Part shown: piece by piece, positions 1 through 33,470 of the stretch
Numbering within the stretch: the first letter of the stretch is position 1
How the letters are laid out: each line of letters begins with the position of its first letter
Assembly (NCBI GenBank): GCA_018399335.1
Contig: JAGYNM010000012.1
Coordinates: 1 to 33,470 of the forward strand
Length of the DNA stretch: 33,470 nt
From: Bacteroidales bacterium
GTDB taxonomy: Bacteria; Bacteroidota; Bacteroidia; Bacteroidales; F082
Reading direction: 5' to 3'
The notes under the pieces: model-generated
The model's database searches: none
Seen by the model: only the letters and a program-made list of their open reading frames with translations
Told to the model about the DNA's origin: nothing
Position numbers and translations under genes: made by a program

Positions 1-1587
1 GCTGTTATTGAAAGGACTCACCTGCACTTCATCTGCTAAAACAGGAAAATCAGCCTGCAGTTCCTCATTGTGATAATCATGAACCAGCGACCAATAGTAG
101 GGGCCTTCACCTCCATCAGCACTGAGCTGGGCTTCAAGAGGTTCGTAAAGTTTTAGCGCAGGCAGCGATTCTTCGTCAATCACAACGGGATCAAAGTTTA
201 TGGTTGCATCGATGGTAAGCATAGTAACACCATTATTAACTATTGGAACATCAGATTCGGCGCACACTATTTCGGAAGGAATACTGGTGTAATCCATCAA
301 AGAAAATGAATTAACAGCGCCAATACTCTGACTCAAAGGATCGTTCTCGTGAACAATCAAAAAATACCTGGCCTGCTGTCCCGGCTCCAGATGCATCAGA
401 AAAGCGTTCATATCCAAGCCAAATTCGAGACCAAGCACGCCATTGTTTCCCTGCATAGCCATGCATCCACCCTGAAAATCAAAGATGGGATAATCCAAAA
501 CATATTCAGGTTCAGTAGCCTGCATATCTGTTGACATGCCAACACTCACTTTCAATTTATTGCGGCAGTTGTGATTCAGATGAACCTTAGCAGCAATTTT
601 TGGCTCGTGGTTTTCCTTCACATCTACAATGGCAACAAGGTTATCCCAGATACCTCCCTGCTGAAAACCGTCTGCCACAGATTTATAGGTCATATAAGAG
701 AAGCCATCGTCACCCCAACCCGAAATTGACCCGTAAGTATTAGCCATTTTGAAACCACCAATTTCCCAGTCTTTTATATCCACCACACCATCCAGGTTGA
801 TGTCGATATGATTGGTGTATTGTCCGTCGTTGTTGTAATCCCAGCGGATAGAGTCGTTATAGCCAACGATAGTCATGGCGTGATTGGGCGAATTTCCCCA
901 CTGAATAATCACGTGTTTGCCAGCTTCGGGTGTTCCTTCGGGAAGAGTAAGCGGAGGATAACTGAAATTAGCATAAAAAGTAGCCATTCCTCCTGGCATC
1001 TCGCCATTTCCATGGTCGTAAATCCAGTTTTTTAGTGTTTGCAATCCTTCCTCTGTAGCTGTTTTAATGGAATAAACCTGATGGATTCGGTTGTGCATGC
1101 CATTAAAATAGGCATCATAGCCACTTATCCAGCGTGAAGGACCGCCTTCGGCCATTCCACCATAATCTGCTACATTAGGCGTTCCCACATGTTTTATAAT
1201 CTCAAAAGTTTCATAGTAGTTTACGCCTGCATCGCTCCCATTATTCAAAAAATTATAGGTAAAATGTGTAGGGTATTGGTTTTCGGGCAAACTTCCGTTC
1301 ACATTTCTGATTCGGTTCATTTCGTAGGTAAACATAATACCAATGCTGGAAGCCTGACCGCATTCGAGACCTACCTGAGCCACCAAAGGCCTGAAATAAT
1401 TATAGGCAGAGTTATCCACCACATCGGGCAAGGTGCGGCGCAAGGCTTGCTGACTGAGCGAAAATTCCGGCAACTGCGAAAGCATGGTTTTATCGTATTC
1501 CGACATAGGCGGCAACTGATCTGCTGTTTGCTGTGCCGTAATGCTGATACTTGCAATCAGAAGCAAAAGGCTATAGAAATATTTCAT
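1..1587 (-). CDS. Secreted papain-like (C1A) peptidase homologue, 3' end missing
   Basis: The frame is open from the ATG at 1587 to the window edge (529 codons), so the C-terminus is missing. Residues 1-19 form a signal peptide (MKYFYSLLLLIASISITAQ). Papain-fold landmarks are: a Gln/Cys region at residues 71-81 (QVGLECGQASS), the catalytic-His motif NHAMTIVGYND (H236), and an Asn motif near N283 followed by GWGDDGF. Between His and Asn lies an insertion with two Asp/Asn-rich calcium-type loops: D250-x-N-x-D-G, and the 12-residue EF-hand/dockerin-like loop D262 to D273. The catalytic Cys position is ambiguous: aligned on CG, the papain nucleophile position holds Ala79. The gene starts 34 nt after the DUF4159 stop, so it is probably the last visible gene of the operon. 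Export is visible; sorting by a type IX system is possible but no C-terminal signal is in view. Confidence 0.8.
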   Translation of the reverse strand, partial: MKYFYSLLLLIASISITAQQTADQLPPMSEYDKTMLSQLPEFSLSQQALRRTLPDVVDNSAYNYFRPLVAQVGLECGQASSIGIMFTYEMNRIRNVNGSLPENQYPTHFTYNFLNNGSDAGVNYYETFEIIKHVGTPNVADYGGMAEGGPSRWISGYDAYFNGMHNRIHQVYSIKTATEEGLQTLKNWIYDHGNGEMPGGMATFYANFSYPPLTLPEGTPEAGKHVIIQWGNSPNHAMTIVGYNDSIRWDYNNDGQYTNHIDINLDGVVDIKDWEIGGFKMANTYGSISGWGDDGFSYMTYKSVADGFQQGGIWDNLVAIVDVKENHEPKIAAKVHLNHNCRNKLKVSVGMSTDMQATEPEYVLDYPIFDFQGGCMAMQGNNGVLGLEFGLDMNAFLMHLEPGQQARYFLIVHENDPLSQSIGAVNSFSLMDYTSIPSEIVCAESDVPIVNNGVTMLTIDATINFDPVVIDEESLPALKLYEPLEAQLSADGGEGPYYWSLVHDYHNEELQADFPVLADEVQVSPFNNS

Positions 1588-1621
1588 AATTTTATCTGGT
1601 TGAGGTTGAATAATTAGCTCA

Positions 1622-2287
1622 TTATAAATCGTCTACTTGCTGCGGAGCAAAAATATAACTTATCATATTAGCTCCCATCCGCAATGCTTTTAAGCGGGTT
1701 TCTTCGGAATCGTTATGCACCCGTTGATCTTCCCAGCCATCTCCTAAATCGGTTTCATAAGTGTAGAGGCACACCAGCCGTCCTTCGTAAATCAATCCGA
1801 AAGCCTGTGCTGCTTTGTTGTCGTGCACATGAATTTTGGGAATTCCATTAGGAAATTTAAAGGCTTGGTTATAGATGGGATGCGAAGTAGGGAGTTCAAT
1901 AAAATCCAGTTCAGGAAACACCTTTTTCATTTGCGGCCTGATGTAGGCATCCATACCATAATTATCGTCTATATGCAAAAAGCCTCCTGCAATGAGGTAA
2001 TTGCGAAGGTTTTGTGCTTCGTCGGCGTCAAAAATCACATTACCATGCCCCGTCATATGGACAAATGGATAATTGAAAATAGCCTGATCAGCAGGCTCTA
2101 CCGTTGCAATTTGTTCTGCGAAGGCTGTTCCCAATTGTTCGTTACAAAATCGCGCCAGATTAGGCAAGGCCGTCGGATTGGCATACCAATCGCCGCCTCC
2201 GCGGTATTTCAGGAGCGCTAGCTGCAGGTCCTGTGCCTGAACGGCAAACGAAGCAAATACTAAAAACAGAATTGTGAATACCCTCAT
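1622..2287 (-). CDS. DUF4159 domain protein with signal peptide
   Basis: The protein has 221 aa. An N-terminal hydrophobic signal (MRVFTILFLVFASFAVQAQ) predicts export. The rest matches DUF4159 as known from Bacteroidota: a YRGGGDWYANPTALPNL start, then FVHMTGHGNVIF, then a GGFLHIDDNYGMD segment typical of the ThuA/glutamine-amidotransferase-like fold, and an ending GANMISYIFA. The biochemical role of this family is not established, and I see no clear catalytic triad. The ATG overlaps the stop of rsmE (ATGA arrangement at 2284-2287), so the two are translationally coupled in one transcript with the sulfatase upstream and the papain-like gene downstream. The sequence is clean, unlike the adjacent rsmE. 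Confidence 0.85.
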   Translation of the reverse strand: MRVFTILFLVFASFAVQAQDLQLALLKYRGGGDWYANPTALPNLARFCNEQLGTAFAEQIATVEPADQAIFNYPFVHMTGHGNVIFDADEAQNLRNYLIAGGFLHIDDNYGMDAYIRPQMKKVFPELDFIELPTSHPIYNQAFKFPNGIPKIHVHDNKAAQAFGLIYEGRLVCLYTYETDLGDGWEDQRVHNDSEETRLKALRMGANMISYIFAPQQVDDL

Positions 2288-3001
2288 TGCATTTGATTTA
2301 TAAGTTGAATCGTGTGAACTGCTGCCACACCAGCTGTTTCAGTACGCAAACGGGAGGCACCCAGGCTTACCGGAACAAAACCAGCTACTTTCGATTCTTC
2401 AATCTCTTCACGACTAAAATCACCTTCGGGTCCGATGATCACAAAGGTGTTTTGTCCGGGCACAGCAGCTTTGACGAGTGTTTGCGTTACTCCCTCATCG
2501 ATCCAGGCGATAAAACGATCGCCCTCAAAAGGATACTGAAAAAGTGCTGATAATTTTTGGACATCGTAAAGCTTAGGCAAGCGTGATTTAACATGAGACT
2601 GTTTCACGGCCGCGATGACAACTTTGAGTCGTTCCAGTTTGTCTTCTTCTGCGCCTGAAATGGAACACCAAAAGATAAACTTTATCCACTCCTATCTCGG
2701 TAGCTTTCGAGAAACCATTCCAGCCGATCTGCGCGTTTCTTTTTTTTTTTTGCTGGAAGGGCAATGCCAATGCTAAGCTTAAAAAGGCGCTGCCAGTGAT
2801 CGTAAACTTAACTCCCTGTTAATCAGCTTGCAAATGGATGTGCATCGACCATTACTGCATCGTAAAATTGTTTTGCCGTTAGTAATCCTCAAACGCATCT
2901 CCAGGTTTCATCCTCAGTACTTTAATACAATGCGCCGTTGATTCATCTTCCGACAGACTGAATAAACCCGTGGCGAGCCCGGGATCAAAGGCCAGGTGCA
3001 T
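2284..3001 (-). pseudogene. rsmE: RsmE, 16S rRNA m3U1498 methyltransferase, multiply frameshifted
   Basis: RsmE methylates N3 of U1498 in 16S rRNA using SAM. The C-terminal part (2284-2607) is intact and carries the SPOUT/knot motifs IGPEGDFSREEI and SLGASRLRTETAG. Upstream, the family can be followed only by switching frames: MHLAFDPGLATGLFSLSEDE from the ATG at 3001, then CIKVLRMKPGD, then KATEIGVDKVY, then LERLKVVIAAVKQSH. A 12-base T run on the plus strand (2740-2751) is one likely indel site. Total length is 718 nt, about 239 codons, which is the normal size for the family. I therefore infer accumulated sequencing errors in an intact gene rather than decay, though real degradation cannot be excluded. 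It overlaps the DUF4159 start downstream. Confidence 0.8.
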
Positions 3002-3185
3002 AGCAGTATTAGATTTTTCTCAGACAGCAATCATTTTTTGATACCTCCTGAAATCGGGTAGATCAGAAGAGACATCACTCCTGAACCTCAACGATTAAGA
3101 CTAAATGCTCATGATTAAATGAACAACTTTCAATGCATTAACAGACATGAACGATTAGAAACGAAAATCTTCGATGTGAACTGAA

Positions 3186-5051
3186 TCAGAGACTGTTCCA
3201 AAAGGGTGTCAAAGCCACCCACTTTTCCTCAATACCCGGAAACTCCTCAAACCATACCTTGAGATAAGCTTTGTCTGATACTGATGCTGACTTTTTCTTT
3301 TTCGAGGAAGTGCTTTTGATAATAGACATCCAGTTTTTAATTCACACAAATGGCTCTTCAGGGGGTTTTAAAGCCAAGCCCCTTCGTTGGCTCTGAAATA
3401 GGCAAAAGGACGATAACATTTTGTTCATCAGGTTTTAATACCAAGAAAAATTCCGAATGATCCATGCCCAGTTGAGTCATTGCGGTGAAGGGCGGGCATC
3501 CGGTTGCCACTCGACGATCGAACTGCTTTCCTCATGGAATCATAGCGCAAAGGCCGACCGGTAATCATGAATTTCGTATTCAAGTCGATGGGATGATTAT
3601 GGCAGGTATTACGGCTATGGATTTGGCCAAAATAAGAAAGAGATGCGGTTCTTGTACCAGGGCTGTTGTCTATGGCTATCAAAAAGGAAGTTTCGCCAAG
3701 CGCCTGACTGGTATAATGCGCTGAGTTGATAAAGTCTTCGCGCTGGGCCATTGACTGTTGCCCATCGGAAAACCAGGGCGAATGAACCCAAGCGTAAAAC
3801 TGTGCCGCTCGGGCAGCGTTTAACTGACGGCATGCTACCAAGGCAACAGAAAGAATCAGTAACTGAGTTTATTCAGGGAAATTCTTTTTTGAAACGTTCT
3901 TTCCTTCAACAAGGTCAAACTCATTATATATCAGCAAGAAAGACATACCATAGATCAGCTTTTCGCCCGCCAAAAATAAAGTTGGTATGATAAGCCTCCT
4001 CATTCCAAAAGTCTGATCATGCCTGGCAGGGAACCATATTTTTCGATGATTGGTAATGGTTGTAATTAGTGCTCCGGCATGCCTGGCAACATATGATCCA
4101 CGCCTCGCTGTGTGTGGCATCATCATTATACCGCCAAAAGTCTGTAAACAGCAACCTTCCTGTTCCACATTGAAATTTGGGTGATGCCGTCACCGCCTGT
4201 GGCAATCAGATCATGGTGACCAGCTTTGCTGTAAAGGCACAACAATACTTGGTTTTATACCTTCAGAATGGAAATCGTGCTATCGCAATCTGTATGATGG
4301 GCTCATCAACCAGGCTTGTTTGGCCACCATCCGGTAAGCAGAAAAGACTTTCCGTATAAAGCTTTGTGCATCCAGTGCCTACCATCAGGTTATAGCCGAT
4401 TAACAGCAACAATATTCCAGGATGTTATGATTGCCGAAATAAGCCGCACTCGTGGTAATGTATTTCGGCGGCAAGCCTCCCACGCCTTAAGATGAACAGA
4501 ACCAACCAAATCGGAACGTTCCATAAAAGCGCAATGGATTTGCCTTTTGCTGCGGGAAAGCCAAATTTGAACCACCGCTTATAAACCCAGAATAAAACTA
4601 CCGAAATCGAGATCCAGGTAGCTACAAGCAAAATAAAAACACTATTGCTCACCGAATTAAAAACCTCATCCGGATTTTGCAGGTAGGCAAGTGCTTTGTA
4701 AGATAATTTGGTTTTCCATTCGCCATAAAGACCAGTTTCGCCCAGCACGATCAGGCTGTAGGTTAACAACACTAAAAACACATAAGTATTGATAATCCAC
4801 GGCCAGATTTTGGCTGGTTTTAGCAGCGCCAAAACCGAAATAAGCAAAGGAAATAGAAGCAAATAGCCAATTGTGGATAAATCGAGCCAGAAGGCAGCAG
4901 CAAAAACCTCGAAAACTTCAGTCAGGGGTATGGTTTCCAACTGCAGCAAAGGCATGTAATAAGTGAGAAAAACAATACGTAACAGGCTAAATACCAGCAG
5001 CCAGAAAAGGCTCAGTTTGATAAATTGAAAATGATAATTCAGGCTTTGCAT
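3186..5051 (-). pseudogene. LTA synthase family sulfatase, C-terminal two-thirds frameshifted
   Basis: This is an alkaline-phosphatase-superfamily membrane sulfatase/phosphoglycerol-transferase-like protein. The clean N-terminal part (5051 to about 4480) has about five hydrophobic segments, for example LSLFWLLVFSLLRIVFLTYY and YLLLFPLLISVLALL, as in the LtaS/OpgE-like membrane domain. Beyond about 4480 the frame breaks repeatedly, but family blocks are readable across frames: ITPNF with EQEGLLFTDF, an aligned block around the expected nucleophile near 4080-4120, KLIYG near 3960, NEFDLVEGKNVSKK near 3900, FINSAHYTSQALGE, PWYKN, and KAYLKVWFEEF at the end. The stop at 3186 would give about 622 codons, normal for the family. 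Bacteroidota lack lipoteichoic acid, so the substrate is unknown; head-group transfer to an envelope glycan or lipid is possible. Errors in the sequence are more likely than decay. Confidence 0.75.
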
Positions 5052-5059
5052 AATCGCTT

Positions 5060-5067
5060 CAAAAATA
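5060..5067 (-). promoter_or_regulatory. -7 box TATTTTTG of the sulfatase operon
   Basis: On the minus strand TATTTTTG matches the Bacteroidota TAnnTTTG box. It ends only 8 nt before the sulfatase ATG (5051), so the mRNA should be leaderless or nearly so. The upstream flank overlaps a perfect inverted repeat, TACGC-6 nt-GCGTA (5066-5081). Confidence 0.6.
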
Positions 5068-5081
5068 CGCTATTTGGCGTA
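5066..5081. promoter_or_regulatory. Inverted repeat overlapping the sulfatase promoter, candidate operator
   Basis: TACGCTATTTGGCGTA contains perfect 5-bp arms with a 6-bp spacer. It begins inside the -7 box and covers the spacer of the minus-strand promoter. Its position is suitable for a repressor, but a 5-bp arm is short and chance is possible. Confidence 0.3.
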
Positions 5082-5154
5082 ATGCCTGTTTTTTTTTCTG
5101 TAAGGTGAATCACTAAACAACATTCGCCATCAAAATTCAGGTCTGCGAAATCCT

Positions 5155-5162
5155 TATCTTTG
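5155..5162 (+). promoter_or_regulatory. -7 box TATCTTTG of yggS-caxA
   Basis: TATCTTTG fits TAnnTTTG. It lies 21 nt before the ATG at 5184 and overlaps an upstream in-frame TTG at 5160, which argues that translation starts at 5184. It is divergent from the sulfatase promoter, about 90 bp away. Confidence 0.6.
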
Positions 5163-5183
5163 CAGGCAAAATTCAGTAAAGTG

Positions 5184-5870
5184 ATGTCATTTTCAATTAC
5201 AGACCAACTCAATAAGCTAAAGCAGGGCATTCCGGATCAGGTAAAACTGGTAGCCGTATCCAAAACCAAGCCCGTTGAAGATATCATGGAGGCATACAAA
5301 GCCGGCCAGCGCCATTTTGGCGAAAACAAGGCTCAGGAGATGGAAACCAAGCACGAACAGCTTCCGGCTGACATAGCATGGCATTTTATCGGTCACCTCC
5401 AAACCAATAAAGTGAAATACATCGCAGCTTATGTATCACTTATTGAAGCCGTTGACAGTTTAAAGCTATTAAAAGAAATCAATAAGCAGGCCGCAAAAAA
5501 CGATCGGATTATTCCCTGTCTTCTTCAGTTTCATATCGCAGAAGAAGACACCAAATTCGGCCTCGACCGGGACGAAGCTACTGCCCTTTTGGAATCGGAT
5601 GTTTTCAAAAAAATGAAAAACATTCAAATTGCCGGGGTGATGGGCATGGCCACTTTTACGGAAGATATGGATCAGGTTCGCAGGGAATTTAAACACCTCA
5701 AAGCAATCTTCGACTGGCTTAAATCTGAGTGCTTTTCTGAGGAAGAAAGTTTCAGGGAAATTTCGATGGGCATGTCGGGCGACTATCCTGTTGCCATCGA
5801 AGAAGGCGCAACTATTGTTAGAGTTGGCAGTTTGATTTTTGGCGAAAGAAACTATCCCACAACAACCTAA
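5184..5870 (+). CDS. YggS/PLPBP family pyridoxal-phosphate homeostasis protein
   Basis: The protein has 228 aa from the chosen ATG; an upstream TTG (5160) lies inside the promoter box. It is a single-domain PLP-binding TIM barrel related to the N-terminal domain of alanine racemase. Visible motifs are the Schiff-base lysine in VAVSKTKP (K27), FGENKAQE, WHFIGHLQTNKVKY, and the phosphate-binding C-terminal SMGMSGDYPVAIEEGATIVRVG. Known family members buffer PLP levels and affect amino-acid and keto-acid homeostasis; they show no racemase activity. The exchanger gene begins 3 nt after the stop, so the two are co-transcribed. In many bacteria the gene sits near cell-division or proC genes, which is not the case here. 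Confidence 0.93.
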   Translation: MSFSITDQLNKLKQGIPDQVKLVAVSKTKPVEDIMEAYKAGQRHFGENKAQEMETKHEQLPADIAWHFIGHLQTNKVKYIAAYVSLIEAVDSLKLLKEINKQAAKNDRIIPCLLQFHIAEEDTKFGLDRDEATALLESDVFKKMKNIQIAGVMGMATFTEDMDQVRREFKHLKAIFDWLKSECFSEEESFREISMGMSGDYPVAIEEGATIVRVGSLIFGERNYPTTT

Positions 5871-5873
5871 AAC

Positions 5874-6827
5874 ATGCTGACGTACATCTTATTCGTTGTT
5901 GGTTTTGTGATACTTATTCTGGGAGCTAACTGGCTGGTGAATGGGTCTGTTTCGCTTGGCCTTCGGGCAAATCTTTCGCCTTTAGTAATCGGTTTGACAG
6001 TAGTAGCTTTCGGCACCTCCTTGCCCGAATTAGTGATAAATGTTTTTGCCTCTTTAAAAGGAAGCTCCGATTTAGCAATTGGTAATGTATTGGGGAGCAA
6101 TATCATGAATATTTTTCTGATACTTGGGATAGCATCGATCATTCTGCCGATTCATGTTGAACGCATCTCAATTTACAGGGATATTCCAGTTGGTTTATTT
6201 GCCACTTTATTTTTTGGATTAATTGCCAACGGATATTTTATGGGATTTGATCGTGTGATTAATCGTTTTGACGGTATTATCCTGCTGAGCATTTTTGCAG
6301 CATATTTGTGGTTTACACTCAAAAAAGGCAAGGGGATAGATATAGATCTGGATGTTGAAAATAAAGAACCGGAGTCCTGGCAAAAAACTATTGGGCTGAT
6401 AATGATAGGTTTGGCCGGCTTATATTTTGGTGGCGAATGGGTTTCGAGCGGCGCCCTCGAAGTAGCCAAAGCCCTTGGAATAAGCGAAACAGCAGTGGGA
6501 CTTACGATAGTTGCAGCAGCTACCTCTTTGCCCGAACTTGTTACAGCCATTGTGGCAGCCATGAAAAAAAATATTGGAATTGTGATGGGTAACGTATTGG
6601 GCTCCAACATCATCAATCTGCTGGTTGTATTGGGAACCAGTGCAATTATTAACCCGCTGGTCTATCAAACAAGTCTCAATGTAGAGTTAGGAATGGTAAT
6701 TGCCGCTAATTTGGCCCTTGTTGTTTTAATTTATCTGGGCAAAGGCCTCCGCTTAACCAGATATGAAGGCGCATCACTGATTGTGATCTATGTAGTATTC
6801 ATCTGGTTTTCGCTTAATTACAATTAA
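5874..6827 (+). CDS. Calcium/sodium antiporter (CaxA/YrbG, CaCA family)
   Basis: This is a 317-aa integral inner-membrane protein with about ten hydrophobic segments. The two alpha repeats that define the CaCA superfamily are plain: GTSLPELVINVFASLKG followed by GNVLGSNIMNIFLILG in the first half, and ATSLPELVTAIVAAMKK followed by GNVLGSNIINLLVVLG in the second. The acidic residue in each SLPELV motif is the expected cation ligand. A short hydrophilic loop (KKGKGIDIDLDVENKEPESW) separates the halves. The family exchanges Na+ (sometimes with K+) or H+ for Ca2+; the exact coupling cannot be read from sequence. It follows yggS by 3 nt in one operon. No terminator hairpin is obvious directly after the stop. 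Confidence 0.93.
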   Translation: MLTYILFVVGFVILILGANWLVNGSVSLGLRANLSPLVIGLTVVAFGTSLPELVINVFASLKGSSDLAIGNVLGSNIMNIFLILGIASIILPIHVERISIYRDIPVGLFATLFFGLIANGYFMGFDRVINRFDGIILLSIFAAYLWFTLKKGKGIDIDLDVENKEPESWQKTIGLIMIGLAGLYFGGEWVSSGALEVAKALGISETAVGLTIVAAATSLPELVTAIVAAMKKNIGIVMGNVLGSNIINLLVVLGTSAIINPLVYQTSLNVELGMVIAANLALVVLIYLGKGLRLTRYEGASLIVIYVVFIWFSLNYN

Positions 6828-7260
6828 CGATCATTATTTTCAAAAAAAAACTAAGGCTTTTTCCAATTAAGCTGCTTTTCTTTTGGGACAACAAAATTAC
6901 ATCTCTCAAGAACAATCAAGGTGCAGCGCACCGGTAATCTTTATGCAAGAATTTCATGTCAGATTCTTTGAAACCCAATAAATCAAAGCAGGAAGATTAG
7001 TTTAACAATCACAATTACCATGGAAAATTTTCATGTCGTTCCTACGACGACACCTACTTATCTATCACACATTTTTTATGTTTCGTTTCGATCAAAAAAA
7101 AATCCGTACCCAAAAAACTATCAAATTCACATCCAACACCCTATCGAAATCATTTACAATAATTTAGAAATACACAACTAACTTAGATTAATTTTAAATT
7201 ACCGTTATCTTAATTTTTTTTACCTTTTTCTCAAAAAACACTTGCGTAATTTCAAAAGTC
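6828..7260. other. Long AT-rich intergenic stretch with small hairpins
   Basis: No credible ORF is visible. Two short perfect hairpins occur: GGTGC-AGC-GCACC near 6919-6931 and TGTCGT-7 nt-ACGACA near 7033-7051. The octamer TTCATGTC occurs twice (near 6953 and 7032). The rest is A/T-rich, with poly-A and poly-T tracts just upstream of the small-RNA promoter. I see no recognised regulatory element here. Confidence 0.4.
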
Positions 7261-7272
7261 GGCTTATATTTG
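7242..7272 (+). promoter_or_regulatory. Promoter of the candidate small RNA (TTG / TATATTTG)
   Basis: TTG at 7242-7244 and TATATTTG at 7265-7272 are separated by 20 bp, close to the Bacteroidota -33/-7 consensus spacing. No coding sequence begins within the next 240 nt, so transcription would produce a non-coding RNA starting near 7279 or a long tkt leader. Confidence 0.6.
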
Positions 7273-7278
7273 CAGTCT

Positions 7279-7388
7279 AATTGGTTGGTTGTTTTTATAA
7301 GTTCGAACTTAATGCCCTTGCGGTGTGGATTGTTTTAGTTGTTTTTACGATTCACCTCAATACCGCAAGGGCATTCCTCTTTTTATAG
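7279..7388 (+). ncRNA. Candidate structured small RNA, about 110 nt
   Basis: Downstream of a good promoter lies a 14-nt perfect palindrome (TAAGTTCGAACTTA, 7298-7311), then a long rod. The arms at 7311-7324 and 7362-7375 pair perfectly over 14 bp (AATGCCCTTGCGGT with its complement). An inner 8-bp extension (7325-7332 with 7348-7355) includes two G-U pairs, and the two helices are separated by a 6-nt one-sided bulge. The 3' arm is followed by CCTCTTTTTAT, resembling an intrinsic terminator. No ORF fits. It could be a 6S-like or regulatory RNA, or a tkt leader/attenuator; I cannot assign it to a family from sequence alone. Confidence 0.5.
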
Positions 7389-7460
7389 GGTCCCTTCTTA
7401 AATATCCCAACTTCCTTCTCCTTACCTGAGATTTTCCGGATTCATCTTAACCATAATGTT

Positions 7461-7468
7461 TACTTTTG
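7461..7468 (+). promoter_or_regulatory. -7 box TACTTTTG of the transketolase genes
   Basis: TACTTTTG fits TAnnTTTG and lies 56 nt before the transketolase ATG at 7525. It is placed after the small-RNA hairpin, which suggests tkt is transcribed independently of that RNA. Confidence 0.55.
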
Positions 7469-7524
7469 CACTTTCTTAAAAGAAATCACATCGGTGGAGT
7501 ATAAATTTGAATTCATAAACCAAA

Positions 7525-8374
7525 ATGACAGATTTTGAGCATTTAAAACGCATCGCATCACAGGTACGTCGCGATATCGTGCGTATGGTGCATGCACGTC
7601 AATCAGGTCATCCCGGCGGTTCGCTCGGATGTACAGATTTAATGACTTTATTATATTTTGATCATTTAAGAATCAAAGCCCCCGCATTCGATATGAATGG
7701 CACAGGCGAGGATATTTTTTTCCTTTCGAACGGCCATATCAGCCCGGTATTTTATAGTGTCCTGGCACGCAAAGGCTACTTTTCAGTGAGCGAGCTAGCT
7801 ACTTTCAGAGCAATAGAATCGCGCTTGCGTATTATCCATCACACACCAGCGCCCTTCCCGAGGCGGCGTATGTCGAGCGGTTCGCTCGGGTAGGGCTTGT
7901 CTGTTATTGATAGGCGCAAATACAAAAAAAGCTCAATAACGATAAGCATTGGCTTTATGTGCTGATGGGTATGCGAACAAGGTGCTGTATCAGGTGTGGA
8001 AGCTGCCATGGCGCCGCCGAGCTGAGAAAATCGATAAACATCATCAGCAAGTGATCGATTATAATCACAAACAAATTGATGGCCCTGTGGATGAAGTTAT
8101 TTACCGTAAGTGATCTCTAAAAGCAGAGAAATACGAAGCCTTTGGCTGGGAGCAATTAAAGATGGCAAACCATATGAAGCACTTTCTGAACAACTCGAAA
8201 ACTGGTCGCAACAGAATGCTTTATGGTTTCCGCAAATGATTTTGATGGAAAACAGAGATAGACAGGGCGTTGATTTTATGATGTGGAATATATAAATGCA
8301 GGCTGCATTGTCTCAATGATGAACAGCTCGAAAAAGCACTATCGCAGCTGGAAGAAACCCTAGGCATTGCTTGA
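7525..8374 (+). pseudogene. Transketolase N-terminal subunit, frameshifted after codon ~105
   Basis: This is the TPP-pyrophosphate-binding half of a split transketolase of the non-oxidative pentose phosphate pathway. The clean start gives IVRMVHARQSGHPGGSLG and FFLSNGHISPVFYSVLA. After about 7840 an in-frame TAG and several indels appear, yet family blocks continue in shifting frames: SGSLG, LYVLMG (start of the TPP motif), EAAMA, NKQIDGPVDEVI, KYEAFGW, FPQMILM, GVDFMM, and LNDEQLEKALSQLEETLG. The TGA at 8372-8374 gives about 283 codons, the usual size. Preserved overall length with scattered errors suggests poor sequence rather than a dead gene. Its partner subunit follows 13 nt later. Confidence 0.8.
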
Positions 8375-8387
8375 AAATATAGAAATA

Positions 8388-9336
8388 ATGAAGCTATGAT
8401 ACAAAACCATAAAGAGCCACACGCTCAGGTTTTCAAGTGACGGACTCTGGAGCTGGGACAGGAAACGATAAAGTGGTATAACTTGCGCCGATTTAACCTG
8501 GATCAATGGAAAATGGATGCCTTCGCAAACGCTTCTTCCTGATCGTTTTTTTCAAACCGAATTGCAGAAGCCAATATGATGGGAATTCGCTGCCGGATGA
8601 CTATTTGCGAATGATTCCCATTCCCACCGGTACTTTCGGTAAATTTTTCTACCGGAAGGGTTTTCAGGATCAAATCAGGCAATCGATTGCTTAATTAAAA
8701 GAATGTCAAAATCTGTGCTGCACGCAGACCTCAATTGCGGTGAAGACGGCGCCACTCCATCAGATTCTGGAAGACATCGGCTGATGCGAATGCTTCCCGG
8801 GATGACAGTAGTAGTTCCCCTGGTGATTACAATCAAACAAAGCAGTGTAAGCTGTTATTGGTGGACATAACGGCCCAGTTTATTCGTTTGGACGGCCAAA
8901 GTACGAATTTTAGCACTGATCAGCCTTTCGAAATCGGAAAAGCACTTGTTTATCAGGAAGGAGCCGGACGTGAGCATTTTACATGCTACTGGACATCTTG
9001 TTGTAGCGCTTCAGGCTTATTGACTTACTAACCCAAAAGGCATTTCGGCCGAGGTGATCAACATCACAACGATAAAACCACTGGATGAAGCTGCCATTCT
9101 GAAATCGGTAAGCAAAACAAAATGTCTGATTACGGCACGAAGAACATCAGCTGTTTGGTGGCCTTGGTGAAACTGTAGCCGGATTGCTGGCACAAAACAC
9201 ACCATACCCTATGGAGATGGTAGCTGTGAAGGATGAGTTTGGACAGAGTGGCACACCTGAGCAACTTATGAAACATTATCAACTTGATGCAGCTGCTATC
9301 GTAAAGGCCGCTGAAAAAGTACTTTTACGCAAATAA
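8388..9336 (+). pseudogene. Transketolase C-terminal subunit, multiply frameshifted
   Basis: This is the pyrimidine-binding plus C-terminal half of the same two-subunit enzyme. Readable blocks across frames are NHKEP near the start (ATG 8388 or 8396), FPDRFFQ, IAEANMMG, GTFGKFF, DQIRQSIA, HQILEDIG, MLPGMTVVVP, PFEIGKAL, and then a clean last stretch from about 9186: GLLAQNTPYPMEMVAVKDEF, GQSGTPEQL and ending VLLRK. The length of 949 nt (about 316 codons) equals the family norm. The last 150 nt are error-free, matching the clean aroK that begins 23 nt later. I infer an intact gene in a low-quality patch; true decay is the alternative. Confidence 0.8.
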
Positions 9337-9359
9337 AACGCACGGAATGCCTGCTTAAC

Positions 9360-9878
9360 ATGCACCAAAGAATCTATCTGGTTGGCTATATGGGCGTTGG
9401 TAAAAGCACCATCGCCCGTAAATTGGCAACCCATCTCAACTGGGAATTGCTGGATTTGGATCATGTTTTTGAAACACGTTATAAAATAAGTATTCCTGAC
9501 TTTTTTAAACGCTACGATGAAACGCTTTTCAGGAAGCTGGAACGCGCATTATTGCAAGAAACCGAAAGCCTTGAACGTACGATAATCTCCACCGGAGGTG
9601 GCACTCCCTGCTATTATGATAATATGGATTGGATGAACGCCAATGGTTTGACGGTTTACCTGAAAATGAGTCCTGGTGGGTTAACAAATCGCTTGATACA
9701 CGCCAAAAAGAAAAGACCGGTAATCATAGATAAAACGGAAGAAGAACTTGGGCACTTCATAAAAAAACACTTACGGAAAAGGGCAATTTTCTATACCCAA
9801 TCTGCCATTCATTTTGAAGCTGAATCAGCTGATATTCTGACTTTGGTGGATATCCTAAAGAAACACCTTACAGATTAA
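9360..9878 (+). CDS. aroK: Shikimate kinase
   Basis: The protein has 172 aa, the usual length for AroK. It phosphorylates shikimate at the 3-hydroxyl with ATP in the chorismate pathway, in the cytoplasm. Motifs visible are the Walker A loop GYMGVGKST (residues 9-17), the LDLDHVFE segment with the shikimate-binding Asp, FRKLERALL with the substrate-binding Arg, ISTGGGTPCY (the conserved GGG shikimate-binding loop), and KKRPVI plus KRAIFY for the lid arginines. It follows the transketolase genes by 23 nt in the same direction; transketolase supplies erythrose-4-phosphate, a precursor of shikimate, so the grouping makes metabolic sense. The 3' end overlaps the convergent rlmD by 4 nt. Confidence 0.95.
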   Translation: MHQRIYLVGYMGVGKSTIARKLATHLNWELLDLDHVFETRYKISIPDFFKRYDETLFRKLERALLQETESLERTIISTGGGTPCYYDNMDWMNANGLTVYLKMSPGGLTNRLIHAKKKRPVIIDKTEEELGHFIKKHLRKRAIFYTQSAIHFEAESADILTLVDILKKHLTD

Positions 9879-11307
9879 GCAGATCGTAATTCAAGCAATA
9901 CGATATTCTCAACATGTTGTGTTTGCGGAAACATATCTACAGGCTGCACAGCTGTTAGCTTGTATTTTTCATCCAGCATATTAAGATCGCGAGCCTGAGT
10001 AGCCGGATTACAACTGATGTAAAGGATTCGCGGTGCCTCCAGTGCCAACAGCTGAGATACTACCTTTGGGTGCATCCCGGCTCGCGGAGGATCTCGTAAT
10101 GATCAAATCAGCTTTGCCTTGTTCAGCGATAAACGTTTCATTGAGCACAGCAGCCATATCTCCGGCAAAGAAGCGAACGTTTTCAATCTGATTTCGCTTG
10201 GCGTTTCGGTCGGCATCCTTTACTGCTTGTTCAACATATTCAATGCCAATATGACTCTACAAAACGAGCAAAATACAAGGCAATTGTTCCGGTGCCGGTA
10301 TATAAATCGTACACCCTTTCGTCACCATTCAACTGGACCATATCAAAAGCTGCACGGTACAGACGCTCAGCCTGTAAGGCATTCGTCTGATAAAAAGAAA
10401 CCGGACCAATTTCAAACTCCAGATCAGCAAAACCATCACGTGGACTGTTCATTTTTTCAACCAAAAATGATTCACCTGAAAAGTGTTTCACTTCCAGATC
10501 GTTAATCACATCGTTTTTCTTGTCGTTCACCACAAGCATCAGCGAAGTGATTGCCGGAAAGTTTTCTGCCAGTGCGGGCAATAAGCCATTCCATATCATT
10601 TCATCTTCATGATGAATAACCAAAATCACCATAAACGTTCCTGCACTGGTATTTCTGATGATTAAATTCCGCAACAAACCCTCGTGATTGCGCACATCGT
10701 AAAAGCTCAATCCGTTATCGATGGCATACTTCCTGACAAACAAACGGATTTCGTTGGAGGGATCAGGCTGCAAATGGCAATGATCAATATCCAGAATCCT
10801 ATCAAACATGCCAGGCAAATGAAAGCCAAGTCCATTCATTTCGGCTGCAGATTTTTCGGATGAGGGAGCACCATCAGTAAACCATTTGCGGTTCGAAAAA
10901 GTATATTCAAGCTTATTTCTATAGTAAAAAGCCTGTGGTGCAGCCAAAATCGGACTGATCGCAGGATAGTCAACTTTTGCTATTCTGTCCAGATTATCTT
11001 TCACCTGTTTCTGTTTGAAATTCAGTTGATGCACATAATCCATATGCTGCCATTTGCAACCACCACACAGCCCAAAATGCTTGCATTCAGGCTCAGTTCG
11101 CAGATCAGAATACCGATGAAACTGCAGTATTTTACCTTCGAAATAATTTTTCTTTTTTCGAATAACCTCCAGATCAACAATATCGCCAGGAGCAGCAAAC
11201 GGAACAAAAACAACCTGATTTTCGGGTTTGGCAACAGCTTTCCCTTCAGAACCAGCATCGACTATTTCAACTTCGTTAAAAAACTGCGGCTTTCGTCTAT
11301 TTTTCAT
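9875..11307 (-). pseudogene. rlmD: RlmD, 23S rRNA (uracil-5)-methyltransferase, two frameshifts
   Basis: It is a SAM-dependent RNA m5U methyltransferase of the RumA/TrmA family. The first 355 codons are clean: an N-terminal TRAM-like domain, then iron-sulfur cysteines in CKHFGLCGGC (C75, C81, C84), then VSFYQTNALQAERLY and VYDLYTGTGTIALYFA (SAM site). Near 10246 about 2 nt appear to be missing before IGIEYVEQAVKDA. Near 10100 one extra base breaks the DPPRAG motif, after which the clean tail HPKVVSQLLALEAPRILYIS contains the CNPATQARDL catalytic-Cys region. Correcting both gives 477 aa, the normal size, so sequencing error is likely. Confidence 0.85.
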
Positions 11308-11351
11308 GTATAAATTTAATTTTCAGCATTTCGCTCTCTTAAACCAGGCTG

Positions 11352-11359
11352 CAAAATTA
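11352..11359 (-). promoter_or_regulatory. -7 box TAATTTTG of rlmD
   Basis: Minus-strand TAATTTTG fits TAnnTTTG and ends 44 nt before the rlmD ATG at 11307, giving a leader of about 40 nt. Confidence 0.5.
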
Positions 11360-11511
11360 CGACTTCAATCGAACTAAATAAGCGGAATGAAATTTTATAC
11401 CATATAATATTGATTATATGTGTTTTAAGCTTCAGACTCAAGATAGTAATTAAGAAAAATACGAAAAGTAAGAGCTCAAAATTTCTTACTTTTACACAAA
11501 ATTCAACAGAG

Positions 11512-12209
11512 ATGAAAAAAATCGCAGTGCTCCTTATTATGTTTATAAGTTTTCAGCTTGATGCACAGATTTTGGAACAAATTGATGTTACGAATCATGC
11601 TGAGGGGTTTACGACAATCAGTTTTCAACAGTTTATGGCTGAAGGTGAGGTTTTATCAGGCAAAAAAAATGGAACATGGATTTCGCGAATGCCTTCCGGA
11701 ATGCTTTTTGAGGTAACAAACTACCAATCCGGACAAAAATCAGGTATCAGTCTGGTATTTGACCGAAGCGGCTACCTGGAGCAAGAATCAAATTATGAAA
11801 AAGACTTGCTTCATGGCGCACTAAAAACATGGAAACCAGGCGGCAGAATGCTTCTGGAAGAGCATTACCTGGCAGGCAAACTGGATGGCAAAAGGCAGGT
11901 ATTTTACGAACGCGGGCAACTGCAGGAAGAGTCCGTTTACAAGAATGGAGAACGCCATGGCAAATCGAGCTGGTATGATGAAACAGGCAAGCTGATGGCG
12001 ACTTATAATTACGAAAATGGCTTGCTGAAGGCGTGCAGCAGACCTATTATACCGATGGCACAGTAAAATCGCAACGCAGCTATCACAAAAACAAGTTAAA
12101 CGGTCCTGCCCGGGATTTTTACCCAAATGGAACGCTAAAAGCTGAAGCCGTTTATGAAAAAGACAGTCTGATTAGCGACTGGAAAAAATACTCTTCCGAA
12201 GAGCCCTGA
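11512..12209 (+). pseudogene. MORN/YwqK-type repeat protein with signal peptide, one frameshift
   Basis: The ATG at 11512 begins a signal peptide (MKKIAVLLIMFISFQLDAQ). The body consists of about seven repeats of the toxin-antitoxin YwqK/MORN-variant type, each with a G-x-x-x-G-x-W-x-x-x-Y-x-x-G-like pattern, for example GKKNGTWISRMPSG, LHGALKTWKPGG, LDGKRQVFYERG and RHGKSSWYDETG. At about 12029 the frame breaks; adding one base to the GG in AAGGCGTG restores GVQQTYYTDGTVKSQRSYHK and two more repeats, ending SDWKKYSSEEP at 12209 (232 aa). A single homopolymer-type deletion is most easily a sequencing error. Function is unknown; export to periplasm or surface is inferred. A weak box TACTTTTA at 11487-11494 may be its promoter. 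The thioesterase follows by 11 nt. Confidence 0.75.
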
Positions 12210-12220
12210 AATTCAATATC

Positions 12221-12697
12221 ATGAAGATCAACAATCCGTACAATACTTTAGCAGATCATCATTGCTTTGGTTGCTCCACGCGAAACCCAATCGGCCTCAA
12301 ACTCACTTTTGAACTTGAAGGAGAAAGCGTAAAAGCAAGCTGGAATCCTTCCAGAAATTATCAGGGCTTCGAAGATATAGTGCATGGCGGAATTATCAGC
12401 ACCCTGATGGACGAAGTAGCTGCCTGGGCCGTTCAGCTGCTTTTGAAGACATCAGGAGTCACCAGCGAATTGAATGTGAAGTATTTAAAACCCTTAAGAG
12501 TAAGTAAAGGACAGGTAACAGTTTCGGCGGAAATAAGCAGTGTTGAAGGAAAACTAGCATTGGTAAAAACAGTGATAAAAGACAGTGATGATGTGATTTG
12601 TGCTGAAGGCCTGATCACCTATTTTATTTTTCCGGAAGCGGTGGCACAAAAGAAATTCAGGTATCCCGGTATAAAAGCCTTTCTCAGCAGCACATAA
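12221..12697 (+). CDS. PaaI-type hotdog-fold thioesterase
   Basis: The protein has 158 aa with the single-domain hotdog fold. The characteristic segment is VHGGIISTLMDEVAAWA (the HGG loop and catalytic-region helix with Asp/Glu), followed by TSELNVKYLKPLRV, the central strand. This family hydrolyses acyl-CoA thioesters; the substrate here is unknown. The N-terminal part (HHCFGCSTRNPIGLKL) with its Cys-x2-Cys is common in this subgroup. It follows the MORN gene by 11 nt in the same direction and is probably co-transcribed. There is no signal peptide, so it should be cytoplasmic. Confidence 0.88.
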   Translation: MKINNPYNTLADHHCFGCSTRNPIGLKLTFELEGESVKASWNPSRNYQGFEDIVHGGIISTLMDEVAAWAVQLLLKTSGVTSELNVKYLKPLRVSKGQVTVSAEISSVEGKLALVKTVIKDSDDVICAEGLITYFIFPEAVAQKKFRYPGIKAFLSST

Positions 12698-12731
12698 AAA
12701 AAGATCCGGCTTTACGGGGGGAAACCGGATC
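12696..12731 (-). terminator. Hairpin with T run on the minus strand
   Basis: GATCCGG and CCGGATC (12703-12709 / 12725-12731) pair perfectly, with an inner TTT/AAA extension. A 7-base A run on the plus strand directly left (12696-12702) becomes a U run on a leftward transcript, so it would terminate transcription coming from rimO. On the plus strand the hairpin lies just after the thioesterase stop but lacks a T run. Confidence 0.6.
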
Positions 12732-13035
12732 CTGATAATCAACCAAAACCAATTAACAATCTTTCCTCGATGATTGTATTTGATAAAAACCTGCCTCAAA
12801 GATTCAATAGTTATGCCATAAGCTTTAACTTATTGTGAATCAATTAATAAGTAATTAATGACTTCTGTAATTTAGCTGTTTTTACTATCCATTTATGCAT
12901 AGTCTATCCGTTTTCGGATAATACTGGATGTGCTTTTTCTGGTTCAATCATTTTCTAAAACTTTTGACTGTATGGTATGCATCTTAAATGAGTGCCAAAA
13001 CTGGCAATACTATTAAAGTTCAATAACCAACCCAC
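12732..13035. other. Intergenic region between convergent genes
   Basis: About 300 bp without a credible ORF. A small perfect hairpin TATCCG-TTTT-CGGATA lies at 12905-12920. The stretch would form the 3' UTR of the rimO transcript up to the hairpin at 12703-12731. Nothing else is recognised. Confidence 0.4.
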
Positions 13036-14334
13036 CTAGCCCAAGGGCTCTGCATACAAATCAAAAGCCTCTGCTCCTGTGATACTGAGCTCGTAAAATC
13101 TACCTGTTTCCATAGCATGTTGGCCAGAAATTATAACCTCATTATCCACTTCGGGAGAATCGTATTGCGTGCGTCCGATATAATAATCGCCTTCCTTACA
13201 ATCGATCAGCACCTTTTGAATGCTTCCAATTTTGCGCCGGTTAAGCTCCAGTGCCACATCCTGCTGAATGGCCATCAGCATTTCAACACGCTCCTGTTTT
13301 TCCTCTTCAGACACATTATCGCTCAAATCAAAGGCGGTGGTGTCTTCTTCGGCAGAATAAGCAAAAACACCCATTCGTTCAAAGCGCATCTCCTTTACAA
13401 AATCACACAACTCCTCAAACATCTCTTTCGTTTCGCCCGGATAGCCTACGATAAAAGTTGTACGGAATGCCAGGTCAGGGATGCGTTGTCTGATTTTCCT
13501 GACAAGTTCCCGCGTATGTGCACCATCAAGGCCGCGTTTCATACTTTTGAGCAAATCACTGTTAATATGCTGCAGTGGCATATCCATATAATTACACACC
13601 TTGGGATGTGTTGCAATCAATTCGATAAGTTCCTCCGGAAAACCAGCCGGATAGGTATACTGCAATCTTATCCACTCGATGCCGTCAATTTCTGCTAAGG
13701 CTTTGATTAATTGTACAAGCATGCGTTTTCCTGTCAGGTCTATGCCATAATATGTGAGATCCTGCGCAATCAGAATCAGCTCCTTAACTCCAGAAGCGGC
13801 AAGTTGCCTGGCTTCATGGATCAAAATAGCCTCAGGAACAGAGATATGTTTGCCACGAATAAGCGGAATGGCGCAGAAAGAACAATTTCTATCACAACCC
13901 TCCGAAATCTTAAGGTAAGCGTAATGCGCTGGTGTCGAAAGGTTTCGTTTATAATGTTCAGGAATATTTATCAGCTCCTTTTGCTGAATCATCGCAGCTA
14001 CATCCTTAAGCTGATCAACTCCATAAAAGGCATCCACTTCATGAATTTCTTCCTCCAGGTAGGTTTTGTAGCGCTGTGATAAGCAACCCATCACAATCAG
14101 TTTTTTGATTTGACCGGATTTTCTTTGTTCTGCATAAGCCAGAATAGTATCAATACTTTCCTCCTTGGCATCTCCAATAAAGCCGCAGGTATTGATAATA
14201 ACGATATCAGCTTCCTGATCTGAATTATGAAGAATCTGATATTGCTCTGGTGCAAACATAGCTCCAAGGTGCTCGGAATCAACGGTATTCTTTGAACATC
14301 CGAGGGTAACGATATGAATACGTGATTGTTTCAA
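13036..14334 (-). CDS. rimO: Ribosomal protein uS12 methylthiotransferase RimO
   Basis: The protein has 432 aa. RimO is a radical-SAM enzyme that methylthiolates the conserved aspartate of ribosomal protein uS12. The N-terminal UPF0004 domain carries the three cysteines of the auxiliary iron-sulfur cluster (C13 in TLGCSKN, C50 in NTCGFIG, C84 in MGCLSQR). The radical-SAM motif is CDRNCSFC (C147, C151, C154). A C-terminal TRAM domain follows. The sequences ISEGCDRNCSFCAIPLIRG and AQDLTYYG favour RimO over MiaB. It is the last gene of the rpmG-DUF4295-ftsY-rimO run, 9 nt after ftsY, an order commonly conserved in Bacteroidota. Confidence 0.95.
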   Translation of the reverse strand: MKQSRIHIVTLGCSKNTVDSEHLGAMFAPEQYQILHNSDQEADIVIINTCGFIGDAKEESIDTILAYAEQRKSGQIKKLIVMGCLSQRYKTYLEEEIHEVDAFYGVDQLKDVAAMIQQKELINIPEHYKRNLSTPAHYAYLKISEGCDRNCSFCAIPLIRGKHISVPEAILIHEARQLAASGVKELILIAQDLTYYGIDLTGKRMLVQLIKALAEIDGIEWIRLQYTYPAGFPEELIELIATHPKVCNYMDMPLQHINSDLLKSMKRGLDGAHTRELVRKIRQRIPDLAFRTTFIVGYPGETKEMFEELCDFVKEMRFERMGVFAYSAEEDTTAFDLSDNVSEEEKQERVEMLMAIQQDVALELNRRKIGSIQKVLIDCKEGDYYIGRTQYDSPEVDNEVIISGQHAMETGRFYELSITGAEAFDLYAEPLG

Positions 14335-14343
14335 ATAAAAGGG

Positions 14344-15294
14344 CTAATCAAAAAGGGTTTCCACAAAAAGCTTACGGTCAAAAAGCTGGAGGTCTTCCAT
14401 CCGCTCTCCTATTCCGATATATTTTACAGGGATTTTAAACTGATCAGAAATGCCAATCACCACGCCGCCTTTGGCTGTTCCATCCAGCTTGGTAAGTGCC
14501 AGGGCATTAACCTCCGTAGCAGCAGTAAACTGACGTGCCTGTTCAATAGCATTTTGTCCGGTAGAAGCATCAAGCACCAGCAAAATTTCGTGAGGTGCAT
14601 CGGCAATAACCTTTTGCATCACGGTTTTTATCTTGGTGAGCTCTTTCATCAGGTTGATTTTATTGTGCAGCCGACCAGCGGTATCAATTATCACCACATC
14701 AGCCTGCTGGCTCACAGCTGACTTAACGGTATCAAAAGCTACGGAAGCCGGATCGGAACCCATGGCCTGCGCTACAACGGGCACATCAACACGCTGCCCC
14801 CAAATTTTCAGCTGATCAACAGCTGCAGCTCTGAAGGTATCCGCAGCACCAAGAACAACTTTCTTGCCGGCTCTCTTGAAGTTATAAGCCAGCTTACCGA
14901 TTGTAGTAGTCTTTCCAACACCATTAACCCCCACAACCATAATTACATACGGTTTGATGCCGGCAGGGATGTCAAAGTCTGCACCATCTCCCGAGTTATT
15001 CTCCTGAAGTAGTTCTACAATTTCTTCCTTCAAAATGGAATTCAACTCACTTGTACCAAGATATTTATCGCGGGAAACACGGGATTCGATGCGTTCAATA
15101 ATCTTTAAGGTGGTATGCACGCCCACATCGGAAGTCACCAGGATTTCTTCCAGCTGGTCGAGTACCTCATCGTCCACCTTTGATTTTCCAGCAATGGCTT
15201 TTGAGAGCTTACTAAAAACACTGCTGCGTGTTTTTTCAAGGCCTTTGTCGAGGTCCTGTTTTTTATCCTTCGAAAAAAAAGAGAAGATTCCCAT
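14344..15294 (-). CDS. ftsY: Signal recognition particle receptor FtsY
   Basis: The protein has 316 aa. FtsY is the SRP receptor GTPase that docks ribosome-SRP complexes at the membrane for co-translational insertion. The N-terminal A domain is very short (MGIFSFFSKDKKQDLDKGLE), as usual for Bacteroidota. The N domain helical bundle covers about residues 20-100. The G domain shows G1 GVNGVGKTTTIGKLA (from residue 122), the DTFRAAAVDQL insertion, G3 DTAGRLHNK and G4 TKLDGTAKGG. The gene lies 74 nt downstream of the DUF4295 gene and directly upstream of rimO. Confidence 0.96.
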   Translation of the reverse strand: MGIFSFFSKDKKQDLDKGLEKTRSSVFSKLSKAIAGKSKVDDEVLDQLEEILVTSDVGVHTTLKIIERIESRVSRDKYLGTSELNSILKEEIVELLQENNSGDGADFDIPAGIKPYVIMVVGVNGVGKTTTIGKLAYNFKRAGKKVVLGAADTFRAAAVDQLKIWGQRVDVPVVAQAMGSDPASVAFDTVKSAVSQQADVVIIDTAGRLHNKINLMKELTKIKTVMQKVIADAPHEILLVLDASTGQNAIEQARQFTAATEVNALALTKLDGTAKGGVVIGISDQFKIPVKYIGIGERMEDLQLFDRKLFVETLFD

Positions 15295-15368
15295 TTTGAT
15301 GAGTTTAAACGAAAAAAGCTCTCCCGGCTATAGTCGGAAAAGCTCCAGTCGTTACTGAAATATTTTCA

Positions 15369-15521
15369 TTATCTTTTGGTCAGAAATTCCTGAACCTTAT
15401 CGTTAGGGACCATAGTTTCAGAAAAACTATAAGCACCTGATTTGGAAGATTTGTTCATTCTGATCACTTTCGCGAACTCTTTTCCGCTCGCCTGCAAGGT
15501 TGCAACTACTTTCTTTGCCAT
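15369..15521 (-). CDS. DUF4295 small basic protein
   Basis: A 50-aa ORF starting MAKKVVATLQASGKEFAKVI and ending VQEFLTKR. It matches DUF4295 as I know it from Bacteroidota, a short lysine-rich protein consistently encoded between rpmG and ftsY. The position between L33 and ftsY suggests a ribosome-associated role, but function is not established. It starts 8 nt after the rpmG stop. It is clean and well placed, so I consider it a real gene. Confidence 0.88.
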   Translation of the reverse strand: MAKKVVATLQASGKEFAKVIRMNKSSKSGAYSFSETMVPNDKVQEFLTKR

Positions 15522-15529
15522 AATTCAGC

Positions 15530-15718
15530 CTATTTTATTTCTTTGTGAACCGTCATTTTTTTCAAAATGGGGTTGTATTTTTTTAATTCCATACGCTCAG
15601 GCGTATTCTTTTTGTTCTTAGTAGAAATGTACCTGGAAGTACCCGGCATTCCACTGGTTTTATGCTCAGTGCACTCAAGAATTATCTGCACTCGTGCGTC
15701 TTTACTTTTCTTAGCCAT
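15530..15718 (-). CDS. rpmG: 50S ribosomal protein bL33
   Basis: The protein has 62 aa, a typical bL33 length for this phylum. Recognisable segments are [31 protein letters not shown] and [17 protein letters not shown]. It carries only one cysteine, so it is the zinc-free (C-minus) form. It is the first gene of the cluster; a promoter box lies about 28 nt upstream. In many Bacteroidota rpmB (bL28) directly precedes rpmG, but the 76 nt upstream here hold no L28. Confidence 0.95.
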
Positions 15719-15746
15719 GCTTCTGTCTTTTCATTTTTTCGGACGG

Positions 15747-15754
15747 CAAAAGTA
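15747..15754 (-). promoter_or_regulatory. -7 box TACTTTTG of the rpmG cluster
   Basis: Minus-strand TACTTTTG fits TAnnTTTG and ends 28 nt before the rpmG ATG at 15718. It supports rpmG as the first gene of the transcript. Confidence 0.6.
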
Positions 15755-15794
15755 TAAATTCTCAACTAATTAACCTAGCTTTTTTACTTCTTTT

Positions 15795-16433
15795 TTATGA
15801 AATATTAAAAATTGCCTTGATATAAGGCGAAATACCAGTAAAAAAGAACTCCACCGCAATAACCATCACGATAAGTCCCATCAGTTTCATCATAATTTTG
15901 TTTCCGGTATCACCCAGAAATTTCATGATTGAATTGCCGCTAAGCAAGATCACGAGAATGATCAGACAAACGATCAAAATCGAACTGATTAAAATCACTT
16001 TCTCGCTTATACCCGTACTTTGATCCATCAAAATAATGGCATTGGTAATCGATCCTGGACCCGCTATCATTGGTATTCCCAAAGGGGTAATAGACACATC
16101 GTTAACATATTTGTTTACCTCTTCAGGAGTAATTTTAATGCGACTCAGCCTGGCATTTAGCATATCGTATCCAAGGATAAAAAACAATACCCCGCCTACA
16201 ACTTTTAGTCCGGCAACAGATATTCCAAAGAAGCTAAACAACAACTCACCGCCAAAAGCAAAAGCAACCAGGGTAAAAAACGCAGTGATCAACGACTTGA
16301 TAGCTGTTAGCCTTCTTCCACGTTTGTCGAGGCTGCTGGTCATGCTCAAAAAAACCGGCATCACCCCCAGGGGATTCATGAGGGTGATGAAGGAAGTAAG
16401 GTATAAAAGCAAAAGCGTGAAGTGCTCACTCAT
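15795..16433 (-). CDS. MarC family integral membrane protein
   Basis: The protein has 212 aa with six predicted membrane segments. Family landmarks are FITLMNPLGVMPVFLSMT near the N-terminus and IPMIAGPGSITNAIILMD in the second half, an internal-repeat pattern of the MarC/UPF0056 family. Members have been proposed as neutral amino-acid transporters, though substrates are mostly unproven. It begins 3 nt after the ftcD stop, so it is translated from the same mRNA as hutI and ftcD. That context makes transport of histidine, glutamate or a degradation intermediate an inference worth considering. Confidence 0.9.
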   Translation of the reverse strand: MSEHFTLLLLYLTSFITLMNPLGVMPVFLSMTSSLDKRGRRLTAIKSLITAFFTLVAFAFGGELLFSFFGISVAGLKVVGGVLFFILGYDMLNARLSRIKITPEEVNKYVNDVSITPLGIPMIAGPGSITNAIILMDQSTGISEKVILISSILIVCLIILVILLSGNSIMKFLGDTGNKIMMKLMGLIVMVIAVEFFFTGISPYIKAIFNIS

Positions 16434-16436
16434 TGT

Positions 16437-18134
16437 CTAGGCTTGTTTTTGAATCACTGCATCAACTTTTTCCAGAATGCGTTTTTCAGCAGTTTCAGCC
16501 TCCTGCAAAAGCTTTGCACCCTTCTGAACCATTTGATCGGCAAAAGCACGATCATCTATGCCGGCAGCATTTATTTTCACATTCAAAAAAGCGCCGTTCA
16601 CAGCTGCTTTGGCACAAATGGCACCAACACCTGCATCAGAAACCGAGTTGGGATTACCCTGTTCGGCCATGGCCTCAATCAGCTCCATAGATTCGAGACT
16701 GAGCGTCATCACTTTAAAAGGCACTTCTATGGCATACTTTGAAGCAGCTTCGATGGCTTCTTTTCTGTCCAGTTTTTCTGCATCAGTCTTTTTAGGCAGG
16801 CCAAAAGCATCCATGATTTTATTGAAGGCATTGGTATCCTCATCAACCATAAATAAAAGCTGATCTTTGATTTTTTGACCTTTCTCGGCCCAGTCGGAGA
16901 AAAGCTTCCAGCGATCGTCCCAACCTCTTTTGTGCGATGATAAATTGGCCACCATCGTTGCCAGTGAAGCACCCAAAGCACCCAAATAAGCCGAAACAGA
17001 GCCGCCACCAGGTGCAGGAGATTCAGAAGCAGTTTCGTGCGCAAAACCAGCAACGGTAAAATCAACCAGCTTTTTATGACCAGCGTCAGCAGCAAGTTTG
17101 TATTCAATAATTTTTTCGTGCGGATCGAAAGGCTTCAATTCATCTAAACCCATTGATTTCACAGCAATTTTGATAAGCTCTGCCTCATCCACACCTAAAG
17201 AACGTTGTTGTTTTTTGAGGAAGTATTTTCCGGCATCTGTTAGTGCTTTCAATGGAATCAAACCCACAAGTTCCGAACCTGTAACCCTTATTCCGCGTGC
17301 TTCCGCTTTGCGGCAAACCTCATCGAAAGCTATGTGGACAGGAGTAATTCCAATGTTTGTAAGGTTCATCGAAATCTGAGCCACACCATATTCCTCAATA
17401 AACCAGCCAATGGCTTTCACGGATTTCAGGCTGCCGGGAATATACACCTGTTTGCCATTTTCGTCTTTCACAATCTTACCGGTGATTGGGTTACCTTCCC
17501 GCTTTACGCGACCTCGTTCGCGCACATCAAAAGCAATGGCATTGGCACGACGCGTTGAGGTAGTATTCAGATTCACATTAAAAGCCACCAGAAAATCGCG
17601 GGCACCAACAGCTGTTGCTCCGGCTTTTTCGTTTAATTTAACCGGACCAAAATCAGGTTTCCATTCAGGTCTGGTGAATTTCTCAGCCAAACCTTCGTAT
17701 TCGCCAGCGCGACAGTTTGCCAGATTTACACGCTCAGGTTTGAAGGCAGCATTTTCGTAGCAATAAACCGAAATATTTAACTCATTGCCAATGCGTTCAG
17801 CCAGTTTACGAGCAAATTCTACCGTTTCTTCCATGCTGATATTTGCCACCGGAATCAAAGGACAAACATCAGTAGCTCCCATTCGCGGATGCTCCCCTTT
17901 ATGCTTGCGCATATCAATCACTTCAGATGCTTTTTTCACAGCAAGAAAAGCTGCTTCTATCACCTGCTCAGGTTCGCCCACAATGGTCACAACCGTTCGA
18001 TTTGTGGCTGCACCCGGATCAACATCCAGCAGGCTAACACCTTCTACGCTTTCAATTTGGTCAGTAATTTGTTTGATGATGTGCATATCGCGTCCTTCAC
18101 TAAAATTAGGAACGCATTCTATCAGTTGCTTCAT
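16437..18134 (-). CDS. ftcD: Bifunctional glutamate formimidoyltransferase / formimidoyl-THF cyclodeaminase
   Basis: The protein has 565 aa, the full bifunctional length. The N-terminal transferase domain (about 1-300) starts LIECVPNFSEGRD and has the signature HKGEHPRMGATDVCPLIPV with the catalytic His. After a linker, the C-terminal cyclodeaminase domain (about 355-565) has ASESPAPGGGSVSAYLGAL and VDEDTNAFNKIM. It moves the formimino group from formiminoglutamate to tetrahydrofolate, then releases ammonia to give methenyl-THF. This is the last step of the histidine degradation branch that yields glutamate. The gene lies 20 nt downstream of hutI. HutH and HutU are not in the window. Confidence 0.95.
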   Translation of the reverse strand: MKQLIECVPNFSEGRDMHIIKQITDQIESVEGVSLLDVDPGAATNRTVVTIVGEPEQVIEAAFLAVKKASEVIDMRKHKGEHPRMGATDVCPLIPVANISMEETVEFARKLAERIGNELNISVYCYENAAFKPERVNLANCRAGEYEGLAEKFTRPEWKPDFGPVKLNEKAGATAVGARDFLVAFNVNLNTTSTRRANAIAFDVRERGRVKREGNPITGKIVKDENGKQVYIPGSLKSVKAIGWFIEEYGVAQISMNLTNIGITPVHIAFDEVCRKAEARGIRVTGSELVGLIPLKALTDAGKYFLKKQQRSLGVDEAELIKIAVKSMGLDELKPFDPHEKIIEYKLAADAGHKKLVDFTVAGFAHETASESPAPGGGSVSAYLGALGASLATMVANLSSHKRGWDDRWKLFSDWAEKGQKIKDQLLFMVDEDTNAFNKIMDAFGLPKKTDAEKLDRKEAIEAASKYAIEVPFKVMTLSLESMELIEAMAEQGNPNSVSDAGVGAICAKAAVNGAFLNVKINAAGIDDRAFADQMVQKGAKLLQEAETAEKRILEKVDAVIQKQA

Positions 18135-18154
18135 GAGATTATTTTTTTTATTAA

Positions 18155-19408
18155 CTAAAATTTTCCTTTTATCATTGTTTTTTCGGCCTTATTCACACCA
18201 TAATAATAGGGCATATAAGCCAGGTTATCCATTGGTGTGGTAATGATCAGGTTGGCCTGCTTGCCAATTGAAATGCTTCCTGTTTCTTCACTCAGATCCA
18301 TCGCATAAGCTCCGTTGATTGTACAGGCATTTAGGCCCTCTTCAGGAGTTAGCCGGTATAAAATACTCGCCATACTCATAATCAGTTGCATATTTCCCGA
18401 GGGCGATGAGCCGGGATTAAAATCAGAAGCCATGGCAACAGGCAAGCCAGCATCAATCATTTTGCGCGCAGGAGCATAGGGCATATTCAAGAAAAATGCT
18501 GCGCCGGGTAAGATAGTTGGCATGGTGTCGGAATGAAGCAGGGCAGCAATTTCCTCATCTCCGGTATATTCCAGGTGATCGACTGACAGGGCATTATACT
18601 TCACACCCACCTGAATTCCGCCTGAATAATCGAGTTCGTTGGCGTGAATCTTTGCTCTCAGGCCGTATTTCATGCCAGCATTGAGGATACGATCGGTATC
18701 GTCAACGGTAAAAAAACCTTTATCGCAAAACACATCCACATAATCTGCCAAATCTTCGGCAGCAACCATCGGAATCATTTCATTGATAACAACATCGACA
18801 TATTCTGCTTGACGGCCGCGATACTCCAAGGGAACAGCATGCGCACCCAGGAAATTAGCTTTGATGGTAAGCTCGCTTTTTTCTTTTAACCGACGGATTA
18901 CACGGAGCATTTTCAGCTCTGATTCAGTAGTTAATCCATAACCACTTTTAATTTCGACAGCGGCAGTTCCCATTGCGCGTATTTCATCCAAACGTGGCAA
19001 AGCCTCCTCAAAAAGCTGATCTTCTGATATTTCCTGCATCTTTCGGGCAGAATTCAAAATCCCTCCTCCCCTTTTGGCAATCTCTTCATAGCTAAGTCCG
19101 TTTATTTTATCCACATACTCCAGTTCACGCGAAGCGGGATAAACCAAATGGGTGTGACTATCACAAAATGCCGGAATTACCAGACGACCACTTGCATCAA
19201 TTTGAAATTTTTGAGACACCTTGTTGCGGATTTCAGGAAATCGTTCATCATCCATACTGCCAAAATCGGCAATTTTGTCATCTTTGGTCAAAAGCCAGGC
19301 ATTGGAAATAGTATTCACTTTGGCCATTTCGGAACCACGCAGCAATAGTTTGTTATCTACATCAATACCAATGAGTTCTTTTATGGAATGGATTAAATAT
19401 TGGGTCAT
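18155..19408 (-). CDS. hutI: Imidazolonepropionase
   Basis: The protein has 417 aa of the amidohydrolase superfamily. HutI hydrolyses imidazolone-5-propionate to formiminoglutamate, the third step of histidine degradation. Metal ligands are visible in CDSHTHLVYPASRELEY (H85, H87), in KIHANELDYSGG, and in ASDFNPGSSPS (the metal Asp). The SVDHLEYTGDEEI block carries the conserved His. Its product is the substrate of FtcD encoded directly downstream, so the pair is a functional unit. A promoter box lies 23 nt upstream, so hutI is likely the first gene of this transcript. Confidence 0.96.
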   Translation of the reverse strand: MTQYLIHSIKELIGIDVDNKLLLRGSEMAKVNTISNAWLLTKDDKIADFGSMDDERFPEIRNKVSQKFQIDASGRLVIPAFCDSHTHLVYPASRELEYVDKINGLSYEEIAKRGGGILNSARKMQEISEDQLFEEALPRLDEIRAMGTAAVEIKSGYGLTTESELKMLRVIRRLKEKSELTIKANFLGAHAVPLEYRGRQAEYVDVVINEMIPMVAAEDLADYVDVFCDKGFFTVDDTDRILNAGMKYGLRAKIHANELDYSGGIQVGVKYNALSVDHLEYTGDEEIAALLHSDTMPTILPGAAFFLNMPYAPARKMIDAGLPVAMASDFNPGSSPSGNMQLIMSMASILYRLTPEEGLNACTINGAYAMDLSEETGSISIGKQANLIITTPMDNLAYMPYYYGVNKAEKTMIKGKF

Positions 19409-19431
19409 TTGTTAAGGTTTCGGTGAAAAAA

Positions 19432-19439
19432 CAAAAGTA
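19432..19439 (-). promoter_or_regulatory. -7 box TACTTTTG of hutI-ftcD-marC
   Basis: Minus-strand TACTTTTG fits TAnnTTTG and ends 23 nt before the hutI ATG at 19408. No clear -33 element is seen, which could mean activator dependence. Confidence 0.55.
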
Positions 19440-19515
19440 GTGCTTTCCCCTGAAATGGCAAAAGCAAAACAACTTCAATCCTATGAGCCAAATGGAAAGA
19501 AATAAGTAGGGAGAA

Positions 19516-19935
19516 TTATCTGGTACCTACGATCAAATGCTTGAGCAGACTGGCTTTGTGTTCATCCGTCAGGCATTCCATAATCCTTGTCTTGAATTTC
19601 CAGCAGGTCATTTGTCGTTTATCAAAAATGCGGCTTATTTCGTAGGTTGAAATATCAGGTTGTTTGCATACCGTTTCTGCCAGTTTTACCGCTTCTGTAA
19701 GTGGAATTCTGCAACGATGAAAAACCGTATGCGCCGTAGCCGATTCCTCTGTTTTGCATTTTGTGCAGCGACGGGAGTATGGCTTTTTTCCAGCACAATA
19801 GTGATCGTGACCGCATTTGCGACATGCAAAACCATCAGCCCACTTATACTCGGCCAACACCTGTAAAATAGCAAGCTCAGGATTTTCTTCCGTATCTTTC
19901 CATTCCTTATTTATAGGTGTTTTAACACTTGTCAT
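19516..19935 (-). CDS. IS1595-type zinc-ribbon/HTH protein without a transposase catalytic domain
   Basis: The protein has 139 aa from the ATG at 19935. A longer frame to 20031 would start upstream of the predicted transcription start, so I reject it. The zinc ribbon is FACRKCGHDHYC followed by SRRCTKCKTEESA, then ATAHTVFHRCRIPLTEAVKL and an HTH-like segment STYEISRIFDKRQMTCWKFK. This order is that of the N-terminal region of IS1595-family transposases, but the DDE nuclease domain is absent and the ORF ends cleanly. No inverted repeats or target duplications bound it. I infer a domesticated DNA-binding protein, possibly a regulator of the divergent thioredoxin genes; a transposase remnant is the alternative. 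Confidence 0.7.
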   Translation of the reverse strand: MTSVKTPINKEWKDTEENPELAILQVLAEYKWADGFACRKCGHDHYCAGKKPYSRRCTKCKTEESATAHTVFHRCRIPLTEAVKLAETVCKQPDISTYEISRIFDKRQMTCWKFKTRIMECLTDEHKASLLKHLIVGTR

Positions 19936-20028
19936 GATAACATTTTTGACGCTTAAACGTTTATTTCGTAGCTGTTTTGTTTTTGAAACAATAAGATTCA
20001 AAAACGAAATTTGGAACAATATTTGCTG

Positions 20029-20036
20029 CAAAGTTA
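20029..20036 (-). promoter_or_regulatory. -7 box TAACTTTG of the zinc-ribbon gene
   Basis: Minus-strand TAACTTTG fits TAnnTTTG exactly and gives a leader of roughly 85-90 nt before the ATG at 19935. Its -33 region falls within the 25-nt repeat at 20044-20068; no good TTTG is present there. Confidence 0.55.
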
Positions 20037-20043
20037 AAAATAT

Positions 20044-20068
20044 TAGTGATATTTAAGCGATTTAAAAT
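20044..20068. promoter_or_regulatory. 25-nt repeat, copy 1: candidate shared redox operator
   Basis: This 25-nt segment is the exact reverse complement of 24725-24749. Its core, TTTAAGCGATTTAAA, has TTTAA/TTAAA half-sites around a 5-bp centre. It lies between the divergent -7 boxes at 20029-20036 (minus) and 20079-20086 (plus), covering the -33 region of both promoters, and ends 52 nt before the thioredoxin ATG at 20121. Confidence 0.6.
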
Positions 20069-20078
20069 AAAAAACTAT

Positions 20079-20086
20079 TACTTTTG
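20079..20086 (+). promoter_or_regulatory. -7 box TACTTTTG of the thioredoxin pair
   Basis: TACTTTTG fits TAnnTTTG and lies 34 nt before the ATG at 20121. The 25-nt repeat ends 10 nt upstream, so a bound protein would contact the -33 region. Confidence 0.6.
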
Positions 20087-20120
20087 CCGCAGATTTTAAC
20101 GATAAACACCACATATAACT

Positions 20121-20603
20121 ATGATCAGAAAATCTCTTTTACTTTTTGCTTCTTTTATTGTGCTCATGACAGCTTGCAGCAGCACAACGGGTAAGCAAAC
20201 AAATAATGACACCGCACCCAAAGTTGAGGAAGAAGTTTCAGGTAAACCAATCTATCTGACCTATGAAACCTTCCTTGAAAAAGTATGGAATTTTGAAGAA
20301 AATCCACAAAATTGGGTTTATGAAGGCGAGTTGCCAGCCGTGATCGACTTTTATGCCGATTGGTGTGCACCTTGCCGCAAAGTAGCTCCCATTATGGATA
20401 AACTAGCCAAAGAGTATGATGGAAAATTGCACATTTATAAAATTGATGTGGATGACGAGCAAAAACTAGCTGCCGTTTTTAGGGTTCAAAGTATTCCTTC
20501 GGTATTATTTACGCCAGTAAACGGACAACCGATGATGCAGGCAGGAGCGCTCACCGAAGAAATGTATCGTCAGATTATAGACGAAGAACTCGTAAATAAA
20601 TAA
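20121..20603 (+). CDS. Thioredoxin-fold lipoprotein (WCAPC)
   Basis: The protein has 160 aa. The N-terminus MIRKSLLLFASFIVLMTACS is a lipoprotein signal with Cys19 as the likely lipid anchor; no acidic export signal follows the Cys, which favours a periplasm-facing location. The thioredoxin domain (about 48-160) has DFYADWCAPCRKVAPIMDKL (C83, C86) and the cis-Pro motif RVQSIPSVLF. It probably reduces or exchanges disulfides at the envelope. It is a close paralogue of the next gene, sharing ETFLEKV, IDFYADWC, KEYDGK and IYKID blocks, so the pair arose by tandem duplication with one copy gaining a lipoprotein signal. The 25-nt repeat lies upstream. Confidence 0.93.
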   Translation: MIRKSLLLFASFIVLMTACSSTTGKQTNNDTAPKVEEEVSGKPIYLTYETFLEKVWNFEENPQNWVYEGELPAVIDFYADWCAPCRKVAPIMDKLAKEYDGKLHIYKIDVDDEQKLAAVFRVQSIPSVLFTPVNGQPMMQAGALTEEMYRQIIDEELVNK

Positions 20604-20632
20604 TTTAAACACAACCTTTCAAAACATAAAAA

Positions 20633-20986
20633 ATGGAACATTTAACAAAAGAAACCTTTCTCGAAAAAGTATTTAACTACGAACAAAATAAAGAATGGAA
20701 ATTTGAAGGCGATCTGCCTTGTTTGATCGATTTCTATGCCGACTGGTGTCAGCCTTGTAAAATGGTTGCCCCAATTCTGGAAGAACTTTCCAAAGAATAT
20801 GATGGAAAAATCAACATCTACAAAATTGATACTGAAGCAGAAAACGAACTTGCCGGTGCTTTCGGAATCCGGAGTATTCCTTCACTGCTTTTCTGTCCCA
20901 AAGACGGACAACCACAGATGGCTATGGGCGCGCTGCCAAAAGACACTATGAAAAAAGCCATCGAAGATGTATTGCTAAAGAACTAG
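20633..20986 (+). CDS. Cytoplasmic thioredoxin (WCQPC)
   Basis: The protein has 117 aa with no signal peptide. The active site is DFYADWCQPCKMVAPILEEL (C39, C42) and the cis-Pro motif is GIRSIPSLLFC. The N-terminal extension (ETFLEKVFNYEQNKEWKFEG) is shared with the upstream lipoprotein paralogue and is longer than in E. coli TrxA. It starts 29 nt after the upstream stop and is followed by a strong intrinsic terminator, so the two thioredoxins form a two-gene transcript. The thioredoxin reductase at 25218 is the likely electron donor. Confidence 0.94.
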   Translation: MEHLTKETFLEKVFNYEQNKEWKFEGDLPCLIDFYADWCQPCKMVAPILEELSKEYDGKINIYKIDTEAENELAGAFGIRSIPSLLFCPKDGQPQMAMGALPKDTMKKAIEDVLLKN

Positions 20987-21009
20987 ACAACAAAACATAG
21001 CATCAAAAA

Positions 21010-21040
21010 CCGTTGAAAAATGATTTCAGCGGTTTTTTTT
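21010..21040 (+). terminator. Intrinsic terminator after the thioredoxin pair
   Basis: A 9-bp stem, CCGTTGAAA with TTTCAGCGG (one G-U pair), and a 5-nt loop are followed by eight T residues. It begins 24 nt after the thioredoxin stop. Confidence 0.85.
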
Positions 21041-21062
21041 ATGTCCGCTAAAACAGGATTTG

Positions 21063-21070
21063 TAGCTTTG
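21063..21070 (+). promoter_or_regulatory. -7 box TAGCTTTG of the WbqC gene
   Basis: TAGCTTTG fits TAnnTTTG and ends only 7 nt before the ATG at 21078, predicting a leaderless or almost leaderless mRNA. Confidence 0.55.
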
Positions 21071-21077
21071 CAAACCT

Positions 21078-21716
21078 ATGAAAGGACTGTTTTCAACGGC
21101 GTACTTCCCTCCTGTGAGCTACTTTGGCGCATTAATAAAATGTACTGAAATTGCACTTGAAGCTGAAGAAACTTACATCAAGCAAACCTATCGAAACAGA
21201 TGCATAATTCTGAGTGCAAATGGCTTACAAAACCTAATCGTACCCATCAAAAGACCTGAAGGCAATCATTCGAAAACCAAAATTATTTATCCTGATTACA
21301 GCACTAACTGGCCTGTTCAACATTTACGCAGCCTGCATGCGGCCTACAAAGCATCGCCCTATTACGACTATTACATTCCCTATTTCGAGCAAATTTTATT
21401 AAAAGAATGGGATACGCTCCTTGCTCTCAATCAAGCAGTGATTAATGAAATAATGCGGTTGTTAAAGATTTCTATTTCACTTTCAATCACAACTACATTT
21501 GAAAAAAAACCGGAGCAGTTCGTTGATTTCAGGGCCTTTTACAATCCCAAAAAACCTTCCTCCCCCGAATTGTTTAATGATTATTATCAGGTATTTGGAG
21601 AAAAATTTCCATTTCAACCCGATCTCAGTGTGATAGACTTATTATTCAACGAAGGCCCGCAAAGCCTTATCTATCTTCAAAACCTCAAGCTTCCTAATCC
21701 GGATAAGCAATCCTGA
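21078..21716 (+). CDS. WbqC family protein
   Basis: The protein has 212 aa. It matches the WbqC-like family common in Bacteroidota: LFSTAYFPPVSYFGALIKC at the N-terminus, then YRNRCIILSANGLQNLIVPI, WPVQHLRSLHAAYKASPYYD and YFEQIL. In polysaccharide clusters WbqC-type proteins are linked to amino-sugar modification, but stand-alone Bacteroidota copies have no established role. No signal peptide is present. Its own promoter lies directly upstream, after the terminator of the thioredoxin pair. Its 3' end overlaps that of the convergent PgpH gene by 23 nt. Confidence 0.85.
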   Translation: MKGLFSTAYFPPVSYFGALIKCTEIALEAEETYIKQTYRNRCIILSANGLQNLIVPIKRPEGNHSKTKIIYPDYSTNWPVQHLRSLHAAYKASPYYDYYIPYFEQILLKEWDTLLALNQAVINEIMRLLKISISLSITTTFEKKPEQFVDFRAFYNPKKPSSPELFNDYYQVFGEKFPFQPDLSVIDLLFNEGPQSLIYLQNLKLPNPDKQS

Positions 21717-23784
21717 CGTGATAAATATTCATCAGTTTTTTCTTCAACACTTTTTTTACGGTATTGATTTCCTTTAAAGTGATGTTGGCATTTACAAACT
21801 GATTGGTTTCCATCTGTTTATTGATGATATTCTCAATCAAGTCGTTAATTTTTTGTTCTGTTGGGTTTTTTATACTTCTCGAAGCAGCCTCAACGGAATC
21901 GGCCATCATCACAACAGCGGTTTCCTTGGAAAACGGAATTGGCCCATGATAACTAAAATCGCGTTCATCCAGGGTTAAGCCGGGATTTTGCCGTTGCTCC
22001 ATAAAGTAAAAATACTCTACCCTGCGATTACCATGATGGGTTCGGATGAAATCGATAATCTGCTCAGGAAGCTTTGCCTTTCTGGCCTTTTCAATTCCTT
22101 TCCGAACATGATCAATAATAATCTGTGCACTTTCGGCAAAAGATACATCGTCATGAGGATTATAGCCTCCCATTTGATTTTCAATAAAATAAACCGGATT
22201 GTCCATCTTTCCAATATCGTGATACAAAGCACCTGTGCGAGCAAGCAGCGTATCGCCTCCAATTTCGTACAGCGCCTCTTCCGAAAGATTAGCTACCTGC
22301 ATGGAATGCTGGAAAGTTCCCGGAGCTTTTTGCGCCAGTTGTCGAAGTAAAGGCGTGTTTGTATTACTCAGCTCAAGTAAAGTAAGATCGGTAATGGTGC
22401 CAAAGATGCGCTCCAGAAGATAAATCAAAGGCAAAGCCAACATTGTAAATAAGGCGCTAAGCGTAAAAGCTCCTATTTGCTGCCAGTTGGCCGCGGCAAG
22501 ATTGCCTTCCTGAATAAGTGTAAAACCAGTGTAAACAAATAAATAGCCTACTAAAATCAACACAGAAGTCCTGAAATAATAGATTCGTTTGTTGTGATTT
22601 ACGAGTCCAAATAAAACTACAAATCCGATAACCAGCTGCAACAGCAAAAACATAAAAGGATTTGGAACAACCAAACCCAAAAGGATAATCGTTAAAAGAT
22701 GCACCATCATGGTGATGCGCGTATCGAAAAATGTAATCAGGATAATTGGTAGCAATCCGAATGGCATCAGGTAAATCAAAACAGGTTGCTTATCGAGAAT
22801 AAAAAAGGAAGGCAATAAAATCAACAACATTAGCAACAAGATCATATTGATTTTCTTAAGCTGATCAAAAACATCCGGACGAATGATTTTCAAGAAGAAA
22901 AACAAAGCCATCATTACGGCCAGCACCAAAATAATCTGCCCGAGCAAGAGCGCATTTTGTTCCGAACGGGTTCCTATTCGCTGATCATAAGCCTTTTGCA
23001 ATGAGCTTAAAACATTATAATTCTCCTCATCAACAAGTTCGCCCTCCGAAATAATCAACTCATCTTTTTGGATTATTCCACGTGTTAAAGAAATACCATC
23101 AAGAATAGATCTGCGCTCTTTTTGGGTCATTTCCTCGTCGTAAAAAACATTCTGCACAAAGGCTTTACCCAGCTTTTCGGCAAAATTTTGCTTCAAATAA
23201 TTTCCATGCTCCGACAAATAAACCTGCGCACTATCATAAGCCGACTTCAAGGTATAAAAGTTATGGAGTTCGCTAACATTCATCACTTTATCGCTTACAA
23301 CATTCAATTTATCCTGTGCCTCTAAATTCTCAAGCACCGGATGGTAGGCCAGGATGCCTTTCTGCTGAATCGAATCATAAATTTGAAGCAACAACTCCTT
23401 ATCGCCAGCCTTTAACGAATCTTGTGTTTCATCAGCACTAAAAAGGTAATCAAGTTGTTCTAGTAAATTCATTCGCGCAGCCTCAGTAACTTCCAGTTTC
23501 CTGACAAAATAGGGATAAACCGATTTGAGCAACTCCTCTTGCTCCTGTTTTAACAGCTTTTCCGGTTTATAAATGGCAAAATCAAAAGGGGCAAACAAGC
23601 TTTCTTTTTGCCAGGGTTTCCCTTTTTGAAAGTCGAACTGAAACTTTCCTTCGCGTGGAATTTGCCACACTATCAATGCAACGGCAATCAAGAAAACCGA
23701 AATTTTCATGATTTCGTAATAGCTGTGACGTAAAAAACTGATCCATTGTTTGATCATAAGCGAAGCCTTGAATGATGCAATCAA
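21694..23784 (-). CDS. PgpH-like 7TMR-HD membrane phosphodiesterase
   Basis: The protein has 696 aa. After an N-terminal membrane anchor comes an extracytoplasmic 7TMR-HDED domain (about 50-270), then seven membrane segments (about 275-460), and a cytoplasmic HD domain. HD motifs are FQHSMQVANLSEEA, LYHDIGK (H522, D523), NPHDD, and IRTHHG. In Firmicutes this architecture defines PgpH, which hydrolyses cyclic di-AMP to pApA; the same role is inferred here. Start alternatives at Met10 (23757) and Met26 are possible because the first residues are weakly hydrophobic. A degenerate -7 box TACTTTCG lies at 23803-23810 on the minus strand. Confidence 0.9.
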   Translation of the reverse strand: MIASFKASLMIKQWISFLRHSYYEIMKISVFLIAVALIVWQIPREGKFQFDFQKGKPWQKESLFAPFDFAIYKPEKLLKQEQEELLKSVYPYFVRKLEVTEAARMNLLEQLDYLFSADETQDSLKAGDKELLLQIYDSIQQKGILAYHPVLENLEAQDKLNVVSDKVMNVSELHNFYTLKSAYDSAQVYLSEHGNYLKQNFAEKLGKAFVQNVFYDEEMTQKERRSILDGISLTRGIIQKDELIISEGELVDEENYNVLSSLQKAYDQRIGTRSEQNALLLGQIILVLAVMMALFFFLKIIRPDVFDQLKKINMILLLMLLILLPSFFILDKQPVLIYLMPFGLLPIILITFFDTRITMMVHLLTIILLGLVVPNPFMFLLLQLVIGFVVLFGLVNHNKRIYYFRTSVLILVGYLFVYTGFTLIQEGNLAAANWQQIGAFTLSALFTMLALPLIYLLERIFGTITDLTLLELSNTNTPLLRQLAQKAPGTFQHSMQVANLSEEALYEIGGDTLLARTGALYHDIGKMDNPVYFIENQMGGYNPHDDVSFAESAQIIIDHVRKGIEKARKAKLPEQIIDFIRTHHGNRRVEYFYFMEQRQNPGLTLDERDFSYHGPIPFSKETAVVMMADSVEAASRSIKNPTEQKINDLIENIINKQMETNQFVNANITLKEINTVKKVLKKKLMNIYHVRIAYPD

Positions 23785-23892
23785 AATTATCGAATATTAC
23801 TGCGAAAGTAAAACATTTTATCTAGCTTAGCAGCACCAATATCCAGCTAAACATTATGATTCATCTCATTCTGACACAATAGATAGCAAAAT

Positions 23893-24675
23893 ATGGAAAA
23901 AACTGGAATATGTCTTTTAAGTATGGTGCCTATGCGGGCACTGGCATCTGACAAATCAGAAATGGTGAGTCAGGTTTTGTTCGGAGAGACTTATAAAGTA
24001 CTCGATGTCAAGGTTAAATGGCTTTTAATTCAACTACATAGCGATGGTTATGAAGGCTGGATCGATAGCCTGCAACACCATCCACTTTCAGAAGAAACAT
24101 GGCTCACCTATCGGGATGAACCAGAAATGGTGCTTACTTCAATGACTGAAAATATCCTGATAGCAACAAGCAGCAAACTGATGCTTAGCTATGGAAGTAT
24201 CTTTAAGGAAACATTATTGAAACTATTTCCGGATTTGATAAAGAATTTCCCAATAAAGGAATTTGAACCAATTCCAAGTCATTTTAATGCCGACAAAATG
24301 ACAGCAGCTGCCAAAAAATGGGAAGGGACAAGCTATTTATGGGGCGGAAAAACAGTTTTAGGTGTTGACTGCTCTGGTTTTGTGCAGCTTTGTGCCAAAA
24401 CTGCCGGCTATCAGCTTTTCAGAGATGCCAGCCAACAAGCAGGACAAGGCGAAATAGTTGATTTTCTGGAACAAGCAGAACCTGGCGATCTGGCATTCTT
24501 CGACAATGATGAGGGGCAGATTATCCATGTAGGAATCATCATTTCGCCCGGAAATATCATACATGCCTCAGGTTCGGTTCGTACCGACACGCTGGATCAT
24601 CATGGCATCTACAACAAAGGTTTAAATAAATATACCCATAAATTAAGGCTAATCAAGACCTTAAAATCTCTATAA
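23893..24675 (+). CDS. NlpC/P60 (C40) cell-wall peptidase with SH3-like N-terminal domains
   Basis: The protein has 260 aa. The C-terminal NlpC/P60 domain (about 133-255) has the catalytic Cys in GVDCSGFVQLC (C160), His in IIHVGIII (H212) and the third residue in NIIHASGSV (H224). The N-terminal half reads as bacterial SH3-like folds (VPMRALASDKSEMVSQVLFG; GYEGWIDSLQ). Such enzymes cleave gamma-D-Glu-diamino-acid bonds in muropeptides. There is no signal peptide and the SH3 fold begins almost at Met1, so the protein may act on recycled muropeptides in the cytoplasm, as proposed for similar leaderless enzymes; this is inference. The gene stands alone between PgpH (divergent) and the second 25-nt repeat. 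Confidence 0.9.
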   Translation: MEKTGICLLSMVPMRALASDKSEMVSQVLFGETYKVLDVKVKWLLIQLHSDGYEGWIDSLQHHPLSEETWLTYRDEPEMVLTSMTENILIATSSKLMLSYGSIFKETLLKLFPDLIKNFPIKEFEPIPSHFNADKMTAAAKKWEGTSYLWGGKTVLGVDCSGFVQLCAKTAGYQLFRDASQQAGQGEIVDFLEQAEPGDLAFFDNDEGQIIHVGIIISPGNIIHASGSVRTDTLDHHGIYNKGLNKYTHKLRLIKTLKSL

Positions 24676-24724
24676 ATCAAGAACCAGCTGTAATTTTTCA
24701 CTTCTTTTGGTTTATTTAGAATTC

Positions 24725-24749
24725 ATTTTAAATCGCTTAAATATCACTA
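24725..24749. promoter_or_regulatory. 25-nt repeat, copy 2: candidate shared redox operator
   Basis: This is a perfect reverse complement of 20044-20068 with core TTTAAATCGCTTAAA. It ends 57 nt before the ATG of the atypical thioredoxin gene (24807), almost the same spacing as copy 1 to its thioredoxin gene (52 nt), though in opposite orientation. Flanks at the two copies differ, with no target duplication. No convincing TAnnTTTG box follows; TATTTGGC at 24748-24755 is a weak candidate. Confidence 0.6.
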
Positions 24750-24806
24750 TTTGGCATGCTTTATGATATACACTATTCATTCATTAACTTAAAAAAATCT
24801 AAAACA

Positions 24807-25154
24807 ATGGTTTTACCTACACCTTTAAAACATGTTGAAACAGCAGATCATCTGAATAAAATTATCAGCGAAAATGAAAATGTAATGGTTTGCTGTGGCC
24901 GTATGGGGCCTATGTGTATTCCGGTTTATGGCATAATGGAAGAACTACAGGAAGAATACAAGCATGTTGATTTCCGTGATATGCTTTTCGATTCACCTGA
25001 AGCACACATTATCCGCAACCTTCCCGAGTGCTCAAGCTTTATGGGTTTACCTTTTACTGTTTATTACAAAAACGGAAAAGTAGTTGCCGCAACCAGCAGC
25101 ATTCAAAACAGAGATCAAATCACCAGTATTCTTGACAAAGAATTTGGTAAGTAA
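24807..25154 (+). CDS. Atypical thioredoxin-family protein (CCGRMGPMC)
   Basis: The protein has 115 aa from the ATG at 24807; an upstream ATG at 24756 would add 17 residues unlike any thioredoxin start. The fold is thioredoxin-like: a strand VMV, an active-site loop, a helix IPVYGIMEELQEEY, and a cis-Pro motif MGLPFTVYYKNG (P82). The active site is not CxxC: it reads C29-C30-G-R-M-G-P-M-C37, so the nearest Cys pair is C30-x6-C37. C75 (LPECSS) is a further candidate thiol. Thioredoxin reductase is encoded 63 nt downstream, so this may be its dedicated partner. The upstream 25-nt repeat links it to the thioredoxin pair at 20121. Confidence 0.85.
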   Translation: MVLPTPLKHVETADHLNKIISENENVMVCCGRMGPMCIPVYGIMEELQEEYKHVDFRDMLFDSPEAHIIRNLPECSSFMGLPFTVYYKNGKVVAATSSIQNRDQITSILDKEFGK

Positions 25155-25166
25155 TCATAAATATTT

Positions 25167-25200
25167 CCAGCAATCCGCAAGCAAGCGGATTGCTGGTTAT
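25167..25200 (+). terminator. Strong hairpin between the atypical thioredoxin and trxB
   Basis: CCAGCAATCCGC and GCGGATTGCTGG form a perfect 12-bp stem with a 6-nt loop (25167-25196), followed by a weak tail TTAT. It could be a partial terminator or an mRNA-stability element that lowers trxB expression relative to the thioredoxin gene. Confidence 0.55.
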
Positions 25201-25217
25201 CTTGAAATTTTCAACTT

Positions 25218-26171
25218 ATGGAAACCGTTCACTACGATAGTATAATAATAGGTGCCGGCCCTGCCGGACTCACTGCCGGAGTTTACCTTGCACGTGCCAA
25301 AGCCAAAACGCTTATTTTGGATTCGGGTGTAGCAGGAGGGCAAATGATTCTGACGCATGAAATAGCCAATTATCCTGGAATTGAATCAATTTCGGGTTAT
25401 GCGCTCAGCAACAATATGCGTAATCAAGCCAAGAAATTCGGCTGTGATATGCTTTCCGGCGTTTCAATCACTCAAATCGATTTTGAGTCCGAAATAAAAT
25501 CCCTTTCGCTCTCAAATGGCAAATCGTTTAGTGCCGACACCATCATTCTGGCAACAGGCGGTCGTTCGCGGACGCTTGGTGTACCCGGAGAAGCCAATTT
25601 CAAGGGACGTGGGATTTCCTATTGCGCTACATGTGATGGCGATTTTTTTCAGGATAAAGAAATAGCTGTCGTTGGCGGTGGTAATACAGCCCTCGAAGAA
25701 GCTGTTTCACTTACAAAATACGCTTCAAAAGTAACACTTATTCACCAGTTTGATCATTTCCAGGGATTTAAACATGCTGAGGATGAAGCCCGAAGCAACG
25801 AAAAAATCCATATCAATCTGAATAGCCGTATAGTTTCATTTAATGGCGAAGATAAGCTCACCAGCATAACCGTTGAAAATCTGTTGACCCACGAGCAATA
25901 TGATATCGGGCTGGATGGCGTATTTATCTTTATTGGTTATGAAGCCAATACGGATTTTCTGCAAGGCAGGTGCATCCATTTGAATGAAAGACAAGAAATT
26001 GTAACAGACAACAAGCTGCAAACCAATGTTCCCGGAGTATTTGCTGCCGGAGATGCCTTAGCAAAAAGGTTTCGGCAGATTACAACTGCAGTTTCTGATG
26101 GAACAATCGCAGCATTAAACGCGATGGAATACATCAACCAGAAAAAGCAAAAAGAGGCAGCACATCAATAA
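25218..26171 (+). CDS. trxB: Thioredoxin-disulfide reductase
   Basis: The protein has 317 aa, normal for the low-molecular-weight type. It carries the FAD-binding motif IIGAGPAGLTAG (residues 10-21), the redox-active dithiol in SYCATCDGDFF (about residues 136-139), the NADPH-binding VVGGGNTALEEA, and the C-terminal FAD motif GVFAAGDA followed by RQITTAVSDGTIAALNA. It transfers electrons from NADPH via FAD to thioredoxins in the cytoplasm; some members of the family use other donors. It follows the atypical thioredoxin gene, with a hairpin in between. The FMN riboswitch promoter lies about 35 nt after its stop and serves the next gene. Confidence 0.95.
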   Translation: METVHYDSIIIGAGPAGLTAGVYLARAKAKTLILDSGVAGGQMILTHEIANYPGIESISGYALSNNMRNQAKKFGCDMLSGVSITQIDFESEIKSLSLSNGKSFSADTIILATGGRSRTLGVPGEANFKGRGISYCATCDGDFFQDKEIAVVGGGNTALEEAVSLTKYASKVTLIHQFDHFQGFKHAEDEARSNEKIHINLNSRIVSFNGEDKLTSITVENLLTHEQYDIGLDGVFIFIGYEANTDFLQGRCIHLNERQEIVTDNKLQTNVPGVFAAGDALAKRFRQITTAVSDGTIAALNAMEYINQKKQKEAAHQ

Positions 26172-26204
26172 GCTAATTTATACTAATTCTAAATCTTCTG
26201 TTAT

Positions 26205-26236
26205 TTTGCTAACAAAAGAAAATAGAATTATTTTTG
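26205..26236 (+). promoter_or_regulatory. Promoter of the riboswitch transcript (TTTG / TATTTTTG)
   Basis: TTTG at 26205-26208 and TATTTTTG at 26229-26236 are separated by 20 bp, an exact match to the Bacteroidota -33/-7 pattern. The predicted start near 26243 falls a few bases before the first base pair of the FMN aptamer. Confidence 0.75.
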
Positions 26237-26245
26237 CCTCGTAAA

Positions 26246-26363
26246 TATTCTTCGGGGCAGGGTGAAATTCCCGATCGGCGGTAAAGTCCGCGAATCCTCC
26301 ACAAAAGGATTGAATCGTTGAAACTACGATACCGACAGTAATAGTCTGGATGGAAGAAGAATA
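26246..26363 (+). ncRNA. FMN riboswitch (RFN element)
   Basis: The conserved RFN core is directly readable: GGGGCAGGGTGAAATTCCCG at 26254-26273, GATCGGCGGTAAAGTCCGCG next, a variable hairpin (ATCCT/AGGAT), then CCGACAGT and AGTCTGGATGGAAGAAGAAT at the 3' side. Helix P1 pairs 26246-26253 with 26356-26363. It binds flavin mononucleotide. An intrinsic terminator 90 nt downstream (26453-26478) and the start codon at 26496 indicate control by premature termination: high FMN should switch the downstream TonB-dependent receptor off. RFN elements normally control riboflavin synthesis or uptake genes. Confidence 0.95.
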
Positions 26364-26452
26364 GCTTAATATGGTAACTGCCTTTGGGTTGAATCTGTCC
26401 TTTATTGGGGAGGTCTCTTTTCTGGCTGTATATCTATTAATTTAAAGTATTG

Positions 26453-26478
26453 CCCCGTAAGTATTTACGGGGTTTTTT
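26453..26478 (+). terminator. Terminator of the FMN riboswitch expression platform
   Basis: CCCCGTAA and TTACGGGG form a perfect 8-bp stem with a 4-nt loop, followed by six T residues. It lies between the aptamer and the receptor start codon (17 nt further), as expected for a transcriptional OFF switch. Confidence 0.9.
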
Positions 26479-26495
26479 AATTTAATAATACAGCA

Positions 26496-29060
26496 ATGAA
26501 AAGATTAATGCTTACGCTGATGCTTTTTTCCGGCATCCTGATTGCAAACGGACAACAACTACTAAGTGGGAAGGTATATCATCAACACACTAATGAGCCG
26601 CTCCCCTTCGTAAATATCAGTAACGGAAACCCCAAACAGGGTGCAAGCACAAATCTCAAAGGTCAATTCTCCATTCAAATTGACTCTCTCAATCAAGTCA
26701 TTTATATTTCGCATATTGGCTTTAAAGCGATTGAAATTGTTGTCAACCGCAAAAATCTGGATGAACTCCAAATTGGCTTGGAACCCGAAGAGATCAACCT
26801 TCAGGAAGTTAGTATCCTGGCTGAAGTTGCTCAGGAAAGGTATAATCCATTATCATTTAATCAAATTGATGCTCAAACTATTAGTAGTCGTTTGGGTGAT
26901 CGTACCCTGCCAGAAATTATGGAGCGAACACCAGGAGTTTATGGCAGCCGCAATGGTGGCGGTTCAGGTGATGCAAGTCTTTCCATAAGAGGCTTCAAGC
27001 AAGAAAATATTGCTGTACTACTTAATGGCGTGCCAATAAATGGCGCCGAAAATGGCCTGATTTACTGGAACAACTGGCTGGGACTTACCGAAGCAACTGC
27101 CGGTTTGCAGATACAACGTGGCATTGGAGCTTCCAAGGTAGCATTGAACTCAGTTGGAGGAACGGTTAACATCATAACGTCACAGGCATTTCCTAAAAAA
27201 CAAGGCTTTGTAAGTAGTAGCACCACATCTTATGGCAATCAAAAATTTACCTTAGGTTACCAGACAGGTCAAATGGAAAACGGCTGGAGCCTCTCCTTTT
27301 TAGGTTCGCGTTTAAGCGGCGATGGCTATGTTGATGCCACCTATGTAGATGCCTGGGCATATTTTTTTAGTGCTGGCAAAACATTCGGGAAAAACCAGAG
27401 GATTGTAATTACGCTGCTGGGCGGCCCAGAGCGGCATGGTCAACGAACCTTAAAACTTAGTCAAACAGAAATAGATGCACATGGAATAAAATTCAACAGA
27501 GACTGGGGCAGCTATAATGGCACAATCAACAATGCCTCAGAAAATTTTTATCATAAACCCCATTTATCTGTAAATCATTACTTAAACCTCAGCGAAAAAG
27601 TATATATAAATAACGCTGTTTATCTTTCACCTGGCTGGGGAGGCGGCAAATGGAATGATAGTTTTCAGTATGGACCAGCTGTTTTTGACTTCAGAAATCC
27701 TTCGGGACAGATCGACTGGTCAGGTATTTACCAATTTAATGCCAGTAATACCGACACCTTCCGGCTCGCAAATGGAAACGCGGTTAGTGGTTATTCAAAA
27801 CTTGTCCAGACACACTTTCTGGCCAGCCATTTTTGGGGCGGTTTGATGAGTACTGCCGAAATAAAACCCTCCAAAAACCACAAAATAATCACTGGTATTC
27901 ATTACCGCTATTTTCAATCATCACTAAAACAAAAAGTAAATGATTTGCTGGGTGGATCGTTTTATATTGACGATTATAGTTGGTCTCAAGCTGGAGTTGC
28001 CGGTCGCGAACAAATAAAAATGCCTGGCGATGTAATCCGCATCGACAATGGAGCATTGCTTCACCACACCAGTCTGTTTGCCCAATGGGAGTTTGAAACC
28101 GGGATATTTACAATTTTTGCAGGCGGTACAATATCTGATAATCGCTACCGAAGGCACGACAGTTACAACTACCCATCCGACAAATGGAGTGAGTGGATCA
28201 CACTGCCTGGTTTTGATGTTAAAGGAGGAGTGAATGTGAACGTCAATCAGCACCAACATATTTATGTGAATGGCGGACATTATAGCAAAGCTCCATATTA
28301 CAAATTTGTTTTTGGAAATAATACGAACACGCCTGTTACGGGAATTAAAAACGAAAAAGTTTCCACCCTGGAAATGGGATATGGCTTCAGAACCAATATG
28401 CTTCACCTCGGTTTGAATGCTTATTACACTTTCTGGCAGGATGTTTCCTTTTTGAACAATGAATATATTCAATTGGAGAATCAACTTCAGAGCAGAGCGA
28501 TGGTGCAAGGGCTGGATGCTTTGCATCAGGGGATTGAATTTGAAGGAAGCATAAAAATCAATAAACAAATTCGTTTGGGTTCCTACCTCTCGATGGGTAA
28601 CTGGCAATGGAAAAACGATGTGGAAGCCGTTCTTTTCAATAATCTAGATGTTGCTGTTGATACAGTTAATGTATTTGCAGACGGCCTAATGGTTGGCGGT
28701 CAACCTCAATTTCAGGCTGCTGTTTATCTTGATTTCAGGCTGTTCGATGTATTTGATTTAAAAGTCGACCTGACCCATTATGACAAACATTTTGCTGATT
28801 TTGCGCCAGACGGACGTCAAAATCCTGAAGACAAAGTTCAAAGCTACCAGATTCCGGCTTTTACGCTTTTAAATGTTCATCTTGGAACACAGCTAACGAT
28901 CGGAAAACTACCCTTGTCTATATATCTAAATGGCAATAATTTAACTAACACAATTTACATTCTGAAAGGAGAAGACGGCATGAATCATGACAATGAAAGC
29001 TTCAGAGGATTCTGGGGTTTTGGCAGAACTTTTGATTTGGGAATGAAACTTCACTTTTGA
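26496..29060 (+). CDS. TonB-dependent outer-membrane receptor, predicted flavin importer
   Basis: The protein has 854 aa. A signal peptide (MKRLMLTLMLFSGILIANGQ) is followed by a carboxypeptidase-regulatory-like beta-sandwich (about 20-105; SGKVYHQHTNEPLPFVNIS), the plug domain (about 115-230; LPEIMERTPGVYGSRNGG, LSIRGFKQENIAVLLNGVPI, SVGGTVNIITS) and a long beta-barrel ending GRTFDLGMKLHF with a terminal aromatic. Such receptors import bound ligands using TonB-ExbBD energy. The FMN riboswitch and terminator directly upstream imply control by flavin supply, so riboflavin or another flavin is the predicted ligand; this is inference from regulation, not from the barrel. No SusD-like gene accompanies it. 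No terminator hairpin is visible after the stop. Confidence 0.92.
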   Translation: MKRLMLTLMLFSGILIANGQQLLSGKVYHQHTNEPLPFVNISNGNPKQGASTNLKGQFSIQIDSLNQVIYISHIGFKAIEIVVNRKNLDELQIGLEPEEINLQEVSILAEVAQERYNPLSFNQIDAQTISSRLGDRTLPEIMERTPGVYGSRNGGGSGDASLSIRGFKQENIAVLLNGVPINGAENGLIYWNNWLGLTEATAGLQIQRGIGASKVALNSVGGTVNIITSQAFPKKQGFVSSSTTSYGNQKFTLGYQTGQMENGWSLSFLGSRLSGDGYVDATYVDAWAYFFSAGKTFGKNQRIVITLLGGPERHGQRTLKLSQTEIDAHGIKFNRDWGSYNGTINNASENFYHKPHLSVNHYLNLSEKVYINNAVYLSPGWGGGKWNDSFQYGPAVFDFRNPSGQIDWSGIYQFNASNTDTFRLANGNAVSGYSKLVQTHFLASHFWGGLMSTAEIKPSKNHKIITGIHYRYFQSSLKQKVNDLLGGSFYIDDYSWSQAGVAGREQIKMPGDVIRIDNGALLHHTSLFAQWEFETGIFTIFAGGTISDNRYRRHDSYNYPSDKWSEWITLPGFDVKGGVNVNVNQHQHIYVNGGHYSKAPYYKFVFGNNTNTPVTGIKNEKVSTLEMGYGFRTNMLHLGLNAYYTFWQDVSFLNNEYIQLENQLQSRAMVQGLDALHQGIEFEGSIKINKQIRLGSYLSMGNWQWKNDVEAVLFNNLDVAVDTVNVFADGLMVGGQPQFQAAVYLDFRLFDVFDLKVDLTHYDKHFADFAPDGRQNPEDKVQSYQIPAFTLLNVHLGTQLTIGKLPLSIYLNGNNLTNTIYILKGEDGMNHDNESFRGFWGFGRTFDLGMKLHF

Positions 29061-29208
29061 TAACAGTCCGCTAATCAAATGAATAGGAAAATACTTTTCA
29101 ACAATGAAAAATTTATATCTCCCTGATAATCAACTTTATTAACAGTTATTAAGACAAAATATCAAATTTTGTTAACAATTAATTAAAGTATTTCACCCAG
29201 CAAAATCC

Positions 29209-29216
29209 TATTTTTG
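29209..29216 (+). promoter_or_regulatory. -7 box TATTTTTG of the Oar-type gene
   Basis: TATTTTTG fits TAnnTTTG and overlaps the in-frame TTG at 29214, so the start at 29256 with its signal peptide is the right one. The leader is about 33 nt. Confidence 0.6.
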
Positions 29217-29255
29217 ACCTGTTTAAAATTAACCATAAAATCAAACTTTAAACCT

Positions 29256-32200
29256 ATGAAAAAAAACCTACTCATCAGCTTTTTAGCAGTTTTGATGATT
29301 TTCGGTTGGCAAAATGTTTTTGCTCAAGGCACAACTACTTCCGGTATGAACGGAAGGGTTTTTGATAGCGAAGGCGAAACACTTCCCGGAGCAACTGTTG
29401 TTGTTTTGGATTTACCTACCGGAACTCAGTTTGGTACTGTAACAGATGCTAGCGGTTACTATAGGATCCCGAACATGAACGTTGGTGGTCCCTACAAAGT
29501 AACTGTTTCATTTGTTGGTTTTCAACCTTATGTGAAGGATGATATTTTCCTCACGCTTGGTCAGACTTTAAAACTAGATGTTAAGCTCAGCGAATCAGCC
29601 ATCACACTTGCCGATGTGGAAGTTGTAGCTTCCCTGAACGACATCTTCGATGGTAACCGTACAGGTGCTGAAACTTACGTTAGTAACGCTGAAATTGGCA
29701 AGCTGCCAACACTCAGCCGTTCAATCGGTGATTTTGTTCGCTTAACACCTCAAGCCAGCGTTAGTGGTGGTTCAGGAGCAATTACAGTTGCCGGTATCAA
29801 CAACCGCTACAATGCTATCTCGTTTGACGGTGCTGTGAACAACGACGTATTTGGCTTGGCTGCATCAGGAACAAACGGCGGTCAAACAGGTGGCACACCA
29901 ATCAGCTTGGATGCTATCGACCAGTTCCAGATCGTAATTGCCCCTTATGATGTACGTCAGGGCGGATTTGCAGGTGCAAGTATTAATGCTGTAACCCGTC
30001 GTGGTACAAACGAATTTGAAGGTTCAGCTTATATGCTTTATCGTAACGAAAGTCTTGCAGGTAAAACGCCTGGTGAAGGTGTAGAAGACCGAACTAAATT
30101 GGATGAATTTACTGCCAAAACCTACGGCATGCGCGTTGGCGGCCCCATCATCAAAAATAAACTCTTCTTCTTCCTGAACGCTGAGTTCCAACGTGATGAA
30201 ACCCCACAGCCTTTCAGCTTTGCTGATTATACAGGAAATTCAACTCAGGCAGAGTTGGATGCATTTGCCGCTAAACTCGGAACCTACGGATACGATCCAG
30301 GTGGTTTCCTGAACAATACCCGTGAATTGAACAGTGATAAATTCTTGGCGCGATTCGATTACAACATCAGTAAAAATCACAAACTTACTCTCCGTCACTC
30401 ATATACCAAAAGCACCTCTGTTGGTCCCAGCCGTTCTTCAAGCCGATCGATCAACTATTACAATAGAGGAGTTTTCTTTCCAAGTACTACAAACTCTACA
30501 GCACTCGAATTGAAGAGTAACTGGAACACCATGTCAAACAATTTGATCATTGGGTACACAACTGTACGCGACCAACGCGACCCAATGGGTGATAAATTCC
30601 CAAATTTGATCATTTATGATGGTGCAGGAACGATTAATGCAGGATCTGAGCCTTATTCAACAGGTAACCAGCTTGATCAGGACATTTTAACCATCAATGA
30701 CAATTTCACCATTTATAAAGGTGCACATACAGTTACTTTTGGGGCTAACATTGAGTATGGCCAAACTTATAATCTCTTTATGCGTAAAGCCTTTGGTGAA
30801 TATCGCTTCAATTCACTGGCCGATTTTATGTCAGGAGCTCCTGCATTCCAATATGAAAGAGGATATTCATTGGTTGACAATATCGTAGGCGACGGATCAG
30901 CTGCTGCTGCTGACTTCCGCACTATGCAGTATGGACTTTACATTCAGGATGAATGGCAACTTACAGACAACTTTAAACTTACAGCAGGTTTACGTTTCGA
31001 TGTTCCTCAATATCTTGACACACCAAATGCTGGAAGTAACCAGGCTGTATGGGATGATTTCAACAACAACACCATTCCTTTGATCGAATCTTATGGTTAT
31101 GACCTGAAGGATGCCAAAATTGGTGAAATGCCAAAAGCTTATGTAAGTGTTAACCCACGTCTTGGTTTCAACTGGGATGTTTATGGTGATCAAACGACAC
31201 AACTTCGTGGTGGAATCGGATTGTTCACAAGCCGTCTGCCTTTGGTATGGCCAGGAGGTTCTTATACCAATAATGGTGTAACTGTTGGTGGTGTTTATTA
31301 TAGAGGTGATGTTGATTTCAGGCCACAATGGGACAACCAATATACTGCAACTGATTTTGGTCAGGCAGATGCTATCCCAAGCGGTCAGGTTGACTTGTTT
31401 GCAAAAGACTTCAAAAATCCTCAGGTACTCAGAACAAGCCTTGGTCTCGATCACAAACTGCCTTGGTGGGGATTAGTAGGATCTGTTGAAGCTATCTATA
31501 CTAAAAACATCAACAATGTAATTTACTATGATGTTAACCAAAAACCAGCATACGGAACTACTGTAAACAATGGTCCTGATCATCGTCCTTACTACCCAGG
31601 TGAACGCATTGAAGGTAATTACACCCGTATCATTTATGGTACAAACACAAACGAAGGATACACTTACAACTTAACTGCTCAGGTTACCAAACCTTTAAGT
31701 AAAGGATTAAGTGGGACACTGGCTTATACTTTTGGCCGTGCAACTTCGCTGAATGATGGTACTTCCTCACAAAACAGCTCACAATGGCGGTATATGGAGA
31801 ATGTTCGTGGTCTGAACCACCTTGATCGCAGCTATTCTGACTTTGATTTGGGCAGCCGTGTATTGGCTTTCGTATCTTATCGTTTAGAGTATGCTAATAA
31901 TTTCGCTACTACTTTGAGTCTTGTTTACAACGGACAAAGCGGACAACGCTACTCATACGTATACAACGACCGTGGTAATATAAATGGTGAAGGCGAAAAT
32001 GCTGGTAACCTGATTTGGATTCCTGCAAACCAAAGTCAAATCAACCTCGTTGATATGCTTGATGATGATGGTAATGTTACAAAAACTGCTGCACAACAAT
32101 GGGCTGACCTGAATAGCTTTATCGAAAGCGATAAATACCTCAGCGAAAACCGTGGTGATTATGCAGTTAGAAACGGAAGTCGTCTTCCTTTCGAAAGCGT

Positions 32201-32501
32201 AATTGATTTAAAACTTGTACAGGACTTCTTTATCAACGCTTCAGGAAAACGTCATAACCTGCAGTTGACTTTGGATATCTTTAACTTCACTAATCTGCTC
32301 AACCCAGAATGGGGTATCCGTCGTTATATCTCATACGATGCACTTCAGCTTGTTGACTATGAAGGCACTGATGTAGATGGTAAAGCAACCTTTAGCTACA
32401 GCGGTCCTGCTGATGTTGAAGAAGTTTACAATGTAAGCGATGTGGGCATCTACGGTTCACGTTGGACTGGTCAGATTGGTATCAGATACATCTTTAACTA
32501 A
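29256..32501 (+). CDS. Oar-type TonB-dependent outer-membrane protein
   Basis: The protein has 1081 aa. The start at 29256 gives a clear signal peptide (MKKNLLISFLAVLMIFGWQN, then VFAQ). A carboxypeptidase-regulatory domain (about 28-112; GRVFDSEGETLPGATVVVLD) is followed by a plug-like region rich in small residues (LPTLSRSIGDFVRLTPQASV; ITVAGINNRYNAISFDGAVN; IDQFQIVIAPYDVRQGGFAG) typical of Oar proteins, and a large barrel ending WTGQIGIRYIF. Oar of Myxococcus is required for development and protein secretion; Bacteroidota homologues are abundant outer-membrane proteins of mostly unknown substrate. No SusD partner follows. A strong terminator ends the transcript, so it is monocistronic. Confidence 0.92.
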   Translation: MKKNLLISFLAVLMIFGWQNVFAQGTTTSGMNGRVFDSEGETLPGATVVVLDLPTGTQFGTVTDASGYYRIPNMNVGGPYKVTVSFVGFQPYVKDDIFLTLGQTLKLDVKLSESAITLADVEVVASLNDIFDGNRTGAETYVSNAEIGKLPTLSRSIGDFVRLTPQASVSGGSGAITVAGINNRYNAISFDGAVNNDVFGLAASGTNGGQTGGTPISLDAIDQFQIVIAPYDVRQGGFAGASINAVTRRGTNEFEGSAYMLYRNESLAGKTPGEGVEDRTKLDEFTAKTYGMRVGGPIIKNKLFFFLNAEFQRDETPQPFSFADYTGNSTQAELDAFAAKLGTYGYDPGGFLNNTRELNSDKFLARFDYNISKNHKLTLRHSYTKSTSVGPSRSSSRSINYYNRGVFFPSTTNSTALELKSNWNTMSNNLIIGYTTVRDQRDPMGDKFPNLIIYDGAGTINAGSEPYSTGNQLDQDILTINDNFTIYKGAHTVTFGANIEYGQTYNLFMRKAFGEYRFNSLADFMSGAPAFQYERGYSLVDNIVGDGSAAAADFRTMQYGLYIQDEWQLTDNFKLTAGLRFDVPQYLDTPNAGSNQAVWDDFNNNTIPLIESYGYDLKDAKIGEMPKAYVSVNPRLGFNWDVYGDQTTQLRGGIGLFTSRLPLVWPGGSYTNNGVTVGGVYYRGDVDFRPQWDNQYTATDFGQADAIPSGQVDLFAKDFKNPQVLRTSLGLDHKLPWWGLVGSVEAIYTKNINNVIYYDVNQKPAYGTTVNNGPDHRPYYPGERIEGNYTRIIYGTNTNEGYTYNLTAQVTKPLSKGLSGTLAYTFGRATSLNDGTSSQNSSQWRYMENVRGLNHLDRSYSDFDLGSRVLAFVSYRLEYANNFATTLSLVYNGQSGQRYSYVYNDRGNINGEGENAGNLIWIPANQSQINLVDMLDDDGNVTKTAAQQWADLNSFIESDKYLSENRGDYAVRNGSRLPFESVIDLKLVQDFFINASGKRHNLQLTLDIFNFTNLLNPEWGIRRYISYDALQLVDYEGTDVDGKATFSYSGPADVEEVYNVSDVGIYGSRWTGQIGIRYIFN

Positions 32502-32523
32502 ATTAAAAGTTTAATCTTCTCTT

Positions 32524-32558
32524 AAAAAGAGGCTCGGTTTCGGGCCTCTTTTTTTTTG
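32524..32558 (+). terminator. Intrinsic terminator after the Oar-type gene
   Basis: AAAAAGAGGC and GCCTCTTTTT form a 10-bp stem with a 10-nt loop, running into ten T residues. It lies 22 nt after the stop codon and can act on both strands. Confidence 0.9.
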
Positions 32559-32591
32559 TATTTTCGTTGGAAAATTAATAACAGATACCCG

Positions 32592-33470
32592 ATGAATAAA
32601 GCGCTATTTTTTACCCTGTTGATAAGCCTTACAGGCATTTTCAGTTGTACCCAAATTAGTCAGGACGATAAAAACGAGGAGCGAATTCTCGTTGTTTTGT
32701 CACTCGATGGTTTCCGCTGGGATTATCCCGATCGATTTGGAGCCCCCAACCTGAGCCAAATGGCAAGCCAAGGCGTTAAAGCAGAAAGAATGATACCCAG
32801 TTTTCCATCCACTACCTTTGCCAATCATTATACCATGGCAACCGGATTATATCCTGATCATCATGGAATCCTGGTGAACAGATTTTATGAGCCGATTCTT
32901 AAAGAGACCTATAACGAGCCAGGCAAAAGAAGCACTGTGGAAGAAGGAAAGTTTTACGGAGGAGAACCCATTTGGGTAACAGCCGAAAAGCAAGGACTAA
33001 AAACCGCTACCTATTTTTGGGTAGGCAGTGAAGCTGACGTTCAAGGCGTTAGACCTACCTACTGGAAAAGATACGAACATAATTTCCCTTACGAACAAAG
33101 ACTCGATACCGTAATCGCATGGCTCAACATGCCAGAAGAAAAACGACCACGTCTGATAATGTGGTACTTTGACGAACCCGATTCAAGCGGACATCGTTTT
33201 GGCCCCGAAAACGATAGCCTTCAGCCTGTGATTCATAGGGTTGACAGTTTGGTTGGGGTATTTCGGAAAAAACTGGCAACACTTCCCATTGCCGACAAAG
33301 TTGATTTTATCGTCCTTTCGGATCATGGAATGGCTACCCTGTCTACAGATCGTCAGATCATTTTAGATCAATATGTTGACACTAGCATGATAACACTTAT
33401 CGATGGCTGGAATCCAACAATGAACCTGATTGTGAAGGATGAATTTAAGGAAGAAGTTTATGATGCTTTT
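32592..33470 (+). CDS. Lipoprotein nucleotide pyrophosphatase/phosphodiesterase (ENPP-like), 3' end missing
   Basis: 293 codons are visible before the window ends; the family usually has about 400-430 residues. The N-terminus MNKALFFTLLISLTGIFSC is a lipoprotein signal with Cys19. The alkaline-phosphatase-superfamily metal site is visible: D39 in VLSLDGF, nucleophile Thr75 with N78 in STTFANHYTMATGLYP, the DEPDSSGHRFGP motif, and LSDHGM. Type I phosphodiesterases of this kind hydrolyse nucleotide pyrophosphates or phosphodiesters in the periplasm or at the surface, possibly for phosphate or nucleoside scavenging. A degenerate -7 box TATTTTCG lies at 32560-32567, after the upstream terminator. 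Confidence 0.92.
   Translation, partial: MNKALFFTLLISLTGIFSCTQISQDDKNEERILVVLSLDGFRWDYPDRFGAPNLSQMASQGVKAERMIPSFPSTTFANHYTMATGLYPDHHGILVNRFYEPILKETYNEPGKRSTVEEGKFYGGEPIWVTAEKQGLKTATYFWVGSEADVQGVRPTYWKRYEHNFPYEQRLDTVIAWLNMPEEKRPRLIMWYFDEPDSSGHRFGPENDSLQPVIHRVDSLVGVFRKKLATLPIADKVDFIVLSDHGMATLSTDRQIILDQYVDTSMITLIDGWNPTMNLIVKDEFKEEVYDAF

Follow-up and report, generated by a model that had tools for sequence, protein, structure and literature searches.

TonB-dependent receptors are importers, and among them BtuB and the other vitamin B12 receptors are under the control of cobalamin riboswitches. The riboflavin transporters RibU, RibM, RibN, ImpX and RibXY are not known to be outer-membrane receptors, and no riboswitch is known for the PQQ receptor PqqU. 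These riboflavin transporters are described as being controlled by the FMN riboswitch, or RFN element (PMC4418817); the text of that paper contains neither 'TonB' nor 'outer membrane'. A TonB receptor for thiamine, OMthi, is described together with PnuT from Bacteroides thetaiotaomicron (PMC6977713), and PqqU (YncD) is described as the PQQ receptor, with a structure in PDB entry 9c4o (PMC12124388). The literature that we searched, mostly as titles and the opening lines of abstracts, held neither a flavin TonB receptor nor a description of how riboflavin crosses the outer membrane in Gram-negative auxotrophs.

We have analysed a stretch of 33,470 nucleotides (here called the window) from a Bacteroidales bacterium (F082; assembly GCA_018399335.1, contig JAGYNM010000012.1, positions 1-33,470). 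The window very probably holds a flavin-uptake switch, in which an FMN-off riboswitch controls a flavin importer, T1, that replaces the riboflavin synthesis (rib) operon. To judge from their genomes, many uncultured Bacteroidales carry such a switch, elsewhere mostly a regulator of vitamin B2 genes, before an outer-membrane receptor, and relatives inside the window's family appear to have lost their vitamin B2 synthesis genes.

Switch and receptor in the window

The locus comprises the following features.

24756-25154, + strand: small protein, thioredoxin-like by eye and without a Pfam or NCBIfam match; conserved neighbour, synteny cluster c2
25218-26171, + strand: thioredoxin reductase TrxB (TIGR01292, 351.5 bits, cut-off 343.45; synteny); outside switch control
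26205-26236, + strand: putative Bacteroidota-type promoter TTTG-N20-TATTTTTG (pattern match), 7 nt 5' of the aptamer
26244-26365, + strand: FMN riboswitch aptamer (RFN element; RF00050, 115.2 bits, full length)
26253-26259, + strand: CGGGGCA in the 5' strand of the aptamer, proposed anti-terminator strand (exact complement of UGCCCCG at 26451-26457; covariation across leaders)
26451-26478, + strand: intrinsic terminator, a 9-bp hairpin and T run (-13.8 kcal/mol), ending 17 nt 5' of the start codon
26496-29060, + strand: T1, 854-aa TonB-dependent receptor, predicted outer-membrane flavin importer (PF13715 and PF07715, fold, tree)
29256-32501, + strand: Oar-like TonB receptor (PF25183, PF13620; synteny), with the first ATG at 29256 taken as its start and not the listed TTG at 29214
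32592-33470, + strand: type I phosphodiesterase / nucleotide pyrophosphatase, NPP (PF01663, 273 bits, cut-off 23), its 3' part lost at the contig end

An earlier note on this DNA, made from the letters alone, had described a complete RFN aptamer with a near-perfect promoter, an intrinsic terminator and a single downstream gene for an 854-aa TonB-dependent receptor, and that description holds. The aptamer matches RF00050 over model positions 1-138, well above the gathering score of 66.2 (E 2e-26), and is the sole Rfam match in the window at gathering score; in the assembly from which the window comes, which is 77% complete, it is the only FMN switch found. The terminator is likewise present (hairpin 26452-26473, T run to 26478), with one found in 26100-26600 against a mean of 0.3 in shuffles. 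The promoter itself stands, although 'near-perfect' was generous. With the Bacteroidota consensus, the two-part pattern is found 3 times in the whole window against 1.71 expected, a number reached by 25 of 100 shuffles and so not above chance. Around the 5' end of the switch, in the 80 nt upstream and a further 10 nt, the -7 box TAnnTTTG occurs in 60 of 64 family loci, compared with 56 of 1280 random 90-nt windows from the same loci; 12 of the 64 loci have the two-part pattern in full, compared with 1 of the 1280 control windows. It is this conservation of the -7 box at the family's switches that makes the promoter call sound. A further TAnnTTTG box lies just 5' of the first ATG of the Oar-like gene (by eye), and in other genera the place of that gene is taken by T2, a paralogue of T1; we therefore reject a switch transcript that includes the Oar-like gene, and as far as the sequence goes the transcript would hold one gene.

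The expression platform is coupled to the aptamer by the complementarity of aptamer strand and terminator arm, and the two covary. Leaders were collected from 64 loci of the family, 40 of the order sample and 73 named ones, with the cut-off locus L117 omitted; four had no readable core, and removal of duplicates left 125 distinct leaders, 37 of them without the GCCCN-hairpin-T5 pattern. Across the remaining 88 the combinations are A-T in 46, G-C in 29 and G-T in 6, with A-C in 6 and G-G in 1, and this covariation is as the predicted FMN-off switch requires. When FMN is plentiful in the cytoplasm the aptamer would be bound, the terminator would form and the receptor gene would be silent. When FMN is scarce, CGGGGCA would instead pair with UGCCCCG in the 5' arm of the terminator, no terminator would form and T1 would be made.

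T1 carries the CarbopepD_reg_2 domain (PF13715) over its cut-off and the TonB Plug domain (PF07715) at 45.8 bits against a cut-off of 23.9. Its AlphaFold2 model (pTM 0.72; the barrel is confident, the plug weak) has a TonB-receptor fold according to Foldseek, where among the PDB matches listed 50 of 50 titles are TonB receptors. T1 is predicted to depend on TonB and to transport inwards. It is flanked by TrxB and the Oar-like receptor, and no SusD lipoprotein partner lies beside it in the window. A tree built by a quick method unites 49 RFN-linked receptors in one group with support 100, and this group takes in such receptors from 12 further family groups; those of f105 group with T2. The tree does not place f66 and f101; its length and motif filter excluded partial receptors and those of f66 (786-815 aa). 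Residue differences between T1 and T2 were also noted, as leads only.

Receptor and riboflavin operon behind one switch

Of the 149 genomes in the window's family, 89 carry an RFN element, one each, in a scan that, like the phylum scan below, used stricter filters which lose weak matches. Behind the switch lies T1 in 53 genomes spanning 13 genera, ribD in 33 (each above its cut-off and right behind the switch, sharing its contig and strand) and a degenerate ribD in 1; in the other 2 the contig ends there. The two states exclude each other: RibD is over its cut-off in none of the 53 T1 genomes, and RibH is found in one of them (G052), on a different contig from T1. RibB is absent from, and RibF kept in, all 24 genomes tested, which were 23 with T1 read and one (G008) in which the contig runs only 176 nt past the switch. 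Absence of rib genes was scored inside the family only. A T1 profile scores above 1300 bits in 8 of 8 T1 genomes tested, and does not exceed 812 bits in any of 4 rib-type and 9 switch-less ones. Five genomes of group g14, 99-100% complete, are without RFN element, RibB and a strong T1, so riboflavin has other ways in besides T1.

The exchange is seen at a single locus in two genomes of one genus, G069 and G045. Their DNA is homologous through the switch, is then occupied by T1 in G069 and ribDEBAH in G045, and is homologous again from T2 onwards (86% amino acid identity); operon and receptor thus occupy the same slot. With relatives having either ribD-ribE-ribBA-ribH or T1 behind the same riboswitch, T1 would be a replacement for the riboflavin operon. 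In many loci of the T1 type, and in two of the rib type, TrxB adjoins upstream.

The linkage recurs across the order. In an order-wide sample, 66 RFN places in 65 genomes divide into 28 with a receptor (the window and 27 besides, one with a split T1 frame), 35 with rib genes and 3 that are unclear (Oar-like in G676, partial at contig ends in G778 and G799). One genome (G738) has both RFN-ribD and a second RFN element before a split T1 frame. For the best 80 of 260 relatives, named loci of which many lie in the same genomes as the family and order samples, an RFN element is upstream in 74; 5 of the other 6 start inside the receptor gene, so that among loci with upstream sequence the switch is present in 74 of 75. 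One T1 homologue (L125) is without a switch. A phylum-wide linkage of RFN element and receptor is not supported: in a sample with few genomes of the window's order, 28 of 392 genomes have an RFN element, and all 27 besides the window's have a rib gene (ribB/ribBA-like or ribD) behind one RFN place. One of them (G387) has two RFN places, both below the cut-off, and one of these (L198) is without an identifiable gene.

The earlier note had predicted a flavin importer, to be sought in other RFN-linked receptors and their co-occurrence with incomplete rib pathways, and to be given up if homologues were consistently linked to another ligand without RFN elements. Such receptors do recur, rib loss accompanies them inside the family, and the pattern that would have spoken against the prediction is not seen, L125 being one switch-less homologue; the prediction gains support from both the linkage and the loss.

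Cargo and route of uptake

We infer the ligand of T1, whether riboflavin, FMN or FAD, from its regulation together with auxotrophy. Most likely, on genomic grounds, T1 is a flavin importer, probably of riboflavin, in place of synthesis. It would take riboflavin, or FMN and FAD trimmed to riboflavin by surface or periplasmic enzymes, into the periplasm, from where an inner-membrane carrier would pass riboflavin to the cytoplasm for RibF to convert to FMN and FAD.

The cargo might instead be FAD or FMN itself, trimmed by the NPP lipoprotein and a PhoD-like phosphatase ahead of inner-membrane transport. The conserved neighbourhood extends past the Oar-like gene to NPP, a predicted lipoprotein (by eye) and possibly an FAD-cleaving enzyme that would make salvage of FAD and FMN possible. 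All 20 extended loci have an NPP homologue and 13 of them a PhoD-like phosphatase. The genome G082, which has neither rib genes nor the switch, carries an NPP-family gene flanked by one gene for a PnuC-type and one for an EamA-type carrier. This pair of enzymes is not specific to T1, however, being found also behind the rib operon in both rib-type loci of the 20 (G045 and G016), and G056, of the window's genus, has NPP with no PhoD beside it. NPPs act on many nucleotides, and one encoded next to a PnuC-type carrier could just as well belong to NAD salvage. We consider FAD or FMN as cargo possible, if on the unlikely side.

For the inner-membrane step, which the proposed route implies, families PF03825, PF12822 and PF04973 were surveyed in 38 genomes, and no riboflavin carrier for the T1 genomes was identified among them; nor was a carrier gene recognised beside T1 in the window. 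The NHS/NupG-like family PF03825 occurs in 20 of the 38, with none in the 6 of the window's genus, and tblastn over 279 loci placed such a carrier behind an RFN-linked receptor only in G655 (1.5 Mb). RibU-type ECF proteins (PF12822) match in 8 of 38, one over the cut-off in a rib-type genome and all T1-type genomes tested below it. The PnuC family (PF04973) is present in 35 of 38, rib-type and T1-type alike. Its homologue is adjoined in 8 of 9 non-g14 loci by a small ATP-binding protein (by eye; AAA_28 in one tested), which we take to be linked to NadR and nicotinamide riboside, and no Rfam switch over threshold was found in 16 regions at PnuC homologues. Looking nicotinamide-linked, it was rejected as the riboflavin carrier.

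That T1 imports something else needed at low flavin, such as iron or another cofactor, with FMN as signal only, is improbable. TonB receptors for iron complexes are common, and riboflavin and iron metabolism are described as cross-regulated (PMC6041382). Against this, T1 sits in the place of the rib operon where synthesis is lost, RFN control is retained across the T1 group, and a strong T1 is found in 0 of 4 rib-type genomes tested. We give very little credence to an unrelated receptor gene having landed behind a riboswitch left over from a lost rib operon: TrxB and NPP are common to T1-type and rib-type loci, so the locus predates the exchange, but the receptor is kept behind the switch across 13 genera and 12 further family groups in the same tree group, and terminator and antiterminator are maintained by compensating changes. 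Export of flavins, or a part in extracellular electron transfer, is scarcely credible, since TonB-dependent receptors import and the T1 genomes tested, without rib genes, have no surplus flavin; flavin shuttles are known in other bacteria, and nothing was found in favour here.

Returning to T1 as a flavin importer, a broader proposal can be put forward tentatively, with rather less than even confidence. Bacteroidales would repeatedly have swapped the gene behind one FMN switch, from vitamin B2 synthesis to high-affinity uptake; the conserved block of T1, T2 or Oar-like receptor, NPP lipoprotein and PhoD-like phosphatase would be a whole flavin-scavenging locus, in which FAD and FMN are stripped down to riboflavin on the cell surface, with T1 the first flavin TonB receptor.

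Comparison with known uptake systems

T1 points to a so far undescribed route for vitamin B2 through the outer membrane. It offers a receptor group, a natural experiment in which rib operon and receptor stand behind the same switch within one genus, a regulated readout, and an FMN-off switch with proposed wiring before a surface receptor. The analysis predicts that many uncultured Bacteroidales are B2 auxotrophs reliant on their neighbours, which bears on cross-feeding and culturing.

Among described systems, BtuB is like T1 a vitamin TonB receptor whose riboswitch senses the cofactor made from the cargo, but riboswitch and cargo are different, and T1 reaches 45.3 bits on the BtuB equivalog TIGR01779 (cut-off 599.7) and 30.1 on NF007926 (cut-off 836). 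OMthi, as far as described, shares with T1 being a Bacteroidota outer-membrane vitamin receptor; it differs in carrying thiamine and in being encoded near its inner-membrane partner. PqqU is a TonB receptor, as T1 is predicted to be, for a soluble redox cofactor, and its structure with PQQ (9c4o) is the best PDB fold match of the T1 model. It is among 400 matches with E of 0.001 or less, identity over the alignment is 13% and the T1 plug is poorly modelled; the match is a likeness of fold to a receptor for a different cofactor. The RFN-controlled riboflavin transporters, as described, share with T1, on its predicted function, an uptake gene under an FMN riboswitch: T1 lies directly behind the RFN element, the arrangement is conserved (53 of 89 in the family; 74 of 75 named loci, from the best 80 of 260), and inside the family it goes with loss of riboflavin synthesis, a trait that not every known member shares.

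The FMN riboswitch and its receptor gene

The earlier note described a complete FMN riboswitch aptamer (RFN) and an intrinsic terminator ahead of a gene for an 854-aa TonB-dependent receptor, here T1. Covariance-model, terminator and domain analyses bear out each element, and with them the observation of an RFN-controlled TonB receptor. The features are:

5′ of the riboswitch: thioredoxin reductase gene (TrxB), TIGR01292 above cut-off
26205-26236, + strand: promoter-like sequence, a two-part pattern with the -7 box TAnnTTTG
26244-26365, + strand: FMN riboswitch, full-length match to Rfam RF00050 (115.2 bits against a threshold of 66.2)
26496-29060, + strand: T1 open reading frame, 854 aa, with CarbopepD_reg_2 and TonB Plug domains

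The riboswitch lies 72 nt beyond the TrxB stop codon and is the sole Rfam match above threshold in the window; the assembly that the window comes from (225 contigs, 77% complete) yielded no other FMN switch. The terminator, a 9-bp hairpin with a T run, stands between the switch and T1. The promoter proposed in the earlier note fares less evenly: it is present, and 60 of 64 family loci have its -7 box adjoining the switch, compared with 56 of 1280 control windows, although as a bare pattern its frequency in the window is not below chance.

In the window, the aptamer 5′ strand CGGGGCA and the terminator 5′ arm UGCCCCG are perfectly complementary. A GCCCN hairpin leading into a T run could be recognised in 88 of 125 distinct leaders; the covariation result applies to these, the platform of the 37 leaders lacking the pattern lying outside it. 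The variable aptamer and arm bases are A-T in 46 leaders, G-C in 29 and G-T in 6; A-C (6) and G-G (1) depart from this pairing (Fisher p 2e-11, omitting G-G, kinship uncorrected). When the set is thinned to one leader per group and state the counts are A-T 19, G-C 13, G-T 5, A-C 1 and G-G 1 (p 2e-5, relatedness not further corrected). This is the layout of an FMN-off switch, with the aptamer strand, when free of ligand, disrupting the terminator. This antiterminator-type arrangement is common to loci with T1 (T1-type) and loci with a ribD-ribE-ribBA-ribH operon (rib-type) behind the switch.

Exchange of receptor and biosynthesis genes behind the switch

RFN occurs in 89 of 149 genomes of the window's family, one apiece (E up to 0.001). 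In the 64 loci that were read, the first gene behind the switch is a T1 homologue in 53, spanning 13 genera (39-80% identity in the best segment); nine are rib-type, including a degenerate one in G007, and in two the contig ends too near the switch to tell. The remaining 25 genomes, all of genus g14, have a ribD match directly behind the switch on the same contig and strand, by match coordinates. The search for further RFN-linked receptors that the earlier note proposed has thus returned 53 T1 loci from 89 switch-bearing genomes, beside 33 with ribD above cut-off, one degenerate and two ended by the contig. In the degenerate locus (L036), ribD and ribH remnants follow an RFN whose score still exceeds cut-off.

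The recurrent gene order is HD protein, NlpC/P60 protein, small thioredoxin-like protein (recognised by eye), TrxB and RFN, followed by T1 or the rib operon, then T2 (a T1 paralogue) or an Oar-like receptor, then a type I phosphodiesterase/nucleotide pyrophosphatase (NPP) and often a PhoD-like phosphatase. The upstream order deviates in several genera (g3, g5, g10, g11, g12, g14). In genus g7, homology between T1-type G069 and rib-type G045 runs across TrxB and the switch (71-73% nucleotide identity), gives way to differing sequence as far as T2, and resumes at T2 (79% nucleotide identity; T2 86% at the amino acid level). Judged from these alignments, rib operon and receptor have been exchanged, in one direction or the other, behind one switch. 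All 20 extended regions, two of them rib-type (G045, G016), contain NPP, and 13 contain PhoD. Trimming of FAD and FMN by these enzymes would fit their predicted activities, and is a guess because both also stand behind rib operons; the part consulted of a Treponema study describes periplasmic cleavage of FAD to FMN by a different protein family (PMC4767422).

Across the order sample, RFN was found in 65 of 294 genomes at 66 places: 28 receptor first, 35 rib and 3 unclear. The receptor-first places span 16 family groups, the window's included, and both states occur within four groups. In the phylum sample (RFN in 28 of 392 genomes), rib genes were identified behind the switch in all 27 besides the window, and receptor linkage is therefore confined in these samples to the window's order, Bacteroidales as labelled. 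A profile of 28 T1 proteins retrieved 260 relatives among genome contigs. The best 80, many from genomes already in the family and order samples, are all labelled as MAGs, mostly of Bacteroidales or Bacteroidetes, with two Lentimicrobium and three Chlorobiota. An RFN model made for this analysis places a switch upstream in 74 of these 80; five of the other six sequences begin within the receptor gene, and L125, a T1 homologue with a ~70 nt spacer and no switch, is a real exception.

Two further loci stand apart. G738 carries RFN-ribD on one contig and, on a different contig, a further RFN ahead of a split T1 frame, T2 and NPP (L263, L212); either T1 is decaying where synthesis persists or the assembly is at fault. 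At L222, the gene behind the RFN encodes an Oar-like receptor with 34% identity to the Oar-like protein of the window, of which the contig end leaves just the N-terminus; Oar-like receptors may also be flavin-linked.

Riboflavin synthesis and entry

RibD scores above cut-off in 33 of the 149 family genomes and in none of the 53 T1 genomes; 114 further genomes have only sub-cut-off matches, which among the matches listed mostly cover the first 140 of 343 positions. RibH is found in 35, namely the 33 RibD genomes, G007, whose degenerate copy contains stop codons, and the T1 genome G052, in which RibH lies on a separate contig and no RibD scores above cut-off. RibB and RibF were followed in a 37-genome subset of 24 T1-type (23 with T1 read, plus G008, whose contig ends behind the switch), 6 rib-type and 7 switch-less genomes. 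RibB occurs in 0/24, 6/6 and 0/7 of these, respectively, and RibF in 24/24, 4/6 and 7/7, the two genomes without a RibF match (rib-type G016 and G079, 91% and 87% complete) perhaps missing contigs. T1-type G002, a single contig of 3.27 Mb, has RibF, and RibB, RibH and above-cut-off RibD are all absent. The co-occurrence with incomplete rib pathways that the earlier note wished to see examined is thus found within the family. Since RibF is kept and RibB absent in the T1-type genomes of the subset, and above-cut-off RibD and, save in G052, RibH are missing from the T1 genomes, T1 carriers look, from gene content, like riboflavin auxotrophs that still convert riboflavin to FMN and FAD.

With the T1 profile, all 8 T1 genomes searched score above 1300 bits, and four rib-type and nine switch-less genomes reach no more than 812 bits. 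Some switch-less genomes may lose the locus to assembly gaps, perhaps among them G026, where T2 starts near a contig end. In the g14 genomes lacking both switch and rib genes this search gave no strong T1 match, and there is therefore a second riboflavin entry route besides T1. Switch-less, rib-less g14 genomes also have a second PnuC-type transporter beside an EamA permease (L310, 3597-5230; L312, 2457-5016, with an NPP-family gene between the two), possibly an RFN-free flavin route or NAD salvage. A survey of carrier families identified no inner-membrane riboflavin carrier for the window's genus. G655 (1.5 Mb) encodes a PF03825 nucleoside-symporter-family protein ~50 nt behind an RFN-linked receptor (L274, region 1684-5369), a candidate inner-membrane flavin carrier.

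The predicted cargo and known receptors

A tree built by a quick method gathers 49 RFN-linked receptors, 31 from the family and 18 from 12 other family groups, into a single group (support 100); the tree does not include receptors of family groups f66 and f101. One RFN-linked receptor, that of f105, is placed among T2, so the switch can also precede a receptor of the T2 type. At twelve polar or aromatic positions, conservation is at least 93% across the 49 T1-group sequences and does not exceed 25% in 21 T2-type sequences; these positions are cargo-contact candidates, nothing more.

Linkage and rib-gene loss within the family support the flavin-importer interpretation beyond its first reading. 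In our judgement, which is not a computed figure, T1 is very probably a flavin uptake receptor; if so, its main cargo is, by a similar judgement, rather likelier riboflavin than FMN or FAD. On this reading, T1 is a riboswitch-controlled outer-membrane flavin importer that replaces riboflavin synthesis across many Bacteroidales.

The earlier note knew of no biochemically characterised flavin TonB receptor, and no outer-membrane flavin receptor was found described in a literature survey covering titles and abstract openings, part of the longer listings and few subscription papers. In the portions consulted, one study treats RFN-linked transporters without the terms 'TonB' or 'outer membrane' (PMC4418817), another reports no FMN regulon for Bacteroidaceae (PMC3766115), and in a 2024 review of TonB receptors 'flavin' and 'riboflavin' occur nowhere (PMC11658791).

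The AlphaFold2 model of T1 (pLDDT 74.7, pTM 0.72) has a confident barrel and a weak plug. Among solved chains, 9gbc_A gives the best sequence match, over the N-terminal part. By fold, the model matches TonB receptors in the PDB, the best being PqqU (E 2.8e-35) out of 400 matches with E no higher than 0.001. PqqU carries the redox cofactor PQQ, and its likeness to T1, at 13% identity, is that of the TonB-receptor fold.
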